NCBI GenBank assembly: GCA_900555015.1
Contig: USJL01000001.1
Span: forward strand, 62,001-126,000
DNA: 64,000 nucleotides
Reading direction: 5' to 3'
DNA from: an uncultured Oscillospiraceae bacterium
GTDB taxonomy: Bacteria; Bacillota; Clostridia; Oscillospirales; Acutalibacteraceae
Positions 1-64,000 of the stretch are shown here, piece by piece. The position numbers and the translations under genes are program-made. Numbering within the stretch: position 1 is the first letter of the stretch; each line of letters begins with the position of its first letter. Under the pieces are notes generated by a model, which saw only the letters and a program-made list of their open reading frames with translations, did not search any database and was not told the DNA's origin.

Positions 1-676
1 CGTTTGGATTATGAGCGTCTAAGCCGATAACAACCTCGTTGCCTGTTTTTGCGGCAATTTCCCAAAAGTCTTTGTTAGGATAATTCCTTTTGTCTGTAAA
101 TCCCAAAAAGTTAAATTCAATGGGAATGTCAATTTCATTCAAGGCTGTAATCATTTGTTCCATTTTTGCTTTGTAAATACATTTGTCGCCTGTAAAATTA
201 ATTAAATCAGGGTGTGCAATGTAAGTAAATTCACCGCTTTTTGCCGCTTCGATAACCTGCGAAACATATTTGCAAAGTGTTTCTTCGGAATCTGTTTGAG
301 TGCCTGAATATTTGGCATAATCTTCATATTCATTATCAACAAAATGTTGACCCAAAATTATAAAATCATAGTGAAAACTTTTTAAATATTCCAATTCTTT
401 TTTAATTAATTTTGGGTAGTATTCAACTTCAAATCCTAATTTAATTTCTATTTTATCTTTGTATTTTTCTTTCAGCTTCATCACGCTTGAAACATAATCT
501 TTTGTTTTATCAAGTTCCATTCTGAATGTGCTTGTATGACCGTTTGGAAAAATATAAGGTGCGTGGTCGGAAAATCCTATTTCATTATATCCGTTTTTTA
601 TTGCCTTAATAACATATTCTTCGTCGGTACCCTTTGCGTGGTGGCATCTGAATGTGTGGTTGTGATAATTGTACAT
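1..676 (-). CDS. PHP-family histidinol-phosphatase, 3' end outside window
   Basis: Probable histidinol-phosphate phosphatase of the PHP (HisK/HisJ) family, the penultimate step of histidine synthesis. About 225 residues are visible; the C-terminus lies beyond position 1. PHP metal-binding motifs appear in order: YNYHNHTF near the N-terminus, GFSDHAP, GFEVEYYP, GQHF, AHPDL and GLDAHNP. The ATG at 676 directly follows the galT stop codon, so the two genes share a transcript. Its link with the histidine operon at 16.6-22.8 kb is by pathway only; they are far apart. Other PHP phosphoesterases look similar, so the substrate is inferred from family resemblance. Confidence 0.8.
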   Translation of the reverse strand, partial: MYNYHNHTFRCHHAKGTDEEYVIKAIKNGYNEIGFSDHAPYIFPNGHTSTFRMELDKTKDYVSSVMKLKEKYKDKIEIKLGFEVEYYPKLIKKELEYLKSFHYDFIILGQHFVDNEYEDYAKYSGTQTDSEETLCKYVSQVIEAAKSGEFTYIAHPDLINFTGDKCIYKAKMEQMITALNEIDIPIEFNFLGFTDKRNYPNKDFWEIAAKTGNEVVIGLDAHNPN

Positions 677-2164
677 TTATTTAACGCTTTCAATAAATTT
701 AATAAATCCGGCTTTGCCGTTTTCATCTCTTGAATAAACACCGCATTGCTCTAAAATAGATGCAAAAACAGTGCCTATTTCTTTTTGCAAAATTTCGTGG
801 CAGTTATCTGCTGTAATGTCGTATTTATTCATTATCATTTCTGCCCATTCTTTATGGCTTGCAATAGACGGAATTTCGCCGATATCTTTTCCGTTTACCA
901 TAGCGTCCGCCAATTCAGCCATTTCATTTTTAAGTCTGCTTGGCAAAACCGCAAGACCCATAACTTCTATTAATCCTATGTTTTCCTTTTTAATGTGGTG
1001 GTATTCGGGGTGTGGATGATAAAATCCTAACGGGCATTCATCTGTTGTAATGTTATTTCTTAAAACAAGGTCAAATTCAAATTCGCCGTTTCTCATTCTT
1101 GCAATAGGTGTTATTGTGTTGTGCGGCTCATCGTTTGTATTTGCGTAAATGAATGACTCTTCATCTGTGTAGTTGCGCCAAGCGTTAAGAATTTTATCTG
1201 CTAAATCAACAAGTCTTTCCTTGCTTTTTCCGCTTATTCTTATAACACTCATAGGCCATTTTACTATGCCGGCGCTAACATCTTCAAATCCGTTAAACGT
1301 TACTTTTGTTTCAACAGGTGCTTTTGCCATTGCAAATTCGTAATTGCCGCCTTGAAAATGTTCGTGGGTTAAAATTGAACCGCCTACTATCGGCAAGTCG
1401 GCATTTGAACCTATAAAGTAATGCGGAAATTTTTCAATAAAATCAAGCAGTTTTGCAAATGCACTGCGGTCTATTTTCATCGGTGTGTGTTCTGCATTAA
1501 AAACAATGCAATGTTCGTTGTAATAAACATACGGCGAATATTGAATAAAGAATTTTTCACCGCCCAGTTCTGTAGGAATAATCCTGTGGTTTTGGCGTGC
1601 AGGGTGGTTGATTCTGCCGGCATAACCTTCATTTTCTTTACAAAGCAGGCATTTGGGGTAAGATGTGGTTTTCATTTTTAAAGCCGCTGCAATGGCTTTT
1701 GGGTCTTTTTCCGGCTTTGAAAGATTTATTGTAATATCAATGTCGCCGTAGTCCGTTTTTGTAATCCATTTAATGTCGTTTTTAATTCTGTATCGGCGAA
1801 TATAATCGCTGTCATTGCTTAATTTATAATAGTAGTCTGTTGCTTCTTTTGGTGAGGATTCGTAACGCTTGTAAAATTCGGAAATAACTTCGCTTGGCTT
1901 TGGAGTAAGCAAACCCATAATTTTTGTATCAAACAAATCACGGTAAACAACACTGTCTTCGCACAGCCCGTTTTGTATTGCAAAATCTAAAATTGATGAT
2001 AAAATTTCCTGCAAGTCGGTGCTTGTTGCTTCACAGTCTTCAAAAGAATCTAAATTTAACGCTTCGCAAATTCTGTTAATTGCCCAAATTTCATCTTCTT
2101 TTTCAATCATTTGGTTTGATATTGCATAGTTTGTTAACGATTTAACGGCTGAATAAATGTTCAT
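677..2164 (-). CDS. galT: UTP--hexose-1-phosphate uridylyltransferase, class II GalT
   Basis: Transfers UMP between UDP-glucose and galactose-1-phosphate in the Leloir pathway (cytoplasmic). At 495 residues it has the long class II form typical of Firmicutes rather than the roughly 350-residue class I enzyme. Visible motifs include the CLLC segment, RINHPARQNHRIIP, a catalytic-type HEHFQ (H-x-H-x-Q) and FYHPHPEYHHIK near the C-terminus. A GAAAGAGG ribosome binding site precedes the ATG. It is the first gene of a two-gene minus-strand transcript with the PHP phosphatase, driven by the promoter at 2197-2225. No galK or galE is present here, so those steps must be encoded elsewhere. Confidence 0.95.
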   Translation of the reverse strand: MNIYSAVKSLTNYAISNQMIEKEDEIWAINRICEALNLDSFEDCEATSTDLQEILSSILDFAIQNGLCEDSVVYRDLFDTKIMGLLTPKPSEVISEFYKRYESSPKEATDYYYKLSNDSDYIRRYRIKNDIKWITKTDYGDIDITINLSKPEKDPKAIAAALKMKTTSYPKCLLCKENEGYAGRINHPARQNHRIIPTELGGEKFFIQYSPYVYYNEHCIVFNAEHTPMKIDRSAFAKLLDFIEKFPHYFIGSNADLPIVGGSILTHEHFQGGNYEFAMAKAPVETKVTFNGFEDVSAGIVKWPMSVIRISGKSKERLVDLADKILNAWRNYTDEESFIYANTNDEPHNTITPIARMRNGEFEFDLVLRNNITTDECPLGFYHPHPEYHHIKKENIGLIEVMGLAVLPSRLKNEMAELADAMVNGKDIGEIPSIASHKEWAEMIMNKYDITADNCHEILQKEIGTVFASILEQCGVYSRDENGKAGFIKFIESVK

Positions 2165-2196
2165 GTTTTTTCCTCTTTCCGAAATTTATATTTTAT

Positions 2197-2225
2197 ATTA
2201 TAATATTAGGACTTTGTTTTTTCAA
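2197..2225 (-). promoter_or_regulatory. Sigma-A promoter of galT
   Basis: On the minus strand, TTGAAA (2220-2225) and TATAAT (2197-2202) are separated by exactly 17 bp, about 30 bp upstream of the galT ATG. It diverges from the transporter promoter at 2259-2287. Confidence 0.8.
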
Positions 2226-2258
2226 TATTTAAAACAATATTTGCTCATTTTTATTTGC

Positions 2259-2287
2259 TTGAAAAAATGTGAATGTTATGTTATCAT
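2259..2287 (+). promoter_or_regulatory. Sigma-A promoter of the NSS transporter gene
   Basis: TTGAAA (2259-2264), a 17-bp spacer and TATCAT (2282-2287), about 60 bp upstream of the transporter ATG and divergent from the galT promoter. Confidence 0.65.
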
Positions 2288-2310
2288 TGTTTGGCTGTGC
2301 TTTGCACAAA

Positions 2311-2336
2311 ATGTTTGCTATAAATGTTTGCTATAA
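2311..2336 (+). repeat. Perfect 13-bp tandem duplication in the 5' UTR
   Basis: ATGTTTGCTATAA occurs twice head to tail (2311-2323 and 2324-2336), ending at the AAAGGA ribosome binding site of the transporter gene. Each copy contains an out-of-frame ATG. Confidence 0.9.
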
Positions 2337-2349
2337 AGGATAGTTTATT

Positions 2350-3831
2350 ATGGAAAGAGAAAAGTTTGGCTCAAGGCTTGGGTTTATTTTGGTTTCAGCA
2401 GGCTGTGCCGTGGGAATAGGAAATGTTTGGAAATTTCCTTATATTTGCGGAATGTACGGCGGTGCCGCATTCATTGTAATGTATTTAATATTCTTGGTTT
2501 TGCTTGGTTTTCCCATTTTGGTTTCTGAATTTGCAGTAGGCAGAGGCAGCCGGTTGGGTATGGGCAGAGCATTTGAAAAGTTAGAACCAAAGGGTACAAA
2601 ATGGCATCGTTTAAAATGGATTAGTATTATCGGTTGTTTTCTTTTGATGTCCTTTTACACAATGGTTGCCGGTTGGATGCTTTATTATGCGTATTTGGAA
2701 TTAACCGGTAAACTTGCCGGCCTTGATGTTAACGGCGTTGGCGATATGTTTGGCACAATGCTTTCTCAACCTCAAACTATGGGGCTTTGGGCATTCATTG
2801 CTATTGTTATTTCTTTTGGTATTTGCGCTCTCGGTGTGCGAAACGGCGTTGAAAAAGTAACCAAGGTTATGATGAGTTTACTTATAATATTAATGCTTGC
2901 GCTTGCAATTAATTCTGCAACATTGCCAAACGCTGGGGAGGGGTATAAATTCTATCTTGTTCCCGATTTTAAGGCTGTTGCCGGGCAGGGATTCGGCACT
3001 GCTGTGTTTGCCGCTATGAGCCATGCTTTCTTTACTCTCAGCTTGGGCATAGGCGCTATGGAAATATTCGGCAGTTACCTTGATAAAAAGAAAAAGCTGG
3101 CGGGTGAGGCTGTAAGCGTTATGGTGCTTGATACTTTTGTTGCCTTAACAGCAGGTTTTATTATTATTCCCGCATGCTTCGCTTTTGGTGTTCAACCCGA
3201 TTCGGGACCATCTCTTTTGTTTATAACATTGCCTAATTTGTTTAATCAAATGAAAGGCGGCAGAGTTTGGGGAACAATGTTCTTTGTATTTATGTCTTTT
3301 GCGGCTCTGTCTACAGTTGTTGCTGTTTTTGAGAATTTAATTGCAACATTTATTGATATGAAAGGTTGGAGCAGAAAGAAATCTGTTTTTGTAAATTTCA
3401 TAATAGTAACCTTAATTTCGGCACCTGCTGTTTTAGGCTATAATTTGTGGACAAAGGTTCAGCCATTGGGTGCAGGAACAAGTATAATGGATTTGGAAGA
3501 CTTTATAGTTTCTTATAACCTGTTGCCTCTCGGCAGTTTGCTGTTTTTAATGTTTTGCGTTCGTAAAAACGGCTGGGGATTTGAAAACTTTTTAAAAGAG
3601 GCAAATACCGGCACAGGCTTGGAGTTACCCAAGTGGGCAAGAGTTTATATGCAATATGTTTTGCCGTTAATAGTAACCGTTGTTTACCTTAAAGGTTATT
3701 ACGATTTCTTTGCAGGTCAGATTTTGGCGGTAAGAATCGGATGGATGATTTTTGCTCTTATTTTATTATTGGCAATTTTCGGCGTTTCCTTGTTTACCGG
3801 TAAAAAATCAATGAAAAAACCTAATAATTAA
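2350..3831 (+). CDS. Sodium-dependent transporter, NSS/SNF family
   Basis: Integral membrane Na+:solute symporter of the neurotransmitter:sodium symporter family, 493 residues with 11-12 predicted hydrophobic segments. The N-terminus carries the family signature FGSRLGFILVSAGCAVGIGN followed by VWKFPY, the unwound TM1 region that binds substrate and sodium. Bacterial members usually import amino acids such as tryptophan, tyrosine, leucine or alanine; the substrate cannot be read here. AAAGGA lies 9 bp before the ATG. The gene has its own promoter and ends at a strong hairpin terminator, so it is monocistronic. It diverges from galT with no evident functional link. Confidence 0.92.
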   Translation: MEREKFGSRLGFILVSAGCAVGIGNVWKFPYICGMYGGAAFIVMYLIFLVLLGFPILVSEFAVGRGSRLGMGRAFEKLEPKGTKWHRLKWISIIGCFLLMSFYTMVAGWMLYYAYLELTGKLAGLDVNGVGDMFGTMLSQPQTMGLWAFIAIVISFGICALGVRNGVEKVTKVMMSLLIILMLALAINSATLPNAGEGYKFYLVPDFKAVAGQGFGTAVFAAMSHAFFTLSLGIGAMEIFGSYLDKKKKLAGEAVSVMVLDTFVALTAGFIIIPACFAFGVQPDSGPSLLFITLPNLFNQMKGGRVWGTMFFVFMSFAALSTVVAVFENLIATFIDMKGWSRKKSVFVNFIIVTLISAPAVLGYNLWTKVQPLGAGTSIMDLEDFIVSYNLLPLGSLLFLMFCVRKNGWGFENFLKEANTGTGLELPKWARVYMQYVLPLIVTVVYLKGYYDFFAGQILAVRIGWMIFALILLLAIFGVSLFTGKKSMKKPNN

Positions 3832-3841
3832 CTGTTAATGT

Positions 3842-3899
3842 GGGCGTTTATGGCATTATGTACAAAATTTTATGCATAATTCTGTTAAACGCCCTTTTT
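3842..3899 (+). terminator. Rho-independent terminator after the NSS transporter
   Basis: GGGCGTTTA (3842-3850) pairs with TAAACGCCC (3886-3894), followed by TTTTT. Inner ATTATG and CATAAT can extend the stem. Confidence 0.85.
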
Positions 3900-3908
3900 G
3901 TTTTTGTA

Positions 3909-3937
3909 TTTACATTGCCATTTTACTTTGTTATAAT
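3909..3937 (+). promoter_or_regulatory. Promoter of the LRR surface-protein gene
   Basis: TTTACA (3909-3914), a 17-bp spacer and TATAAT (3932-3937), about 30 bp upstream of the ATG at 3969. Confidence 0.7.
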
Positions 3938-3968
3938 TGTTATATAGCAAAATTTGGGAGTAAAAATT

Positions 3969-6299
3969 ATGAAAAAAAGAGTTTTGGCTGTTTTTTTATC
4001 ACTTGTAATTTGCATTGGAGCATTTGCGGGTTTCGGTTCAAATGCTGTTTTTGCGGCTTCGGCTACATCGGGCAGCTGCGGCACAGGTGTAACATACAGC
4101 TATAATAAAGACACAAAGGTTTTAACAATCAGTGGTTCGGGCAGCATTAAGGATTACGGTCAAACAACTCTTAACCATGTTCCTTGGTATGATTTTAAAA
4201 CCGAGTGCGTTAAAGTTGTTATTAATGAGGGTATAACCGGCATAGGCGACAGAGCGTTTTATAATATGTCTGTTTTAACAAGCGTTACATTGCCGTCAAC
4301 ACTTAAAACAATAAGCGATTATTCGTTTGCCGAATGTCCTTTGCTGAATAATGTTACATTACCGTCAAACCTTCAAACAATTCGTTCATATGCGTTTCAA
4401 AAATGTACTTCCCTTACTAAAATTGTTATTCCCGACAGTGTAACAAGTTTTGGTAAAACAAGACTGGGTTCTATTGAAACGGGTTATGTTTTTGCAGATT
4501 GCACAAATCTTAAATCGGTTACATTCGGCACAGGTTTGTCTTCAACGGGTAATAGCTGCTTCAGAGACAGCGGCGTTTCAACAGTTACCTTATCCGATTC
4601 CATAACAGAAATATCAACTTATTCTTTCTTTAATTGTAAAATTCAAACAATAGAATTGCCTCAAAGAGTTGTGAAAATCGGAACCAGGTCATTTGCCAAT
4701 AATGGCTTAATTTCAAAGGTTACGGTTAATAACAGCGAATGCACTTTTGAAGGCTTGATAAATGAGGACCCGTTTAACGGCAGTCAGCAAAGTTTGGTGT
4801 TTTACGGTCATTCACAGTCAACTACACAAACATATGCAAACGAGCATAATTACGGATTTGTGTCATTAGACCCGTGCGCTCATGATAATCTCAGCGAGGT
4901 AATAACATTAGAGCCTACCTGTACCGAAAAAGGCTCTAAAAATATTGTTTGTGATGATTGCGGCGCAGTAGTAAGAACAGAAGAAATTGACGCTTTAGGT
5001 CATGATTTTAAAACCTTTAATACTGCCGATATGACAGAGGCGGACGGTCATATTTACGAATATCAGGAATGCAGCAGATGCGGACAGGAGAATTGCATTT
5101 ATACACATAATGAATGGGTAGATGGCAATTACGACGAAACATACACGGGAAAATGTACTACGGTTTTGCGTGTAACAAAAACCTGCAAAATTTGCGGAAA
5201 AACAGACAGTCAGTTTACTACAGGCCATAAAATGGGTAAGGTTACTTCCGAAGTACCGGCAACTTGCACAGAAGCCGGAAGTCAAACCGGAACATGTTCA
5301 AGATGCGGCGAAACCTTCACGCAGGAGGTTGCGGCTTTGGGTCATAAAAATGTTGTAACTCAATCCTATGATACCGATGACGGACATACTTACACTTATT
5401 ACAAATGCTCTGTTTGCAACGAGGAATCAACCGTTTGCACTCATAATGAATGGGTAGAAGGTTATTACACAGAATTTGAAATTTCGCCTGTTTCCTGCAC
5501 TGCAAACGGAACAGTTGAAAGAACATGTACTGTTTGCAAGAAAGTGGAAGATGAAACAATTTTAATGACCGGTCATGATTATGATGAGGGCGTTGTAACA
5601 AAAGAACCGGATTGCACAAACACAGGTACAAAAACACGTACCTGCAAAAATTGCGGCAATACCTTGGATGTTCCTATTGCAAAATTAGGCCATAATTATG
5701 AAGAATCCGAAGTCTTGAAAGAGCCAACATGCACAAGCGTGGGAACAGGAACAAGAACATGTACACGGTGTGGAGATAAGGTTTCTTACACTCTTAACGC
5801 ATTGGGACATGATATTTCAAATGCACAGGATTATAAGTACATAAAAGAACCTACTTGTATTGATAACGGCACAGCATCAGGCACTTGTGCTAATTGCGGC
5901 GAGGTTGTTGAGGAAACCGTAAATGCTTTGGGTCATGATTTGGATACGGAAAATCAAACGGTTGAAACTGCACCTACCTGCACGGAAAGCGGCACGGCTA
6001 CGGTTGTTTGCAAGCGTTGCGGCTCAAACGAAACTGTTATTTTGGATGCATTGGGTCATAACTACACATTTACAAAGAAGAGCGACAGCGGCGAAACATT
6101 TATTTATAACTGCACAAGATGCGGCGGCGAAACGATATATCTTCAAAGAGTTCTTGTGCCTTTGTTTAAACCGAACATTAACAAAAATGTTGCTGATTTA
6201 GATAATGGTTACAGGCTTGATATTAACAAAGACGGCGTTATCAATATGCGTGATTATTCGTTGATTAACGGATATACTCAAATTAAAAGCGAGAACTAA
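3969..6299 (+). CDS. Secreted BspA-like LRR protein with cysteine cassettes and dockerin-like tail
   Basis: Large exported protein (776 residues) of unknown specific function, probably a cell-surface adhesin or scaffold component. A signal peptide starts MKKRVLAVFLSL and ends near FAASA. Residues about 30-300 are BspA-type LRR_5 repeats with the LPSTLKTI / IGDRAFYN pattern. Residues about 300-715 hold eight or nine cysteine cassettes of the form PTC-x3-G-x5-C-x2-C-G ending in LGH, which look like small metal- or disulfide-stabilised knuckles. The last 40 residues contain DINKDGVINMRD, a single Ca2+-binding dockerin-type loop rather than the usual pair. The ATG at 3969 is chosen because GGGAG at 3956-3960 lies 8 bp upstream; an in-frame TTG at 3954 overlaps that site. 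Monocistronic. Confidence 0.85.
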   Translation: MKKRVLAVFLSLVICIGAFAGFGSNAVFAASATSGSCGTGVTYSYNKDTKVLTISGSGSIKDYGQTTLNHVPWYDFKTECVKVVINEGITGIGDRAFYNMSVLTSVTLPSTLKTISDYSFAECPLLNNVTLPSNLQTIRSYAFQKCTSLTKIVIPDSVTSFGKTRLGSIETGYVFADCTNLKSVTFGTGLSSTGNSCFRDSGVSTVTLSDSITEISTYSFFNCKIQTIELPQRVVKIGTRSFANNGLISKVTVNNSECTFEGLINEDPFNGSQQSLVFYGHSQSTTQTYANEHNYGFVSLDPCAHDNLSEVITLEPTCTEKGSKNIVCDDCGAVVRTEEIDALGHDFKTFNTADMTEADGHIYEYQECSRCGQENCIYTHNEWVDGNYDETYTGKCTTVLRVTKTCKICGKTDSQFTTGHKMGKVTSEVPATCTEAGSQTGTCSRCGETFTQEVAALGHKNVVTQSYDTDDGHTYTYYKCSVCNEESTVCTHNEWVEGYYTEFEISPVSCTANGTVERTCTVCKKVEDETILMTGHDYDEGVVTKEPDCTNTGTKTRTCKNCGNTLDVPIAKLGHNYEESEVLKEPTCTSVGTGTRTCTRCGDKVSYTLNALGHDISNAQDYKYIKEPTCIDNGTASGTCANCGEVVEETVNALGHDLDTENQTVETAPTCTESGTATVVCKRCGSNETVILDALGHNYTFTKKSDSGETFIYNCTRCGGETIYLQRVLVPLFKPNINKNVADLDNGYRLDINKDGVINMRDYSLINGYTQIKSEN

Positions 6300-6311
6300 A
6301 TAAAATATTTT

Positions 6312-6369
6312 GGGCATACGGCATAAAGGTGTTTAATTATTCTTTAAGCGGTGTGCCCTTGTTTTTTTA
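6312..6369 (+). terminator. Terminator between the LRR gene and pyrH
   Basis: GGGCATAC (6312-6319) pairs with GTGTGCCC (6351-6358) with one wobble, followed by a T-rich run. The loop is long. Confidence 0.7.
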
Positions 6370-6484
6370 TCGGTATCTTTAACAAATATCGACTGTTAAA
6401 TTTAGGGAGTTTTTTCATCTTAAACTATTTACTTTAAACTTAATTTATATTATTATATATAATATAAAAAAACGGAGGTCTGAT

Positions 6485-7198
6485 ATGAGCACTCAATATA
6501 AACGCATTTTGTTAAAATTAAGCGGAGAGGTTCTTGCCGGTTCAAAGGGAACAGGCATTGATAATGAAACAGTTGTAAAAATTTGTAAATCAGTTAAAAA
6601 AGTTGCCGATTTAGGAGTTCAGGTTGGCATTGTAGTCGGCGGCGGAAACTTTTGGCGCGGCAGAACAAGCGAGGGTATGGACCGTGCAAGGGCAGACCAT
6701 ATCGGCATGCTTGCAACGGCAATGAATTCACTTGCACTTTGCGATGCACTTGAGCAGCTTGGCGCAGATGTAAGAGTTCAAACAGCTATTGAAATGAGGC
6801 AAATTGCCGAACCGTACATCAGAAATAAAGCAATTCGTCATTTTGAAAAAGGCAGAATTGTTATTTTCGGTTGCGGCACAGGTTCACCTTTCTTTTCAAC
6901 AGACACTGCTGCCGCTCTTCGCAGCGTTGAAATTAATGCAGATGCTTTGCTTAAAGCAACTAATGTTGACGGCGTTTATGATAAAGACCCGAATAAATAT
7001 GACGATGCGGTTAAGTTTGATACCGTTTCATTTAAAGAAGTTATTAACAGAGATTTAAAGGTTATGGATTCAACCGCATTTTCACTTTGTAAAGATAACG
7101 ATATGTCAATCGTTGTGTTTAACCTTGAGGAAGACCCTGAAAATGTTGTTAAAGCCGTTATGGGCGAACCTATCGGTACAGTTGTAAGTAATAATTAA
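6485..7198 (+). CDS. pyrH: UMP kinase
   Basis: Phosphorylates UMP to UDP with ATP, committing pyrimidine nucleotides to RNA, DNA and UDP-sugar synthesis. At 237 residues it has the normal length for the hexameric bacterial amino-acid-kinase-fold enzyme. Visible motifs include [22 protein letters not shown] and the nucleotide-binding region [26 protein letters not shown] precedes the ATG. It is the first gene of a long operon (pyrH-frr-uppS-cdsA-dxr-rseP-ispG-polC). The usual upstream rpsB-tsf pair is absent and the LRR gene is there instead. A promoter probably lies in the AT-rich stretch with TATAAT at 6458-6463, but I see no good -35 at 17 bp. Confidence 0.97.
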
Positions 7199-7212
7199 CG
7201 GAGGTTTTAGTA

Positions 7213-7767
7213 ATGGAAACTGTATTTAATAAAACGAAAGAAAAAATGGAAAAATGCCTTGATTCTTTAAACAGAGATTATAAGGCTGTTCGTGCAGGTC
7301 GTGCAAACCCTGCTATTTTAGACAGAGTAACGGTTGATTATTACGGCGTACCTACTCCGTTAAATCAAATGGCTGCAATCAGCGTTCCGGAACCGAGAAT
7401 GCTTATGATTCAACCGTGGGATGCAAGCACACTTAAAGAAATCGAAAAGGCAATTAACACTGCCGAAATCGGAATTAATCCAAGTAACGACGGTAAAGTT
7501 ATTCGTCTTGCTTTCCCTGCATTAACGGAAGAACGCAGAAAAGAACTTGTTAAAGATATTTCTAAGCGTGCAGAAGAAGGCAAGGTTGCAGTTCGCAACG
7601 TTCGCCGTGACGCTATGGATGATATTAAAAAGCTAAAAAAAGATAACCAGATTACAGAGGATGACCAAAAAGACGGAGAGAAAAAGCTTCAAGATATAAC
7701 AGACAGTTATATTAAACAAATTGAAGAAATGGAAAAAGCAAAAGAGCAGGAAGTTCTTTCAATTTAA
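7213..7767 (+). CDS. frr: Ribosome recycling factor
   Basis: With EF-G, splits the post-termination ribosome into subunits. At 184 residues it has the standard length. The conserved stretches KAVRAGRANPAILD and KVIRLAFPALTEERRKELVK are present, as is the long three-helix-bundle C-terminus rich in Lys and Glu. The gene lies 14 bp after pyrH with a GGAGG ribosome binding site, the usual pyrH-frr pairing in bacteria. Expression is presumably from the pyrH promoter. A GC-rich hairpin follows at 7783-7802. Confidence 0.97.
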   Translation: METVFNKTKEKMEKCLDSLNRDYKAVRAGRANPAILDRVTVDYYGVPTPLNQMAAISVPEPRMLMIQPWDASTLKEIEKAINTAEIGINPSNDGKVIRLAFPALTEERRKELVKDISKRAEEGKVAVRNVRRDAMDDIKKLKKDNQITEDDQKDGEKKLQDITDSYIKQIEEMEKAKEQEVLSI

Positions 7768-7782
7768 TTTTTCTAAAATAAA

Positions 7783-7802
7783 GGCGGGGGATTTCCTCCG
7801 CC
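7783..7802 (+). other. GC-rich hairpin between frr and uppS
   Basis: GGCGGGGG (7783-7790) can pair with CCTCCGCC (7795-7802) around a 4-nt loop. No clean T-run follows, so it is more likely a partial terminator or an mRNA-processing or stability element than a full stop. Confidence 0.5.
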
Positions 7803-7830
7803 GTTCTGTCATTTTAAAGGAGCAATAAAA

Positions 7831-8547
7831 ATGGCTATTTTTAATAAAAAAGAACAGGTAAAAACAGAATTTTCTCTTCTTCCGAAACATTTGGGCATAA
7901 TTATGGACGGTAACGGCAGATGGGCAAAAAAGCGCGGTTTGCCAAGAACCGCCGGTCATAAAGTGGGCGCCGATGTTTTTAAAAAGATTTCAAAAGAATG
8001 CGGCAGACTCGGTATTGAAGAAGTAACGTTTTATGCTTTTTCTACCGAAAATTGGAAGCGCCCCAAAGAAGAAGTTGACGCTTTAATGAAACTTTTTCAC
8101 GATTATTTAATTGAGGCAAAGGAAGATTTGGAAGAAAGCGGAAATATGCGTATTCACTTCGTAGGCGAGCGTGAGGGTATCAGCCCCGACCTTTTAAAAC
8201 TAATGGATGACGCTGTTGAAACCACTGATTCCAGAACAGGCACAATAATTAATCTTGCCGTTAATTACGGCGGCAGGCAGGAAATTGTTTCAGCCGTAAA
8301 TAAGCTTATTGCTTCAGGTAAAACATTAATTACGGAAGATGATATAAGCAATAATGTTTACACTGCGCCTGATTGCGATTTAATAATTCGCCCCAGCGGT
8401 GAAGAAAGACTTTCAAATTTCCTTTTGTGGCAGGCAGCTTACAGTGAGTTTTGGTACAGCGATGTTTTGTGGCCTGATTTTACAGAAAAGGATTTACACA
8501 GTGCACTTGCTGAATTTGAAAAACGAAACCGCAGATTCGGAGGATAA
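7831..8547 (+). CDS. uppS: Isoprenyl transferase (undecaprenyl diphosphate synthase)
   Basis: Condenses isopentenyl diphosphate units onto farnesyl diphosphate to build the C55 lipid carrier for peptidoglycan and other wall polymers. At 238 residues it has the cis-prenyltransferase length. Signature HLGIIMDGNGRWAKKRGLPR holds the catalytic Asp, and AFSTENWKRP and the C-terminal RPSGEERLSNFLLWQ motif bind substrate. AAAGGAG precedes the ATG. It is followed after 3 bp by cdsA. Together with dxr and ispG in the same operon, it places isoprenoid precursor synthesis and its main user in one transcript. Confidence 0.96.
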   Translation: MAIFNKKEQVKTEFSLLPKHLGIIMDGNGRWAKKRGLPRTAGHKVGADVFKKISKECGRLGIEEVTFYAFSTENWKRPKEEVDALMKLFHDYLIEAKEDLEESGNMRIHFVGEREGISPDLLKLMDDAVETTDSRTGTIINLAVNYGGRQEIVSAVNKLIASGKTLITEDDISNNVYTAPDCDLIIRPSGEERLSNFLLWQAAYSEFWYSDVLWPDFTEKDLHSALAEFEKRNRRFGG

Positions 8548-8550
8548 AAA

Positions 8551-9420
8551 ATGAAACAAAGAGTTATTACGGCGGCAGTATTACTTGCGTTACTCGCCAT
8601 TGTTGTTTGGCAAATAAATACACCTTTATTTGTTGTTGTTATTGCATTTCTTTCGGCTGTTGCCACAAATGAAATTATGAAATGCGCAAAAGTGAAAAAT
8701 AGATTTCTTTTAATTGCAGGCACTGCTTTTTCGGCTTGCGTTCCTTTTTTTGCAAGCGGCAAAGTTTTGCTTCCTATTGTAAGCGAAAGTACGTGGTCCG
8801 GTGTAATCGGTGCTGTTCCCGGTGTTGTTTACATAATTGCGGTTGTGCTTGCATTTTTGCTTGCTATGTTAAAGGGCTATTCTCACACAAGTTTTGAGGA
8901 TGTGGCAATTTCTGCTTTTGCTTCTGTTCTTGTTCCTTATGGATTTTCCGTGTTTATTCGCCTTCGTGATATGTTTGCGGATAATGAGCAATTCGGCATC
9001 TATTTAATTTTCTTCGGACTTATTTGTGCTTTAGGAACAGACAGCGGTGCTCAACTTGGCGGAATGGCGTTTGGCAAACATAAAATGAGTCCTAACATCA
9101 GCCCAAAGAAAACAGTGGAGGGTGCTGTATGCGGCTTGATTTTTGCCCTTGTATTAAATGTTGTGGCTATGGTGCTTTATAATAAGCTTGCCGCTGTTAC
9201 TTTAACAAAAACTCAAACAATCGTTCTTGCGTGCGTAAGCGTTCCTGTTTCGTTTATGGGTATGATGGGCGATTTAAGTGCGTCTGTTCTTAAAAGAAAC
9301 TTCGGCGTTAAAGATTTTGGAAAAATCTTTCCGGGGCACGGCGGAGTTATGGACAGATTTGATTCATCATTATTCACAATTCCGCTTACATATGCAGTTG
9401 CTTTAATTGCTTTTTGTTGA
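8551..9420 (+). CDS. cdsA: Phosphatidate cytidylyltransferase
   Basis: Makes CDP-diacylglycerol from CTP and phosphatidic acid, the branch point for phospholipid synthesis. It is a 289-residue protein with about eight hydrophobic segments. The family signature near the C-terminus is clear: MMGDLSASVLKRNFGVKDFG followed by PGHGGVMDRFDS. It sits 3 bp after uppS, and its stop codon overlaps the dxr ribosome binding site, indicating translational coupling. The earlier motif LGTDSGAQLGG matches the metal-binding region of the family. Confidence 0.95.
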   Translation: MKQRVITAAVLLALLAIVVWQINTPLFVVVIAFLSAVATNEIMKCAKVKNRFLLIAGTAFSACVPFFASGKVLLPIVSESTWSGVIGAVPGVVYIIAVVLAFLLAMLKGYSHTSFEDVAISAFASVLVPYGFSVFIRLRDMFADNEQFGIYLIFFGLICALGTDSGAQLGGMAFGKHKMSPNISPKKTVEGAVCGLIFALVLNVVAMVLYNKLAAVTLTKTQTIVLACVSVPVSFMGMMGDLSASVLKRNFGVKDFGKIFPGHGGVMDRFDSSLFTIPLTYAVALIAFC

Positions 9421-9430
9421 GGTGCTTGAT

Positions 9431-10579
9431 ATGAAAAAAATATCAATTTTAGGTTCAACCGGTTCAATAGGCGTTCAGTCTATTGATGTTTGCAGAATGC
9501 ACGGTTATGACGTTAAATGCTTAACGGCAAATACAAATGTTAATAAAATTGAACAGCAGGTCAGAGAGTTTCATCCTGAACTTGTTTGTATGATGAATGA
9601 GGATGCTGCTTCCGATTTAAAAACTAAAATTGCCGACACAAATACAAAAGTTGTTTGCGGTATGGACGGCCTTATTGAATGTGCTATATATGACGGCGCC
9701 GATATTACTCTTAATTCGGTTGTGGGAATGATTGGACTTCAACCTACATTAGAGGCAATTAAGGCTAAAAAAACAATCGCACTTGCCAATAAGGAAACAC
9801 TTGTCGCCGGCGGTCATCTTGTAACAAATGCCGCAAAAGAAAACGGTGTTTCGATTTTGCCTGTAGACAGCGAGCATTCGGCTATTTTTCAGGCAATGCA
9901 GGGCAGTCCGAGAAAAGAAGCTGTGAAAAAAATAATATTAACCGCATCCGGCGGACCGTTCTTTGGCAAAACTTTGTCAGAACTTGAAAACGTTACTCCG
10001 GCAGACGCTTTAAAACATCCAAATTGGGATATGGGCGCAAAAATAACCATAGATTCTGCCACAATGATGAATAAGGGCTTGGAGTTTATTGAAGCAAAAT
10101 GGCTTTTTGATATGCCTAATGAAGATATTGAAATCGTTGTTCACAGGGAATCGGTTGTTCATTCCGCTATAGTTTATCAGGATAATTCGGTTATTGCACA
10201 ACTTGGTGTGCCGGATATGAGAATCCCTATTCAGTATGCTCTTACTTATCCGGAGCGTGAGCCGAGCCCCGTGGCTCCTTTATCTCTTGCCGATTACGGT
10301 AAATTAACATTTTTTGAACCGGATTACGATACTTTTAAATGTATTAATGTTTGTAAAAATGCTATTGCAATGGGCGGTTTGCATCCTGCAGCAGCTAACG
10401 GTGCAAACGAAGAAAGCGTAAAACTTTTTCTTCATGGCAAAATTAAATTTACAGACATTGCATATCTTAATGAAGAGGCTATGCTTAAAGCTGCAGATGT
10501 GAAAGATTTTACATTGGCAGATGTGCTTGAAGCAGATAAACAGGCAAGAGAATTTGTAAGAAATACCGTTAATGCTTGA
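9431..10579 (+). CDS. dxr: 1-deoxy-D-xylulose 5-phosphate reductoisomerase
   Basis: Converts DXP to 2-C-methyl-D-erythritol 4-phosphate with NADPH, the first committed step of the MEP isoprenoid pathway. It is 382 residues from the ATG at 9431. That start is chosen because GAGGTG, which spans the cdsA stop, lies 6 bp upstream; an in-frame TTG at 9407 has no such site. Motifs seen: ILGSTGSIGVQSIDV (NADPH fold), LANKETLVAGG, LPVDSEHSAIFQ, SGGPF and TIDSATMMNKGLEFIEAKWL (metal and substrate). It is followed by rseP, as in most Firmicutes. Confidence 0.97.
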   Translation: MKKISILGSTGSIGVQSIDVCRMHGYDVKCLTANTNVNKIEQQVREFHPELVCMMNEDAASDLKTKIADTNTKVVCGMDGLIECAIYDGADITLNSVVGMIGLQPTLEAIKAKKTIALANKETLVAGGHLVTNAAKENGVSILPVDSEHSAIFQAMQGSPRKEAVKKIILTASGGPFFGKTLSELENVTPADALKHPNWDMGAKITIDSATMMNKGLEFIEAKWLFDMPNEDIEIVVHRESVVHSAIVYQDNSVIAQLGVPDMRIPIQYALTYPEREPSPVAPLSLADYGKLTFFEPDYDTFKCINVCKNAIAMGGLHPAAANGANEESVKLFLHGKIKFTDIAYLNEEAMLKAADVKDFTLADVLEADKQAREFVRNTVNA

Positions 10580-10603
10580 ATATAATCTTTAGGAGTGGTG
10601 AAT

Positions 10604-11638
10604 TTGACTTCTGTTTGGAGTTCGGTTTATCCCGTTTTAATTGCAATTTTATTTTTTGAATTAATAATAATTATTCACGAGGGCGGGCATTTTATTGCCG
10701 CCAAGTTAATGAAAATTCGTGTTAATGAATTTGCAATAGGTATGGGACCTAAAATAATTTCTTTTAAGAAAAAAGAAACTCAATATTCTTGGCGTCTTTT
10801 TCCGATAGGCGGTTATTGTGCTATGGAAGGGGAAAGCGAGGAATCCGAAGCAGACGGCTCTTTTTCCAAAAAAAGCGTGTGGGCAAGACTTTTTGTTGTG
10901 GTTGCCGGTGCGTTAATGAATCTAATTTTAGGTTTTATAATAATTTTCGGTTTAATTTGCAGCCAGTCAAGTATAGGCACAACCACGGTTGCAAAGTTTG
11001 ACGAAAATGCAGTCAGCTCATCATACGGCTTGCAGGCAGGCGATAAAATTAAAAGTATAGACGGTATGAAAGTTTATACAACAACAGATGTTCAAACAGG
11101 CTTATCACGTTCTAAAGACGGCAGTGTGGATATGACGGTTCAACGAAACGGAAAAACAGTTAATCTTTCCGTTACCTTTGATACCGAGGGTTATGAGGGA
11201 AAACAATATATTGTTATGGATTTTTGGCTTTTAGGTAAAGAAAAAACTCCGTTAAACGTTATTTCCAACGCAGGAAATGTTTTTGTTTCTTATGCAAGAA
11301 TGGTTTTCCTTTCTGTTTATGACCTTATAACCGGAACATACGGCGTTTCGGATTTAAGCGGCCCTGTTGGTGCCGTTTCGGTTGTATCAAGCGCAGTTAA
11401 AACAAATTTATATTCTGCGTTTAAAATGATGGCGTTGCTTACGGTAAATATAGGTTTGTTTAATTTGTTCCCGATTCCCGCTTTAGACGGCTGGCGGCTG
11501 TTTTTATTATTGGCAGAGGGAATTACAAAGAAAAAATTACCGGAAAAATGGGAGTACGGAATTAATGCGGCAGGTCTTGTTTTGTTGCTTGCCTTAATGG
11601 TATTTGTAACTTTTTCCGACATAACAAAGTTATTTTGA
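10604..11638 (+). CDS. rseP: RIP metalloprotease RseP (site-2 protease)
   Basis: Membrane zinc protease that cuts anti-sigma factors or signal-peptide remnants within the membrane. It has 344 residues with an N-terminal metal motif HEGGHFIAAK (HExxH), a central PDZ domain (SYGLQAGDKIKSIDG) and a C-terminal helix carrying the third ligand in PIPALDG. The residue after LDG is Trp, where most family members have Gly. TTG at 10604 is the preferred start because AGGAG at 10591-10595 is 8 bp upstream; GTG codons at 10595 and 10598 overlap or crowd that site. It lies between dxr and ispG in the operon; in Bacillus, proS occupies the next position. Confidence 0.92.
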   Translation: MTSVWSSVYPVLIAILFFELIIIIHEGGHFIAAKLMKIRVNEFAIGMGPKIISFKKKETQYSWRLFPIGGYCAMEGESEESEADGSFSKKSVWARLFVVVAGALMNLILGFIIIFGLICSQSSIGTTTVAKFDENAVSSSYGLQAGDKIKSIDGMKVYTTTDVQTGLSRSKDGSVDMTVQRNGKTVNLSVTFDTEGYEGKQYIVMDFWLLGKEKTPLNVISNAGNVFVSYARMVFLSVYDLITGTYGVSDLSGPVGAVSVVSSAVKTNLYSAFKMMALLTVNIGLFNLFPIPALDGWRLFLLLAEGITKKKLPEKWEYGINAAGLVLLLALMVFVTFSDITKLF

Positions 11639-11656
11639 TTTTTGCAGGTGGTAAAA

Positions 11657-12709
11657 ATGATTAAAAGAAGAGAAAGCAAAAAAATTAAATTAGGAAACAC
11701 ATATATCGGCGGCGATGCACCGATTCTTGTTCAGTCGATGCTTAACATTCCTGCCGATAATATTGAAGGTTCGGTTAATCAGGCAAAGGAACTTGCGGCA
11801 GCGGGTTGTCAGGTAATCAGGTTTGCCATTCCAAATGAAAAAGCACTTGATTTAATTGAACCTATAAAAGAGGCTGTGAATGTTCCTCTTGTTGCAGATA
11901 TTCATTTTGATTACAGACTTGCGCTTGGCGCCGCAGAAAGAGGAATTGATAAAATAAGAATTAATCCCGGCAATATCGGTGATGAATCGAGAGTTAAAGC
12001 GGTTGCAGATATTTGTAAGCAAAAGCAAATACCTATCAGAATCGGCGTTAACAGCGGCAGTCTTGAAAAAGATATTCTTGCAAAATACGGTTCTCCCACT
12101 CCCGAAGCAATGGTGGAATCTGCTTTGTATCACGCTTCCTTGCTGGAAAAATTTGATTTTGATGATATTGTTATTTCCATTAAATCTTCAAATGTTGTAA
12201 CTATGATAAATGCTTATGAGATTGCCGCAGAAAAATGCAATTATCCGCTTCATTTAGGCGTAACAGAGGCAGGCACAGAAAGAATGGGCATTATTAAATC
12301 GTCTGTCGGCATAGGTTCTTTGCTTGCCAAGGGCATTGGCGATACTATTCGTGTAAGTCTTTCCGATACACCTGTTAAAGAAGTTTTTGCCGCATTCGAT
12401 ATTCTTAAAGCAGTGGGCTTGAAAAATGATTGTCCGTATTTGATTTCCTGCCCAACATGCGGCAGAACAAAAATTGATTTAATCGGCTTGGCAAAGCAGG
12501 TTGAAGAAAGATTAAAAGATTGTAAAAAACCGATTAAAGTTGCGGTTATGGGTTGTATCGTTAACGGACCCGGCGAGGCGAAAGAGGCAGATATAGGAAT
12601 TGCAGGCGGCGACGGAAACGGACTTATATTTAAAAAAGGTGAAATTTTAAGGAAAGTGCCTGAAGATAAATTGCTTGATGAATTGATGAAAGAGATAGAT
12701 AAATTATAA
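11657..12709 (+). CDS. ispG: (E)-4-hydroxy-3-methylbut-2-enyl-diphosphate synthase
   Basis: 4Fe-4S enzyme of the MEP pathway that converts MEcPP to HMBPP. It has 350 residues from the ATG at 11657; AGGTGG lies 5 bp upstream, and an in-frame TTG at 11642 is rejected for lack of a site. The N-terminal TIM barrel includes PILVQSMLN, LVADIHFDYRLA and RINPGNIG. The C-terminal cluster domain carries SCPTCGRTK and MGCIVNGPGEAKEADIG, whose three cysteines hold the cluster. Its stop overlaps the polC start by one base. It and dxr put two MEP-pathway enzymes in this operon. Confidence 0.96.
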   Translation: MIKRRESKKIKLGNTYIGGDAPILVQSMLNIPADNIEGSVNQAKELAAAGCQVIRFAIPNEKALDLIEPIKEAVNVPLVADIHFDYRLALGAAERGIDKIRINPGNIGDESRVKAVADICKQKQIPIRIGVNSGSLEKDILAKYGSPTPEAMVESALYHASLLEKFDFDDIVISIKSSNVVTMINAYEIAAEKCNYPLHLGVTEAGTERMGIIKSSVGIGSLLAKGIGDTIRVSLSDTPVKEVFAAFDILKAVGLKNDCPYLISCPTCGRTKIDLIGLAKQVEERLKDCKKPIKVAVMGCIVNGPGEAKEADIGIAGGDGNGLIFKKGEILRKVPEDKLLDELMKEIDKL

Positions 12710-15700
12710 TGAATTTGTTTAAAGAATATTTTTCGGATTATGTAGATAATTTTCCCCTTTCAAGTTTGGGAAACGGTGAAATTACCCGCTTTGCAATCAG
12801 AAAAGAGGAAAGAGAACTTATTGTTGTTTTAAATCTCGGCGAATTGGTAGATTATTCAGTGTTTGCCGCTGCACAGGAAAATTTAAAGGCAAATATGAAT
12901 TTGAAAAAAGCAACAATTAAGCCACGTTACATAAGCGAACTTTTTGAAACTTCATATTTTGGCAGTATTGTTGAGTTTGTTAAAAAGCAAAATTCAGCTG
13001 CAAACGGATTCTTTGATGATGCCGATGTTGAAGTTAATAATAATGAATTAACCGTTTACTTAAAAAAAGGCGGAAAAGATATTTTACTTGCCCAAAAGGT
13101 AAACGAGGATATAGAAAATGTAATACTTGATTTGTTTGGCATTTCTTTTAAAATTTCTTTTGTGGAAACACAGGCTTTTGACATTGAAAAGGCTGTTAAA
13201 GAGGTTGTTGCACAAAAAAATGCACATGAAGAACAGGTTAAAGCAGAGCAGGCAAAAAATATTAAGCACACCCTTTTGGGCGACTTGCCTATTTATGAGG
13301 ATACGCAAAAAATTATTTTCGGCAGAAGTATTCGTGAAAAGCCAAAGCCGATGAATCAAGTGCAAATAGACGACGGCATTATTACCGTTTGGGGAGATGT
13401 TCTTAAAACAGACGTAAGAGATACCAAAAGGGGCGACAGCAAAATTTTCTCTTTTGATATTTCTGATTACACATCATCGCTAACATGTAAAATGTTTGAC
13501 AGTAACAAGGTTATTGAACCTGTTATTGATAAAATTGCAAATGCAAAAACGCTCATAGTAAGCGGCGGTTATCAGTATGATAAATTTGCAAACGAATATG
13601 TTTTAAGACCAAACAGTATTGCAACGGTTTTAAAAGCCGAAAAGGAAGACAATGCACCCGAAAAAAGAATAGAACTTCATATGCATACCTCTTTGTCTGA
13701 AATGGACGGAATTTCTTCTCCCAAATCACTTGTTAATCAGGCAATAAAATGGGGGCATAAGGCTGTTGCAATTACAGACCACGGCGTTGTTCAGGCTTTG
13801 CCGGAGGCATATGCAGCAGCAAAAGGCAAAATTAAACTTATTTTGGGAATGGAGGGCTATTTGGTTGATGACACTAAGTATCCCGATTTCATGAATATGA
13901 AATTAAATCAATTTAAACGTCATCATATTATTTTTCTTGTTAAGGAAGATACATCTATGGATGAATCTATTCCCAAGGAAGAAAGAAAGTACGGCAGAAA
14001 AAATCTTTACGAACTTATTTCTGCATCAAATGTTAAATATTTTAAAAACAGACCGCTTATTCCAAAATCTCTTCTTGCCAAAAAAAGGGCAGGCATTATT
14101 GTTGGTTCGGCTTGTGAACAGGGCGAAGTTTATCAAGCAATATTAGAGGGCGTAAGCGACGAAGAACTTGAAAAAATCGCTTCATTTTATGATTACCTTG
14201 AAATTCAGCCAAACGGCAACAATGAATTTATGCTCAGAACAAGTAATCAGGAATATGTGCTTAATAAGCGTGGCGAAGAAAAGAAAAACGTTTATTGGCG
14301 TGTTAACTCGGAAGAAGATTTAATTAACATAAATAAAAAAATCATTTCAGTTGCGGATAAATTGGGCAAGCTTACCGTTGCCACCGGCGACGTGCATTTT
14401 TTAAGTGAAAAAGACGCTAAATTCAGGGCTATTATTATGGCGTCAAAAGGTTTTGACGATGCTGATAATCAGGCACCGTTGTATTTTAAAACTACTGATG
14501 AAATGCTTGCCGATTTTGCATGGGCAGGAGACAGGGCAAAGGAATTTGTTGTAGACAATCCGCAAAAAATTGCTGATAGCATTATGGACGATATTCCGCC
14601 TATTCCTCCCGGAACGTTCCAACCGCATATTGACGGCGCAAATGAGGAACTTACGGAAAAATGCTGGAAAAGAGCAAAGGAATTGTACGGCGACCCTGTG
14701 CCGGAATATGTTGCCTCAAGACTTCAAAGAGAGCTTGATTCAATTATCGGGCACGGCTTTGGCGTTCTTTATGTTATTGCAAAACGTCTTGTTGAGGAAA
14801 GTGAAAGAAACGGCTATCTTGTAGGCTCAAGAGGTTCTGTAGGCTCTTCTTTTGCCGCTCATATGGGCGGTATTTCAGAGGTTAACCCTCTTGCACCACA
14901 CTACTATTGCAAAAAATGCAAGCATAGTGAATTTTTCTTAAACGGCGAATACGGTTCGGGATTTGATTTACCGCCTAAAAATTGCCCTAACTGCAATATT
15001 CCTATGAAAAGGGACGGTCATGAAATTCCTTTTGAAACATTCCTTGGATTTGACGGCGATAAAGAGCCTGATATTGACCTTAATTTCAGCGGTGAATATC
15101 AATCCCGTTCCCACAGATACACGGAAGAATTGTTTGGTAAGGAATATGTGTTTAAAGCCGGAACAATGGCAACAGTTGCGGATAAAACCGCTTACGGTTA
15201 TGTTAAAAAGTACCTTGAAGAAAGAGGTCTTAAAGTAACCCGTGCAGAAGAGGACAGGCTTACCGTTGGCTGTACGGGTATTAAAAGAACAACCGGTCAG
15301 CACCCGGGCGGAATGGTCGTTGTGCCGGATAAATATACGGTTGAAGATTTTACACCTATTCAATATCCTTCAAACGATGAAAAGAAAGGCACTTACACAA
15401 CTCACTTTGACTTTAAAAATTCTCTTCACGACACACTTTTAAAGCTTGATGAACTTGGTCATGATAATCCTACGCTTTATAAATATCTTGAGGATTCCAC
15501 AGGTATTCCTGTTATGGAAGTTGATTTGTCTGACCCTAAATTGTATCAGCTTATCACTTCTACAGAACCTATAGGTGTTTCTCCCGAAGATATAGATTGT
15601 TCAACAGGTACTCTTGCTATTCCTGAAATGGGTACACCGTTTGTAATCGGTATGCTTGAAGAAGCAAAGCCAAAAACATTTGCCGATTTGCTTCAAATTT

Positions 15701-16545
15701 CAGGCCTTTCTCACGGTACGGATGTTTGGCTTGGAAATGCACAAGAGCTTATTGATAACGGCACTTGCACAATTTCTCAGGTTATCGGCTGCCGTGATGA
15801 TATTATGACTTACCTTATTCATAAAACCGAAAAGTATGAAAAGGAAACCGGCAAGGAATCGCCTCTTTCAAAAAAAGATTGCTTTAAGATTATGGAATAT
15901 ACCCGTAAAGGTAAAGCACCAAAAGAATTGCCTCCTTATGAACAGGCAATGAAAACCGTAGGTGTTGAACAGTGGTATATTGATTCCTGTTATAAAATTA
16001 AATACATGTTCCCCAAGGCGCATGCTGCGGCTTATGTTATTGCCGCTCTTCGTCTTGCTTGGTATAAAATATATTATCCTCTTGATTTTTATGCGGCATA
16101 CTTTACTGTTCGCGGCGGCGCTATTGATGCTGTTTCCGCAGTGGCAGGTAAGGATGCGGTAAAAGCAAAAATGCTTGAATATCAGGAAAAGAAAAAAGCC
16201 GGCGGCGTTACGGCAAAAGATGATTCAACTTATGTTGTAAACCAAATTGTTATTGAAATGCTTGCAAGGGGAATTGAATTTTTACCTGTTGATATTTATA
16301 AATCGGATGCAAGAATTTATAAAATCGAAAACGGAAAAATTCGTTTGCCTTTCGGCGCTATTGACGGTATTGGTGAAAATGCGGCAAAAGCAATAGCACA
16401 GGCAAAGGATGACGGAAACGGCGAATTTATATCTTATGACGATTTAATGGCACGTGCCGGAATAGGCAGAAGCGTTGTTGACGCTCTTAAAGAAGCAGGC
16501 GCATTGGGTGATATGCCGGAATCAAGTCAAATTTCGTTGTTTTGA
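12709..16545 (+). CDS. polC: DNA polymerase III PolC-type alpha subunit lacking the exonuclease domain
   Basis: Replicative polymerase of low-GC Gram-positives. Domains in order: N-terminal domain; OB-fold (about 215-315); PHP domain (about 321-575); polymerase core with GYLVGSRGSVGSSF, a four-Cys zinc site (CKKCKHSEF...CPNC), catalytic Asp in EPDIDLNFSG (D788, D790) and LLKLDELGHD (D914); C-terminal clamp-binding tail ending SQISLF. At 1278 residues it is about 160 shorter than Bacillus PolC. The DEDDh proofreading exonuclease, normally inserted in the PHP domain, is replaced by a roughly 15-residue loop (about 388-404), and no D-x-E-x-TG motif appears elsewhere. All expected PHP ligands are present: H324, H326, D333, H358, E382, H405 or H406, C469, D561, H563. 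It overlaps ispG by 1 bp and is the last gene of the operon. Confidence 0.95.
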   Translation: MNLFKEYFSDYVDNFPLSSLGNGEITRFAIRKEERELIVVLNLGELVDYSVFAAAQENLKANMNLKKATIKPRYISELFETSYFGSIVEFVKKQNSAANGFFDDADVEVNNNELTVYLKKGGKDILLAQKVNEDIENVILDLFGISFKISFVETQAFDIEKAVKEVVAQKNAHEEQVKAEQAKNIKHTLLGDLPIYEDTQKIIFGRSIREKPKPMNQVQIDDGIITVWGDVLKTDVRDTKRGDSKIFSFDISDYTSSLTCKMFDSNKVIEPVIDKIANAKTLIVSGGYQYDKFANEYVLRPNSIATVLKAEKEDNAPEKRIELHMHTSLSEMDGISSPKSLVNQAIKWGHKAVAITDHGVVQALPEAYAAAKGKIKLILGMEGYLVDDTKYPDFMNMKLNQFKRHHIIFLVKEDTSMDESIPKEERKYGRKNLYELISASNVKYFKNRPLIPKSLLAKKRAGIIVGSACEQGEVYQAILEGVSDEELEKIASFYDYLEIQPNGNNEFMLRTSNQEYVLNKRGEEKKNVYWRVNSEEDLININKKIISVADKLGKLTVATGDVHFLSEKDAKFRAIIMASKGFDDADNQAPLYFKTTDEMLADFAWAGDRAKEFVVDNPQKIADSIMDDIPPIPPGTFQPHIDGANEELTEKCWKRAKELYGDPVPEYVASRLQRELDSIIGHGFGVLYVIAKRLVEESERNGYLVGSRGSVGSSFAAHMGGISEVNPLAPHYYCKKCKHSEFFLNGEYGSGFDLPPKNCPNCNIPMKRDGHEIPFETFLGFDGDKEPDIDLNFSGEYQSRSHRYTEELFGKEYVFKAGTMATVADKTAYGYVKKYLEERGLKVTRAEEDRLTVGCTGIKRTTGQHPGGMVVVPDKYTVEDFTPIQYPSNDEKKGTYTTHFDFKNSLHDTLLKLDELGHDNPTLYKYLEDSTGIPVMEVDLSDPKLYQLITSTEPIGVSPEDIDCSTGTLAIPEMGTPFVIGMLEEAKPKTFADLLQISGLSHGTDVWLGNAQELIDNGTCTISQVIGCRDDIMTYLIHKTEKYEKETGKESPLSKKDCFKIMEYTRKGKAPKELPPYEQAMKTVGVEQWYIDSCYKIKYMFPKAHAAAYVIAALRLAWYKIYYPLDFYAAYFTVRGGAIDAVSAVAGKDAVKAKMLEYQEKKKAGGVTAKDDSTYVVNQIVIEMLARGIEFLPVDIYKSDARIYKIENGKIRLPFGAIDGIGENAAKAIAQAKDDGNGEFISYDDLMARAGIGRSVVDALKEAGALGDMPESSQISLF

Positions 16546-16559
16546 TTTTATGTTTTGTA

Positions 16560-16588
16560 TTGACATAATCAATTTGATATGTTAGCAT
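16560..16588 (+). promoter_or_regulatory. Promoter of the histidine operon
   Basis: TTGACA (16560-16565), a 17-bp spacer and TAGCAT (16583-16588), about 40 bp before the hisZG ATG. The -10 overlaps a TTAGCA copy that recurs in the palindrome just downstream. Confidence 0.75.
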
Positions 16589-16597
16589 ATTACCACA

Positions 16598-16609
16598 TTA
16601 GCACGCTAA
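16598..16609 (+). promoter_or_regulatory. Candidate operator palindrome of the histidine operon
   Basis: TTAGC-AC-GCTAA is a perfect inverted repeat near the expected transcription start. A further TTAGCA copy lies 16 bp upstream over the -10 box. Position fits a repressor site; the repressor is not identified here. Confidence 0.45.
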
Positions 16610-16628
16610 AGTGAAAGAGGTATAAATT

Positions 16629-18239
16629 ATGAAACGTTATGCAAAGCTTACTCCCCAGGGAAGCAGAGATTTGCTTTTTGAAGAATGTGATGACAGAAAG
16701 AATATTGAAACTGTTTTGTCTTCGCTTTATAAAGAAAACAATTATCGCAAAGTTATTACTCCTACTATTGAATATTTTGATGTGTTTGACAGTGATAACA
16801 TAGGCATTGAAGCTGAAGAAATGTATAAGCTTACAGACAGCTACGGCAGAACAACCGTTCTTCGCCCAGATAATACAATGCCTATTGCCCGCCTTGTTGC
16901 CACAAGACTTACAAAAAACGATTTTCCCGTTAGGTTATACTATAATCAAAACATTTTTGTAAGAAATAAGGCGCTTGCCGGCAGAACAGATGAAATTGCC
17001 CAAAGCGGTATTGAGTTTATCGGCGACGGTTCTCTTGAAGCTGATTTGGAAGTTCTTTCAATGGCTGTTGAAGCATTGAAAAGGGTTAATCTTAATTTTA
17101 AAATTGAAATCGGTCATGCCGGATTCTTTAATGCCGTTTTAAATAATATGAATATTACAAAAACGGAAAAAGCAGATATATGCAAACTTACAGAGGGAAA
17201 AAATTATTCCGCTTTAGGTGATTTGCTTAATAAAATAGGCGATACCGCAGAAACTGCCGTGCTTCATAAACTTCCACGCCTTTTTGGCGGAATTGAGGTG
17301 CTTGAAGTTGCTAAAGAACTTTATAAAAATGATGATGCAAATAAAGCACTTGATTATATTAAAACAGTTTATGAAAAACTTGTTGATATGGGCATGGAAA
17401 ACAGCGTAATGATAGATTTGGGGCTTGTTAACAGGTCAAATTATTACACAGGCATTATTTTCCGCGGTTATGCACAGGGTTCTGGGTTAACAATTCTTTC
17501 CGGCGGCAGATATGATAATCTTATAGGCGAATTCGGCACAGATGCTCCGGCAGTAGGTTTTGGCGTTAATGTTACGGCGTTAACAAACGCAGTTAACGAA
17601 ACAATAAATGTTGAGCGCCCAATCAGAATTGCATTAACAAAAGGCAGGCTTGAAAAAAGCTCCGTATCCTTGTTTAAAAAAATGGGCATTGATACAAGTG
17701 AACTTGAAAATAAAGGCAGAAGGCTTATTCTTCCTATAGGAAAATATGAGGCCGTTTTGTCAAAAGCACCGGATGTTATAACTTATGTTGAACACGGCGT
17801 TTGCGACATTGGCGTGGTAGGTAAAGATACTATTGTTGAACACGGTAATTCTTTTTATGAAGTTATTGATTTAAATATAGGTAAATGCAGATTTGCTCTT
17901 GCATGTCCTAAAGGAACAGACTTCTTTTCCGGTCATAAGCGCAAAACCGTTGCTTCAAAATATCCTAAGGTTGCTAAAGAATTTTTTAAATCAAAGGGTA
18001 TGGATGTTGATATAATTAAAATTGAGGGCAGTGTGGAATTGGCACCGCTTCTCGGCTTGGCAGACGGAATTGTTGATATTGTTGAAACAGGCTCAACTTT
18101 AAAAGAAAACGGACTTGAAGTTGTGGAAGAAATTTTGCCTATTTCAGCAAGAGTAATTGTTAATATGGCTTCAATGAAGTTAAGAAAAGATGAAATTGAA
18201 ACTTTTCTTGCAGATATGGAAAAAGCAAGTAAGGCGTGA
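16629..18239 (+). CDS. hisZG: Fused HisZ-HisG ATP phosphoribosyltransferase
   Basis: First and rate-controlling step of histidine synthesis: ATP plus PRPP gives phosphoribosyl-ATP. Residues 1 to about 325 are HisZ, the histidyl-tRNA-synthetase-like regulatory subunit (LTPQGSRDLLFEE, VLRPDNTMPIARLVATRL, LSGGRYDNLIGEFG). Residues about 331-536 are the short-form catalytic HisG (IRIALTKGRLEKSS, GVCDIGVVGKDTI, and the PRPP-binding ADGIVDIVETGSTL). The short HisG needs HisZ for activity and histidine feedback, so the fusion joins two obligate partners in a 1:1 ratio. The frame is open throughout, so this is a real fusion rather than two genes. It leads the operon and overlaps the hisD ribosome binding site. 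Confidence 0.93.
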   Translation: MKRYAKLTPQGSRDLLFEECDDRKNIETVLSSLYKENNYRKVITPTIEYFDVFDSDNIGIEAEEMYKLTDSYGRTTVLRPDNTMPIARLVATRLTKNDFPVRLYYNQNIFVRNKALAGRTDEIAQSGIEFIGDGSLEADLEVLSMAVEALKRVNLNFKIEIGHAGFFNAVLNNMNITKTEKADICKLTEGKNYSALGDLLNKIGDTAETAVLHKLPRLFGGIEVLEVAKELYKNDDANKALDYIKTVYEKLVDMGMENSVMIDLGLVNRSNYYTGIIFRGYAQGSGLTILSGGRYDNLIGEFGTDAPAVGFGVNVTALTNAVNETINVERPIRIALTKGRLEKSSVSLFKKMGIDTSELENKGRRLILPIGKYEAVLSKAPDVITYVEHGVCDIGVVGKDTIVEHGNSFYEVIDLNIGKCRFALACPKGTDFFSGHKRKTVASKYPKVAKEFFKSKGMDVDIIKIEGSVELAPLLGLADGIVDIVETGSTLKENGLEVVEEILPISARVIVNMASMKLRKDEIETFLADMEKASKA

Positions 18240-18247
18240 GGTTGAAT

Positions 18248-19528
18248 ATGAAAATAACAAAGGCAAACGGTAAAACCGAATACGAACTTATTAAAAATCT
18301 TAAATTAAGAAGCGGCGAAACAGATAAAAAAATTGTAGATATAGTTACATCAATTATTGACGGAGTAAAACAAGGCGGTGATGAAGCCGTTAGGGAATAT
18401 ACCGTAAGGTTTGACGGCGCAATGCCTAAAAAAACAATAATTGAAAAAGACGAGCTTCAGCAATATTTGGATATGGTTGATGATGATTTTAAAAAGGCTG
18501 TTACAGACGCCAAAAATAATATTTATGATTTTCATCAAAGACAGGCTCAGCAAAGTTGGATGACAACCAAGGAAAGCGGCGTAATTATGGGTCAGCGAAT
18601 TCGTGGTTTGCACAGAGTAGGAATTTATGTTCCCGGCGGTACCGCTGCTTATCCGAGTTCTGTTTTAATGAATGCAATTCCTGCAAAAATTGCAGGAGTT
18701 AAAGAAATTATTATGGTAACGCCTCCGTCTAAAGACGGTTCGCCTAATCCAAATATTATGGCGGCTGCCGCAGTTGCCGGTGTTGATAAGGTGTTCCTTT
18801 GCGGCGGCGCTCAGGCTGTTGCCGCTCTTGCTTTCGGAACGGAAAAAATTCCTAAGGTTGATAAAATTGTAGGTCCCGGAAATATCTTTGTTGCCACAGC
18901 TAAAAAATTGCTTTACGGTGTGGTTGATATAGATATGGTGGCAGGACCGTCGGAAATATTGATTGTTGCAGATAAAACCGCAAAACCGTCTTTTCTTGCC
19001 GCAGATTTAATGAGTCAGGCAGAGCATGACAAAATGGCTTCGGCAATTCTTTTAACAACATCGGAAACAATCGCAAAGGCAACTGTTAAAGAAATTGAAA
19101 AGCAAATAAAGTATCTTGAACGTCAAAATATTATTGAGCAGTCATTAAATGATTACGGCGAAATTATTGTGTGCGAGAATTTAAATCAGGCAATAGAATT
19201 TGCCAATGAACTCGCACCCGAGCATTTGGAACTTTGTGTGGAAGAACCTCTTAAATATGTTGGTATGATTGATAATGCCGGCTCCGTATTTTTAGGTAAT
19301 TGGTCGCCGGAACCATTGGGCGATTATTTTGCAGGTCCAAACCATGTGCTTCCCACAAGCGGCACTGCAAGATTTTTCAGCCCTTTGTCTGTAGACAGTT
19401 TTGTTAAAAAATCTTCTTTTATTTATTATACGGAAGAGGAACTTGCAAAGGCAAAGGATGAAATAATTACTTTGGCTGATACGGAAGGCTTAACCGCTCA
19501 CGCTAACAGCATAAAGGTAAGATTTTAA
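18248..19528 (+). CDS. hisD: Histidinol dehydrogenase
   Basis: Zinc enzyme that oxidises histidinol to histidine with two NAD+, the last step of the pathway. It has 426 residues from the ATG at 18248. GAGG, which spans the hisZG stop, lies 6 bp upstream; GTG at 18236 and TTG at 18242 are in-frame alternatives. Motifs seen: GIYVPGGTAAYPSSVLMNAI, VFLCGGAQAVAALAFGT, IVGPGNIFVATAKKLLYG, DMVAGPSEILI, SQAEHD and PNHVLPTSGTARF, covering the Zn-ligand and substrate regions of the family. It is followed after 1 bp by the MBL lipoprotein gene. Confidence 0.97.
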   Translation: MKITKANGKTEYELIKNLKLRSGETDKKIVDIVTSIIDGVKQGGDEAVREYTVRFDGAMPKKTIIEKDELQQYLDMVDDDFKKAVTDAKNNIYDFHQRQAQQSWMTTKESGVIMGQRIRGLHRVGIYVPGGTAAYPSSVLMNAIPAKIAGVKEIIMVTPPSKDGSPNPNIMAAAAVAGVDKVFLCGGAQAVAALAFGTEKIPKVDKIVGPGNIFVATAKKLLYGVVDIDMVAGPSEILIVADKTAKPSFLAADLMSQAEHDKMASAILLTTSETIAKATVKEIEKQIKYLERQNIIEQSLNDYGEIIVCENLNQAIEFANELAPEHLELCVEEPLKYVGMIDNAGSVFLGNWSPEPLGDYFAGPNHVLPTSGTARFFSPLSVDSFVKKSSFIYYTEEELAKAKDEIITLADTEGLTAHANSIKVRF

Positions 19529-19529
19529 T

Positions 19530-20609
19530 ATGAAATCAAAAATTACTGCGCTGCTGCTTGTTGTATTAACCTTGTTTTCGTTTACCGCCTGTTCGGCAAA
19601 TATTTCACAAAATACCGTTGAAGAAACAACGGCGGCACAAACTGAAAATAACAATGACTTAATCGTGCATTTTATTGATGTGGGTCAAGGGGACAGCGAG
19701 TTTATTCAGTTCCCAAACGGTACTAATATGCTTATTGACGCCGGTGAAACCGATAAGGGTCAGGTTGTTTGCGATTATTTAAAATCCCTTGGCGTAAATA
19801 CAATTAATTATGTTGTTGCTACTCATCCTCATTCGGACCATATCGGCGGTTTTGGCGATGTATTTGATAATTTTAATGTTCAAACGGTTTATATGCCAAA
19901 TGCCGTATCAACTTCATATTGTTTTGAAACATTGCTTGATAAAATAGAGGCGCAGGGATGTAAAACCGTTCAGGCAAAAAACGGCGTAACCGTTATAAAT
20001 GAAAACAGCTTAACAGCGTCTTTTCTTTCGCCTGTAGATGATGAGTATGATGAGTTAAACGATTATTCCGCTGTTTTAAAAGTCAGCTATGGCGAAACGT
20101 CGTTTTTGTTTATGGGCGATGCCGAATCGCTTGTGGAAAATGAAATAAAGTCCAATGTTTCGGCAGATGTTATAAAAGTTGGGCATCACGGCTCTAAAAC
20201 CTCGTCAAGTGAGGATTTTGTAAATCGCGTACACCCTAAATATGCCGTTTTTGAAGTTGGCAGTGACAACTCATACGGACATCCCGTTTCTTCTGTTGTT
20301 GAACGTTATAAAAATGTTGGGGCAGAAATTTTAAGAACCGATAAAAACGGAAATATTGTAATTACTTCTGACGGAAAAAATATAAATGTTTCCGTCAGTG
20401 AAGATAAAAATGTAAATTCAAATGACGCCGCACAAACAACAAGTGAATATAAATGGGTTTTAAATAAAAAATCCAAAAAAATTCATTATCCAAGTTGCGG
20501 TTCTTTAAATAATACAAAGGATGAAAACAAGGAATATTCAAACGAAAGCATAGTAAATCTTGAAAAAAGCGGATATACCTGTTGTAAATCCTGTAATCCA
20601 AGTGAGTAA
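19530..20609 (+). CDS. Lipoprotein with ComEC-type metallo-beta-lactamase domain
   Basis: Predicted membrane-anchored extracellular hydrolase, 359 residues. The N-terminus is a lipoprotein signal (LTLFSFTAC, lipobox Cys at about 21). The MBL fold follows with FIDVGQGDSEFIQFPNG, the metal motif THPHSDHIGG, FLFMGDAE and VGHHGSKTSS, the pattern of the ComEC C-terminal domain and its stand-alone relatives. The tail, from KWVLNKKSKKIHYPSC to CCKSCNP, matches the small cysteine module seen at the end of many Firmicute secreted nucleases and MBL proteins. The role may be extracellular nucleic-acid or phosphodiester processing; the substrate is unknown. It is oddly placed between hisD and hisB and is paired with the DUF3006 gene. 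Confidence 0.85.
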   Translation: MKSKITALLLVVLTLFSFTACSANISQNTVEETTAAQTENNNDLIVHFIDVGQGDSEFIQFPNGTNMLIDAGETDKGQVVCDYLKSLGVNTINYVVATHPHSDHIGGFGDVFDNFNVQTVYMPNAVSTSYCFETLLDKIEAQGCKTVQAKNGVTVINENSLTASFLSPVDDEYDELNDYSAVLKVSYGETSFLFMGDAESLVENEIKSNVSADVIKVGHHGSKTSSSEDFVNRVHPKYAVFEVGSDNSYGHPVSSVVERYKNVGAEILRTDKNGNIVITSDGKNINVSVSEDKNVNSNDAAQTTSEYKWVLNKKSKKIHYPSCGSLNNTKDENKEYSNESIVNLEKSGYTCCKSCNPSE

Positions 20610-20610
20610 T

Positions 20611-20811
20611 ATGAAAATAGTTATAGACAGAATTGAAAATGAAATTGCTGTTTGCAACCTTGAAAACAACAGTGTTGTTAATGTGCCTGCCGTTATTTTT
20701 GAAAATGCAAAAGAAGGCGCAGTTTATGATATTGTTTTGGATTCAAAGGAACAGCAAAGGCGTGAGGAAAAAGCAAAAAAGCGTTTAAACGCATTGTTTG
20801 ATAAGGAGTAA
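20611..20811 (+). CDS. DUF3006-family small protein
   Basis: A 66-residue protein matching the DUF3006 pattern: an N-terminal MKIVIDRIENEIAVC, a short beta-rich core, then a charged helical end rich in Lys, Arg and Glu. Function is unknown, but this family is often encoded next to ComEC-like MBL genes, as here. The ATG at 20611 follows the MBL stop by one base, so the pair is probably translationally coupled. Its AAGGAG-containing end overlaps the hisB ribosome binding region, which keeps it in the histidine transcript. Confidence 0.75.
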   Translation: MKIVIDRIENEIAVCNLENNSVVNVPAVIFENAKEGAVYDIVLDSKEQQRREEKAKKRLNALFDKE

Positions 20812-20814
20812 ATT

Positions 20815-21390
20815 ATGAGAACTGCTGAAATTGAAAGAAACACAAAAGAAACACAAATTAAGCTGTCTTTAAATCTTGACGGCGGCGATGTTAATATTTC
20901 AACAGGCATCGGCTTTTTTGACCATATGTTAACTGCTTTTGCGGTTCACGGCGGTTTTGGCTTAACTGTTAATGTTGCGGGCGATTTAAATGTAGACACT
21001 CATCATACGGTGGAGGATACAGGCATCGTTTTAGGCAAAGCTTTTAAAATTGCTCTTGGTGAAATGAATAATATTAACCGTTACGGCTCTTTTTATATTC
21101 CTATGGATGAAAGTTTGGCTCATTGTGCTCTTGATATTTCAAACAGACCGTTTCTTGTGTTTAATGCCGATTTCAACGAAGAAAGATGCGGCGAATACGA
21201 AACTTGTTGCACCGAGGAGTTTTTCCGTGCTTTTGCCGTTAACGCAGGCATTACATTGCATTTAAATGTGCTTTACGGTTATAATTCTCATCATGAAATT
21301 GAAGCTTTGTTTAAAGCTTTTGCTCATGCAATGAAAATTGCCGTTGCCCATAATGATAATGAAATTCTTTCTACAAAAGGTGTTTTATAA
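20815..21390 (+). CDS. hisB: Imidazoleglycerol-phosphate dehydratase
   Basis: Dehydrates IGP to imidazole-acetol phosphate. At 191 residues it is the monofunctional form without a histidinol-phosphatase domain. Motifs: STGIGFFDHMLTAFAVHGG, the Mn-binding DTHHTVEDTGIVLG, the internal repeat SHHEIEALFKAFAHA, and RNTKETQIKLSLNLDG at the N-terminus. AAGGAG precedes the ATG by 6 bp. It overlaps hisA by one base. The phosphatase activity missing here is presumably supplied by the PHP enzyme at the left edge of the window or another gene. Confidence 0.97.
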   Translation: MRTAEIERNTKETQIKLSLNLDGGDVNISTGIGFFDHMLTAFAVHGGFGLTVNVAGDLNVDTHHTVEDTGIVLGKAFKIALGEMNNINRYGSFYIPMDESLAHCALDISNRPFLVFNADFNEERCGEYETCCTEEFFRAFAVNAGITLHLNVLYGYNSHHEIEALFKAFAHAMKIAVAHNDNEILSTKGVL

Positions 21391-22106
21391 TGATAATTTT
21401 TCCTGCTATAGATGTTATAAACGGTAAGCCTGTAAGGCTTTTTAAAGGCGATTTTTCTACTGCTCATCAAGTTGCGGCAGACGCTCTTGAAACTGCAAAT
21501 AATTTTGTAAAAGCCGGTGCAAAGTGGATTCATATGGTGGATTTGGACGGTTCCTTGAAAAAAGAACCGGTAAACAGCGAAACTTTTATTGCAGTTGCTA
21601 ATGAAACTTCACTTAAAGTTGAATTAGGCGGCGGTATTCGCAAAATTCAAGATATAGATTTTTATATAAACAAGGGAATTGAACGGATTATTTTAGGCTC
21701 TGTGGCGCTTAAAAACCCAAATCTTGTTAAAGAGGCTGTTGCCGAATTCGGAGAAAAAATAGCTGTTGGCATAGATGCCAAAAATGAATATGTAGCTACC
21801 GAGGGATGGACGGAAAGTTCAAACGTTCATTATATTGAACTTGCAAAGCGTATGGAAAATGCAGGTGTTAAAACTATTATTTATACGGATATTTCCAAAG
21901 ACGGAACTTTGACAGGCCCTAATTTTGAACAGTTAAATAAAATAAACGGCGCTGTTTCCTGCAATATAACCGCTTCCGGCGGCGTAACAAATATCGGTGA
22001 TATTAAAGGCTTAAAGGATGCAGGGCTTTACGGCGCAATTTGCGGAAAAAGCCTTTATAATAAAACTTTGGATTTGGCTGAAGCAATTAAGGTGTGTGAA
22101 AAATGA
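21390..22106 (+). CDS. hisA: Phosphoribosylformimino-AICAR-phosphate isomerase
   Basis: Amadori rearrangement of ProFAR to PRFAR. A 238-residue TIM barrel with [16 protein letters not shown] (first catalytic Asp), [43 protein letters not shown] (second catalytic Asp) and [12 protein letters not shown]. The one-base overlap with hisB and four-base overlap with hisI indicate tight coupling. The next enzymes, HisF and HisH, which normally sit beside hisA, are not encoded in this operon. Confidence 0.96.
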
Positions 22107-22417
22107 ATTTAGATAAATATTTTGTAAAAAGTGATTTAATTCCCGCTGTTGTGCAGGAAGAATCAACGGGTGAGGTTTTAATGCTTGCCTATATGAATAA
22201 AGAATCAATGGCAAAAACCATTGAAACAGGTTATACTTGGTTTTGGTCAAGAAGCAGGCAGGAACTTTGGAATAAAGGGGCAACAAGCGGTCATTTGCAA
22301 AAGGTTGTTTCTATTTCAGGCGATTGTGATAACGATACTTTGTTGGTTAAAGTAATTCAAACCGGCGCTGCATGCCACACAGGCAATCACAGCTGTTTTT
22401 TCAATAAAATTTTATAA
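22103..22417 (+). CDS. hisI: Phosphoribosyl-AMP cyclohydrolase
   Basis: Opens the adenine ring of PR-AMP, the third step of histidine synthesis. It has 104 residues, only the cyclohydrolase domain. Conserved features: [12 protein letters not shown], the tryptophan-rich [19 protein letters not shown], the metal-binding DCDNDTLL and a cysteine-containing [13 protein letters not shown]. It overlaps hisA by 4 bp and is followed by a separate hisE, in contrast to the fused HisIE of enterobacteria. Confidence 0.96.
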
Positions 22418-22435
22418 GGTTTAAAGGTTAATATT

Positions 22436-22759
22436 ATGGATTTAATTAAAAACGAATATCAGGTTATTATAGACAGAAAAAACGAGCAGGCAGAAGGTTC
22501 TTATACTGCTTACCTTTTTGAACAGGGAATTGATAAAATTCTTAAAAAGGTGGGCGAAGAATGTACAGAAACAATAGTTGCCGCAAAAAATAACGATAAA
22601 GACGAAACCGTTTATGAAATTACGGATTTAATTTATCACACCTTGGTTTTAATGGCTTATCAGGGAATAACTCCCGAAGATGTTGAAGCAGAACTTGAAA
22701 AAAGAGCTGCTAAAAGAGGCAATCTTAAAAAATTTCATCAGGTGGATAAAAATTCATAA
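22436..22759 (+). CDS. hisE: Phosphoribosyl-ATP pyrophosphohydrolase
   Basis: Hydrolyses PR-ATP to PR-AMP, step two of the pathway. It has 107 residues and the MazG-like all-alpha fold: GSYTAYLFEQGIDKILKKVG, EECTETIVAAKN and YEITDLIYHTLVLMAYQGI carry the acidic residues that bind Mg2+. It lies 18 bp after hisI and its stop overlaps the recJ start by one base, so the histidine operon appears to run into the recJ-relA genes. Confidence 0.96.
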   Translation: MDLIKNEYQVIIDRKNEQAEGSYTAYLFEQGIDKILKKVGEECTETIVAAKNNDKDETVYEITDLIYHTLVLMAYQGITPEDVEAELEKRAAKRGNLKKFHQVDKNS

Positions 22760-24783
22760 TGGCGTACAAAAAATGGATTATAGCAGATGCAGACAAAGAA
22801 AAAGCTTCTGTTTTAAGTGAAAAATTTAATATAGACCCGTTTATTTCATTTTTAATGGTTGCAAGGGGAATAGACAATGATTTGGCATTTTCCGATTTTC
22901 TTTCGTCTTCTTTTGAATTTTCCGACCCGTTTTGTTTGGCAGATATGGATAAAGCGGTGAACAGAATTGAAGCCGCTGTAGCCGATAATGAAAAAATAAC
23001 TGTTTACGGCGACTATGATTGCGACGGTGTAACATCTACGGCACTTCTTGTATCTCTTTTAAAAGAGATGGGTGCCGATGTTGATTTTTATATCCCTTCA
23101 AGAGAAAAAGAGGGTTACGGTTTAAATATTTCCGCTATTGATAAAATAAAAGAAAATAATACAGATTTAATTATAACTGTTGATAACGGCATTGCTTCTG
23201 TTGATGAGGCAAATTATATTTCCTCATTGGGTATGGATTTGGTAATTACAGACCATCACCAACTTGGTGAAACTTTGCCAAATGCTGTTGCCGTTGTTAA
23301 TCCCTACAGACCTGAAAATAACATTCGTTTTCGTGATATTTGCGGCGTCGGCGTTGCTTTTAAGCTTGCATGTGCTCTTTACGGCGATACGGATGATATG
23401 CTTTATACTTACGGCGATCTCGTTGCTATCGGCACAATCGCCGATATGGTTCCTCTTTTAAGTGAAAACAGAGGCTTTGTTAAAACCGGATTAAAACTTA
23501 TAAATTCCGGCAACCGACCCGGTATAGCCGCATTGAAAAAAATTGCCGGCGGTGATAAAATATTTACTTCCACAGACACGGCATTTTTAATTTGCCCAAG
23601 AATTAATGCAACCGGCAGAATAGACAGCGCGTCTGTTGCTGTTGAATTGCTTTTGTGCGATAATGAAGAAGATGCAAACCGCCTTGCGGCAAAGCTTAAC
23701 GATGATAATGTGCGCCGTCAGGAATTGGAACAGGAAATTTATAATGATGTAAAAAAACAAATTGAAAATAACAAAAGCCTTGTGGAAAACAGAGTCATTG
23801 TTATTTCAGGTGCAGAATATCATCACGGCATAGTCGGCATAGTTGCATCACGAATTCTTGACGAATATTCAAAACCCGTAATTATTATCGGCGAGGGAGA
23901 GGACGGATTTGCCCGTGGCTCTGCCAGAAGCGTAGACGGATTTAATATTTTCGAGGCAATATCATATTGTAAAGATTTATTAATTCAATTCGGCGGTCAT
24001 CCCCGTGCCGCAGGTATGGGGCTTGTTAACAGTGCCGTTAATGATTTTCGTGAAAAAATAAATGAATATGCCAATAATAATTATGACGTTATGCCTTGCC
24101 AAGCAATAAATATTGATTGCAAGCTTTCACCTTTTTATCTTGATATCGGTCTTGTAGACAGTTTGAACATTATGGAGCCTTTTGGAGAAAATAATCCAAA
24201 AGCGGTTTTTGCTTTAACAGGGCTTAATTTATTGGCTGTTGTTCCCCTTTCAAATGGAAAGCACGTTCGACTTGAATGTGAAAAAAAGGGTAAAAAAATT
24301 AAAATAGTAAAATTCAGAACTTCGGCAGATAATTTTCCGTTTAAAGCTCACGATAAAATAGATGTTGCCGTAAGAATATCAAAAAATTTATATAACGGCA
24401 AAGAATATCTTTCCGTGCAGGCTGTTGATGTTCGATTGTCCGGAATTGATGAGAAAAAATATTTTAACGAAAAAACGGTTTATGAAAAGTTTTTGATTAA
24501 TAAAAACAATGATTCTTCCGTTGTCCCCAATAAAACCGACTGTGCATATATTTATAAGTTTTTAAAAGCAAATAACGGCTGGCACGGTGATTTTGACAGC
24601 TTGTATTTTAGATTGAAAGATATTACATACGGTAAATTAAAATTTGCTTTTGCAATTTTTGAAGAATGCGGATTTATTAAGTATGACGGTAAAAAAATCA
24701 CTCTTTTAAACGTTGCTTCTAAAGTTGATTTAACTCAAACAAATACTATGAAATCCTTGAAAGGAAGACTTAATCTTGGCTGA
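22759..24783 (+). CDS. recJ: Single-stranded-DNA-specific exonuclease RecJ
   Basis: 5'-3' ssDNA exonuclease of recombination and mismatch repair, in the DHH phosphoesterase family, 674 residues. Motifs include VYGDYDCDGVTS (D85, D87, D89), VDNGIAS, VITDHHQLGE (D165-H167), GRIDSASVAVELL, the DHHA1 segment YHHGIVGIVASRI and QFGGHPRAAGMGL. The C-terminal extension contains the OB domain. It starts one base inside hisE and its end overlaps relA by 8 bp. In Bacillus, apt lies between recJ and relA; it is missing here. Confidence 0.95.
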   Translation: MAYKKWIIADADKEKASVLSEKFNIDPFISFLMVARGIDNDLAFSDFLSSSFEFSDPFCLADMDKAVNRIEAAVADNEKITVYGDYDCDGVTSTALLVSLLKEMGADVDFYIPSREKEGYGLNISAIDKIKENNTDLIITVDNGIASVDEANYISSLGMDLVITDHHQLGETLPNAVAVVNPYRPENNIRFRDICGVGVAFKLACALYGDTDDMLYTYGDLVAIGTIADMVPLLSENRGFVKTGLKLINSGNRPGIAALKKIAGGDKIFTSTDTAFLICPRINATGRIDSASVAVELLLCDNEEDANRLAAKLNDDNVRRQELEQEIYNDVKKQIENNKSLVENRVIVISGAEYHHGIVGIVASRILDEYSKPVIIIGEGEDGFARGSARSVDGFNIFEAISYCKDLLIQFGGHPRAAGMGLVNSAVNDFREKINEYANNNYDVMPCQAINIDCKLSPFYLDIGLVDSLNIMEPFGENNPKAVFALTGLNLLAVVPLSNGKHVRLECEKKGKKIKIVKFRTSADNFPFKAHDKIDVAVRISKNLYNGKEYLSVQAVDVRLSGIDEKKYFNEKTVYEKFLINKNNDSSVVPNKTDCAYIYKFLKANNGWHGDFDSLYFRLKDITYGKLKFAFAIFEECGFIKYDGKKITLLNVASKVDLTQTNTMKSLKGRLNLG

Positions 24784-26962
24784 ATATAACGATGGATTTG
24801 CGGCTTTTTTTGAAGAAGTAAAAAAGAATCCTCAATATGATTGCGATAAAATTAAACAAGCGTATGATTTGGCAAAAGAGGCTCATAAAAACCAAAAAAG
24901 AAGGTCCGGCGAGCCGTACATTATGCATCCGGTTGCCGTGGCTCAAATTTTGTTTAAATTGGGTATGGATAATGAATGTATAATCAGTGCGTTGCTTCAT
25001 GACGTTGTTGAAGATACGGAATATGATTTGCCTTATATTAAAGAGCATTTCGGCGATGATGTGGAACTTCTTGTTGACGGCGTAACAAAATTGGGTCAAA
25101 TTCCTTTGTCAACACGTGAAGAGGTTCAAGCCGAAAACATAAGAAAAATGTTTATGGCAATGAATAAGGATGTGCGTGTTATTATTATTAAACTTGCCGA
25201 CCGTCTTCACAATATGCGCACTCTTCAGCATATGCCTGATTATAAGCAAAGAGAAAAAAGCCTTGAAACTCTTGAAATTTACGCTCCCATTGCTCACCGT
25301 TTAGGTATTCGTGCCATTAAAGAAGAACTTGAGGATTTGGCTGTAAAATATCTTGACCCTATTGCTTATAAAGAAATTGAAGACTCTCTTTCAATGAAAA
25401 ATGAAGAGGGTCAAAAGTTTTTAAATGATATTAAAGAACAAATAAGCAGCAGAATTACTCCTGTTATTAAAAATGTAAACATTACATCACGTGTAAAATC
25501 GGTTCACGGCATTTTCAGAAAGGTTTATATTAAAGGTAAATCTTTTGAAGAAATTTATGATATTTATGCAGTTCGCATTATAGTTGATACTATGATAGAC
25601 TGTTATAATGCACTTGGTATTGTTCATGATATGTATAAACCTATTCCCGGCAGGTTTAAAGATTATATTTCAACACCTAAGCCTAATATGTATCAATCTT
25701 TGCATACCACTGTGCTTTCGGATAAGGGCGTTCCCTTTGAAATTCAAATAAGAACTTGGGAAATGCACAAAACTGCCGAATTCGGTATTGCCGCTCACTG
25801 GAAATATAAGTTGGGCAAAGGCGGAAAAGACAGTTTGGACGCAGGACTCTCTTGGATTCATCAAATGCTTGAAACAGGTGAAGAATCTTCTTCTGCCGAA
25901 GATTTAATGGCAAACATTAAAGGCGATTTGTCTGTTGAAGAAGTTTATGTGTTTACGCCAAAGGGCGACGTTAAAAGTTTGCCCACGGGTTCAACTGTTA
26001 TTGACTTTGCTTACGCTATTCATTCAGCCGTAGGTAACAAAATGATTGGCGCAAAGGTTGACGGCAGAATAGTTCCGCTTGATTATAAAGTTAAAACAGG
26101 TGAAAGAATTGAAGTTTTAACTTCAAATCAGCAGGGTAAAGGCCCCAGCAGAGATTGGCTTGCCATTGTTAAAACAGGTGAGGCAAGAAATAAAATACGT
26201 TCTTGGTTCAAAAAAGAAAAGCGTGAAGAAAATATTGAAGAGGGTAAGGCTGTTGTTGAAAAAGAACTTCGCAGAAATTTCATAAGGCTTTCCCAAGAAC
26301 AGTATGATAAATTTATAGAAAAAATTGCCGAAAGGCAGCATTATACCCATGTAGATGAATTTTATGCCGCAGTAGGTTACGGCGGTATTCAGTTTAACAG
26401 GCTTATGCCTGGTATAAAAGATGAATATAACCGTAATTGGAAAGAGGATAAGGAACTTGAAAAAGCGGCTAAAAGCATTATAGAAAAGCCTAAAACCGCA
26501 CCTTCCGGTAACGGCGTTATAGTTGAGGGCATAGATAACTGCCTTATTAATATGGCAAAATGCTGCAGTCCTCTTCCCGGTGAAGAAATTATAGGCTTTA
26601 TTACCCGTGGTCACGGCTTGTCTATTCATAAAAGAAACTGCGTTAATGTGCCGGAAGATTTGGAGCATTGCGCAGAGCCGGAAAGATGGATTAAAGCCCA
26701 TTGGGACGAAAATGTTAAAATTGAATCCAAATCCACTCTTGATGTTTATGCTATTGACAGAGACGGCGTAGTTCTTGATATTACAAGTACGTTAATGAAT
26801 ATGCATGTTAAAATTCATTCCATTAACGCCCGACCTATTAATGACGGAAATTGTTTAACAACTTTAACCGTTGCCGTTAACAGCAAAGAGCATCTTGATA
26901 ATATTGTAAGAATTATAAGAAAAATCGAGGGTGTGTATCATATTGAAAGAAGTGTGGTTTAA
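24776..26962 (+). CDS. relA: Bifunctional (p)ppGpp synthetase/hydrolase
   Basis: Long RSH stringent-response enzyme, 728 residues. Order: HD hydrolase domain (AQILFKLGM...SALLHDVVEDTEYD, with the HD pair H75-D76), synthetase domain (IYDIYAVRIIVD, GRFKDYISTPKPNMYQSLHT), TGS domain (VYVFTPKGDVKSLPTGST), zinc-finger region (NMAKCCSPLPGEEIIGF) and C-terminal ACT domain. The intact HD motif implies both making and degrading the alarmone. TTG at 24776 is the start, with AAGGAAG 8 bp upstream inside recJ. It is followed directly by dtd, as in Bacillus. Confidence 0.95.
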   Translation: MAEYNDGFAAFFEEVKKNPQYDCDKIKQAYDLAKEAHKNQKRRSGEPYIMHPVAVAQILFKLGMDNECIISALLHDVVEDTEYDLPYIKEHFGDDVELLVDGVTKLGQIPLSTREEVQAENIRKMFMAMNKDVRVIIIKLADRLHNMRTLQHMPDYKQREKSLETLEIYAPIAHRLGIRAIKEELEDLAVKYLDPIAYKEIEDSLSMKNEEGQKFLNDIKEQISSRITPVIKNVNITSRVKSVHGIFRKVYIKGKSFEEIYDIYAVRIIVDTMIDCYNALGIVHDMYKPIPGRFKDYISTPKPNMYQSLHTTVLSDKGVPFEIQIRTWEMHKTAEFGIAAHWKYKLGKGGKDSLDAGLSWIHQMLETGEESSSAEDLMANIKGDLSVEEVYVFTPKGDVKSLPTGSTVIDFAYAIHSAVGNKMIGAKVDGRIVPLDYKVKTGERIEVLTSNQQGKGPSRDWLAIVKTGEARNKIRSWFKKEKREENIEEGKAVVEKELRRNFIRLSQEQYDKFIEKIAERQHYTHVDEFYAAVGYGGIQFNRLMPGIKDEYNRNWKEDKELEKAAKSIIEKPKTAPSGNGVIVEGIDNCLINMAKCCSPLPGEEIIGFITRGHGLSIHKRNCVNVPEDLEHCAEPERWIKAHWDENVKIESKSTLDVYAIDRDGVVLDITSTLMNMHVKIHSINARPINDGNCLTTLTVAVNSKEHLDNIVRIIRKIEGVYHIERSVV

Positions 26963-27414
26963 TGAAGGCTGTTTTACAGCGTGTTATTAATTCAAGTGTT
27001 GAAATAAACGGTGAAATTGCAGGCTCCGTAAACAAAGGGTTTATGATTTTGCTTGGTGTTGAACAGGGCGATACTGCCGCAGATGCCGATAAATTAATTA
27101 AAAAAATTCCGTTCTTGCGTGTTTTTGAAGATGAAAACGGAAAAATGAATTTATCTTGTCTTGATATAAACGGTGAAATACTTGTAATTTCTCAATTTAC
27201 TCTTTGCGCCGATTGTTCTCACGGCAGACGCCCCGGCTTTACCGATTCCGCACCTCCGGACATTGCAAATGAGCTTTATGAATATTTTATTGAACAGTTA
27301 AAACAAAGCGGAATTTCAAAGGTTGCAACCGGTAGGTTCGGTGCCGATATGAAGGTGGCGTTGGTTAATGACGGACCGGTAACAATAATACTTAACAGCA
27401 AGGAATTAAAATAA
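26962..27414 (+). CDS. dtd: D-aminoacyl-tRNA deacylase
   Basis: Removes D-amino acids, and glycine mischarged on tRNA-Ala, from tRNAs. At 150 residues it has the normal length. The two diagnostic motifs are present: ISQFTLCAD (SQFTL) and NDGPVTI near the C-terminus (cis-Pro motif). It overlaps the relA stop by one base and overlaps the following MBL gene by one base, so relA-dtd-MBL-hemZ look like one transcription unit. Confidence 0.96.
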   Translation: MKAVLQRVINSSVEINGEIAGSVNKGFMILLGVEQGDTAADADKLIKKIPFLRVFEDENGKMNLSCLDINGEILVISQFTLCADCSHGRRPGFTDSAPPDIANELYEYFIEQLKQSGISKVATGRFGADMKVALVNDGPVTIILNSKELK

Positions 27415-28028
27415 TGATTAATGTAAAATCTGTTTTATTGGGTGAAATTGCAAATAATTGCTATTTGATTACAGACGCAGAAACAAATAAATCCGCTTTG
27501 GTGGATTGTACAGAGGCTTCGGCTAAAATGCTTGATTTTATAGGCAATGCCGATTTGGAGTACATCCTTTTAACTCACGGCCATTTTGACCATATAGGCG
27601 GCGTAAAAGAAATTAAGGAAAAATTCGGCGCAAAGGTTGTTATAAGCAGTCAGGACGAACCTATGCTTTCCTCCGGCAAACTCAGCCTTGCTGCCTTTTG
27701 CGGCGGTGTACAAAATAACACAAGTGCCGATATTTTGGTTAAAGACGGAGATGTTATAGAACTTGGTAAAACAAGCATAAAGGTTATGGCAACCCCGGGG
27801 CATACAAAAGGCGGCGTTTGCTATATTGCCGATGATTGTATTTTTACAGGAGACACACTGTTTTTTTGCTCTTGCGGCAGAACGGACTTTCCGGGCGGTT
27901 CATTTGATGAAATAAAGCAAAGTTTAAATAAATTAGCCCGGCTTAAAGGCAATTATAAGCTTTATCCGGGGCATGACAGGGTAAGTACTCTTGATTTTGA
28001 AAGAGAAAATAATCCTTATATCAGGTAG
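27414..28028 (+). CDS. MBL-fold hydrolase, glyoxalase II-like
   Basis: Cytoplasmic metallo-beta-lactamase-fold hydrolase, 204 residues. Metal ligands are visible in THGHFDHIGG (H-x-H-x-D-H), TPGHTKGG, FTGDTLF and YPGHDRVST. The core resembles hydroxyacylglutathione hydrolase, but the C-terminal glutathione-binding region is absent, so the substrate is uncertain. A gene of this type between dtd and hemZ is common in Clostridia. It starts one base inside dtd and ends 3 bp before hemZ. Confidence 0.88.
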   Translation: MINVKSVLLGEIANNCYLITDAETNKSALVDCTEASAKMLDFIGNADLEYILLTHGHFDHIGGVKEIKEKFGAKVVISSQDEPMLSSGKLSLAAFCGGVQNNTSADILVKDGDVIELGKTSIKVMATPGHTKGGVCYIADDCIFTGDTLFFCSCGRTDFPGGSFDEIKQSLNKLARLKGNYKLYPGHDRVSTLDFERENNPYIR

Positions 28029-28031
28029 TTT

Positions 28032-29486
28032 ATGGTTATTACAGTTAAAAATCATTCATATGATTATGATATAGAAAACATTGGGGAAATATTTTTTCCT
28101 TATGAAAAAATTAAAATGTGCTTTGGCGAAGATTATCCCGATGACCCGATTACGGTTAAAACAGAAATTTTAGGCAAAAATGCCATAGCAGACGCAAAGG
28201 TTTATGATAAGCAATTAAGGCGAGAGCGTGAAATTGCCCCCGATTCGGACGGTAAAAGCGAGCTTTCGCTGGTTTTTTATGATGTTTTGTCTTCATTGCT
28301 TGGCATAGAATATCCTTGGGGCATTCTTTACGGCGTTCGCCCGGCAAGATATTTCCATTCTTTAACAGATAAATTCGGAATTGAAAATGCAAAAAGTATT
28401 TTTAAAAATCAATATCTTGTTACAGATGAGAAAATCAATTTAACACAAACTGTTGCAAATTCGGAAAATAAAATTATTGCTCTTTCAAAAAGCAACAGCT
28501 TTTCTCTTTATGTTTCAATTCCTTTTTGCCCAACCCGCTGTTCGTATTGTTCTTTTGTTTCTCACAGTATTGAAAATACTCATAAGTTAATAGGCGAATA
28601 TGTGGAACTTTTGGCACAAGAGCTTGTTGAAACCGCGAAATACGCAAAGCAATTAAATTTGCGCCTTGAAAGTATTTATTTCGGCGGTGGAACGCCAACA
28701 ACACTTTCTGCATCTCAGCTTGAATTTTTGTTTGAAACAATAAAACAAAATTTTGATTTGTCGTTTTTGCGTGAGTATACTGTTGAAGCCGGCAGACCCG
28801 ATACCGTAACGGATGAAAAATTTGAAGTTATGCAAAAATACGGTGTTGGCAGAGTCAGCATAAATCCTCAAACATTTAATGATGATGTGCGTGAATTTAT
28901 AGGCAGGCACCATACAACGGCTCAAACGTTAGACGCTTTAAAATCTGCACGAAATGCAGGGTTTGATAATATTAATATGGATTTTATTGCAGGTCTTCCC
29001 ACAGAAAGCGAAAAATCTTTTTGCAACAGCATAGATAAAGCTATTGAGCTTGAAGTTCCATCCGTTACCGTTCACACTCTTTCTTTAAAAACAGGTGCTT
29101 ATATGGCAACAAGGGACAGGGCATTTGATTTAACGGATAAATTGCTTGCAAAAAATATGGTCGATTATTCTGCTTATGCTTTAAAAAAAGCCGGGTATAA
29201 ACCTTATTATATGTACCGTCAGGGTAAGTGTTTGGGCAACCTTGAAAATGTCGGTTGGTGTAAAGACGGTTATGAATGCCTTTATAATATTTTTATGATG
29301 GATGAAACTCACACTGTTTTGGCGGCAGGTGCAGGGGCGGTTATAAAATTAAAGGATTTTAATACCGGTAAAATAGAACGTATTTATAATTATAAGTATC
29401 CGTATGAATACATAAGCGGTTTTGATGAAATTTTACGCAGAAAAGAAAAAATTACAAAATTTTACGATAAATATAAACAAAATTAA
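28032..29486 (+). CDS. hemZ: Coproporphyrinogen dehydrogenase HemZ
   Basis: Radical-SAM protein of the HemN/HemZ group, 484 residues. The 4Fe-4S motif is CPTRCSYCSF (C-x3-C-x2-C), followed by ESIYFGGGTPTTLS, TVEAGRPDTV and MDFIAGLPTE. The roughly 150-residue N-terminal extension matches HemZ rather than HemN. The family is annotated as oxygen-independent coproporphyrinogen III oxidase, but HemZ proteins in heme-poor Clostridia may act otherwise. It is the last gene of the recJ-relA-dtd-MBL-hemZ run; a new promoter follows. Confidence 0.9.
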   Translation: MVITVKNHSYDYDIENIGEIFFPYEKIKMCFGEDYPDDPITVKTEILGKNAIADAKVYDKQLRREREIAPDSDGKSELSLVFYDVLSSLLGIEYPWGILYGVRPARYFHSLTDKFGIENAKSIFKNQYLVTDEKINLTQTVANSENKIIALSKSNSFSLYVSIPFCPTRCSYCSFVSHSIENTHKLIGEYVELLAQELVETAKYAKQLNLRLESIYFGGGTPTTLSASQLEFLFETIKQNFDLSFLREYTVEAGRPDTVTDEKFEVMQKYGVGRVSINPQTFNDDVREFIGRHHTTAQTLDALKSARNAGFDNINMDFIAGLPTESEKSFCNSIDKAIELEVPSVTVHTLSLKTGAYMATRDRAFDLTDKLLAKNMVDYSAYALKKAGYKPYYMYRQGKCLGNLENVGWCKDGYECLYNIFMMDETHTVLAAGAGAVIKLKDFNTGKIERIYNYKYPYEYISGFDEILRRKEKITKFYDKYKQN

Positions 29487-29504
29487 AATAATATACATTT
29501 AGTA

Positions 29505-29533
29505 TTGAAATACTTTGCAAATTGTAATATAAT
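29505..29533 (+). promoter_or_regulatory. Promoter of the coiled-coil protein gene
   Basis: TTGAAA (29505-29510), a 17-bp spacer and TATAAT (29528-29533), about 35 bp upstream of the ATG at 29568. Confidence 0.8.
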
Positions 29534-29567
29534 TACCGTTAATTACTAATGTAAAGGAGTGGCTTTT

Positions 29568-30110
29568 ATGAGTAAAACCGATAACGTGTTTAACGGTTCT
29601 AAAATTTCAAATTTTGAAGATGTAGTTGCAAAAACAAAATCGGTTGCTGAAAACCTTAATAAAAAAAGTGCTCAATGCTTGGAATTTTCACGCAAAAGAG
29701 TTGAATATTTAGATGCAAAAACAAAACTTGCAAAATGCAACGAAAAATTCGGAAATCTTCAGTTTGAAATGCTTTTGGGCAACCAAGTTGACGAGGTTGA
29801 AAGAGATACTTTAATTGCCGAAATTACAGCATACCGTTCAAGAATAGATGTGCTTAAAAATGAACTTGAAGATACTAAGTCAATTAAAGATACCGAAGAT
29901 TTAAAAAAAGGCGCACAAGATTTAAAAAATGAAGTTATAAGCGCTTCAAAAGAGGCTATTGAAATTCTTAAACAGCGTGCAAAAGAGGCAACAATGGCTG
30001 TGCAAAACGCTGTTGATAAGGCAAATTTTGAAAAATCTTCAGATGATGTTGAAATTGAAGTTGAACCGGAAGCGGTTAACGGTGAAAGCGTTAAAAATAC
30101 GGAAGAATAA
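29568..30110 (+). CDS. Hypothetical coiled-coil protein
   Basis: A 180-residue soluble protein that I do not recognise. It is almost entirely charged and helical, with heptad-like stretches (AKTKSVAENLNKKSAQCLEF, ELEDTKSIKDTEDLKKGAQ) and an acidic tail. There is no signal peptide or membrane segment. The ATG at 29568 is 8 bp after AAGGAG. It is monocistronic, with its own strong promoter and a strong terminator, which suggests substantial expression. A structural, chaperone-like or cell-envelope-associated role is possible but cannot be read from the sequence. Confidence 0.8.
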   Translation: MSKTDNVFNGSKISNFEDVVAKTKSVAENLNKKSAQCLEFSRKRVEYLDAKTKLAKCNEKFGNLQFEMLLGNQVDEVERDTLIAEITAYRSRIDVLKNELEDTKSIKDTEDLKKGAQDLKNEVISASKEAIEILKQRAKEATMAVQNAVDKANFEKSSDDVEIEVEPEAVNGESVKNTEE

Positions 30111-30137
30111 ATTTTATATTTGTTATTAAATTAAAAG

Positions 30138-30165
30138 GCAGTGCAAATTAATGCACTGCTTTTTT
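30138..30165 (+). terminator. Terminator after the coiled-coil gene
   Basis: GCAGTGCA (30138-30145) pairs perfectly with TGCACTGC (30152-30159) around a 6-nt loop, followed by TTTTTT. Confidence 0.92.
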
Positions 30166-30179
30166 GTTTTGGTGATTTA

Positions 30180-31865
30180 ATGAATAATTTAAAACAAAAA
30201 TATATTAACTCGGCTGTGTTGTTGCTTTTGTCTTCCGTTCTCGTTAAAGCAATAAGTGCTGTTTATAAAATTCCGCTGACTTCTTATATAGGGGCAACCG
30301 GCAGGGGCTATTTTAATGTGGCATATAATATTTATATGCCCGTTCATGCTGTTATTATGGGGGCGTTTCCCATTGCTCTTTCTCATCTTGTAAGCAAGTA
30401 TAATCAGCAGGGTAACAAAGCAAAAATTGTTGCTTTGCGTAAAAGCAGTAAAATTTTATTTTTCCTTTTAGGTGTTGCAGGCACACTGTTAACAGTGCTT
30501 GTTGCAAAGCCTTATGCACAAATTGTGGCAGCTCCAAAAAGTATTTATACTGTTTATGTTTTGGCACCCACGGTTTTGTTCTCTGCAATTTGTGCCTCAA
30601 ACAGAAGCTTGGCAGAGGGCTTTATGAATATGGTGCCAACCGCTGTAAGCCAAGTTGCAGAGGCGGTGTTCAAGCTTGTGTTCGGCTTGCTGTTTGCCAA
30701 ATATTCTATGGGCGTTCTTTATGATATGTATGTTCAAAACGGCTTTGTTTTGGGTATTTATTGCGAATCCGAGCAAACGGCGCTTTCCGTTATTTATCCT
30801 TTAACATCCGCTGCGGCAATGGGCGGTGTAACAGTTGGCGAATTTGCTGCCGCAGTTTATACGGGTATTTACAATTCCGTTAAATACAGCGATTATAAAT
30901 TTCAAAAAAAGTATGGTGTGGGTGAAAGTATGGCAGAAATCTTTTCTTTTTCCGCACCTATAATTATCTCTACATTAATTCAAAGCGTTTCTACATTTTT
31001 AGACAGTTCCTCGGTTCAGTATTTTTTAACTTATTGCAATGAAAACACCTTGTATTCGACTTATGAAAATTGTATTAAAATAAGTAATACTTCTAAGTCG
31101 GATTTGGTAACATATGTTTTTGGGCTTTATTCTTCGGCACAGGATTTTAAAAATTTAATACCCGGTTTAACAATGGCGTTAGGCGTTGCCGCAGTGCCTG
31201 CAATTTCCGCAGGGTATGAAAGTAATAATTTTGAAAAATTCAATTCTCTTGTAAACAGTATTTTTAAATATACGTGTATTATCGCTTTCGGCGGCGGCTG
31301 TTATCTTTCATTGGTTTCAAAAAGTCTTTTGTCGGTGCTTTATGAGGCAACTAATTACGACATAGTTTTAGGCGTTTGTAAATTGGTGGAATATTACGGT
31401 TTTACAATCATTTTTTATTGCTTTGCCGGCATATCCGTATTTGCCGTTCAGGCAATAGGTTTTGCAAATAAAAGTATATTTGCCGTTGTTATTTCGGCAG
31501 TGTGCAGAATTGCAATTAATTATTTTCTTGTTTCAAACGAAAATGTTAATATTTACGGTACTGTTGTATCGGGTGCTGTGGGTTATTTGATTATTTGCGT
31601 TTGTAACTCCGTAATTTTAAAAAAATATTCCGGCATAAAATTTAATTATTTTAAGTTGATTGTAATGCCGCTTGTTTGCTCTTTCTTTTCGTTTTTTATA
31701 ACTCAATTTGTTTTTAGAGGATTATTTTCAGGTCTGAACAATTTTGCTTGCTTTGTAACACTTTCTGCAATATTTGTCGTGTGTTTTACAGTTTTGCTTA
31801 TTTTGTCAAAAACTATAGAGTTTTCTGAACTTAAATTCTTACAATACAGTAAAAAAACGGTTTAA
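30180..31865 (+). CDS. SpoVB/YabM-like polysaccharide flippase (MOP superfamily)
   Basis: Membrane protein of 561 residues with about 14 hydrophobic segments, in the MviN/SpoVB/Wzx branch of the MOP exporters. Family-like stretches include YKIPLTSYIGATGRGYFNVA and GAFPIALSHLVSKYN. These proteins flip lipid-linked saccharides, such as lipid II-type precursors, across the membrane, often for spore cortex or envelope. The ATG at 30180 is used because the in-frame extension to 30141 would start inside the terminator hairpin. Position before mazG matches yabM upstream of yabN in Bacillus, supporting a sporulation or envelope role. Confidence 0.88.
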   Translation: MNNLKQKYINSAVLLLLSSVLVKAISAVYKIPLTSYIGATGRGYFNVAYNIYMPVHAVIMGAFPIALSHLVSKYNQQGNKAKIVALRKSSKILFFLLGVAGTLLTVLVAKPYAQIVAAPKSIYTVYVLAPTVLFSAICASNRSLAEGFMNMVPTAVSQVAEAVFKLVFGLLFAKYSMGVLYDMYVQNGFVLGIYCESEQTALSVIYPLTSAAAMGGVTVGEFAAAVYTGIYNSVKYSDYKFQKKYGVGESMAEIFSFSAPIIISTLIQSVSTFLDSSSVQYFLTYCNENTLYSTYENCIKISNTSKSDLVTYVFGLYSSAQDFKNLIPGLTMALGVAAVPAISAGYESNNFEKFNSLVNSIFKYTCIIAFGGGCYLSLVSKSLLSVLYEATNYDIVLGVCKLVEYYGFTIIFYCFAGISVFAVQAIGFANKSIFAVVISAVCRIAINYFLVSNENVNIYGTVVSGAVGYLIICVCNSVILKKYSGIKFNYFKLIVMPLVCSFFSFFITQFVFRGLFSGLNNFACFVTLSAIFVVCFTVLLILSKTIEFSELKFLQYSKKTV

Positions 31866-31869
31866 ATGC

Positions 31870-31898
31870 TTGATAAAAACTATCACATATAGTATTAT
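31870..31898 (+). promoter_or_regulatory. Promoter of mazG-hup
   Basis: TTGATA (31870-31875), a 17-bp spacer and TATTAT (31893-31898). The in-frame TTG at 31870 is therefore part of the -35 box, and translation should begin downstream. Confidence 0.75.
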
Positions 31899-31935
31899 TA
31901 CAGTAACACGAGTTAATCGAAAGAGGGCACTTTAT

Positions 31936-32763
31936 TTGGCAGTGGATTTTGAAATTAAAGACAGATATGATATTGACGATTTAATTCAACTTGTTACTGT
32001 TTTAAGAGCTCCCGGCGGCTGTCCTTGGGACAGAGAGCAAACGCATCAATCAATAAAAAAGAATTTTATTGAAGAAACTTATGAAGTTGTTGAAGCAATA
32101 AATAAAAATGATGCCGAAAGCCTGAAAGAAGAATTGGGTGATATTCTTTTGCAGGTTGCTCTTCATGCCGAAATGGAGCGTGAAAGGGGTTCTTTTGATT
32201 TTAATGATGTTGCAAACGATATTTGCCAAAAGCTTGTTATTCGTCATCCTCATGTTTTTGGGGATGTTGTTGCCAATAACGAAAAAGAAGCGCTTGACAG
32301 TTGGGATGCAATTAAGTTAAAAACAAAAGGAATGAAAAAGCAAAGCGAATCAATGCTCAAAGTTCCAAGGGAATTTCCTGCGCTTATGCGTGCGCAGAAA
32401 ATTCAAAGCAAGGCGGCAAAAGCCGGCTTTGATTGGAGCAGTGTTGACGGTGCCTTTCTTAAATTGTTTGAAGAGATTAACGAGTTAAAAGATGCTTTGG
32501 AAAAAGGCAGTCGGTCTTCTGTTGAAGATGAATTCGGCGATGTTCTTTTTTCTTGTGTAAACATAGCCAGGTTTATAGATGTTGATTCAGAGGAGGCACT
32601 TACTTCCGCTACCGATAAATTTATGAACCGTTATGTTTTGGTTGAAAAACTTGCAGAGGAAAAAGACGTTGATATGAAGAATTCTTCAATAGACGAGTTG
32701 GATGCACTTTGGGACGAAGCAAAGAAAATGATTGCCGATAAGGCAAAAACGGAGGAAATTTAA
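31936..32763 (+). CDS. mazG: Nucleoside triphosphate pyrophosphohydrolase MazG
   Basis: House-cleaning NTP pyrophosphatase, 275 residues from TTG at 31936; AAGAGG lies about 9 bp upstream, and the promoter at 31870-31898 rules out an earlier start. Two tandem MazG domains are visible: the first with LRAPGGCPWDREQTHQS, EETYEVVEAI and EELGDILLQVALHAEM, the second with FEEINELKDAL and DEFGDVLFSCVNIARF. The acidic E-x-x-E and E-x-x-D pairs bind Mg2+. The homologue yabN in Bacillus precedes yabO-yabP-yabQ-divIC. Here HU is inserted directly after, with the hup ATG adjoining the mazG stop. Confidence 0.93.
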   Translation: MAVDFEIKDRYDIDDLIQLVTVLRAPGGCPWDREQTHQSIKKNFIEETYEVVEAINKNDAESLKEELGDILLQVALHAEMERERGSFDFNDVANDICQKLVIRHPHVFGDVVANNEKEALDSWDAIKLKTKGMKKQSESMLKVPREFPALMRAQKIQSKAAKAGFDWSSVDGAFLKLFEEINELKDALEKGSRSSVEDEFGDVLFSCVNIARFIDVDSEEALTSATDKFMNRYVLVEKLAEEKDVDMKNSSIDELDALWDEAKKMIADKAKTEEI

Positions 32764-33036
32764 ATGAATAAAACAGAACTTGTAGCAGCAGTTGCTGCTA
32801 AGGCAGAACTTTCAAAGAAAGACGCAGAAGCAGCAGTTAAGGCTGTTGTTGATTCAATCTCAGAAGCTCTTGCAGACGGCGATAAAGTTGCTCTTGTAGG
32901 CTTTGGCACATTTGATGTTAAAACTCGTGCAGCTCGCACAGGTAAAAATCCTCGCACAGGCGAAGTTATTGAAATTCCTGCAGCAAAGGTTCCTTCTTTC
33001 AAAGCAGGCTCAGCTCTTAAGGATGCTGTAAAATAA
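32764..33036 (+). CDS. hup: DNA-binding protein HU
   Basis: Histone-like nucleoid protein that bends and compacts DNA. It has 90 residues and the typical HU sequence: [20 protein letters not shown] at the start, [20 protein letters not shown] and [18 protein letters not shown] at the end, including the beta-arm Pro region. It immediately follows mazG and is followed by a clear terminator, so mazG and hup share a transcript that stops before rqcP. Confidence 0.97.
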
Positions 33037-33054
33037 TTTAATTTAAAATACAAA

Positions 33055-33085
33055 GCCGTCGCCAAAACAGCGGCGGCTTAATTTT
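33055..33085 (+). terminator. Terminator after hup
   Basis: GCCGTCGC (33055-33062) pairs with GCGGCGGC (33070-33077) with one wobble, then TTAATTTTT. Confidence 0.85.
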
Positions 33086-33096
33086 TAGGTGATTTT

Positions 33097-33336
33097 ATGC
33101 GACTTGATAAATTTTTAAAGGTTTCAAGAATTATAAAACGCAGAACCGTGGCAAACGAGGCTTGCGATGCAGGTAAAATAGAAATAAACGGCAAGGTTCA
33201 GCGTGCTTCATATGACGTTAAGGTTAACGATATTATAACTGTTAATATGGGCAATAACAGCCGCAAATTTCAGGTTCTTGAAATAAGTGAACACGCATTA
33301 AAGGAAGATGCGTCAAAAATGTATAAAATTTTATAA
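33097..33336 (+). CDS. rqcP: S4-domain RNA-binding protein RqcP
   Basis: A 79-residue S4-domain protein (YabO/RqcP, Hsp15-like) that binds stalled 50S-peptidyl-tRNA complexes and helps RqcH add alanine tails in ribosome quality control. The S4 core is evident: MRLDKFLKVSRIIKRRTVAN, AGKIEINGKVQRAS and VKVNDIITVNMG. The gene order mazG-(hup)-rqcP-yabP-yabQ-divIC matches the Bacillus yabN-yabO-yabP-yabQ-divIC block. The promoter may come from read-through of the hup terminator or from the 33085-33096 interval; I see no clear box. Confidence 0.9.
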   Translation: MRLDKFLKVSRIIKRRTVANEACDAGKIEINGKVQRASYDVKVNDIITVNMGNNSRKFQVLEISEHALKEDASKMYKIL

Positions 33337-33346
33337 TTCATTAATC

Positions 33347-33384
33347 AATCATCCGTTTCATATATTTTAATCGGGTGATTTTTT
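33347..33384 (+). terminator. Terminator-like hairpin carrying the yabP ribosome binding site
   Basis: AATCATCCG (33347-33355) pairs with CGGGTGATT (33372-33380) with one wobble, and six Ts follow directly before the yabP ATG. The GGTGA of the yabP site lies in the 3' arm. The loop holds CATATATT (33359-33366), a fair match to a sigma-E -10 box. Confidence 0.65.
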
Positions 33385-33660
33385 ATGGAAGAAAATTTGA
33401 AAAAGCAACACAGTCTTTATCTTGAAAACAGAAGCGGTCTTAAATTAACCGGCGTTACTGATGTAGAGTTTTTTGATGAGGAAACGGTAAGTGCTTTTAC
33501 CGATTACGGGTTAATAACCGTCAGCGGTTCTTCTCTTCATGTGGAAGAACTTAATTTGGAAACAGGTTTGCTGGAGGTTTCGGGCGAAGTAACGGCACTT
33601 GTTTACAGCAGTAAAACAAAAAAAGAAAAAAATATTTTAAAAAGGCTGTTCAGTGCTTAA
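33385..33660 (+). CDS. yabP: Sporulation protein YabP
   Basis: Forespore-coat or cortex assembly protein of the YabP/YqfC family, 91 residues. The family pattern is seen in KQHSLYLENRSGLKLTGVTD, VEFFDEETVSAFTDYGLITV and LNLETGLLEVSGEVTALVYS. In Bacillus it is expressed in the mother cell under sigma-E and is needed for normal spores with YabQ. It overlaps yabQ by 8 bp. Its ribosome binding site is buried in the preceding hairpin, which suggests expression only from a start inside that hairpin. Confidence 0.92.
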   Translation: MEENLKKQHSLYLENRSGLKLTGVTDVEFFDEETVSAFTDYGLITVSGSSLHVEELNLETGLLEVSGEVTALVYSSKTKKEKNILKRLFSA

Positions 33661-34084
33661 TTCAATAGGTGCTTTTTTTGTTTTAGGCGTTGCCTTGGGC
33701 GCTTTGTATGATGTGTTTCGCTTTTTTAGATTTGTTTTTTCAAAAAAATTAATGGTTTTTATTAATGACTTTGTTTATTGCTTGGTTTTCGCACTTTGCT
33801 TTTTTACAGTTTTGCTGGCTTATAATAACGGCAGGGTAAGAATGTATTTTGTGTTTGCCGTTTTTGCCGGCTTTTTTGCGTATGTGTTTACTGTTTTCAG
33901 GTTTACGGAGCCGTTTCAAAAAAAGGTGTCATACACAGTTGTAAAAACTTTTAAAAAGGTGTTGCATTTTGTAAAGACTGTGTATTATAATACTTTTGTG
34001 TTAAGGTTTAAAACTTTACGAAAAACGCATAAAAAGGAAGTTGAAAATTCTGATGAAAACATTTTTTCTGAATTTGAAAAATAA
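33653..34084 (+). CDS. yabQ: Spore cortex biosynthesis protein YabQ
   Basis: Integral membrane protein of 143 residues with three to four hydrophobic segments at the N-terminal half (SIGAFFVLGVALGALYDVFR, VYCLVFALCFFTVLLA, FVFAVFAGFFAYVFTVF) and a basic C-terminal tail. YabQ is needed for spore cortex formation in Bacillus. It starts at GTG 33653 within the yabP end, and its own end overlaps divIC. The start is typical of coupled translation. Confidence 0.9.
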   Translation: MLNSIGAFFVLGVALGALYDVFRFFRFVFSKKLMVFINDFVYCLVFALCFFTVLLAYNNGRVRMYFVFAVFAGFFAYVFTVFRFTEPFQKKVSYTVVKTFKKVLHFVKTVYYNTFVLRFKTLRKTHKKEVENSDENIFSEFEK

Positions 34085-34358
34085 CAAAAAAATGCGTTTA
34101 ACGGTAATTGTTATTGCGGTTGCTATTGTGTTTTTTGTTTGTGCCGGCATTGTTGTAACTCAAGGTGCCGATATTAACAGACTGAAAAAACAGCAGGCGG
34201 CTTACAGCCAACAGTTAGAGCAACAACAGGCAGATAACGACGAGTTACAGGGCATTGTTGAATCGGATAATAAAGATGCTTATATTGAAAAAAAAGCACG
34301 CGAAAAGGGCTATGTGAAATCCGATGAAGAAGTGTTTTATGATGTTTCGGGTAAATAA
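34053..34358 (+). CDS. divIC: Septum formation initiator DivIC/FtsB-like
   Basis: Bitopic division protein of 101 residues: a short cytoplasmic lead, one membrane segment (TVIVIAVAIVFFVCAGIVV) and an extracytoplasmic coiled coil (DINRLKKQQAAYSQQLEQQQ), ending in an EKKAREKGYVKSDE motif shared by the family. It acts with FtsL and DivIB at the septum. ATG at 34053 is used; an in-frame TTG at 34041 adjoins AAGGAAG too closely. It is the last gene of the yab block, followed by a terminator. Confidence 0.88.
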   Translation: MKTFFLNLKNNKKMRLTVIVIAVAIVFFVCAGIVVTQGADINRLKKQQAAYSQQLEQQQADNDELQGIVESDNKDAYIEKKAREKGYVKSDEEVFYDVSGK

Positions 34359-34378
34359 TAATTTTTGTTTATTTAACA

Positions 34379-34405
34379 GCCGAGAGTAATCTCGGCTTAT
34401 TTTTT
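34379..34405 (+). terminator. Terminator after divIC
   Basis: GCCGAGA (34379-34385) pairs perfectly with TCTCGGC (34390-34396) around a GTAA loop, then TTATTTTTT. Confidence 0.9.
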
Positions 34406-34414
34406 GGAGTTGTG

Positions 34415-35260
34415 ATGAGAGAAATAAACGCAAGCAGTATAACAAACTGTGTAAAAGAACTTGTAATAAAAGCAAATAAAATTTTGCCTGATGATTTGGT
34501 GGATTGTATAGGTTGCTTTGAAAATAAAGAAAAAAATCAGACGGCAAAATCAATTTTAGGAGATTTACAAAGAAATATAGATGCGGCAAAGGAACTTGAT
34601 ATTCCTGTTTGCCAAGATACGGGAATGGCTGTTATTTTTGCCGAAATAGGGCAGGATGTGCATATAATCGGCGGCAGTTTTGAAGACGCTGTTAATAAGG
34701 GCGTAAGCCTTGGCTATACAGACGGGTTGCTTCGTAAGTCTGTTGTAAAAGACCCGTTTTTTAACAGGGTAAATACAAACGATAATACACCGGCAATAAT
34801 TCACACTAAAATTGTAGACGGAGATAAAATAAAAATCACCGCCGCTCCAAAAGGTTTTGGCAGTGAAAATATGAGCTCATTAAAAATGTTTACTCCCAGT
34901 GCAACAAAGGATGATATTGTTAATTTTGTTGTTGAAACAGTACAAAAAGCAGGTTCAAACCCTTGTCCGCCTGTTGTTATAGGTGTTGGCATAGGCGGTG
35001 ATTTTGAATACAGTGCAATTCTTGCAAAAAAGGCTCTTTGCAGAAGTATCTCAAAAAGAAACGATAATGAACTTTATGCAAATCTTGAACAGGAAATTTT
35101 AACTAAAATCAACGGTCTTGATATAGGACCTCAGGGATTCGGCGGCAACACAACCGCTCTTGCCGTTAATATTGAAACATATCCAACTCACATTGCAGGT
35201 TTACCGGTTGCGGTTAATGTAGGCTGCCATGTAACACGACACGCTTTTACGGAGATTTAA
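34415..35260 (+). CDS. Fumarate hydratase class I, alpha subunit (TtdA-like)
   Basis: Alpha subunit of a two-subunit class I 4Fe-4S hydratase, either fumarase or L(+)-tartrate dehydratase, 281 residues. Cluster-type cysteines are present in IPVCQDTGMAVIFAE, NPCPPVVIGVGIGGDFEYSA and VNVGCHVTRHAF, with GFGSENMSSLKMFTP in between. The start at ATG 34415 has GGAG 5 bp upstream. The beta subunit, normally the next gene, is absent: rRNA methylase follows 3 bp later. Without the beta subunit the product should be inactive, so the partner must be elsewhere if this gene works. Confidence 0.88.
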   Translation: MREINASSITNCVKELVIKANKILPDDLVDCIGCFENKEKNQTAKSILGDLQRNIDAAKELDIPVCQDTGMAVIFAEIGQDVHIIGGSFEDAVNKGVSLGYTDGLLRKSVVKDPFFNRVNTNDNTPAIIHTKIVDGDKIKITAAPKGFGSENMSSLKMFTPSATKDDIVNFVVETVQKAGSNPCPPVVIGVGIGGDFEYSAILAKKALCRSISKRNDNELYANLEQEILTKINGLDIGPQGFGGNTTALAVNIETYPTHIAGLPVAVNVGCHVTRHAFTEI

Positions 35261-35263
35261 TTT

Positions 35264-36379
35264 ATGTATTTATATATGGTTGCGCCCTGCCTTTTCGGAA
35301 TAGAGGCTTTAGTGGCAGACGAACTTAAATTTATGGGCGCAGAAAATGTTTGTGCCGAAAACGGCAGAGTATTTTTTGAAGGCGATGAAACTATATTGGC
35401 ACGTGCTAATATAAACAGCCGATTTGCTGAAAGAATATTAATTGTGCTTGACAGATTTAAGGCTGTAACATTTACTCAGTTGTTTGACGCCGTTAAACTT
35501 ATTAATTGGAGCGATTTTATCGGCAGTGCCGATACTTTTCCCGTTAAGGGATACAGTTTAAACTCTGCTCTTCATTCTGTGCCGGATTGTCAAAAAATTA
35601 TTAAAAAGGCTGTTGTTGAAAGTCTTAAAGAGGATTATGGCATTAATTGGTTTGAAGAAACAGGTCCTATTCATCAAATTCAGTTTTCAATTATCAAAGA
35701 TGATGTAACGGTTATGCTTGATACTTCCGGCGCCGGACTTCATAAAAGAGGTTACAGACCGGAAGCAAATGAAGCCCCTATTAGGGAAACTTTGGCGGCA
35801 GCTATGTGCAGCCTTTCAAAACTTCGTCATTATCATACAATGTATGACCCTTGCTGCGGCAGCGGAACTATTTTGATTGAAGGTGCAATGCTTGCAAATA
35901 ATATTGCGCCGGGAATTAACAGAAATTTTGAGGTTGACAGGTGGGGATTTGTTCCCGAAGCCGTGTGGAAATCGGAACGTGAGCGTTGCCACGATATTAT
36001 AAAAACAGATACCGATTTTGTTGCTTTCGGCAGTGATATTGACGGACATGCCCTTGATTTAACCGTTGCAAATGCAAAACGAATTAAGGTTGATAAATTT
36101 ATTCGGCTTTCTCAAACCGATATTAAGGATTTTGACCCTACCACGGAAAAGGGAACTTTAATTACAAATCCGCCTTATGGTGAAAGAATGCTTGATATTA
36201 AAACGGCAGAAAAAATTTATAAAATTATGGGTGAAAAATTTGTGTCAAAAAAAGGTTGGAGTTACGGCATAATTTCACCTGACGAAGAGTTTGAAAAGTG
36301 CTTTGGCAGAAAAGCAGACAAACGCAGAAAACTTTATAACGGCATGATTAAATGCCAATACTATATGTATTTTAAATAA
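35264..36379 (+). CDS. THUMP-domain rRNA guanine-N2 methyltransferase (RlmL N-terminal type)
   Basis: Class I SAM-dependent RNA methyltransferase of 371 residues. The N-terminal ferredoxin-like/THUMP region spans about residues 1-155 (APCLFGIEALVADELKFMGA, VKGYSLNSALHSVPDCQ). The catalytic domain carries YDPCCGSGTILIEGAM (SAM binding) and TNPPYGERML (the N-P-P-Y motif of N2-guanine methylation). The family modifies 23S rRNA in bacteria. It follows the fumarase gene by 3 bp and ends at a bidirectional terminator shared with the minus-strand HPrK-like gene. Confidence 0.9.
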   Translation: MYLYMVAPCLFGIEALVADELKFMGAENVCAENGRVFFEGDETILARANINSRFAERILIVLDRFKAVTFTQLFDAVKLINWSDFIGSADTFPVKGYSLNSALHSVPDCQKIIKKAVVESLKEDYGINWFEETGPIHQIQFSIIKDDVTVMLDTSGAGLHKRGYRPEANEAPIRETLAAAMCSLSKLRHYHTMYDPCCGSGTILIEGAMLANNIAPGINRNFEVDRWGFVPEAVWKSERERCHDIIKTDTDFVAFGSDIDGHALDLTVANAKRIKVDKFIRLSQTDIKDFDPTTEKGTLITNPPYGERMLDIKTAEKIYKIMGEKFVSKKGWSYGIISPDEEFEKCFGRKADKRRKLYNGMIKCQYYMYFK

Positions 36380-36380
36380 A

Positions 36381-36409
36381 AAACAGAGGTGTTTTTCACC
36401 TCTGTTTTT
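36381..36409. terminator. Bidirectional terminator between convergent genes
   Basis: AAACAGAGGTG (36381-36391) pairs perfectly with CACCTCTGTTT (36397-36407) around TTTTT. A and T runs on both sides let it serve the plus-strand methylase and the minus-strand HPrK-like gene. Confidence 0.9.
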
Positions 36410-36417
36410 GTTTTGCT

Positions 36418-37143
36418 TTATTCGTTTTTGGTTTTAGGTTTCATTGCATTGTAAGATGTTAAAACAGCTTCTTCGCTTATGTTACAGCCTAAATCCCAAA
36501 TAGGCACCTTTGAAAATATTTCTTCCAAAACATCAAAAAGCTTTTCCATGGCGTTTGGTCCTATTTTTCTTATTGTTTGCGAAAAAATATTGTAAACCGC
36601 TTTTGATGTTTCAGCTTTTTTTATCCAGTTTGTTTCGCTTCTTTGTAAAAAGCAAATTCCTGCAAGTTCTGTAATTTCCGGTGTTGAATAATCGTATTTT
36701 CCGCTCCACGGTGTGCCGCAGGCATATACTTTGCCGTCAATAATTCTTATTGCCGGTTTGTCATCGTTTAAAATGTGGGCTTTGTCTTTGAAATATTTAA
36801 GCCATTGGCTTGTGTGGGTGGATTTTCCCGTGCCGCTGTCTGCCGAAAAGGCATATGCGTATCCGTCAACTACAACGCATGATGAATGAAGCAAAATGCC
36901 GTTGTATTTAATCAGGTTTTCGTAAAAATCACTTCCCGAAAGCATATATTCCCAGTCGTTTGCATCTAATTCGGGATGGTCTTTTAAACATGCGTCAATT
37001 CTTTCTTTTGTTATATTAATTTCAATATCTATGTGTTGGTTTTCACTTTGATTTTTTGCTAAGTACGGACGTGCCTGCTTTTCTGTTCTCCCTGTTGGAT
37101 TTTTTATATTAACCGTTAATCCGGCAATGTTGTAAATTCCCAT
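36418..37143 (-). CDS. HPr kinase-like P-loop protein
   Basis: A 241-residue protein resembling the C-terminal P-loop domain of HPr kinase/phosphorylase. The Walker A is FSADSGTGKSTHTSQW, followed by HILNDDKPAIR and an ACGTPWSGKYDYS segment. It lacks the HPrK N-terminal domain and signature region; the genuine hprK is at 42921. Proteins of this type are common in Clostridia, sometimes beside PqqD-like peptide-modification genes, but no such partner is visible here. Substrate unknown; a small-molecule or peptide kinase is possible. It has its own promoter, divergent from and almost touching the dinB promoter. Confidence 0.75.
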   Translation of the reverse strand: MGIYNIAGLTVNIKNPTGRTEKQARPYLAKNQSENQHIDIEINITKERIDACLKDHPELDANDWEYMLSGSDFYENLIKYNGILLHSSCVVVDGYAYAFSADSGTGKSTHTSQWLKYFKDKAHILNDDKPAIRIIDGKVYACGTPWSGKYDYSTPEITELAGICFLQRSETNWIKKAETSKAVYNIFSQTIRKIGPNAMEKLFDVLEEIFSKVPIWDLGCNISEEAVLTSYNAMKPKTKNE

Positions 37144-37173
37144 AATAACCTCTTGTGTTTATTAGTCTATAAC

Positions 37174-37202
37174 AGTATAAATTATATTTTTTTTACAGTC
37201 AA
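37174..37202 (-). promoter_or_regulatory. Promoter of the HPrK-like gene
   Basis: On the minus strand, TTGACT (37197-37202) and TATACT (37174-37179) are 17 bp apart. Its -35 box lies only 3 bp from the -35 box of the dinB promoter. Confidence 0.8.
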
Positions 37203-37205
37203 GTG

Positions 37206-37234
37206 TTGACAATTTTTAAATAAAAAGTTAAAAT
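37206..37234 (+). promoter_or_regulatory. dinB: Promoter of dinB
   Basis: A consensus TTGACA (37206-37211), a 17-bp spacer and TAAAAT (37229-37234). The LexA box begins at the next base, covering the transcription start. Confidence 0.88.
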
Positions 37235-37248
37235 GGAACAAACGTTCT
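37235..37248 (+). promoter_or_regulatory. LexA operator (SOS box)
   Basis: GGAACAAACGTTCT contains the Firmicute LexA core GAAC-N4-GTTC (37236-37247). It sits between the -10 box and the dinB ribosome binding site, a typical repressing position. Confidence 0.88.
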
Positions 37249-37266
37249 AAAAAAGGAGTAAACATA

Positions 37267-38514
37267 ATGGAAAGAACTGTTCTTCATGTTGATTGTAATA
37301 AATTTTATGCTTCCGTTGAATGTTTGCATAATCCGGAAATACGAAATAAACCTGTTGCAGTAGGTGGTAGTGAGGAATCACGCCACGGCATAATTTTAAC
37401 TAAAAATGAAATTGCATCAAAATATGGTATATCTGTTGGAGAACCTCTGTGGAAAGCACGTCAAAAATGCCCTGATTTGGTTGTTGTTCCGCCTAATTTT
37501 CCTTTGTATATGCGTTTTTCAAAAATGGTTCGCAATATTTTATCCGATTATTCCGATTATATAGAACCGTTCGGTCTTGATGAAAGCTGGGTTGACGTTA
37601 CGGGTGATTCAAGAAGCGGTGAGGAAATTGCCTTGGAAATAAAAGAGCGTGTTAAATTTGAACTCGGCATAACCGTAAGCGTTGGCGTTTCATGGAATAA
37701 GGTGTTTGCAAAATTCGGCTCGGATTATAAAAAGCCGGATGCCGTAACGGTTATAAATAAAAACAATTTTCGTGAAATTGTTTGGCAGTGCCCCTGCGGT
37801 GATTTGTTGTTGGTAGGTCCTGCCACGGTTAAAAAACTTAACGGCTACGGAATCTATACAATAGGCGATTTGGCAATTGCCGATGTAAATTTTTTAAAAA
37901 ATATTTTAGGAAAAAACGGTGAGGTTATTCATTCGTTTGCCAACGGGCTTGATTATTCTCCCGTTCGTCATAAGGACGATAAGCAGGCTGTAAAAAGTAT
38001 AGGAAATTCAACTACAACACCACGGGATATGGTAAATAATGATGATGTTAAAACCGTTTTAACCGTTTTGGGCGAAAGTGTTGCAACAAGAATGCGAGAA
38101 CAGGGGTTAAAAGGCAAAACCGTAACGGTAACAGTTCGTGATAAAAATCTTTATCATTTTACACGCCAGTGTAAATTAAGAAGCGAAACCGATGTTTCCG
38201 GGGAAATAATAAAAGCGGCAATGAAAATTTTTAAGGAAAATTACATCTGGAATAATCCTGTTCGCAGCATAGGATTGTCTGTTACAGATTTTAATGCCGA
38301 CGGATTTGAGCAGTTTGATTTGTCAGGTTCTGTAGAAAAAAGAGAAAAAATGGAAAATCTTGAAAAAGCGGTAGACGATATACGCCGCAGGTTCGGAAAT
38401 TATGCAGTTCAAAGGGCGTCTCTTCTTAAAGATTGCGGATTAAGTCGTTTTAATCCTCATGATGACCATGTAATTCACCCCGTTGGATATTTCAAAAATT
38501 ATAAGGAGGCATAA
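37267..38514 (+). CDS. dinB: DNA polymerase IV (Y family)
   Basis: Error-prone translesion polymerase of 415 residues. The first catalytic Asp is in HVDCNKFYASVE and the second acidic pair in FGLDESWVDVTG. VSVGVSWNKVFAKFGSDYKK and the helix-hairpin-helix segment follow; the little-finger domain lies after residue 240. FEQFDLSG near the end may be the clamp-binding motif. The promoter carries a LexA box, so expression should rise on DNA damage. AAAGGAG precedes the ATG. It is followed by a small Cys-containing protein gene in the same transcript. Confidence 0.95.
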   Translation: MERTVLHVDCNKFYASVECLHNPEIRNKPVAVGGSEESRHGIILTKNEIASKYGISVGEPLWKARQKCPDLVVVPPNFPLYMRFSKMVRNILSDYSDYIEPFGLDESWVDVTGDSRSGEEIALEIKERVKFELGITVSVGVSWNKVFAKFGSDYKKPDAVTVINKNNFREIVWQCPCGDLLLVGPATVKKLNGYGIYTIGDLAIADVNFLKNILGKNGEVIHSFANGLDYSPVRHKDDKQAVKSIGNSTTTPRDMVNNDDVKTVLTVLGESVATRMREQGLKGKTVTVTVRDKNLYHFTRQCKLRSETDVSGEIIKAAMKIFKENYIWNNPVRSIGLSVTDFNADGFEQFDLSGSVEKREKMENLEKAVDDIRRRFGNYAVQRASLLKDCGLSRFNPHDDHVIHPVGYFKNYKEA

Positions 38515-38516
38515 TT

Positions 38517-38747
38517 ATGAAGCAATATGTTGAAGTAACCGCTAAATTTGATTTAGACGGAAATATAACGCCTCTTGTTGTTAAAATGCAAGAGGGAAAA
38601 TTTTATGTAGACCGTGTTTATGATGTTCGCCCGGCTGCGTCTTTAAAGTCAGGCGGTGCAGGTATCAGATACAAATGTGATGTGTGCGGAGTGAAAAGTT
38701 ATTTGTTTTTGGAAGAAAATAAATGGTTTATTGAGCCTGCTTGTTAG
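38517..38747 (+). CDS. Small protein co-transcribed with dinB
   Basis: A 76-residue protein of unknown function, 2 bp after dinB and therefore under the same LexA control. It has a beta-rich N-terminal half (KQYVEVTAKFDLDGNITPL) and a CDVCG motif with a further terminal Cys, perhaps a small metal-binding fold. There are no membrane segments. Clostridial dinB genes are sometimes followed by such a gene, so a link to damage tolerance is plausible but inferred only from position. Confidence 0.72.
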   Translation: MKQYVEVTAKFDLDGNITPLVVKMQEGKFYVDRVYDVRPAASLKSGGAGIRYKCDVCGVKSYLFLEENKWFIEPAC

Positions 38748-38754
38748 TTTTTTG

Positions 38755-38783
38755 TTGCAATAGGTAATAAAAAGTGATAAAAT
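38755..38783 (+). promoter_or_regulatory. Promoter of the aminotransferase gene
   Basis: TTGCAA (38755-38760), a 17-bp spacer and TAAAAT (38778-38783), about 33 bp before the ATG at 38817. Confidence 0.65.
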
Positions 38784-38816
38784 ATTTGCCGTATTAATGT
38801 GTTGGAGGACATAAAA

Positions 38817-40076
38817 ATGGCAAAACTTTTCAGCGAAATGACAAAAGATGAATTGCTTGCAAAGCAATCTGAACTTCAAAAAAGATATGACGCTTTTAAA
38901 GCAATGAATTTAAAACTCGATATGAGCAGAGGTAAGCCGGGTGCAGACCAGCTTGATTTATCGGCAGGTGTGCTTGATGTTGAAGACTATGTGGCAGACG
39001 GCGTTGATTTAAGAAACTACGGTATGCTTGAAGGAATCCCAAGCTGCAGAAAGTTGTTTGGCGATTTAATGGGCGTTGATGCAAAAAATGTTATTGTTGG
39101 TCCCAATGCAAGCCTTTCTTTAATGTTTGATTATATTTCACAGTGTTATACTCACGGCGCAGGCAGTACACCGTGGTGTAAACTTGATGAAGTTAAGTTT
39201 CTTTGCCCTGTTCCGGGTTATGACCGTCATTTTACAATTCTTGAGCATTTTGGCATTAAAATGATTAATGTTGATATGAAAGAAGACGGCCCCGATATGG
39301 ACGCTATTGAAGAACTTGTTAAAGATGAAAGCGTTAAAGGTATGTTTTGCGTTCCTAAATATTCAAATCCGCAGGGCATTACTTACAGTGATGAGGTTGT
39401 TGAAAGAATTGCGGCATTAAAGCCGGCTGCAAAAGATTTCAGAATTATTTGGGATAATGCTTACTGTGTGCATGACCTTGTTGAAGACGGCGATGTGCTT
39501 TTAAATATTTTCGACGTTCTTCCTAAATATAATAATGAGGATATGGTTATTGAAGTTTGTTCTACTTCAAAAATTACTTTCCCGGGTGCAGGCATTTCCG
39601 CTATTATTGCAAGTGATAATAATATTGCGGCAATTAAAAAGCGTCTTAATGCTCAAACAATCAGTTACGATAAAATGAATCAGCATCGCCATGTTGAATT
39701 TTTCAAAAATGCAACCGGTGTTTTGGAACATATGAAAAAGCATGCGGCAATTCTTAAACCTAAATTTGATATTGTGTTAAAGCATCTTGATAATGAGCTT
39801 TCAGGCACCGGCATTGCTTCTTGGTTTAGTCCAAAAGGCGGTTATTTCATCAGCCTTGATGTTATGGAAGGCACTGCAAAGCGTGTTGGCGAGCTTTGCA
39901 AAGAAGCCGGTGTAACTTTAACAACTGTCGGCGCAACGTATCCTTACGGCAAAGACCCTAAAAATAGCAACATTCGTATTGCTCCAAGTTATCCGCCTGT
40001 GGATGAACTTAACATTGCCGCAGAACTTCTTTGCATTTGTGTTCAGCTTGCGGCTGTTGAAAAGCTGGCGGATTAA
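38817..40076 (+). CDS. Aspartate aminotransferase, AspT (MocR-type) subgroup
   Basis: PLP-dependent fold-type I aminotransferase of 419 residues. It resembles the AspT of Corynebacterium: LKLDMSRGKPGADQLDLSAG, RNYGMLEGI, CPVPGYDRHF, EDGPDMDAIEELVKDESVKG, CVPKYSNPQG, WDNAYCVHDL and CSTSKITFPGAGIS, where the Lys of TSKIT holds PLP. The expected reaction is aspartate plus 2-oxoglutarate to oxaloacetate plus glutamate. ATG at 38817 has GGAGGA 7 bp upstream; an in-frame TTG at 38799 is rejected. hisC is missing from the histidine operon, but this subgroup is not HisC. The EamA transporter gene follows after 2 bp. Confidence 0.9.
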   Translation: MAKLFSEMTKDELLAKQSELQKRYDAFKAMNLKLDMSRGKPGADQLDLSAGVLDVEDYVADGVDLRNYGMLEGIPSCRKLFGDLMGVDAKNVIVGPNASLSLMFDYISQCYTHGAGSTPWCKLDEVKFLCPVPGYDRHFTILEHFGIKMINVDMKEDGPDMDAIEELVKDESVKGMFCVPKYSNPQGITYSDEVVERIAALKPAAKDFRIIWDNAYCVHDLVEDGDVLLNIFDVLPKYNNEDMVIEVCSTSKITFPGAGISAIIASDNNIAAIKKRLNAQTISYDKMNQHRHVEFFKNATGVLEHMKKHAAILKPKFDIVLKHLDNELSGTGIASWFSPKGGYFISLDVMEGTAKRVGELCKEAGVTLTTVGATYPYGKDPKNSNIRIAPSYPPVDELNIAAELLCICVQLAAVEKLAD

Positions 40077-40078
40077 TT

Positions 40079-40960
40079 ATGGCTGTCCAAAATAATAAAA
40101 CAAAGGGCGTTGTTTTTATTCTTTTATCTGCCCTTTGTTTTACGGGAATGAATACATTTGTGCGCCTTTCCGGCGATATTCCCACAATGCAAAAAGTGTT
40201 TTTCAGAAATTTTGTGGCAATGATTTTTGCCTTTTTTGCCATATTAAAAGCAGGTGAAAGCTTTAAACCTAAAAAGGGCAGTTTTAAATATTTGTTTTTA
40301 CGTTCTGCTATCGGTTTAGGCGGTGTTTTCGGCAATTTTTACGCTCTTGATAAAATTGAACTTTCAAATGCTTCCATGCTTAATAAAATGAGTCCCTTTT
40401 TTGTGCTTATTTTTTCCGCAATTTTTATTAAGGAAAAGGTTAAGCCAAAACAGGCTGTGGCAATAGCCGTTGCGTTTTTGGGTGCATTGCTTATAATTAA
40501 ACCCACATTTGCAAATGAAAATCTTGTGGCTTCTCTTGCGGGATTTGTGGGCGGAATGTGTGCCGGTGCGGCATACACATGTGTAAGGTGGCTTGGAATA
40601 AAAGGTGAAAACGGCAAAATAACAGTGCTGTTTTTCTCTGCTTTTTCAACTGTTGTAACAGCACCTTATCTTATTTTTAATTATCATTATATGACTGGCT
40701 TGCAATGGCTTTACCTTATTATGGCAGGTGTTTGTGCGGCAGGCGGTCAGTTTTCAATTACTGCGGCGTACACATATGCGCCAAGCCGTGAAATTTCTGT
40801 TTATGATTATTCGCAGGTCGTTTTTGCCGCTATTGTGGGCTTCATCGTTTTCGGCGATGTTCCCGATTTACTTTCCTTTGTGGGTTATTTTGTAATATGC
40901 GCAATGGCAATTTGGATGTTTATATACAACAATAAGTTGCAACATAATAAAAATGCTTAA
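40079..40960 (+). CDS. EamA-family DMT transporter
   Basis: Inner membrane permease of the drug/metabolite transporter superfamily, 293 residues with about ten hydrophobic segments in two EamA repeats. The first repeat begins GVVFILLSALCFTGMNTFVR, and the characteristic pattern SNASMLNKMSPFFVLIFSAI is present; the second repeat ends in VVFAAIVGFIVFGDVPD. Substrate unknown; family members export amino acids or metabolites. It follows the aminotransferase gene by 2 bp, so the two may act on a shared metabolite. nrdR follows with its own promoter. Confidence 0.88.
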   Translation: MAVQNNKTKGVVFILLSALCFTGMNTFVRLSGDIPTMQKVFFRNFVAMIFAFFAILKAGESFKPKKGSFKYLFLRSAIGLGGVFGNFYALDKIELSNASMLNKMSPFFVLIFSAIFIKEKVKPKQAVAIAVAFLGALLIIKPTFANENLVASLAGFVGGMCAGAAYTCVRWLGIKGENGKITVLFFSAFSTVVTAPYLIFNYHYMTGLQWLYLIMAGVCAAGGQFSITAAYTYAPSREISVYDYSQVVFAAIVGFIVFGDVPDLLSFVGYFVICAMAIWMFIYNNKLQHNKNA

Positions 40961-40992
40961 TTAATCAATATGTTGGTGTAAAGTACAAATAC

Positions 40993-41021
40993 TTGCATTT
41001 CTCTATATATTGTGTTATAAT
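40993..41021 (+). promoter_or_regulatory. nrdR: Promoter of nrdR
   Basis: TTGCAT (40993-40998), a 17-bp spacer and TATAAT (41016-41021), about 35 bp before the nrdR ATG. Confidence 0.8.
41000..41015 (+). promoter_or_regulatory. Putative NrdR box within the nrdR promoter
   Basis: TCTCTATATATTGTGT matches the NrdR-box pattern ACACWATATATWGTGT at 14 of 16 positions. It lies exactly between the -35 and -10 boxes, so binding should block transcription. A clear second box is not seen. Confidence 0.55.
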
Positions 41022-41056
41022 GCTTTTTGTGAAAATCTTAAAGGGGGATTTTTGTT

Positions 41057-41503
41057 ATGAAATGTCCGTTTTGCGGTTGTGAGGAAAGCAAGGTAATTGA
41101 TTCCCGTCCTACAGACGAAAATGAAAGAATTCGCCGTCGCAGAGAGTGTATTTCCTGCGGAAAGCGTTTTACTACTTATGAAATTATTGAAGACGTTCCT
41201 ATTATCGTTATTAAGAAAGATAAAAGCAGGGAAGTTTTTGACCGTAATAAGGTTTTGAAAGGCATGCTTCGTGCTTGCGAAAAAAGACCTGTTTCCACAA
41301 GCGAGCTTGAAACGGCTATTTCTCAAATTGAAGCCACTCTTCAATCTGCTACAGACAGGGAAGTATCCAGCGTTTATATCGGCGAATTGATTATGGAAAA
41401 ACTTCGTGAAATTGACGAAGTTGCATATGTAAGATTTGCTTCTGTTTATAAAGCGTTTGATTCGGCTTCTTCGTTTATAGAAGAGATTTCTAAATTAAAG
41501 TAA
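41057..41503 (+). CDS. nrdR: Transcriptional repressor NrdR
   Basis: ATP/dATP-sensing repressor of ribonucleotide reductase genes, 148 residues. The zinc ribbon is MKCPFCGCEESKVIDSRP to CISCGKRFTTYE, with four cysteines. The ATP-cone domain follows (VIKKDKSREVFDRNKVLKGM, YVRFASVYKAF). AAAGGGGG precedes the ATG. Its own promoter contains an NrdR-like box, which suggests autoregulation. No ribonucleotide reductase genes are in this window. Ends at a hairpin shared with the convergent glycosyltransferase gene. Confidence 0.97.
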   Translation: MKCPFCGCEESKVIDSRPTDENERIRRRRECISCGKRFTTYEIIEDVPIIVIKKDKSREVFDRNKVLKGMLRACEKRPVSTSELETAISQIEATLQSATDREVSSVYIGELIMEKLREIDEVAYVRFASVYKAFDSASSFIEEISKLK

Positions 41504-41508
41504 TAATT

Positions 41509-41536
41509 AAAGCCTATCTCGTTTGAGATAGGCTTT
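41509..41536. terminator. Hairpin terminator between convergent nrdR and glycosyltransferase
   Basis: AAAGCCTATCTC (41509-41520) pairs perfectly with GAGATAGGCTTT (41525-41536) around GTTT. T-runs on either side are short, but the 12-bp stem is strong. Confidence 0.78.
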
Positions 41537-41549
41537 GTTATTTGTATGC

Positions 41550-42749
41550 TTAGTATTTATATTCTTCTTTGTATTTTCCTGCAGCGTAAAAGTTTTCAAT
41601 AACTGTTTTGTATCGTTCATATGCCTTGGCAACGGCATCATCCCAGCTTATGTAAATTTTTTCTTGGGCATTTTTTCCAACTGCTTTAAGCAATTCCTTG
41701 TTGTACATAACGCTTTTTAATTTTGATGCTATTGATTTTGCACTGTCTTCACATAAAAAACCGGTTTCATTGTCTGTTATGCCTTCTGCGGCACAGGAAC
41801 CTTCAATGAGCAGCGACGGCGTTTGGCAAGATGCCGCTTCCCTTACCACTAAACCGTTTGTGTCAAATACCGAAGGGAAAAGAAGCAGGTCGGACGCTGC
41901 ATAGTATTTTTGAATTTCATCTCTGTTTAAAATTTTGCCCGTCCAAATTATTTTGTCTTGCAAGTTAAGCTGTTTGTAAAGTTTTTTTATTGCATGCTCG
42001 TCTGCTCCAAATCCTAATAATATAAGTCTGAAATCTTCGCCGTAATCCTTTAAAAGCTTGCAGGCTTCAAAAATTTGGCGAATGTTTTTATACCAAATCA
42101 TTCTGCCGGCATAAATAAATACAGGCATATTTTCAGGCAGGTTATGCCTTTTCTTTAAAGCGGAAATTTCAGTAGGGGTAAACGTTTTTTTAGGCATATC
42201 ACATCCGTTTGGCATTACAACAAAATCACCTTTGTAGCCTACTTTGCGCAAGCTTTCGGCTGTTCCGGCGCTTGTAACCCACACTTCATCTGCCGAATTT
42301 ATGTTGTTAAGTAAAAATCTATAAGCAAAGTCTCTTGCCGCCTTGGTGGGAATTCTTTTGTCAAAATCAAATTCGTATTTTGTGTGGTATGTAAGTATTG
42401 TGGGTATGCGCTTTTTTCTGTTAACGCATCTGAAATAATAACTTGTTGCCAACGGCGCATGACTGTGTAATATATCAAAATCACGGTTAATTATTTCATA
42501 GTGAAGTTTATCTTTAAAAGGCCAACCAACGCTGTATCCTTCTTTTGACGGAATCCACCAGCTTTTGTATCTGAATATTTCGTAGGGATACTTGCTGTCT
42601 TGCTGGTTGGGATTCTTAGGAGTAATGATTGTTGCTTTGCAATGGTTTTTGTTTAAAACCGCCGCATAGTTTTGCGCAACATTGCTTATTCCGTCTGTTG
42701 TGGGGGGAAAAGCGTCTGTTCCTATTGCGATTTTTAAATCTTTTTCCAT
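41550..42749 (-). CDS. Glycosyltransferase family 4, lipid or polysaccharide glucosyltransferase type
   Basis: GT-B retaining glycosyltransferase of 399 residues. The N-terminal acceptor domain starts IAIGTDAFPPTTDGISNVAQ and contains DILHSHAPLATSYYF and RIPTILTYHTKYEFDF. The donor domain contains VMPNGCDMPKK, FIYAGRMIWYKNIRQIFEAC and the E-x7-E-type segment FDTNGLVVREAASC. The N-terminus resembles diacylglycerol glucosyltransferases of Firmicutes, so a glycolipid product is plausible; the acceptor cannot be fixed from sequence. It has its own minus-strand promoter and no operon partners. Confidence 0.88.
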   Translation of the reverse strand: MEKDLKIAIGTDAFPPTTDGISNVAQNYAAVLNKNHCKATIITPKNPNQQDSKYPYEIFRYKSWWIPSKEGYSVGWPFKDKLHYEIINRDFDILHSHAPLATSYYFRCVNRKKRIPTILTYHTKYEFDFDKRIPTKAARDFAYRFLLNNINSADEVWVTSAGTAESLRKVGYKGDFVVMPNGCDMPKKTFTPTEISALKKRHNLPENMPVFIYAGRMIWYKNIRQIFEACKLLKDYGEDFRLILLGFGADEHAIKKLYKQLNLQDKIIWTGKILNRDEIQKYYAASDLLLFPSVFDTNGLVVREAASCQTPSLLIEGSCAAEGITDNETGFLCEDSAKSIASKLKSVMYNKELLKAVGKNAQEKIYISWDDAVAKAYERYKTVIENFYAAGKYKEEYKY

Positions 42750-42783
42750 AATTTCTCCTGTATTGGTTCAAAAATGTAAAAAT

Positions 42784-42812
42784 AATATATCATAAATATG
42801 TCGTAAAGTAAA
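42784..42812 (-). promoter_or_regulatory. Promoter of the glycosyltransferase gene
   Basis: On the minus strand, TTTACT (42807-42812), a 17-bp spacer and TATATT (42784-42789), about 35 bp before the ATG. Confidence 0.55.
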
Positions 42813-42861
42813 TTACAAAATAGTTATAAAAAAGATTTTTAATAAAAACTTGTTAATTTTG

Positions 42862-42890
42862 TTGCTTTAAATATATAATTAATATATAAT
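42862..42890 (+). promoter_or_regulatory. Promoter of the hprK operon
   Basis: TTGCTT (42862-42867), a 17-bp spacer and TATAAT (42885-42890), 30 bp before the hprK ATG. A second TATAAT at 42874-42879 could form an alternative with TTGTTA at 42850-42855 (18 bp). Confidence 0.68.
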
Positions 42891-42920
42891 AGATTTGTAT
42901 GACTATGGGAGGTGGAGCGT

Positions 42921-43877
42921 ATGCCTGCCGATTACTCGGTATCATTGCAAAAAATAATTGATGCTCACGATTTGGAAATAATGTATCTTCCCAAATCGGC
43001 AGAAGAAATTTTAATTACCACTAACGAAGTTAACAGACCCGGCATTGTTTTAACCGGTTATGTTGATTATTTTGACCCGCTTCGTATTCAAATTTTGGGA
43101 TGGACGGAATTCGGCTTTCTTAAAAGTATGAGCAGGGAAGAACAGGAAAAGGCGTTAACTTATTGGCTTGGGTTAAAACCTGCTGCCGCAGTTATAACAA
43201 GAGGGCTTGATGTTCCCGAATTATTTCTTTCTTTGTGTGAAAAATATGAAGTGCCGCTTCTCAGAACAGTTGATGAAACATCGAATTTCCTTGCGGCTTT
43301 AATTCAATTTTTAAATGTTAATCTTGCGCCTCGTATTACACGCCACGGCGTTTTGTGCGAAGTATACGGCGAAGGCGTTTTGATTATCGGCGAAAGCGGC
43401 GCAGGTAAATCTGAAACAGCCGTTGAGCTTATTAAAAGAGGTCATCGTCTTATTGCCGATGACGCTGTTGAAATACGTCGGATTGACGCCCACACTTTAA
43501 CAGGCTCATCGCCTAATAATATTCGTCATTTTATTGAACTCAGAGGTATAGGCATAATAAACGCACGTCGTCTTTTCGGTATGGGTTCTGTTAAGGACTC
43601 GGAAAAAATTAACATGGTAATTCAGCTTGAACCTTGGGATGCAACCAAGGCTTATGACAGGCTGGGGCTTGATAACGAATATACGGAAATTCTTGATATT
43701 AAGGTTCCTGTTATAACCGTTCCGGTTAATCCGGGCAGAAACCTTGCAGTAATCATTGAAACGGCTGCAATGAATAACCGTCAAAAGAAAATGGGCTATA
43801 ACGCCGCTAAAGAGTTAATGGTGGGGCTTGGTATGGAAGATACTGTTTCCCAAGATAAAGAAATTAAGATTTGGTAA
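42921..43877 (+). CDS. hprK: HPr kinase/phosphorylase
   Basis: Bifunctional enzyme that phosphorylates or dephosphorylates Ser46 of HPr, setting carbon catabolite control through CcpA. It has 318 residues. The N-terminal domain covers about 1-130; the P-loop is LIIGESGAGKSETAVELIKR and the HPrK signature is IELRGIGIINARRLFG, which also lies in the phosphorylase site. The C-terminal INMVIQLEPWDATKAYDRLG supports the family. ATG at 42921 has GGGAGG 8 bp upstream; an in-frame GTG at 42912 overlaps that site. It leads the operon hprK-glk-murB-rapZ-whiA-dnaE. Confidence 0.96.
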   Translation: MPADYSVSLQKIIDAHDLEIMYLPKSAEEILITTNEVNRPGIVLTGYVDYFDPLRIQILGWTEFGFLKSMSREEQEKALTYWLGLKPAAAVITRGLDVPELFLSLCEKYEVPLLRTVDETSNFLAALIQFLNVNLAPRITRHGVLCEVYGEGVLIIGESGAGKSETAVELIKRGHRLIADDAVEIRRIDAHTLTGSSPNNIRHFIELRGIGIINARRLFGMGSVKDSEKINMVIQLEPWDATKAYDRLGLDNEYTEILDIKVPVITVPVNPGRNLAVIIETAAMNNRQKKMGYNAAKELMVGLGMEDTVSQDKEIKIW

Positions 43878-43892
43878 AGGGGCATATGTATT

Positions 43893-44852
43893 ATGTATAA
43901 TATCGGAATAGATTTAGGCGGAACAAATATTGTTGCCGCAGTTGTGGATGAAAATTATAAAATCGTGGGCGTAGGTAAAACACCTACCGCCACTCCTCGT
44001 TCGGCAGATGCAATTTTTGATGACATTGCAAGTGTTTGCAGAGAGGCTATGGATAAAGCAGGAATTACGCTTAAAGATATAGATTCAATCGGGCTTGGAA
44101 CACCGGGTACCGTTAATGATGACGGAGTTATTGAATTTGCAAATAATCTTGGTTTTGAAAATGTTCCCGCACGTGAAATGATTAACGCACGTCTTGGCAG
44201 TGAGGTGCCGGTTTATGTTGCAAACGACGCTAACTGTGCCGCTCTGGGCGAGGCTTATGCAGGTTGCGGAAACGGCTGTGATAATTTTGTTGCCGTAACT
44301 TTGGGTACAGGCGTAGGTTCGGGTATTATTATTGACGGCAAAATTATTACAGGTGTAAACTGTGCCGGCGGCGAATGCGGTCATATGGTTATTGCTGTTG
44401 ACGGCGAGCCTTGCACTTGCGGCAGAAAAGGATGCTGGGAGGCATATGCTTCGGCTACTGCTCTTATTCGTCAAACAAAGCGTGCTATGGACGCTCATCC
44501 GGAATCTGTTATGCACGAGCTTGTAAAAGCAGAGGGCAAGGTTTCCGGCAGAACTGCGTTTGACGCTATGCGTAAGGGCGACATTGCAGGTATTGAGGTT
44601 GTTAACAACTATGTTAAATATGTGGCTTGCGGACTCATTAACCTTGTAAATGCACTTCAGCCTGAAATCATTTGTATCGGCGGCGGAATTTGTAACGAAG
44701 GTGAAACACTTTTAACGCCTCTTCGCAGATATATTCAGGCAGAAAGATATTCTATTTACAGTAAGATTCAAACTAAAATTATGAAAGCCGAACTTGGAAA
44801 TGACGCCGGTATTATAGGCGCCGCTCTTCTTGGTCAGGCAGCAAATAAATAA
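43893..44852 (+). CDS. glk: ROK-family glucokinase
   Basis: Phosphorylates glucose with ATP. It has 319 residues of the ROK type: IGIDLGGTNIVAAVVDENY (phosphate 1), GLGTPGTVNDDGVIEFANNL, NDANCAALGEAYAGCG, VTLGTGVGSGIIIDGKI, and the zinc motif CTCGRKGCWEAYAS (CxCGxxGCxE). ROK members also use other hexoses or act as repressors, but there is no HTH domain, so a kinase is expected. Placed after hprK and in the same operon as the wall gene murB; the region links sugar phosphorylation with carbon control. Confidence 0.92.
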   Translation: MYNIGIDLGGTNIVAAVVDENYKIVGVGKTPTATPRSADAIFDDIASVCREAMDKAGITLKDIDSIGLGTPGTVNDDGVIEFANNLGFENVPAREMINARLGSEVPVYVANDANCAALGEAYAGCGNGCDNFVAVTLGTGVGSGIIIDGKIITGVNCAGGECGHMVIAVDGEPCTCGRKGCWEAYASATALIRQTKRAMDAHPESVMHELVKAEGKVSGRTAFDAMRKGDIAGIEVVNNYVKYVACGLINLVNALQPEIICIGGGICNEGETLLTPLRRYIQAERYSIYSKIQTKIMKAELGNDAGIIGAALLGQAANK

Positions 44853-44862
44853 CGGTGATTTT

Positions 44863-45762
44863 TTGGATAATTTAATTAAACTTTTAAATCAAATGAATAT
44901 TAAATATGCTCAAAACGAGCCAATGTCAAAGCATACAACTTTTAAAATCGGCGGTAATGCCAAAATAATGGTTTTTCCGGGCAGTGAAAACGATGTTGCA
45001 GAGATTGTTAAATGCTGTAATAAAAATCAAATTCGCTTTTTGCCTGTGGGCAACGGTTCAAATTTGTTGGTTGATGATAACGGAATAGATGCCTGCGTTA
45101 TTTGCTTTGATAATAACTTTGCAAATATTGAATTGATTGATGATGAAACAATATTTGCACAAAGCGGCGCTTCACTTATGAAAGTGTGCCGTTTTGCATT
45201 GGAAAACAGTTTGTCAGGCTTGGAATTTGCTTTTGGCATTCCGGGTTCCTGCGGTGGCGGTGCATTTATGAATGCCGGTGCATACGGCGGTGAAATGAAG
45301 GACGTGCTGTTTAAATGCAGTCATATTGACGGCGACGGAAACAAAGGCTTTCTTGAAAGGGACGCTTTAAATTTAACTTACCGTCATTCTGCGTACTATG
45401 ATAATAATTGCGTTATAACAGGCGTTTATTTGAAACTTAAAAAGGGCGATAAAAAGGAAATTAAGGCAAAAATGGATGATTTTCTTCAAAGAAGAAAAGA
45501 TAAACAGCCACTTGAATATCCAAGTGCAGGTTCAACTTTTAAAAGACCCGAGGGGTATTTTGCCGGCGCTCTTATTGAAGAATGTAATTTGAAGGGAAGC
45601 TCTGTGGGCGGAGCACAGGTTAGTGAAAAGCACGCAGGCTTTGTAATTAATAAAGGCGGCGCTACCTGCAAAGATGTTTTGGATTTATGTAAACTTTGCA
45701 GTGAAACGGTGCTGAAAGAAAAAGGCGTTAAGCTGGAAATGGAAATTAGGGTAACAAAATAA
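44863..45762 (+). CDS. murB: UDP-N-acetylenolpyruvoylglucosamine reductase
   Basis: FAD enzyme that reduces UDP-GlcNAc-enolpyruvate to UDP-MurNAc for peptidoglycan. It has 299 residues from TTG at 44863; GGTGA lies 4 bp upstream. The frame is open back to 44830 inside glk, but that has no site. Motifs: PMSKHTTFKIGG, PVGNGSNLLVDDNG, GIPGSCGGGAFMNAGAYGGE, YRHSAYY and YPSAGSTFKRP, characteristic of the type IIa MurB. It overlaps rapZ by one base. Confidence 0.95.
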   Translation: MDNLIKLLNQMNIKYAQNEPMSKHTTFKIGGNAKIMVFPGSENDVAEIVKCCNKNQIRFLPVGNGSNLLVDDNGIDACVICFDNNFANIELIDDETIFAQSGASLMKVCRFALENSLSGLEFAFGIPGSCGGGAFMNAGAYGGEMKDVLFKCSHIDGDGNKGFLERDALNLTYRHSAYYDNNCVITGVYLKLKKGDKKEIKAKMDDFLQRRKDKQPLEYPSAGSTFKRPEGYFAGALIEECNLKGSSVGGAQVSEKHAGFVINKGGATCKDVLDLCKLCSETVLKEKGVKLEMEIRVTK

Positions 45763-46634
45763 TGATAAAAGAAGAAAAAGAATTAGTAATTATTACAGGT
45801 CTTTCCGGTGCAGGTAAATCAACCGCTATCGGATTTATGGAAGATGTGGGTTATTATTGTATTGATAATATGCCGCCGTTTTTGTTAACTTCGTTTTTGG
45901 ATTTGCTTTCAAAGCAAACAGACCATCGCAAAGTTGCAATAGTTATTGATATTCGTTCAACCGAAAATTTTGATTCTGTTGCAAATGTTTTGGCAGATGT
46001 TGAAAGATACGATTATAACGTAAAGGTTGTTTATCTTGATATAAAAACCCATATTGCTCTTAAAAGATATAAGCTTACACGCAGAAAACATCCTTTTGCA
46101 GACAGGTTTAACGGCGATATTTCAAAGGCTCTTGCTTATGAAAAAGAAATTATGACTCCTATTCGCTCAAGGGCTGATTTTATTATTGATACATCCGATA
46201 TTTCCGGCAATCAGCTTCGTAACCGTTTAACTCAAATTCTTATCGGCAGTGATAAAGATATAATGCACATAAACGTTATGTCATTCGGCTTTAAACACGG
46301 TATTCCCACAGAGGCTGATTTTGTTATAGATGTTAGATGTTTGCCTAATCCTTATTGGGTTGAAAATCTTAAAACAAAAACAGGTCTTGACAGTGAGGTT
46401 CGTGATTACGTATTTTCGTTTAAAGAATCAAAAGAATTGTTGGATAAATTAATTGATATGCTTGACTTTCTTAATCCTCTTTATATTAAAGAGGGCAAAA
46501 GTCAAATTGTATTTGCAATAGGCTGCACGGGCGGTAATCACCGTTCTGTTGCAATAGCAGAGGCGTTAAAAGAGCATTTTGAGAAAAAGTGGGATAACGT
46601 TTCTGTTAATCACCGTGATATTAACAGAAATTAG
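45762..46634 (+). CDS. rapZ: RNase adapter protein RapZ (YvcJ)
   Basis: Nucleotide-binding P-loop protein of 290 residues. Walker A is ITGLSGAGKSTAIGFMEDVG; other conserved parts are YYCIDNMPPFLL, VIDIRSTENF, DIKTHIALKRYKLTRRKHP and the C-terminal FAIGCTGGNHRSVAIAEAL. In E. coli RapZ tunes GlmS synthesis through small RNAs and binds glucosamine-6-P; in Firmicutes YvcJ affects competence and its RNA role is less clear. It is followed 11 bp later by whiA. yvcK (mgfK), which normally sits between them in Firmicutes, is missing. Confidence 0.95.
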   Translation: MIKEEKELVIITGLSGAGKSTAIGFMEDVGYYCIDNMPPFLLTSFLDLLSKQTDHRKVAIVIDIRSTENFDSVANVLADVERYDYNVKVVYLDIKTHIALKRYKLTRRKHPFADRFNGDISKALAYEKEIMTPIRSRADFIIDTSDISGNQLRNRLTQILIGSDKDIMHINVMSFGFKHGIPTEADFVIDVRCLPNPYWVENLKTKTGLDSEVRDYVFSFKESKELLDKLIDMLDFLNPLYIKEGKSQIVFAIGCTGGNHRSVAIAEALKEHFEKKWDNVSVNHRDINRN

Positions 46635-46645
46635 GTTGTAATTAT

Positions 46646-47536
46646 ATGTCATTTTCAATGGAAGTTAAGGACGAACTTGTTAAAACGGAATATGAGTCTA
46701 ATTGTTGCAAAAAATCATTGCTTTACGGAATGTGTATTTTTGGCAAAAGTTTTGATGCGTATGATGTTTCGTTGCAAACGGAAAATGAAAATGTGGCATT
46801 GCTTTATGCTGATCTTATTAAAACTTTGTATAATATTAAAACCGATTTTAAACGTTCGCCCAAGGGCAGAAATTTTACGGTTTCCGTTGTTGATAAACAG
46901 GATTGTGCCAAGCTTTTAAAAGCTTTTGACCATACCGGAAAGGGTAGCTTAAAAATTAATCATTCTGTTTTTGACTGCGAAAATTGCCGGCATGCGTTTG
47001 TTGCCGGCGCTTTCTTGTCCTGCGGCACTGTATCTACTCCGAAAAAAGATTATCATTTGGAATTTACGGTGCCTTATTTAAACCTTTCCAAAAGTCTTTT
47101 AACATTGCTTGAGGAAATGGAATTAAAACCGAAATATACAAACAGAAAAGGCTATAATATAGTGTATTTTAAGGAAAGCGAATCTATAGAAGATTGTTTG
47201 TATATTATGGGTGCATCCGGCGCAATGTTTGAAATGATGAATATAAAAATCGTTAAAGATTTCAGAAATAAGGCAAATCGTCAGGCAAATTGTGAAACGG
47301 CAAATATAAATAGAATGGTAAATGCCGTTGCCTCTCAAATGATTGCTATTGAAAAAATATGGGCAGAAAAAGGAATGGAATATTTGCCTGAAAATTTGCA
47401 AAGCGTTGCCGTTTTGCGCAATGAAAACCCTGAAATGAGCCTTTCTGAACTTGCAAAAAAATGCAATCCGCCTTTAAGCAGAAGCGGACTTAATCACAGG
47501 CTTAAAAGAATAGTTGAAATTTCAAAGGAATTATAA
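46646..47536 (+). CDS. whiA: Sporulation/division regulator WhiA
   Basis: DNA-binding protein of 296 residues, with an N-terminal LAGLIDADG-derived domain (SMEVKDELVKTEYESNCCKK, FVAGAFLSCGTVSTPKKDYH) and a C-terminal helix-turn-helix (LAKKCNPPLSRSGLNHRLKR). In Streptomyces it controls sporulation genes; in Bacillus it affects cell division and chromosome segregation. It forms the conserved rapZ-whiA pair and precedes dnaE by 2 bp, so replication and division regulation are on one transcript. Confidence 0.95.
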   Translation: MSFSMEVKDELVKTEYESNCCKKSLLYGMCIFGKSFDAYDVSLQTENENVALLYADLIKTLYNIKTDFKRSPKGRNFTVSVVDKQDCAKLLKAFDHTGKGSLKINHSVFDCENCRHAFVAGAFLSCGTVSTPKKDYHLEFTVPYLNLSKSLLTLLEEMELKPKYTNRKGYNIVYFKESESIEDCLYIMGASGAMFEMMNIKIVKDFRNKANRQANCETANINRMVNAVASQMIAIEKIWAEKGMEYLPENLQSVAVLRNENPEMSLSELAKKCNPPLSRSGLNHRLKRIVEISKEL

Positions 47537-47538
47537 TT

Positions 47539-50500
47539 ATGTTTACTCATTTACACGTGCACACCGAATACTCGCTTCTTGACGGGGCTTGCAGAATTGA
47601 ACAACTTGTGCTTCGTGCAAAAGAACTTGGAATGCAGTCCCTTGCAATTACCGATCACGGTAATATGTACGGGGCTGTTGATTTTTATAAGGCTTGTAAA
47701 AAGCACGGAATTAAACCCATAATAGGCTGCGAGGTTTATGTTGCTCCGCGAACAAGATTTGATAAGGAAAAAGTGCTTGATAAGGAGTATAATCATTTAA
47801 TTCTTCTTTGTGAAAACGAACAGGGCTATAAAAATTTAATTAAGCTTGTTTCAAAAGCATATATTGAGGGATATTATTATAAACCCAGGGTTGACCATGA
47901 TATTCTTGAAAAATATCATCAGGGAATTATATGCCTTTCGGCTTGTTTGGCAGGGGAAATACCCCAGCGCCTTTTAGCTAAGGATTACGATGGGGCAAAA
48001 AATGTTGCCTTATGGTACCGTGATGTTTTTGGCGAAAATAATTATTTTTTAGAACTTCAAAATCACGGTTTAGATGAGCAAAAAAGAGTAAATGAGGGTT
48101 TGAAAAGACTATCGGCTGATACGGGTATACCTCTTGTTGCCACTAATGACGTGCATTATATCGAAAAGCAAGACAGCAAGGTGCAGCAGGTTCTTATTTG
48201 CATTGCCACAAACCATATTTTGGGCGAGGATACAGGACTTGAATTTCATTCAAACGAGTTTTATTTAAAAAGCGAGCAGGAAATGGCAACGATTTTTGCC
48301 GACACTCCACAGGCAATTTCAAATACGGAAAAAATTGCAAAAAGATGTAATTTTGATTTTGAATTCGGCAATACTAAATTGCCTTATTACGAAACGCCGA
48401 ATAATATGGACCATTTTGAGTATTTTAAGCAGTGTTGTTATTCGGGTATGAAAAAACGGTACGGTAATCCTCCTGATGAATATTATAAACGCCTGGAATA
48501 TGAGCTTAAAACCGTTAACGAAATGGGGTATACGGATTATTATTTAATCGTTGCGGATTTTGTTTCATTTGCAAAAAGAAACGGAATTCCCGTTGGTCCC
48601 GGCAGAGGCTCCGGTGCAGGCTCATTGGCGGCTTATTGCATAGGTATTACCGATTTAGACCCTATGAAATATAATCTGCTTTTTGAACGATTTTTAAATC
48701 CGGAAAGAGTTTCAATGCCGGATTTTGATATAGATTTCTGTTATGAACGCCGTGGCGAAGTTATTGATTATGTAACTCAAAAATACGGCGCCGACCATGT
48801 GGCTCAAATTGTAACTTTCGGCACATTGCAAACCCGTGCTGCTATTCGTGATGTTGGGCGTGTTATGGGTATGCCCTATGCTTCTGTTGACGCCGTGGCA
48901 AAACTTGTGCCAAGTGATTTTCATATAACTATTGACGGCGCGGTTCAAAAATCAAAAGAATTGCGTGAATTAATGGAGTCTAACAGTAATGTAAAGGAAC
49001 TTATAGAAACAGCTAAAAAAGTAGAGGGTATGCCGCGAAACACCAGCACTCATGCCGCAGGTGTTGTAATTACGTACGATGTTGTTTCATCTTATGTTCC
49101 TCTTGCCACAAATGACGATTTAATAGTTACTCAGTATATTATGACCTCGCTTGAAGAGCTTGGATTGTTGAAAATGGACTTTTTGGGCTTGCGAACATTA
49201 ACCGTTATTAATGACGCTTCAAAGCAGGCAGGGGTAGATATTGAAAAAATTTCTATTGATGACCCAAATGTATATAAATTGTTTGCTTCCGGTCAAACAG
49301 AAGGCATTTTCCAGTTTGAATCTGCAGGAATGAAGCAAATGCTTATGAATTTGAAGCCAACAAAATTAGAGCATTTAATCGCAGCCAATTCCCTTTACCG
49401 CCCGGGTCCGGCAAAACAAATAGATACTTTTGTAAATAATTCTCATCATCCTGAAAATATAACTTATGCCACTCCTTTGCTGGAGCCTGTATTAAAAGAT
49501 ACTTTCGGCTGTATAGTATATCAGGAACAAGTTATGCAAATTTTCCGTGTTTTGGCAGGGTATTCCTACGGCAGAGCCGATGTGGTGCGCAGGGCAATGA
49601 GTAAAAAGAAAAAAGATGTGCTTGAGGCAGAAAGAGTAACGTTTATTAAAGGCTGTGAAAAAAATAATATTTCCCGAGAAGTTGCAATCGGTATTTTTAA
49701 TCAAATCAGTGAATTTGCAAAGTATGCTTTTAATAAATCCCACGCTGCCTGCTATGCGCTTGTTGCATACAGAACTGCATATTTAAAATGTTATTATCCG
49801 GCAGAATTTATGGCTGCGCTTTTAACTTCTGTTCTTGATTCATCAAATAAAGTTGCCCGCTATATTGCTGAATGTAAGCGGCTTGGGTTAAAACTTGCCG
49901 TACCGGATGTTAATTCATCGGTTAAAGGCTTTTCGGCAAACGGCAAAACTATTAATTACGGTTTGTTGGGCATTAAAAATTTAGGCTCTGAATTTATTAA
50001 TGATATTATAAAAGAACGTGAAAACGGCAAATATAAAGACTTGTTTGATTTTTGTTCAAGACTTCAAACAAGCCATTTTAACCGCCGTGCAGTTGAAAGC
50101 CTTATCAAATGCGGTGCGCTTGATTCTTTGGGGGCAAACAGGCGTCAAATGCTTCAGGCGTTGCCTGCCCTTGTTTCAAATCTTGATGAGTATAGAAGAA
50201 AAACAATGTACGGTCAGGTTGGCTTTTTTGATTTAGGCGGAAGCGATAACAGTTTCGGCTTTGAATTTGATATGCCGGCTGTTGATGAATTTTCAAAATC
50301 CGAGCTTCTTAAAATGGAAAAGGAAATGACAGGACTTTATCTTTCAGGTCATCCTCTTGACAAGTATGATTCCGTTATTGAAAAATTAGGCTATGCAAAA
50401 ACATTTGATGTTCTTGAAGCCGGAAAAAATGATTTTTCAAGTTTAAAAGACGGAAGCAAGGTGATTTTGTGCGGCATAATTTCACGCATAACAATTAAAC

Positions 50501-50985
50501 AAACAAAAAGCGGAAAAAATATGGCGTTTGTTTTGCTTGAAGATATGTCCGGCAGTGTGGAAGTTATTGTATTTCCCAATACACTTGAAAAGTATGCTCA
50601 ATATATACGAAACGGCGGAGTAATGACCGTAAGCGGCACGATTTCCTGTGAGGAGGAAAAGGATTCAAAAATTTTGGCAGACGTAATATTCGGTGCACCT
50701 AATGAAAACAGTATGCCGGCTCGAAAAGCAGCTCCGGCACAAAATTTAAAAAAGTCAAAAAGAACAGGTTTGTTTTTAAGGTTTTCATCTGAAAATGATA
50801 AAAATATTATTGCTGCCAAAGATTATATAGAACAAAATAAGGGCGATTTACCTGTGTATTTTTATTATCTGAATACAAAAAAATATGTTCGCTTAAACAA
50901 TCAATTTTGCGTTTCGGGCAATAAAATGTTTATTGACGGGTTAAAATCTTTATTGGGCAGTGAAAATGTTGCTCTTATTTTATAA
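47539..50985 (+). CDS. dnaE: DNA polymerase III alpha subunit DnaE
   Basis: Second replicative C-family polymerase, 1148 residues. PHP domain at the N-terminus with FTHLHVHTEYSLLDG, ITDHGNMYG, GCEVYV, YNHLILL, LSACLAGEIP and TNDVHY, so all metal ligands appear intact. Polymerase core has PVGPGRGSGAGSLAAYC, the catalytic MPDFDIDFCYERRG, and LLKMDFLGLRTLTV. Tandem HhH and a C-terminal OB-fold (KVILCGIISRITIKQTKSGK) follow. In Bacillus DnaE extends primers before PolC takes over. It is the partner of the exonuclease-less PolC at 12709. pfkA follows with its own promoter. Confidence 0.96.
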   Translation: MFTHLHVHTEYSLLDGACRIEQLVLRAKELGMQSLAITDHGNMYGAVDFYKACKKHGIKPIIGCEVYVAPRTRFDKEKVLDKEYNHLILLCENEQGYKNLIKLVSKAYIEGYYYKPRVDHDILEKYHQGIICLSACLAGEIPQRLLAKDYDGAKNVALWYRDVFGENNYFLELQNHGLDEQKRVNEGLKRLSADTGIPLVATNDVHYIEKQDSKVQQVLICIATNHILGEDTGLEFHSNEFYLKSEQEMATIFADTPQAISNTEKIAKRCNFDFEFGNTKLPYYETPNNMDHFEYFKQCCYSGMKKRYGNPPDEYYKRLEYELKTVNEMGYTDYYLIVADFVSFAKRNGIPVGPGRGSGAGSLAAYCIGITDLDPMKYNLLFERFLNPERVSMPDFDIDFCYERRGEVIDYVTQKYGADHVAQIVTFGTLQTRAAIRDVGRVMGMPYASVDAVAKLVPSDFHITIDGAVQKSKELRELMESNSNVKELIETAKKVEGMPRNTSTHAAGVVITYDVVSSYVPLATNDDLIVTQYIMTSLEELGLLKMDFLGLRTLTVINDASKQAGVDIEKISIDDPNVYKLFASGQTEGIFQFESAGMKQMLMNLKPTKLEHLIAANSLYRPGPAKQIDTFVNNSHHPENITYATPLLEPVLKDTFGCIVYQEQVMQIFRVLAGYSYGRADVVRRAMSKKKKDVLEAERVTFIKGCEKNNISREVAIGIFNQISEFAKYAFNKSHAACYALVAYRTAYLKCYYPAEFMAALLTSVLDSSNKVARYIAECKRLGLKLAVPDVNSSVKGFSANGKTINYGLLGIKNLGSEFINDIIKERENGKYKDLFDFCSRLQTSHFNRRAVESLIKCGALDSLGANRRQMLQALPALVSNLDEYRRKTMYGQVGFFDLGGSDNSFGFEFDMPAVDEFSKSELLKMEKEMTGLYLSGHPLDKYDSVIEKLGYAKTFDVLEAGKNDFSSLKDGSKVILCGIISRITIKQTKSGKNMAFVLLEDMSGSVEVIVFPNTLEKYAQYIRNGGVMTVSGTISCEEEKDSKILADVIFGAPNENSMPARKAAPAQNLKKSKRTGLFLRFSSENDKNIIAAKDYIEQNKGDLPVYFYYLNTKKYVRLNNQFCVSGNKMFIDGLKSLLGSENVALIL

Positions 50986-51002
50986 TTATTAATCATAATC
51001 TA

Positions 51003-51031
51003 TTGACTTTTTATGGCAGATTAAGTAAAAT
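51003..51031 (+). promoter_or_regulatory. pfkA: Promoter of pfkA
   Basis: TTGACT (51003-51008), a 17-bp spacer and TAAAAT (51026-51031), about 70 bp before the ATG. Read-through from dnaE is also possible. Confidence 0.7.
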
Positions 51032-51103
51032 TAAAAAAGTTTATGTTTTATTGTACTATATTTTTTACCGAATATTTTATTCTTGAATTGGAGGATATTT
51101 ATT

Positions 51104-52072
51104 ATGAAAACTATTGCAGTATTAACAAGCGGCGGCGATGCGCCGGGAATGAATGCGGCTGTTCGTGCAGTTGTAAGAACGGCTTGCGTTAACGGAATTA
51201 AAGTTTTAGGCGTTATCAGAGGTTACAACGGTTTAATCAACGGTGATTTTGTTGAAATGGACCTTCGTTCCGTTTCCGATATTATTCACAGAGGCGGTAC
51301 AAAACTTTACAGTGCACGCTCGGTTGAGTTTGCAACAGAAGAGGGTATGCGCAAAGCAATTCGCACTTGTAAAGAACACGGTATTGAGGGCGTTGTTGTT
51401 ATCGGCGGCGACGGCTCTTTCAGAGGCGCAAGAGATTTGTCTGAAAGAGGTATTCCTTGCGTTGGTATTCCGGGTACTATTGATAATGATATTGCCTGCT
51501 GTGATTATACAATAGGTTACGATACTTGCCTTAACACAATTATGGAATGTGTAGATAAGGTTCGTGATACAACAGAATCTCATGACAGATGTACTGTTGT
51601 TGAGGTAATGGGTCGCCGTGCAGGTTATCTTGCTCTTAATGCAGGTATTGCTGTTGGTGCCACATCAATTCTTATTCCTGAAATTGAATTTGATATTCAA
51701 AAGGATGTTATTGAAAGAATGCAAAGAACTCAAAAAACAGATAAAAAACATTTTCTTATTGTTGTGGCAGAGGGCGTAGGCGTTGACGTTACCGAACTTG
51801 CAAAGGAAATTCAGGCAAAAACAGGCGTTGAATCACGTGCTTGCATTTTAGGTCATATTCAAAGGGGCGGTTCTCCTACTGTTCAAGACAGAGTTATGGC
51901 AACCCGTATGGGTCATTATGCTGTTAAAGAGCTTTTAATGAAGGGTATCGGCAACCGTGTTGTTGCTGCTCAAAAGGGCAACGTTGTTGATTTTGATATT
52001 TTTGAAGCACTTAATATGACAAAGCATATTGATGAAAACCTTTATCAAATTGCACTTGACGTTTCTATTTAA
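51104..52072 (+). CDS. pfkA: ATP-dependent 6-phosphofructokinase
   Basis: Phosphorylates fructose-6-phosphate at the committed step of glycolysis. It has 322 residues from the ATG at 51104, with GGAGGA upstream. Motifs: VLTSGGDAPGMNAAVRAVVR, GGDGSFRGARDLSERGIPCV with Gly at the ATP-type position, the catalytic PGTIDNDIACCDYTIGYDT, VVEVMGRRAGYLAL and LGHIQRGGSPTVQDRVMAT. The GGDGS motif favours ATP over pyrophosphate as phosphate donor. The gene position after dnaE is typical of Firmicutes. A strong terminator follows. Confidence 0.97.
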   Translation: MKTIAVLTSGGDAPGMNAAVRAVVRTACVNGIKVLGVIRGYNGLINGDFVEMDLRSVSDIIHRGGTKLYSARSVEFATEEGMRKAIRTCKEHGIEGVVVIGGDGSFRGARDLSERGIPCVGIPGTIDNDIACCDYTIGYDTCLNTIMECVDKVRDTTESHDRCTVVEVMGRRAGYLALNAGIAVGATSILIPEIEFDIQKDVIERMQRTQKTDKKHFLIVVAEGVGVDVTELAKEIQAKTGVESRACILGHIQRGGSPTVQDRVMATRMGHYAVKELLMKGIGNRVVAAQKGNVVDFDIFEALNMTKHIDENLYQIALDVSI

Positions 52073-52094
52073 GTGTTAAATATAAAATCTATTT

Positions 52095-52125
52095 AAGCAC
52101 TGCTTTTGCAGTGCTTTTATTTTTA
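52095..52125 (+). terminator. Terminator after pfkA
   Basis: AAGCACTGC (52095-52103) pairs perfectly with GCAGTGCTT (52108-52116) around TTTT, followed by a T-rich run. Confidence 0.92.
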
Positions 52126-52249
52126 TTTTTTCAAATTTTTTCAATAATTAATATTATCAAGATTGTAAATAATGTTATTAGTGCTTTTCGCATTTTTAAT
52201 TTGCGTAATTTGTTTTGTTATTTGCGTTCGAAAGGTTTTGGTGATATTT

Positions 52250-53446
52250 TTGAAAAAAGCCGTTAGAATAATAGATTCTTTTTTTGCATTGTTTACAGCC
52301 GTTATTTATTCTCTTATAATTTACGGCACGGTGGCATTGCCAAATAATGTGGTGGTTTACGGTAATGATTTGCCTGAATTCCAACAAATTTATAATGTTA
52401 CTGCACATAAAGATTATGAAAGCGTTGATTTTCAAAGTGCCGATTCTGTAGGCGGTACAGACGGTGAATTAAAACTTCTCGGCGTTATTCCCGTTAAAAA
52501 TGAAACAATTATAAGCAGTGAAAGTAATAAAGTTCTTGTTTCAGGCAAATCGTTTGGAATTAAACTTTATACCGACGGCGTTATTATTGTCGGCACAAAG
52601 GATATAAATATTGACGGCAAAACCGTAAATCCTTCTAAATCGGCAGGTTTGCAGGTTGGTGATGTTATTGTTTCTATAAACGGCAAGCGTGTTTACTCGT
52701 CTGATGAGGTTGAAAATGTTTTAAACGATAATAACGGCAAAGATTATATTATTAAAATTAAACGAAATTCTGTTTATAAAACGTTTACGCTTCACCCTGT
52801 TTATGTGCAAAATGAGGGTTGCTATAAGGCGGGTATGTGGGTTCGTGATTCTACGGCAGGTATAGGTACTGTTACATTTTATTATCCTAAAACTTCAACT
52901 GTGGCAACTTTGGGTCATCCTGTTACAGATGTGGATACAGGCGATATTATGCCTATTTTAAACGGCGAAGCGGTTGAAACCTGCGTTACATCGGTAACAA
53001 AATCTTCTGCCGATGAAACAGGTTCCTTAAGCTGTGATTTTTTAAATAAATCCATTGCGGCTTTAACAAAAAATACAACCTACGGCGTTTACGGCAAATA
53101 CACAAATCAAACCGATTTATCCGGCACAAATGCATATGAAATAGCATCTGTTCAGGAAATTGAAAAAGGTTTTTGCCAAATAATTTGTACCGTTGAAGGG
53201 GAGACGCCAAAAACATATTCCGCACAGATTCAAAGAATTTTTTATAATGAAAACGAAAAAAATATGATTATTAAAATTACAGATGAGGAATTATTGCAAA
53301 AAACAGGCGGAATTGTGCAGGGTATGAGCGGCACACCCATAATTCAAAACGGTAAGCTTATAGGCGCAATAACTCATGTTATTGTAAACAATCCTCAAAA
53401 GGGTTATGCTGTTTTTGCCCAAACCATGGCAGATGAATGCAAGTAA
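52250..53446 (+). CDS. spoIVB: SpoIVB sporulation serine protease (S55 family)
   Basis: Forespore protease that triggers activation of sigma-K in the mother cell. About 398 residues: an N-terminal membrane anchor (IIDSFFALFTAVIYSLIIYG), a PDZ domain (KSAGLQVGDVIVSINGKRVY) and the S55 peptidase domain with VATLGHPVTDVDTG (catalytic His) and VQGMSGTPIIQNGKLIGAI (catalytic Ser). The start is uncertain: TTG at 52250 has GGTGA 5 bp upstream, while an ATG at 52172 adds a second hydrophobic segment but has no site. In Bacillus spo0A follows; here a YfhO-like gene does. No sporulation promoter was recognised. Confidence 0.9.
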   Translation: MKKAVRIIDSFFALFTAVIYSLIIYGTVALPNNVVVYGNDLPEFQQIYNVTAHKDYESVDFQSADSVGGTDGELKLLGVIPVKNETIISSESNKVLVSGKSFGIKLYTDGVIIVGTKDINIDGKTVNPSKSAGLQVGDVIVSINGKRVYSSDEVENVLNDNNGKDYIIKIKRNSVYKTFTLHPVYVQNEGCYKAGMWVRDSTAGIGTVTFYYPKTSTVATLGHPVTDVDTGDIMPILNGEAVETCVTSVTKSSADETGSLSCDFLNKSIAALTKNTTYGVYGKYTNQTDLSGTNAYEIASVQEIEKGFCQIICTVEGETPKTYSAQIQRIFYNENEKNMIIKITDEELLQKTGGIVQGMSGTPIIQNGKLIGAITHVIVNNPQKGYAVFAQTMADECK

Positions 53447-53468
53447 AATATAACGTATATAAATAATT

Positions 53469-53508
53469 AAAGCAGTTGGTTGTTTAATAATTTCCAAACT
53501 GCTTTTTT
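53469..53508 (+). terminator. Terminator after spoIVB
   Basis: AAAGCAGTTGG (53469-53479) pairs with CCAAACTGCTTT (53494-53505) with one bulge, followed by a T-run. Confidence 0.85.
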
Positions 53509-53513
53509 ATTTG

Positions 53514-53542
53514 TTGAAATGTTGTATTTTATATGTTAAAAT
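53514..53542 (+). promoter_or_regulatory. Promoter of the YfhO-like gene
   Basis: TTGAAA (53514-53519), a 17-bp spacer and TAAAAT (53537-53542), about 50 bp before the ATG at 53594. Confidence 0.78.
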
Positions 53543-53593
53543 GCAATAAAATGGATTATTATGCGTATGCAAATAAAGATTGGCGGTGGAAAA

Positions 53594-56233
53594 ATGAAAT
53601 CATTTTTCAAAAAACATGGCAAAACAATATTGCTTTTGGCAGTTGCTTTTGTAATCCCATTGGCACTTTTGTGTGTTGCGTTTGCCTATGAGGGCATTGC
53701 TCCTTTCGGCGACTTAAATGTTTTTATGTGGGATTCTAAACTTCAATATAAAGATTATTTCGGCTATTTGTGGGATGTTTTACACGGTAATGCAAGCCTT
53801 GCTTATTCTGCTTCAAAATCACTCGGCGGTCAAATGGCAGGTTTGGTTGCGTATTATCTTACTTGTCCGTTGAATTTGCTGATTTACTTTTTTGATAAAT
53901 CACAAATCGGTTTGTTTTTATCATTGGAAACAATTTTAAAAATGTCTTTCGCCGGTTTAACGGCAAGTTACTTTTTAAAGAAAAGGTATAATATTAACAG
54001 CGTTGTTACGGTTATACTTTCAACTTGCTATGCTCTTATGGAGTATAATGTTTATTATTGCAGAAACATTATGTGGCTTGACGGTGCGGTTTTATTGCCT
54101 CTTGCCTGCCTTGGCGCATACGAGCTTCTTCATAAAAACAAAAAAGGCTTGCTTTATTTTTCTGTTGCAATAGCAATTATTTCAAACTGGTATTCAGGCT
54201 TTATGGTTTGCCTTATGACAGGCTTTTACTTCCTTTTTGAGCTCGTTTTGAAATATGATTTTCATGATTTTAAAGGCAAGGTTAAAAACTTTGTTTTGGA
54301 TTGCGTTAAATTTGTTGCAGATATGATTTTGGGCGTGCTTACAAGTTGTGCCGTTCTTTTGCCGGCGTGTCTTTCTCTTGTAGGCGGTAAAGCAACGTTT
54401 AAGCTTATTTATGCTCAAATGAATTTCAGCTTTCTTTACACTTTCAGAGGATTTGATATAAATTCTTCTGTTAATACCAAAACTTCGCCTTTGCTTTATG
54501 TCGGCGGCATAGTTCTTCTTCTTACGGTTTATCTTTTGTTTGATAAAAGAATTGACCTTAAAACAAAAATATGCTCTGCAATGCTGTTTGTATTTATGAT
54601 TTTCGGATTCTGCTTTAAAGAATTTGAATTAATGTGGACGGCTTTTGTTAAAAGTAATTCGTATAATTTCCGTTTTGCATTCGTTTTCGGCTTTGTTATG
54701 ATAATGCTTGCAGGTAAAGCTGTTAAGGCAATTCAGGATAACGGAAATGTTGTTGAAAAGCCTGCAATGTTTAAAGCACTCGGTCTTATTGCCGGCGTTG
54801 CTTTAATTCTTGATTTACAAAATGCATTTGAAAACAGATTTGTTGCAAATGTTTATCTTTTCGCATTTGCATTTTATGCTCTGTTTTTTATTGTTTACTA
54901 TTGCCAAAAAAACAATAAGGCGGTTAAAACCGTTTCAGTTGCACTTGTGGCTTTGCTTACATTCGGAGAATTAGGTGTTAATTCGCTTTTGGCATTCAGA
55001 GATTACGATGTGTCTGACAGCGTTTATTCCGATTATACAAAAAATATGTCTGCCATTGTTGATGAAATGAAGTCTAAAGATACTTCTTTTTACAGATTTG
55101 AGAAAAACTACTCTTACCTTTCAAAACTTAAAAGCGATGTTGCAACTTGCGAGCCGCTTTTGTTTAATTATAACAGTATAGAACATTACAGTTCTACTTA
55201 TGACGGTAATGTGGATGAATTTATGGCGTCAATAGGTTATTCGGATTCAACCTATATTCCGGATGAAAATTCAAACGATAAAATTATGTTCCCAACAGAT
55301 ACTTACTGGAACAGTCCAATGATTTTAACTGAAACTGTTTTGGGCGTTAAGTATGAATTGGCACAAAGTCAAACCTTTGGAATGACGCCTTATGAAATGG
55401 AAAGCGAAATGCCTGATGGTTATGCGATGTATGAAAATATAAACGCTTTGCCTCTTGCATACAATGTTTCCGAAAATGCGGCAGAAAATGTGGAATACGG
55501 TTTAAATCCTTTTGATAATCAGGAAGTTTTTGTAAATCAACTTTTGGGTGAAGATAATGAAATTTACGAAAATCTTAATCCTGAACTTGTAAGTTTTAAA
55601 GACGGCTCGGAAAAATATTCCGTTACCGCTTCAGTAAACGGACCGCTTTACTTTTATACCGACGGCTACAAGCTTCACAGTGATGATTATAAAGAAAATT
55701 GCCGCTTGTATGTAAATGGGGAATTAACCCAAAATATTTGCCAGCGTTTTCTTGAAAATGCTGTTTATTTGGGTAATTATAATGCAGGTGATGTTGTTGA
55801 AATAGAAATTAAACATGTTTCAAAAAATAAAAAGGAACTTTCAAAAGAACATGAAATTTATGTTTCACAGCTTAATGAGGATGCATATAATCATGTTTGC
55901 GAAAAATTATCCGCAGGTTCAAGTACCGATTTAAATGTAAACGGCAACGTTATTTCCGGAACTTATAAAACAGATAACGACAGTTTGGTTATGTTAACAA
56001 TTCCTTATGCCGAAGGTTGGACGGTTTATGTTGATGGTGAAAAAACAGAGTATAAAGAACTTTGCAAAACATTTATGGGTATTGAACTTACAGCAGGTGA
56101 TCATCAAATTGAAATGAAATTTGAAACTCCGGGTCAAAAAGCAGGCAATGCCGCAACTGTTTTGGGCATAGCAGGATTTGCTGCTTGGTGCGTTTGCGAA
56201 GCTGTTGTTTCTAAAAAGAAAAAAGTTAAATAA
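53594..56233 (+). CDS. YfhO-family membrane protein
   Basis: Large multi-pass membrane protein of 879 residues. The N-terminal half has about 11-13 hydrophobic segments, with APFGDLNVFMWDSKLQYKDY between the first two, where YfhO and related GT-C-like proteins place catalytic acidic residues. A large extracytoplasmic beta-rich domain follows from about residue 480 to 850 (TIPYAEGWTVYVDGEKTEY near its end), then a last membrane helix and a basic tail ending KKKKVK. In Bacillus and Listeria YfhO glycosylates lipoteichoic acid; the same role is inferred here. ATG at 53594 has GGTGGA just upstream. Monocistronic. Confidence 0.87.
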   Translation: MKSFFKKHGKTILLLAVAFVIPLALLCVAFAYEGIAPFGDLNVFMWDSKLQYKDYFGYLWDVLHGNASLAYSASKSLGGQMAGLVAYYLTCPLNLLIYFFDKSQIGLFLSLETILKMSFAGLTASYFLKKRYNINSVVTVILSTCYALMEYNVYYCRNIMWLDGAVLLPLACLGAYELLHKNKKGLLYFSVAIAIISNWYSGFMVCLMTGFYFLFELVLKYDFHDFKGKVKNFVLDCVKFVADMILGVLTSCAVLLPACLSLVGGKATFKLIYAQMNFSFLYTFRGFDINSSVNTKTSPLLYVGGIVLLLTVYLLFDKRIDLKTKICSAMLFVFMIFGFCFKEFELMWTAFVKSNSYNFRFAFVFGFVMIMLAGKAVKAIQDNGNVVEKPAMFKALGLIAGVALILDLQNAFENRFVANVYLFAFAFYALFFIVYYCQKNNKAVKTVSVALVALLTFGELGVNSLLAFRDYDVSDSVYSDYTKNMSAIVDEMKSKDTSFYRFEKNYSYLSKLKSDVATCEPLLFNYNSIEHYSSTYDGNVDEFMASIGYSDSTYIPDENSNDKIMFPTDTYWNSPMILTETVLGVKYELAQSQTFGMTPYEMESEMPDGYAMYENINALPLAYNVSENAAENVEYGLNPFDNQEVFVNQLLGEDNEIYENLNPELVSFKDGSEKYSVTASVNGPLYFYTDGYKLHSDDYKENCRLYVNGELTQNICQRFLENAVYLGNYNAGDVVEIEIKHVSKNKKELSKEHEIYVSQLNEDAYNHVCEKLSAGSSTDLNVNGNVISGTYKTDNDSLVMLTIPYAEGWTVYVDGEKTEYKELCKTFMGIELTAGDHQIEMKFETPGQKAGNAATVLGIAGFAAWCVCEAVVSKKKKVK

Positions 56234-56243
56234 GTCATTTAAA

Positions 56244-56274
56244 AAGTGTCGGTGAAATTCATCGGCACTTTTTT
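56244..56274 (+). terminator. Terminator after the YfhO-like gene
   Basis: AAGTGTCGGTG (from 56244) pairs with CATCGGCACTT (to 56270) with two wobbles, ending in TTTTTT. Confidence 0.82.
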
Positions 56275-56295
56275 GTGCATTCATAATATGTTTAC

Positions 56296-56324
56296 TTGAA
56301 TTATATTAATCATCATTATATAAT
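56296..56324 (+). promoter_or_regulatory. Promoter of the fucose operon
   Basis: TTGAAT (56296-56301), a 17-bp spacer and TATAAT (56319-56324), 40 bp before the aldolase ATG. I saw no CcpA cre site. Confidence 0.72.
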
Positions 56325-56363
56325 GTATTTGTAAAATTTTATCAAAGGAAAGGGGTAAAACTT

Positions 56364-57080
56364 ATGGAAAATATTGATGAAATTAAAGCCCAAATCTGTG
56401 ATGTTTGCCATAAAATGTGGCAGCTTGGTTGGGTTGCCGCAAATGACGGTAATGTTAGCGTAAAACTTGAAAACGGCAACATTCTTGCAACACCTACAGG
56501 TATGAGCAAATCTTTTATTACACCCGAAAAACTTGTTTTGTTAGACAGCAAGGGTAATGTGCTTGAGGCTGCCGAGGGTTTAAGACCTTCAAGTGAAATT
56601 AAAATGCATCTTCGTTGTTATGATAAGCGTGATGACGTTAAAAGCGTAATTCACGCTCACCCACCCGGAGCAACAGGCTTCGCAGTGGCTCATAAAGCAA
56701 TGGATATGTATAATATGATTGAAGATGTTGCAGTTATCGGTGCAGTTCCGTTAACACCTTACGGTACACCTTCAACAACAGAGGTTCCCGATGCTATTGA
56801 ACCTTACCTTGAAGAACATGATGTTATGCTTCTTGAAAACCACGGCGCTCTTGCAGTGGGCAGTGATGTTATAACTGCTTTTTACAGAATGGAAAGTCTT
56901 GAACTTTGGGCAAAAATCACAATTAATGCCGTTATTCTGGGCGGCAGTCACGATATCAGCAAAGAAAATATTCAAAAACTTATTGATTTAAGAGGTTATT
57001 ACAGAGTTACGGGTAGGCATCCGGGCTATAAGCAGTTTAATCCGGACGACCCAATGCTTCATGCAGAGAATAAGGAGTAA
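56364..57080 (+). CDS. fucA: Class II aldolase, L-fuculose-1-phosphate aldolase
   Basis: Zinc aldolase of the class II aldolase/adducin family, 238 residues. It cleaves L-fuculose-1-phosphate to DHAP and L-lactaldehyde. Zinc ligands are in VIHAHPPGATGFAVAH (two His) and LLENHGALAVG (third His); LATPTGMSKSFITPEKLVLL and LRPSSEIKMHLRCY complete the substrate site. The name follows from the operon with fucU, fucK and fucI; alone, the family also includes rhamnulose- and ribulose-phosphate enzymes. GGAAAGGGG precedes the ATG. fucU follows after 3 bp. Confidence 0.9.
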   Translation: MENIDEIKAQICDVCHKMWQLGWVAANDGNVSVKLENGNILATPTGMSKSFITPEKLVLLDSKGNVLEAAEGLRPSSEIKMHLRCYDKRDDVKSVIHAHPPGATGFAVAHKAMDMYNMIEDVAVIGAVPLTPYGTPSTTEVPDAIEPYLEEHDVMLLENHGALAVGSDVITAFYRMESLELWAKITINAVILGGSHDISKENIQKLIDLRGYYRVTGRHPGYKQFNPDDPMLHAENKE

Positions 57081-57083
57081 TTT

Positions 57084-57521
57084 ATGTTAAAAGGAATTCC
57101 AAGTGTTTTGTCGCCGGAATTGTTAAAAGCCCTTTGTGAAATGGGTCACGGCGATGAAGTAGTTATTGCAGACGGTAATTTTCCGACCGAAAGCGTAGGT
57201 AAAAACGCTGTTGTTGTCAGAGCAGACGGTCATGGCGTACCTGAAATATTGGATGCGGTTTTAAGCCTTATTCCTCTTGATACTTATACAGAAAAACCGG
57301 TTGCTCTTATGCAGCTTGTTGAGGGCGAAACCTGCGGCGTTCCTCCTATTTGGGATAAGTACGACGAAATTATCAAAAAGCATGAGGGCAAAAGTGCAAA
57401 TATTGAATATACCGAGCGTTTTGCTTTTTATGAACGGGCAAAAAATGCTTATTTAATCATCGCAACAGGCGAAGAGGCGATTTATGCCAATATCCTTTTG
57501 AAAAAAGGAGTAGTTAAATGA
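57084..57521 (+). CDS. fucU: L-fucose mutarotase, RbsD/FucU family
   Basis: Small sugar mutarotase of 145 residues that interconverts alpha- and beta-fucose. Family features: IPSVLSPELLKALCEMGHGD with the catalytic His, VVIADGNFPTES, the acidic AVLSLIPLDTY and a C-terminal Tyr-containing ERAKNAYLIIATGE. It sits between the aldolase and kinase genes and overlaps the kinase by 4 bp. RbsD and FucU are not easily separated by sequence, so the fucose assignment relies on the neighbours. Confidence 0.92.
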   Translation: MLKGIPSVLSPELLKALCEMGHGDEVVIADGNFPTESVGKNAVVVRADGHGVPEILDAVLSLIPLDTYTEKPVALMQLVEGETCGVPPIWDKYDEIIKKHEGKSANIEYTERFAFYERAKNAYLIIATGEEAIYANILLKKGVVK

Positions 57522-58936
57522 AAACTGTAGTTGCTTTTGATTTTGGCGCTTCAAGTGGCAGGGCAATTAAAGCGGTTTATAATAACGGTAAAATTTCATA
57601 TGAAGAAATTCATCGTTTTGAAAACATTCCCGTAATTGATGACACGGGCGTTCATCACGATGTTCCTATGATTTTAAATGAAATCAAAACTGCCGTTTTA
57701 AAGGCGGGCGATATAGATGCCTTGGCTTTTGATACTTGGGGCGTAGACTACGGCTTAATCGGCAAAAACGGTGAATTGATTGATTTACCTTATCACTACA
57801 GAGATTTAAGAACCGAAAGCGCATTGGAAAAGGTTGAAAAGGCTATAAATTTTAATGATTTGTATTCCGAAACAGGCAATCAAATTATGAACATTAACAC
57901 GCTTTTTCAGCTTGTAAGCGATAAAAAGTTAGACGATGCCGAAAAAATCGTTTTTATGCCTGATTTGTTCGGCTATCTTTTAACAGGCAATATTGTTTGT
58001 GATGAAACTATAGCGTCAACATCTCAAATGCTTAACCCTGTAAATAAGCAGTGGAGCGACAGTGTTGTTGAAAAATGCAGTATAAACAAAAACATTTTGC
58101 CTAAAATTGTTAAAAGTGCAACCGTTAACGGTGAATATAACGGAATTAAAGTTATAACCGTTGCAGGTCATGATACTCAGTGCGCGGTAGCCTCAATGCC
58201 GTGTAACAACGGTGAAAATCCAATATTTTTATCTTGCGGCACTTGGTCTTTAATCGGGTGCGAGCTTGATTCTCCGGTGCTTACGGAAAAAAGCAATTCG
58301 CTTGAACTTTCAAATGAACTCGGTGCAAACGGGAAAATAGATTATTTAAAAAACATTAGCGGATTGTGGCTTATTCAGCAAACAAAAAAAGAGCTGGAGG
58401 CGGCAGGTCAAAAACTTTCTTATAATGATTTGGAAATTGCCGCAAGGGGCAGTGAACCGTTTAAGTGTTTTGTAGACCCTGATGCGCCTGTTTTGTCTGC
58501 ACACGGTAACTTAATTGAAAAAATTAAAAAGTATTGTGAAAGTACAAATCAATATGTTCCGCAAACAGTTGGTGAAATCGTAAGGTGTATATATGAAAGC
58601 CTTGCTTTAAAGTACAGGTATGCCGTTGAACAAATTAAAGAATGCACAGGCAAAACTTTTAATGTTCTTCATATTTTAGGCGGCGGCACTAAGGACGGCT
58701 TTTTGTGTGAGTTAACGGCAAACAGCACCGATATGCCGGTGGTTGCAGGTCCTGTAGAGGCTACGGCTCTCGGCAATATTATCTTACAGCTTATTGCTCT
58801 GGGTGAAATTAAAAATGTTGATGAGGGCAGAAAAATAATTAAACAAATTGAAAAAACTCATAACTATAAACCTAATCACACTAATGAGTGGGATAAGGCG
58901 TTTAATCGTTATGTGCAAATTATAAACAGGGGGTAA
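57518..58936 (+). CDS. fucK: L-fuculokinase / rhamnulokinase (FGGY family)
   Basis: Sugar kinase of the FGGY family, 472 residues. Features: VVAFDFGASSGRAIKAVYNN (N-terminal ATPase core), LAFDTWGVDYGLIGKNGEL, PYHYRDLRT, ITVAGHDTQCAVASMP, FLSCGTWSLIGCE and VLHILGGGTKDGFLCELTAN (FGGY signature region). The sequence is closest in style to RhaB, a type often used as fuculokinase in Clostridia and Bacteroides; with fucI and fucA next to it, L-fuculose is the likely substrate. It overlaps fucU by 4 bp and lies 6 bp before fucI. Confidence 0.9.
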   Translation: MKTVVAFDFGASSGRAIKAVYNNGKISYEEIHRFENIPVIDDTGVHHDVPMILNEIKTAVLKAGDIDALAFDTWGVDYGLIGKNGELIDLPYHYRDLRTESALEKVEKAINFNDLYSETGNQIMNINTLFQLVSDKKLDDAEKIVFMPDLFGYLLTGNIVCDETIASTSQMLNPVNKQWSDSVVEKCSINKNILPKIVKSATVNGEYNGIKVITVAGHDTQCAVASMPCNNGENPIFLSCGTWSLIGCELDSPVLTEKSNSLELSNELGANGKIDYLKNISGLWLIQQTKKELEAAGQKLSYNDLEIAARGSEPFKCFVDPDAPVLSAHGNLIEKIKKYCESTNQYVPQTVGEIVRCIYESLALKYRYAVEQIKECTGKTFNVLHILGGGTKDGFLCELTANSTDMPVVAGPVEATALGNIILQLIALGEIKNVDEGRKIIKQIEKTHNYKPNHTNEWDKAFNRYVQIINRG

Positions 58937-58942
58937 ATATTT

Positions 58943-60727
58943 ATGGTATATCCTAAAATAGGATTAAGACCTGTCATTGACGGCAGATGGGGCGGAGTAA
59001 GAGAAAGCCTTGAGTCTAAAACAATGACAATGGCTGAAGAAGCCAAAAAACTTATTGAAACAAATTTAAAGTATCCTGACGGCACACCGGTTCAGTGCGT
59101 TATTAATAACGGCACTATCGGCGGCGGTGCAGAGGCTGCCAAATGTGCAGAATATTTTTCAAATCAAAATGTTGTTGCCACTCTTTCGGTAACACCTTGT
59201 TGGTGTTACGGCTCGGAAACATTTGATATGGATCCACAAACAATTAAGGCAGTTTGGGGCTTTAACGGTACAGAACGTCCGGGTGCGGTATATCTTGCTG
59301 CTGTAATGGCTGCTTATGCACAAAAGGGTCTGCCGGCATTTTCTATTTACGGTCATGACGTTCAGGATATTGATGATAATTCAATTCCTGCCGATGTTGC
59401 AGAGAAAATTCTTCGTTTTGCAAAATCGGCAGTTGCCGTAGGTTGGATGAAAAATAAGGCATATGTAAATTTGGGCGGCGTAGCAATGGGTATTGCAGGC
59501 TCATATTGTAATGCCGATATGTTCCAAAAATATTTCGGCATCCGTGCAGAATGGGTTGATATGACTGAAATTGTTCGTCGTATAACTCTTGAAATTTATG
59601 ATCACGATGAATTTAACAAAGCATATAAATGGGTTAAAGAAAACTGCAAAGAAGGTTTTGACTGTAACGCAGGCAAAGATTTGCCCGAAATTATCAGAAA
59701 ATCAAAAGTTGTTGCACCGGATAAGGATTGGGAGTTTATTATTAAAATGACTCTTGTTATCAGGGATATTCTTTACGGAAATAAAAAACTTGATGAAATG
59801 GGTTGGCATGAAGAGGCTTTGGGCAAAAACGCCATTGCCGGCGGCTTCCAGGGTCAAAGAAACTGGACAGACTGGCTTCCTAACGCAGACTTTACAGAAG
59901 CAATTATGGCAAGCAGCTTTGACTGGAACGGTCCTAAAGCACCAACTCCTTTTGCAACTGAAAACGATACTTTAAACGGCGTTGCAATGATGATTGGTAA
60001 TCTTGTTTCAAATACTGCACCCTGCTTCCATGATGTTCGTACATATTGGAGCCCGGAAGCTTGCGAAAGGGTTACAGGTGTTAAGCCAGACGGTGTTGCC
60101 GCAAACGGCTTTATTCATCTTATTAATTCAGGCGCTACTGCTCTTGACGGTTCAGGTGCATCCAAAAACGAAAAGGGCGAACCTTGTATGAAACCGTTCT
60201 GGGAAATGACAGACAGCGATATTAAATCTTGCCTTAATGCTACAGATTGGTGCAGAGCAAACTATGAATATTTCCGTGGCGGCGGATTTTCAAGCCATTT
60301 CCGTTGCCGTGCAGAAATGCCTGTTACAATGCTTCGTGTTAATGTTGTAGACGGTGTCGGTCCTGTTATTCAGCTTGCAGAAGGCTATACTGCCGATTTA
60401 CCGGATGAAATTCATAATAAAATTGATGTAAGAACCGACAGAACATGGCCTACAACTTGGTTTGTTCCAAATCTTACCGGTAAGGGCGCATTTAAGGATG
60501 TTTACAGTGTTATGGCTAATTGGGGCGCAAATCACGGTGTAACTGTTTACGGCCACGTAGGCGCTGATATTATTACTGTTGCTTCAATGCTTCGTATTCC
60601 TGTAAATATGCATAATGTTGATGAAAGTAAAATATTCAGACCTCATGCATGGGCTGCTTTCGGTACAGAAGATACTCAGTCTGCAGACTACAGAGCATGT
60701 TCAAATTACGGCCCTTTGTATAAATAA
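58943..60727 (+). CDS. fucI: L-fucose isomerase
   Basis: Isomerises L-fucose to L-fuculose with Mn2+. At 594 residues it is close to the E. coli enzyme (591). Visible regions: [82 protein letters not shown]-type metal region in [14 protein letters not shown], and [15 protein letters not shown]. It is the last gene of the fuc operon, which processes fucose likely from mucin or milk glycans; no fucose permease, fucosidase or lactaldehyde reductase gene is present in the window. A strong terminator follows. Confidence 0.96.
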
Positions 60728-60753
60728 ATTTAAATAATATTTTACATTAATAG

Positions 60754-60790
60754 GCGAAGAGTGCTTTTGCGGCATTCTTCGCTTTTTTTT
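60754..60790 (+). terminator. Terminator of the fucose operon
   Basis: GCGAAGAGTGC (60754-60764) pairs with GCATTCTTCGC (60772-60782) with one wobble, followed by eight Ts. Confidence 0.93.
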
Positions 60791-60932
60791 ATAAAATTTA
60801 CATTCGATCAATATATAGTGGTTTTAGTGTGTTAAAAGCACAAGAACCACAAAATATTTTATTGTGAAATAGTACAAAATTTTAAGCCTTAATTTTGGTG
60901 GAAATAACGAAAAAATTTTTTAAAAAATTCTC

Positions 60933-60961
60933 TTGACAAAGGGTGTTATATATAATATAAT
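60933..60961 (+). promoter_or_regulatory. S10-operon promoter
   Basis: Perfect consensus: TTGACA (60933-60938), a 17-bp spacer and TATAAT (60956-60961). The A/T-rich stretch upstream (60900-60930) is suitable as an UP element. The expected start is near 60968. Confidence 0.93.
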
Positions 60962-60967
60962 AGCACA

Positions 60968-61277
60968 GCGTGATGAAAAGGGCATATTATATATATTTAT
61001 ATAGTAACGTCCTATTTCTCACAACAAGATATGCGATGATGCCGGAGGTGGCGCTTAACCCAAGCGGGAATTTCGGCGGAGTATGTCCGATTTTAAACCG
61101 GGCGAAATCATATTAGTAAATTTGCACTCACAGATGACTTGCGAACATCAAAAGCCTGTGGTGTCCGGCCCGAATGATATACTGTCATTCGGTTTCTAAA
61201 TGGGCAGGGTTGAAACACACGGGTGGGTGTTAATTGAAAGTAAAGACTCGCACCAAATTTTTCAGGAGGAAAAATCA
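60968..61277 (+). promoter_or_regulatory. Long structured 5' leader of the S10 operon
   Basis: About 310 nt lie between the promoter and the rpsJ ATG at 61278; this is the main part of the only gene-free stretch above 300 bp. It is richer in GC than its surroundings and has several potential stems: GCATAT with ATATGC, CGCTT-AACCC-AAGCG inside GCCG/CGGC (about 61041-61074), CGGA-GTATG-TCCG, and CCGAATGA (61170-61177) with TCATTCGG (61185-61192). CGGGC (61099-61103) can pair with GCCCG (61168-61172), which competes with the last stem. A ribosomal-protein autoregulatory or antitermination leader is plausible; I do not recognise a known family. Confidence 0.55.
61170..61192 (+). other. Perfect 8-bp hairpin in the S10 leader
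   Basis: CCGAATGA and TCATTCGG flank a 7-nt loop, followed by TTTCTAAA. The T-run is too short for a normal terminator, but position and competition with an upstream segment suggest an attenuator or regulatory stem. Confidence 0.55.
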
Positions 61278-61592
61278 ATGGCAGCAAGCAAAGTTAAGAT
61301 TCGCATCAGACTTAAAGGCTATGATCACAGCCTTGTTGACCAGGCTGCAGAAAAGATTGTTGAAACTGCAAAGAATACAGGCGCTCAGGTTAGCGGTCCT
61401 ATTCCTCTTCCTACAGAGAAAGAAGTTGTAACAATCCTTCGTGCCGTTCACAAGTACAAAGACAGCCGTGAACAGTTTGAGCAAAGAACACACAAAAGAC
61501 TCATTGACATTCTCAGACCTTCAAACAAAACAGTTGAAGCTTTGACAAGTCTTGAGCTCCCGGCAGGCGTTGACATCGAAATCAAATTATAA
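61278..61592 (+). CDS. rpsJ: 30S ribosomal protein S10
   Basis: Small-subunit head protein, also NusE in antitermination complexes, 104 residues. Sequence is typical: [40 protein letters not shown] and [21 protein letters not shown] at 61278 follows AGGAGGA at normal spacing. The reading frame is open upstream to 61200, but that segment is leader and has no site of its own. First gene of the S10 operon; rplC follows after 63 bp containing a small GTTGGT/ACCAAC hairpin (61620-61634). Confidence 0.98.
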
Positions 61593-61655
61593 TTTCAAAA
61601 TCGGCGCAGCTGAGGTCAAGTTGGTAAAACCAACCAATAACCAAGGAGGAAAAAT

Positions 61656-62288
61656 ATGAAAAAAGGTATTATCGGTAAGAAAATCGGCATGACCCAGATT
61701 TTTGACGAAAACGGAAAAGTTATTCCGGTAACAGTAGTTGAAGCTGGTCCATGCGTAGTTACCCAAAAGAAAACAATGGAGAATGACGGCTACGAAGCTC
61801 TTCAAATCGGCTTTGGCGATGTTAAAGCAAGCAGAGTTAATAAGCCAATGAAAGGTCACTTCGATAAGAATGACGTTGCTCCTAAAAAAACACTTAAGGA
61901 ATTCCGTCTTGAAGATTGTTCAGCACTTAACGTTGGCGACATCATTAAGGCAGACACATTTGCAGAAGGCGAAATCGTAGATGTAAAAGGCACATCAAAA
62001 GGCCACGGTACAGCCGGTGCAATTAAGCGTTGGAATTTCTCAAGACTTCGTGAATCACACGGTACAGGCCCTAACGCTCGTCACCAAGGTTCACTCGGTG
62101 CTTGCTCAAGTCCTTCAAGAGTATTCAAGGGCAGAAAGATGGCAGGCCACTACGGACATGAAACAGTAACAATTCAAAACCTCACAGTTGCTAAGGTTGA
62201 TGCAGAAAACAATCTTATTGCAATTAAGGGCGCAATTCCGGGTCCTAAGGGCGGAATTGTTGTAATTGCAGACGCAGTTAAAGCTTAA
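61656..62288 (+). CDS. rplC: 50S ribosomal protein L3
   Basis: Early-assembly 23S rRNA-binding protein near the peptidyl transferase centre, 210 residues. Conserved parts: [39 protein letters not shown] and [20 protein letters not shown] followed by [14 protein letters not shown]. The N-terminal methionine starts directly at MKKGI, with AAGGAGG upstream. Standard position between rpsJ and rplD in the S10 operon. Confidence 0.98.
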
Positions 62289-62305
62289 CGAAAGGAGAGA
62301 CAGAA

Positions 62306-62929
62306 ATGGCACAGGTTCAGGTTTACAGCCAAGAAGGTCGTAAGACTTCAAAATTAGAACTTGCAGATTCAGTGTTCGGTATTGAACCAAACGCTAATGC
62401 AATGCATCTTGCTGTTGTAAGTTATCTTGCAGCACAGCGTCAAGGCACACAGTCAACTCTCACTCGTTCAGAAGTATCTGGCGGCGGTGCAAAGCCTTGG
62501 AGACAAAAGGGAACAGGTCGTGCCCGTCAGGGTTCAACTCGCAGCCCACAGTGGACACACGGCGGTATTGCTCTCGGTCCTAAACCGAGAAAATATAAAG
62601 TTAACATCAACAAGAAAGTTAAAAGACTTGCTATGAAGTCTGCACTTTCCAGCAAGGTTGCTGCATCTGAAATGATGGTTGTTAACAAAATTGAGCTTGA
62701 AGCAATCAAAACTAAAGCAGTTGTTGATATGCTTGCAAAGCTTAAAACAGGAAAGAAAGTTTTACTTGTTCTTCCTGAAAACGATGAAGTAATCTACAAG
62801 AGCGCTCGTAACATTGAAGGCGTTAAGGTAGTTACAGTAAACACTCTTTGTGTTTATGATATTCTTAACTGCAACAATTTTGTTGTTCTTAAGGAAGCAG
62901 CAAAGAAGATTGAGGAGGTATATGCATAA
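62306..62929 (+). CDS. rplD: 50S ribosomal protein L4
   Basis: 23S rRNA-binding protein whose extended loop lines the exit tunnel, 207 residues. Typical loop: GGAKPWRQKGTGRARQGSTR followed by SPQWTHGGIALGPKPRKY. In gamma-proteobacteria L4 binds the S10 leader to repress its own operon; whether it does so here, given the long leader, is unknown. AAAGGAG precedes the ATG. It overlaps rplW by one base. Confidence 0.98.
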   Translation: MAQVQVYSQEGRKTSKLELADSVFGIEPNANAMHLAVVSYLAAQRQGTQSTLTRSEVSGGGAKPWRQKGTGRARQGSTRSPQWTHGGIALGPKPRKYKVNINKKVKRLAMKSALSSKVAASEMMVVNKIELEAIKTKAVVDMLAKLKTGKKVLLVLPENDEVIYKSARNIEGVKVVTVNTLCVYDILNCNNFVVLKEAAKKIEEVYA

Positions 62930-63225
62930 TGAAAATTGCTCACGATATTATCATTAAGCCAATCATTACCGAAGAATCAATGACAGGCCTTATGATGAAG
63001 AAATATACCTTCAAAGTTGCAAAGGATGCAAACAAAATCGAAATCGCTAAGGCTATTGAAGAAGTTTTCCCTGGCACAAAGGTTGCTAAGGTAAACACAA
63101 TCAATGTAAGAGGTCATGAGCGTCGTCAGGGTATGAACAGCGGCTACACTCCTTCATGGAAAAAGGCTATCGTTACTCTTGCTGAAGATTCAAAAGACAT
63201 TGAATTCTTCAACGATATGATGTAA
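62929..63225 (+). CDS. rplW: 50S ribosomal protein L23
   Basis: Exit-tunnel-rim protein that docks trigger factor and SRP, 98 residues. Features: HDIIIKPIITEESMTGLMM, KYTFKVAKDANKIEIAKAIE and FPGTKVAKVNTINVRGHERR. Its ATG overlaps the rplD stop by one base, with GAGGAGG upstream. A 107-bp gap with a hairpin separates it from rplB. Confidence 0.97.
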   Translation: MKIAHDIIIKPIITEESMTGLMMKKYTFKVAKDANKIEIAKAIEEVFPGTKVAKVNTINVRGHERRQGMNSGYTPSWKKAIVTLAEDSKDIEFFNDMM

Positions 63226-63285
63226 TTCATCCCTTATATAATAATAGTATAGCGAATAATGAGAATATTTCGGGTGATGAGGTAT

Positions 63286-63303
63286 GAAGAGTGCCATCTC
63301 TTC
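63286..63303 (+). other. Small hairpin between rplW and rplB
   Basis: GAAGAG (63286-63291) pairs with CTCTTC (63298-63303) around a 6-nt loop, in a 107-bp gap that is long for this operon. No T-run follows. Confidence 0.45.
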
Positions 63304-63332
63304 GCAAAGTTACTCGGAAAGGAGAAATAATA

Positions 63333-64000
63333 ATGGCTATTAAGAATTATAAGCCGACTACTCCTTCAAGAAGAAATATGTCGGTTACAGATTATTCTTC
63401 CCTCTCAAAAGTTGCTCCTGAAAGATCTTTGCTTGAACCAATCAGCAAAAAATCAGGCCGTAACTCTTACGGAAGAATCACCGTTCGTCATCGCGGCGGC
63501 GGCAACAGAAGAAAATACCGTGTTATCGATTTCAAAAGACAGAAATTTGATATTCCGGCACAGGTTAAGACTATTGAGTATGACCCAAACCGTTCAGCTC
63601 ACATCGCTCTTATTCAGTATGAAGACGGCGTAAAGAGCTACATCATTGCTCCGGAAGGTCTTAAAGTAGGCGCAACAGTAGTTGCAGGTCCAAACGCAGA
63701 TATCGTTGCAGGTAATGCTCTTCCTCTTAAGAACATCCCTGTCGGTACTATTGTTCATAATGTAGAGCTTTATCCGGGCAGAGGTGCTCAGCTTGCTCGT
63801 TCAGCAGGTAACAGCGCTCAGCTTATGGCTCTTGAAGGACCTTATGCACTTCTCAGACTTCCTTCAGGCGAACTTCGCAATGTTCCTTGTGAATGTATGG
63901 CAACTGTTGGCGTTGTTGGCAACACCGATCATGCAAATGTTAAAATCGGTAAAGCCGGCCGTAAACGCAACATGGGTTGGAGACCTACAGTACGTGGTTC
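63333..64000 (+). CDS. rplB: 50S ribosomal protein L2, 3' end outside window
   Basis: Core 23S rRNA-binding protein of the peptidyl transferase region; 222 codons are visible and the end lies beyond the window. Typical sequence: [52 protein letters not shown] and [22 protein letters not shown] lies just before the ATG at 63333. Standard fifth gene of the S10 operon; rpsS and rplV would be expected next. Confidence 0.97.

Follow-up and report, generated by a model that had tools for sequence, protein, structure and literature searches.

The window analysed here, a stretch of 64,000 nucleotides, encodes the cell's housekeeping PolC, whose lineage appears to have deleted the DEDDh exonuclease from the loop of the PHP domain while keeping the nine-ligand metal site. 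The PHP domain itself probably proofreads for this polymerase. The sequence shows the deletion and the complete ligand set; a survey of related genomes showed that the deletion did not arise just once and found no general replacement enzyme.

A Full-Length PolC without the DEDDh Insertion

The polC gene (table 1) has the coordinates, length, and frame given in an earlier note on this DNA. Its product exceeds the cut-offs of the PolC models TIGR01405 (1249.4 bits against 1043.45) and NF001688 (1377 against 873), and has the PolC-type OB domain ahead of PHP and the C-terminal clamp motif. The polymerase, zinc finger, and clamp tail are normal, as had been claimed: the cysteines, PDIDL, and QISLF are all present, and PDIDLNF is presumably the catalytic polymerase motif. 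By Pfam, PHP forms a single stretch (residues 322-494), accompanied by Pol3 alpha, finger, and HHH_6 matches, and the search of the 1278-aa protein gave no match to PF00929 (RNase_T). The DEDDh insertion typical of PolC is absent from PHP, which places the protein in the exonuclease-less subgroup; the uninterrupted PHP, the presence of DnaE1, and the Clostridia-type genome (the taxon being taken from relatives) are features of this subgroup as well.

Table 1. Features of the polC region and of the second C-family polymerase gene, in window positions
Feature	Position	Strand	Evidence
pyrH-like amino acid kinase family gene, frr, uppS, cdsA, dxr, rseP, ispG, directly upstream of polC	6485..12709	+	Pfam, gene listing
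polC, PolC-type DNA polymerase III alpha subunit, 1278 aa, no DEDDh insertion	12709..16545	+	ORF, Pfam, NCBIfam, structure alignment
N-terminal domain II (PF11490), residues 83-182	12955..13254	+	Pfam
OB domain, residues 236-304	13414..13620	+	22.3 bits, below Pfam cut-off of 27; region aligns with PolC 3f2b
PHP domain, nine metal ligands	13672..14406	+	Pfam, alignment, model of residues 215-640
19-residue loop, residues 386-404, at exonuclease site of other PolCs	13864..13920	+	Alignment
Zinc-finger cysteine pairs CKKC, CPNC	14902..15003	+	Sequence
Polymerase motif PDIDLNF	15067..15087	+	Aligns with PolC 3f2b and 9qpc
C-terminal clamp-binding type motif QISLF	16528..16542	+	Sequence
dnaE, second C-family polymerase, PHP ligands 9/9	47539..50985	+	NF005298 over cut-off

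Comparison with PolC structures, including the Geobacillus-type alignment that the earlier note had proposed, bears out its claim that PHP is uninterrupted and the exonuclease missing. Against the full-length PolC 9qpc, the alignment stops at residue 389 of the window PolC (432 in 9qpc) and resumes at 427 (649), a net shortfall of about 180 residues. Residues 220-1278 align in one stretch with the exonuclease-deleted construct 3f2b, from which the exonuclease was removed for crystallization (PMC12592400). The nine PHP ligands are H324, H326, D333, H358, E382, H406, C469, D561, and H563, matching the pattern HHDHEH[C/H]DH of PHP-exonucleases such as Mtb DnaE1. All had been listed before, the sixth as either H405 or H406; the alignment assigns it to H406. 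The short junction is likewise present, but what had been read as about 15 residues (388-404) becomes a 19-residue loop (386-404) when counted as in DnaE. In an AlphaFold model of residues 215-640 (mean pLDDT 89.4), strands flank this loop on both sides, and the fold is continuous through the junction at high confidence. The modeled fragment matches PolC 3f2b and DnaE structures.

The genes from the pyrH-like kinase gene to ispG upstream of polC form a housekeeping neighborhood, the usual one for polC, and the window PolC is the cell's housekeeping PolC. DnaE, encoded further downstream, keeps its PHP set, as the earlier note stated. The same nine DnaE ligands are found in 31/31 cases (30 genomes plus the window), whatever their PolC has lost. 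Following polC, a 536-aa ORF at 16629-18239 encodes a HisZ-HisG fusion, with TIGR00443 (residues 13-323) and TIGR00070 (332-511) both over cut-off, and is followed by a histidinol dehydrogenase gene.

An assembly error, which could have removed the insertion, is ruled out: other contigs encode a near-identical protein, and close relatives lack the insertion too. Protein P0002, 99% identical to the window PolC and of the same length (1278 aa), is found on three contigs, and none of the 120 best-scoring homologues (out of 7995) has PF00929. We also scanned genome contigs with window-PolC peptides, one of which lies in the loop, a choice that favors exonuclease-less relatives; 80 loci were kept, with best segments 48-90% identical to the window PolC. 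Among the named relatives are the cultured Eubacterium coprostanoligenes ATCC 51222 (L034), whose exonuclease-less PolC is 69% identical, and, from the Oscillospiraceae and Ruminococcaceae, several metagenome-assembled genomes (MAGs). No D-x-E-T/F-TG motif occurs in the ORFs of these 80 loci, three of which do not reach the whole region. Aligned ORFs were obtained for 77 of the 80, and 74 cover the whole PHP site: the insertion is absent from all 74, and the ligand set is complete in 73. The window gene is a well-formed, full-length member of a known exonuclease-less PolC variant.

Repeated Loss and Decay of the PolC Exonuclease

As the earlier note had suggested, we surveyed the PolC of related Clostridia and found that the deletion recurs. 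The sample comprised 293 genomes of the class of E. coprostanoligenes, 273 with a PolC match at 1e-100; 151 PolC ORFs were read residue by residue (two from genome G270), and the others were classed as exonuclease-containing from match coordinates and frame length. The exonuclease is deleted in 45 genomes, the insert is degenerate, eroded, or replaced in 14, and 205 are exonuclease-containing (91 rows read residue by residue, the rest classed from coordinates). Nine fragmentary genomes stand outside these counts; since the junction is covered and free of an insert in G191, which is among the nine, 45 is a lower bound. The deleted share, 45/273 or 16%, is also the figure that Timinskas et al. 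(2013; PMC3919608) give for systems combining PolC and DnaE1; they report the typical architecture for 86% of PolCs and an absence of the insertion for 6%. The two PolC genes of G270 (L145 and L160) are different and both exonuclease-less. In two other PolCs, of 1592-1648 aa (L107 and L108), the query has two matches to the OB region, as if a segment had been duplicated.

The deletion had more than one origin. Trees were built on the core polymerase, leaving out PHP and the exonuclease region. Holding the exonuclease-deleted rows together as one clade was rejected by the AU test on 56 hand-picked rows (p 3.7e-84; 11 changes), as was holding all exonuclease-inactive rows together (p 1.4e-54), which rules out a single loss. 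The linkers at the deletion site differ in length and sequence between clades. G001 apart, no exonuclease-less PolC in the sampled trees is as near to the window PolC as the exonuclease-containing ones of G294, G263, and G218. The exact number of losses is soft, because the trees come from FastTree or quick searches and have long branches: seven changes of state were counted on a first 120-row tree, in which one row (L182) was mis-classed, and 9 to 15 on later ones.

In another 13 genomes of the class, PolC has an insert of more than 120 residues with a broken DEDDh set, and all nine PHP ligands. The insert is enlarged to 296-355 residues in ten of these (G056, G080, G125, G144, G179, G213, G229, G258, G274, and G289) and has 228 residues in G196; in G065 and G089, it has 158-169 residues and is of doubtful origin. 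The PolC of G026 carries a 61-residue linker in place of the exonuclease. The ExoI region reads SIRRNGDD or AIRTTGKD in the enlarged group versus FDIETTG in active exonucleases. When the degenerate domain is stripped of its PHP flanks and its profile is compared one-against-one with the active exonuclease, the two nevertheless align over the length of the domain (93%, E 3.6e-7); these figures supersede those obtained with the conserved flanks included (98%, E 1.6e-13). The G196 insert alone matches the active exonuclease at E 6e-8, the only clear match in single-sequence searches. To judge from these sequences, the exonuclease persists in degenerate form, devoid of catalytic residues, in a clade of the Saccharofermentans type. 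Its named homologues are from Saccharofermentans sp. and the Ruminococcaceae bacteria YAD3003, KH2T8, and YRB3002. PF00929 is absent from all 120 listed homologues of this clade, and 103 of them have nine PHP ligands; two are incomplete, and 15 differ at the sixth column only, each with the expected YH[IV]I histidine visible despite the mismatch in the alignment. The PolCs of the clade are rows L217, L222, and L224-L232 and proteins P0122-P0241. Like the window PolC, these proteins lack the DEDDh residues and keep the nine PHP ligands; unlike it, they retain the inserted domain, which is enlarged to 296-355 residues in ten of the eleven. The clade would seem to contradict a 2026 statement that PHP and not DnaQ is the site that becomes inactivated. 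Our literature search found no paper naming a degenerate-exonuclease PolC clade.

The Two Sites and the Candidate Proofreaders

We added 87 PolCs from a phylum-level sample (277 genomes with matches), which brought the set to 239 rows after removal of duplicate loci, of L184, L246, and L197, and of repeats of G217, G062, and G040. An active exonuclease accompanies a complete PHP site in 133 rows and an altered one in 18; the exonuclease is deleted in 75 rows and degenerate in 13, and all 88 of these have nine PHP ligands. No row lacks both sites. The five DEDDh residues are complete in each of the 18 PHP-altered PolCs, nine of which differ at several ligands; the other nine carry D561N only. 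The latter group, with DEDDh intact and the eighth ligand changed from D to N, comprises L302, L348, L350, L354, L363-L366, and L368. In Mtb DnaE1, D226N abolishes the PHP exonuclease (PMC5636811). D561N appears to be the same kind of change, the equivalence of the two positions following from the order of the ligands.

The either-or pattern gives a Fisher p of 2.1e-4 over the 239 rows, which are not independent by kinship. The PHP-altering events number about three on the tree, and three randomly placed events miss all exonuclease-lost rows in 24% of trials; an independent-pairs test had no power. The pattern is not significant once kinship is allowed for, so statistical complementarity of the two sites was rejected and only the pattern retained. 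Outside the 239 rows, we noted one exception, L067 (CANRMJ010000048.1). This PolC is exonuclease-less, carries H358Y and D561N, and is a divergent second copy in a MAG that has a normal one as well (L047). It is the sole exonuclease-less PolC seen with an altered PHP. Ligand conservation alone is no proof of proofreading, because 133/151 exonuclease-active PolCs also have nine ligands.

If a separate DnaQ/KapD-like DEDDh exonuclease proofread for PolC in trans, which we consider quite improbable, the best candidate would be a KapD-like protein of roughly 290 aa with a zinc-ribbon-like tail. The search for a stand-alone exonuclease proposed in the earlier note found it in all 27 window-clade genomes searched, with the DEDDh residues intact in the four aligned (L082, L083, L086, and L087), although these four fall short of the cut-offs of all NCBIfam models listed. 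This protein does not look like a replacement because the family is also present in five of seven exonuclease-containing neighbors; within the window clade, it might nonetheless act as one. It occurs in 3/10 genomes of other exonuclease-deleted clades (two of eight G genomes and, in two pieces, L080; none in L074) and in neither of two more distant exonuclease-containing genomes, and its distribution follows descent, not exonuclease loss. There is no RNase_T match at E 0.001 in 30 of the 45 exonuclease-deleted genomes, which may be incomplete. RNase_T beyond PolC's own domain is rarer in exonuclease-deleted (15/45) than in exonuclease-containing genomes (112/205; Fisher p 0.013, uncorrected for kinship), whereas replacement would predict the reverse. 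The DnaQ and KapD proteins do not behave like partners gained upon loss of the PolC domain, and neither survey supports a displaced PolC exonuclease gene. DnaQ in trans, one of the options that the earlier note had left open, is disfavored as a general answer; another, proofreading by PHP, would fit best.

Two further explanations were considered. PolC might be a minor polymerase, with DnaE1 and its own PHP doing the bulk of copying, so that PolC proofreading is dispensable and its PHP is kept for folding. The complete DnaE ligand sets agree with this idea, a division of roles between PolC and DnaE1 is raised by Timinskas et al. (2013; PMC3919608), and PHP ligand mutants of the Mtb enzyme are less stable (PMC5636811). 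We nevertheless think it unlikely: the window PolC retains its polymerase and clamp motifs and its housekeeping neighborhood, and a purely structural PHP would give no reason to expect a complete set of nine ligands, the structural role of the Escherichia coli PHP having persisted after the loss of several (PMC3666897). Finally, proofreading by PolC might really be reduced, as in the third option of the earlier note, and mismatch repair carry the load. MutS is over cut-off in all 64 genomes with a deleted, degenerate, or replaced PolC exonuclease; 11 of the 14 control genomes have a MutS over cut-off too, so that it does not discriminate, and reduced proofreading would not need the PHP ligands to be kept. 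We regard this last explanation as very improbable.

Probable Proofreading by PHP and Its Precedents

The reading that we favor is proofreading by the PHP domain of PolC itself, as in mycobacterial DnaE1. The lineage of this enzyme deleted the DEDDh domain from the PHP loop and kept the nine-ligand site; the short loop, like that of DnaE1, would let the 3' end of a mispaired primer reach the zinc site. The route to the PHP site of Mtb DnaE1 is lined by a loop at the position where PolC carries its exonuclease, and this loop has 9 residues in E. coli DnaE, 18 in Taq, and 29 in Mtb (PMC5636811). The loops of exonuclease-deleted PolCs have 10-26 residues in 74 of the 75 rows. Proofreading by PHP is the most likely reading because the short loop resembles the DnaE1 loop that gives the primer 3' end access to the zinc site. 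The window PolC would accordingly be expected to bind zinc, to act as a nuclease, and to receive the primer end. It shares with Mtb DnaE1 the nine-ligand site and a loop free of a DEDDh domain; it differs in that the latter has the DnaE architecture, a 29-residue loop, and a demonstrated nuclease, which Mg2+ at millimolar concentration inhibits (PMC5636811).

PHP proofreading has been demonstrated in a few DnaE polymerases. It was suggested for Sporomusa PolC1 from its ligands (PMC4632017), and Timinskas et al. (2013; PMC3919608) ask whether it is widespread, noting conserved sites in PolC. As a counter-point, the PHP of Geobacillus kaustophilus PolC shows no exonuclease activity (PMC5636811); one of its ligands is changed, whereas the window PolC has all nine. 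The Geobacillus and Enterococcus PolCs (3f2b and 9qpc) have the same fold as the modeled fragment, which is 34% and 25% identical to them, respectively, but the native enzymes contain the DEDDh exonuclease that the window PolC lacks. Further literature used is found in PMC12926913, PMC7694242, and PMC3656037. Within the literature searched, no assay turned up for a PolC that lacks the DEDDh domain but has its PHP intact.

The earlier note rightly suspected that such PolCs had been described: those of Clostridia and Negativicutes were published by Timinskas et al. (2013; PMC3919608). As presented in the parts of that paper available to us, they have the OB, an uninterrupted PHP, Pol3, and (HhH)2, occur in genomes with DnaE1, and differ from the window PolC in nothing essential. 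Relative to that account, the repeated origin, the forms with a degenerate exonuclease, and the finding that no general trans exonuclease accompanies the loss appear to be additions. We see about even chances for a broader proposal, that Clostridia reversed the usual replacement of PHP by DnaQ several times, the DEDDh domain being lost or inactivated and PHP proofreading resumed, with two interchangeable sites of which only one is needed. If so, genomes without an RNase_T protein would replicate with PHP as the only Pol III proofreader. With a loss that is widespread and repeated, a degenerate clade, and no general replacement, PHP proofreading in PolC can be tested directly at the bench: natural PolCs without DEDDh make an engineered deletion unnecessary, and the degenerate clade provides a second test.

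The RNase_T insertion should not be used to define PolC. A 2025 study of how ibezapolstat spares gut Oscillospiraceae and Lachnospiraceae kept, according to its methods, only PolC sequences with this insertion (PMC11963600), a filter that a PolC like that of the window would fail.
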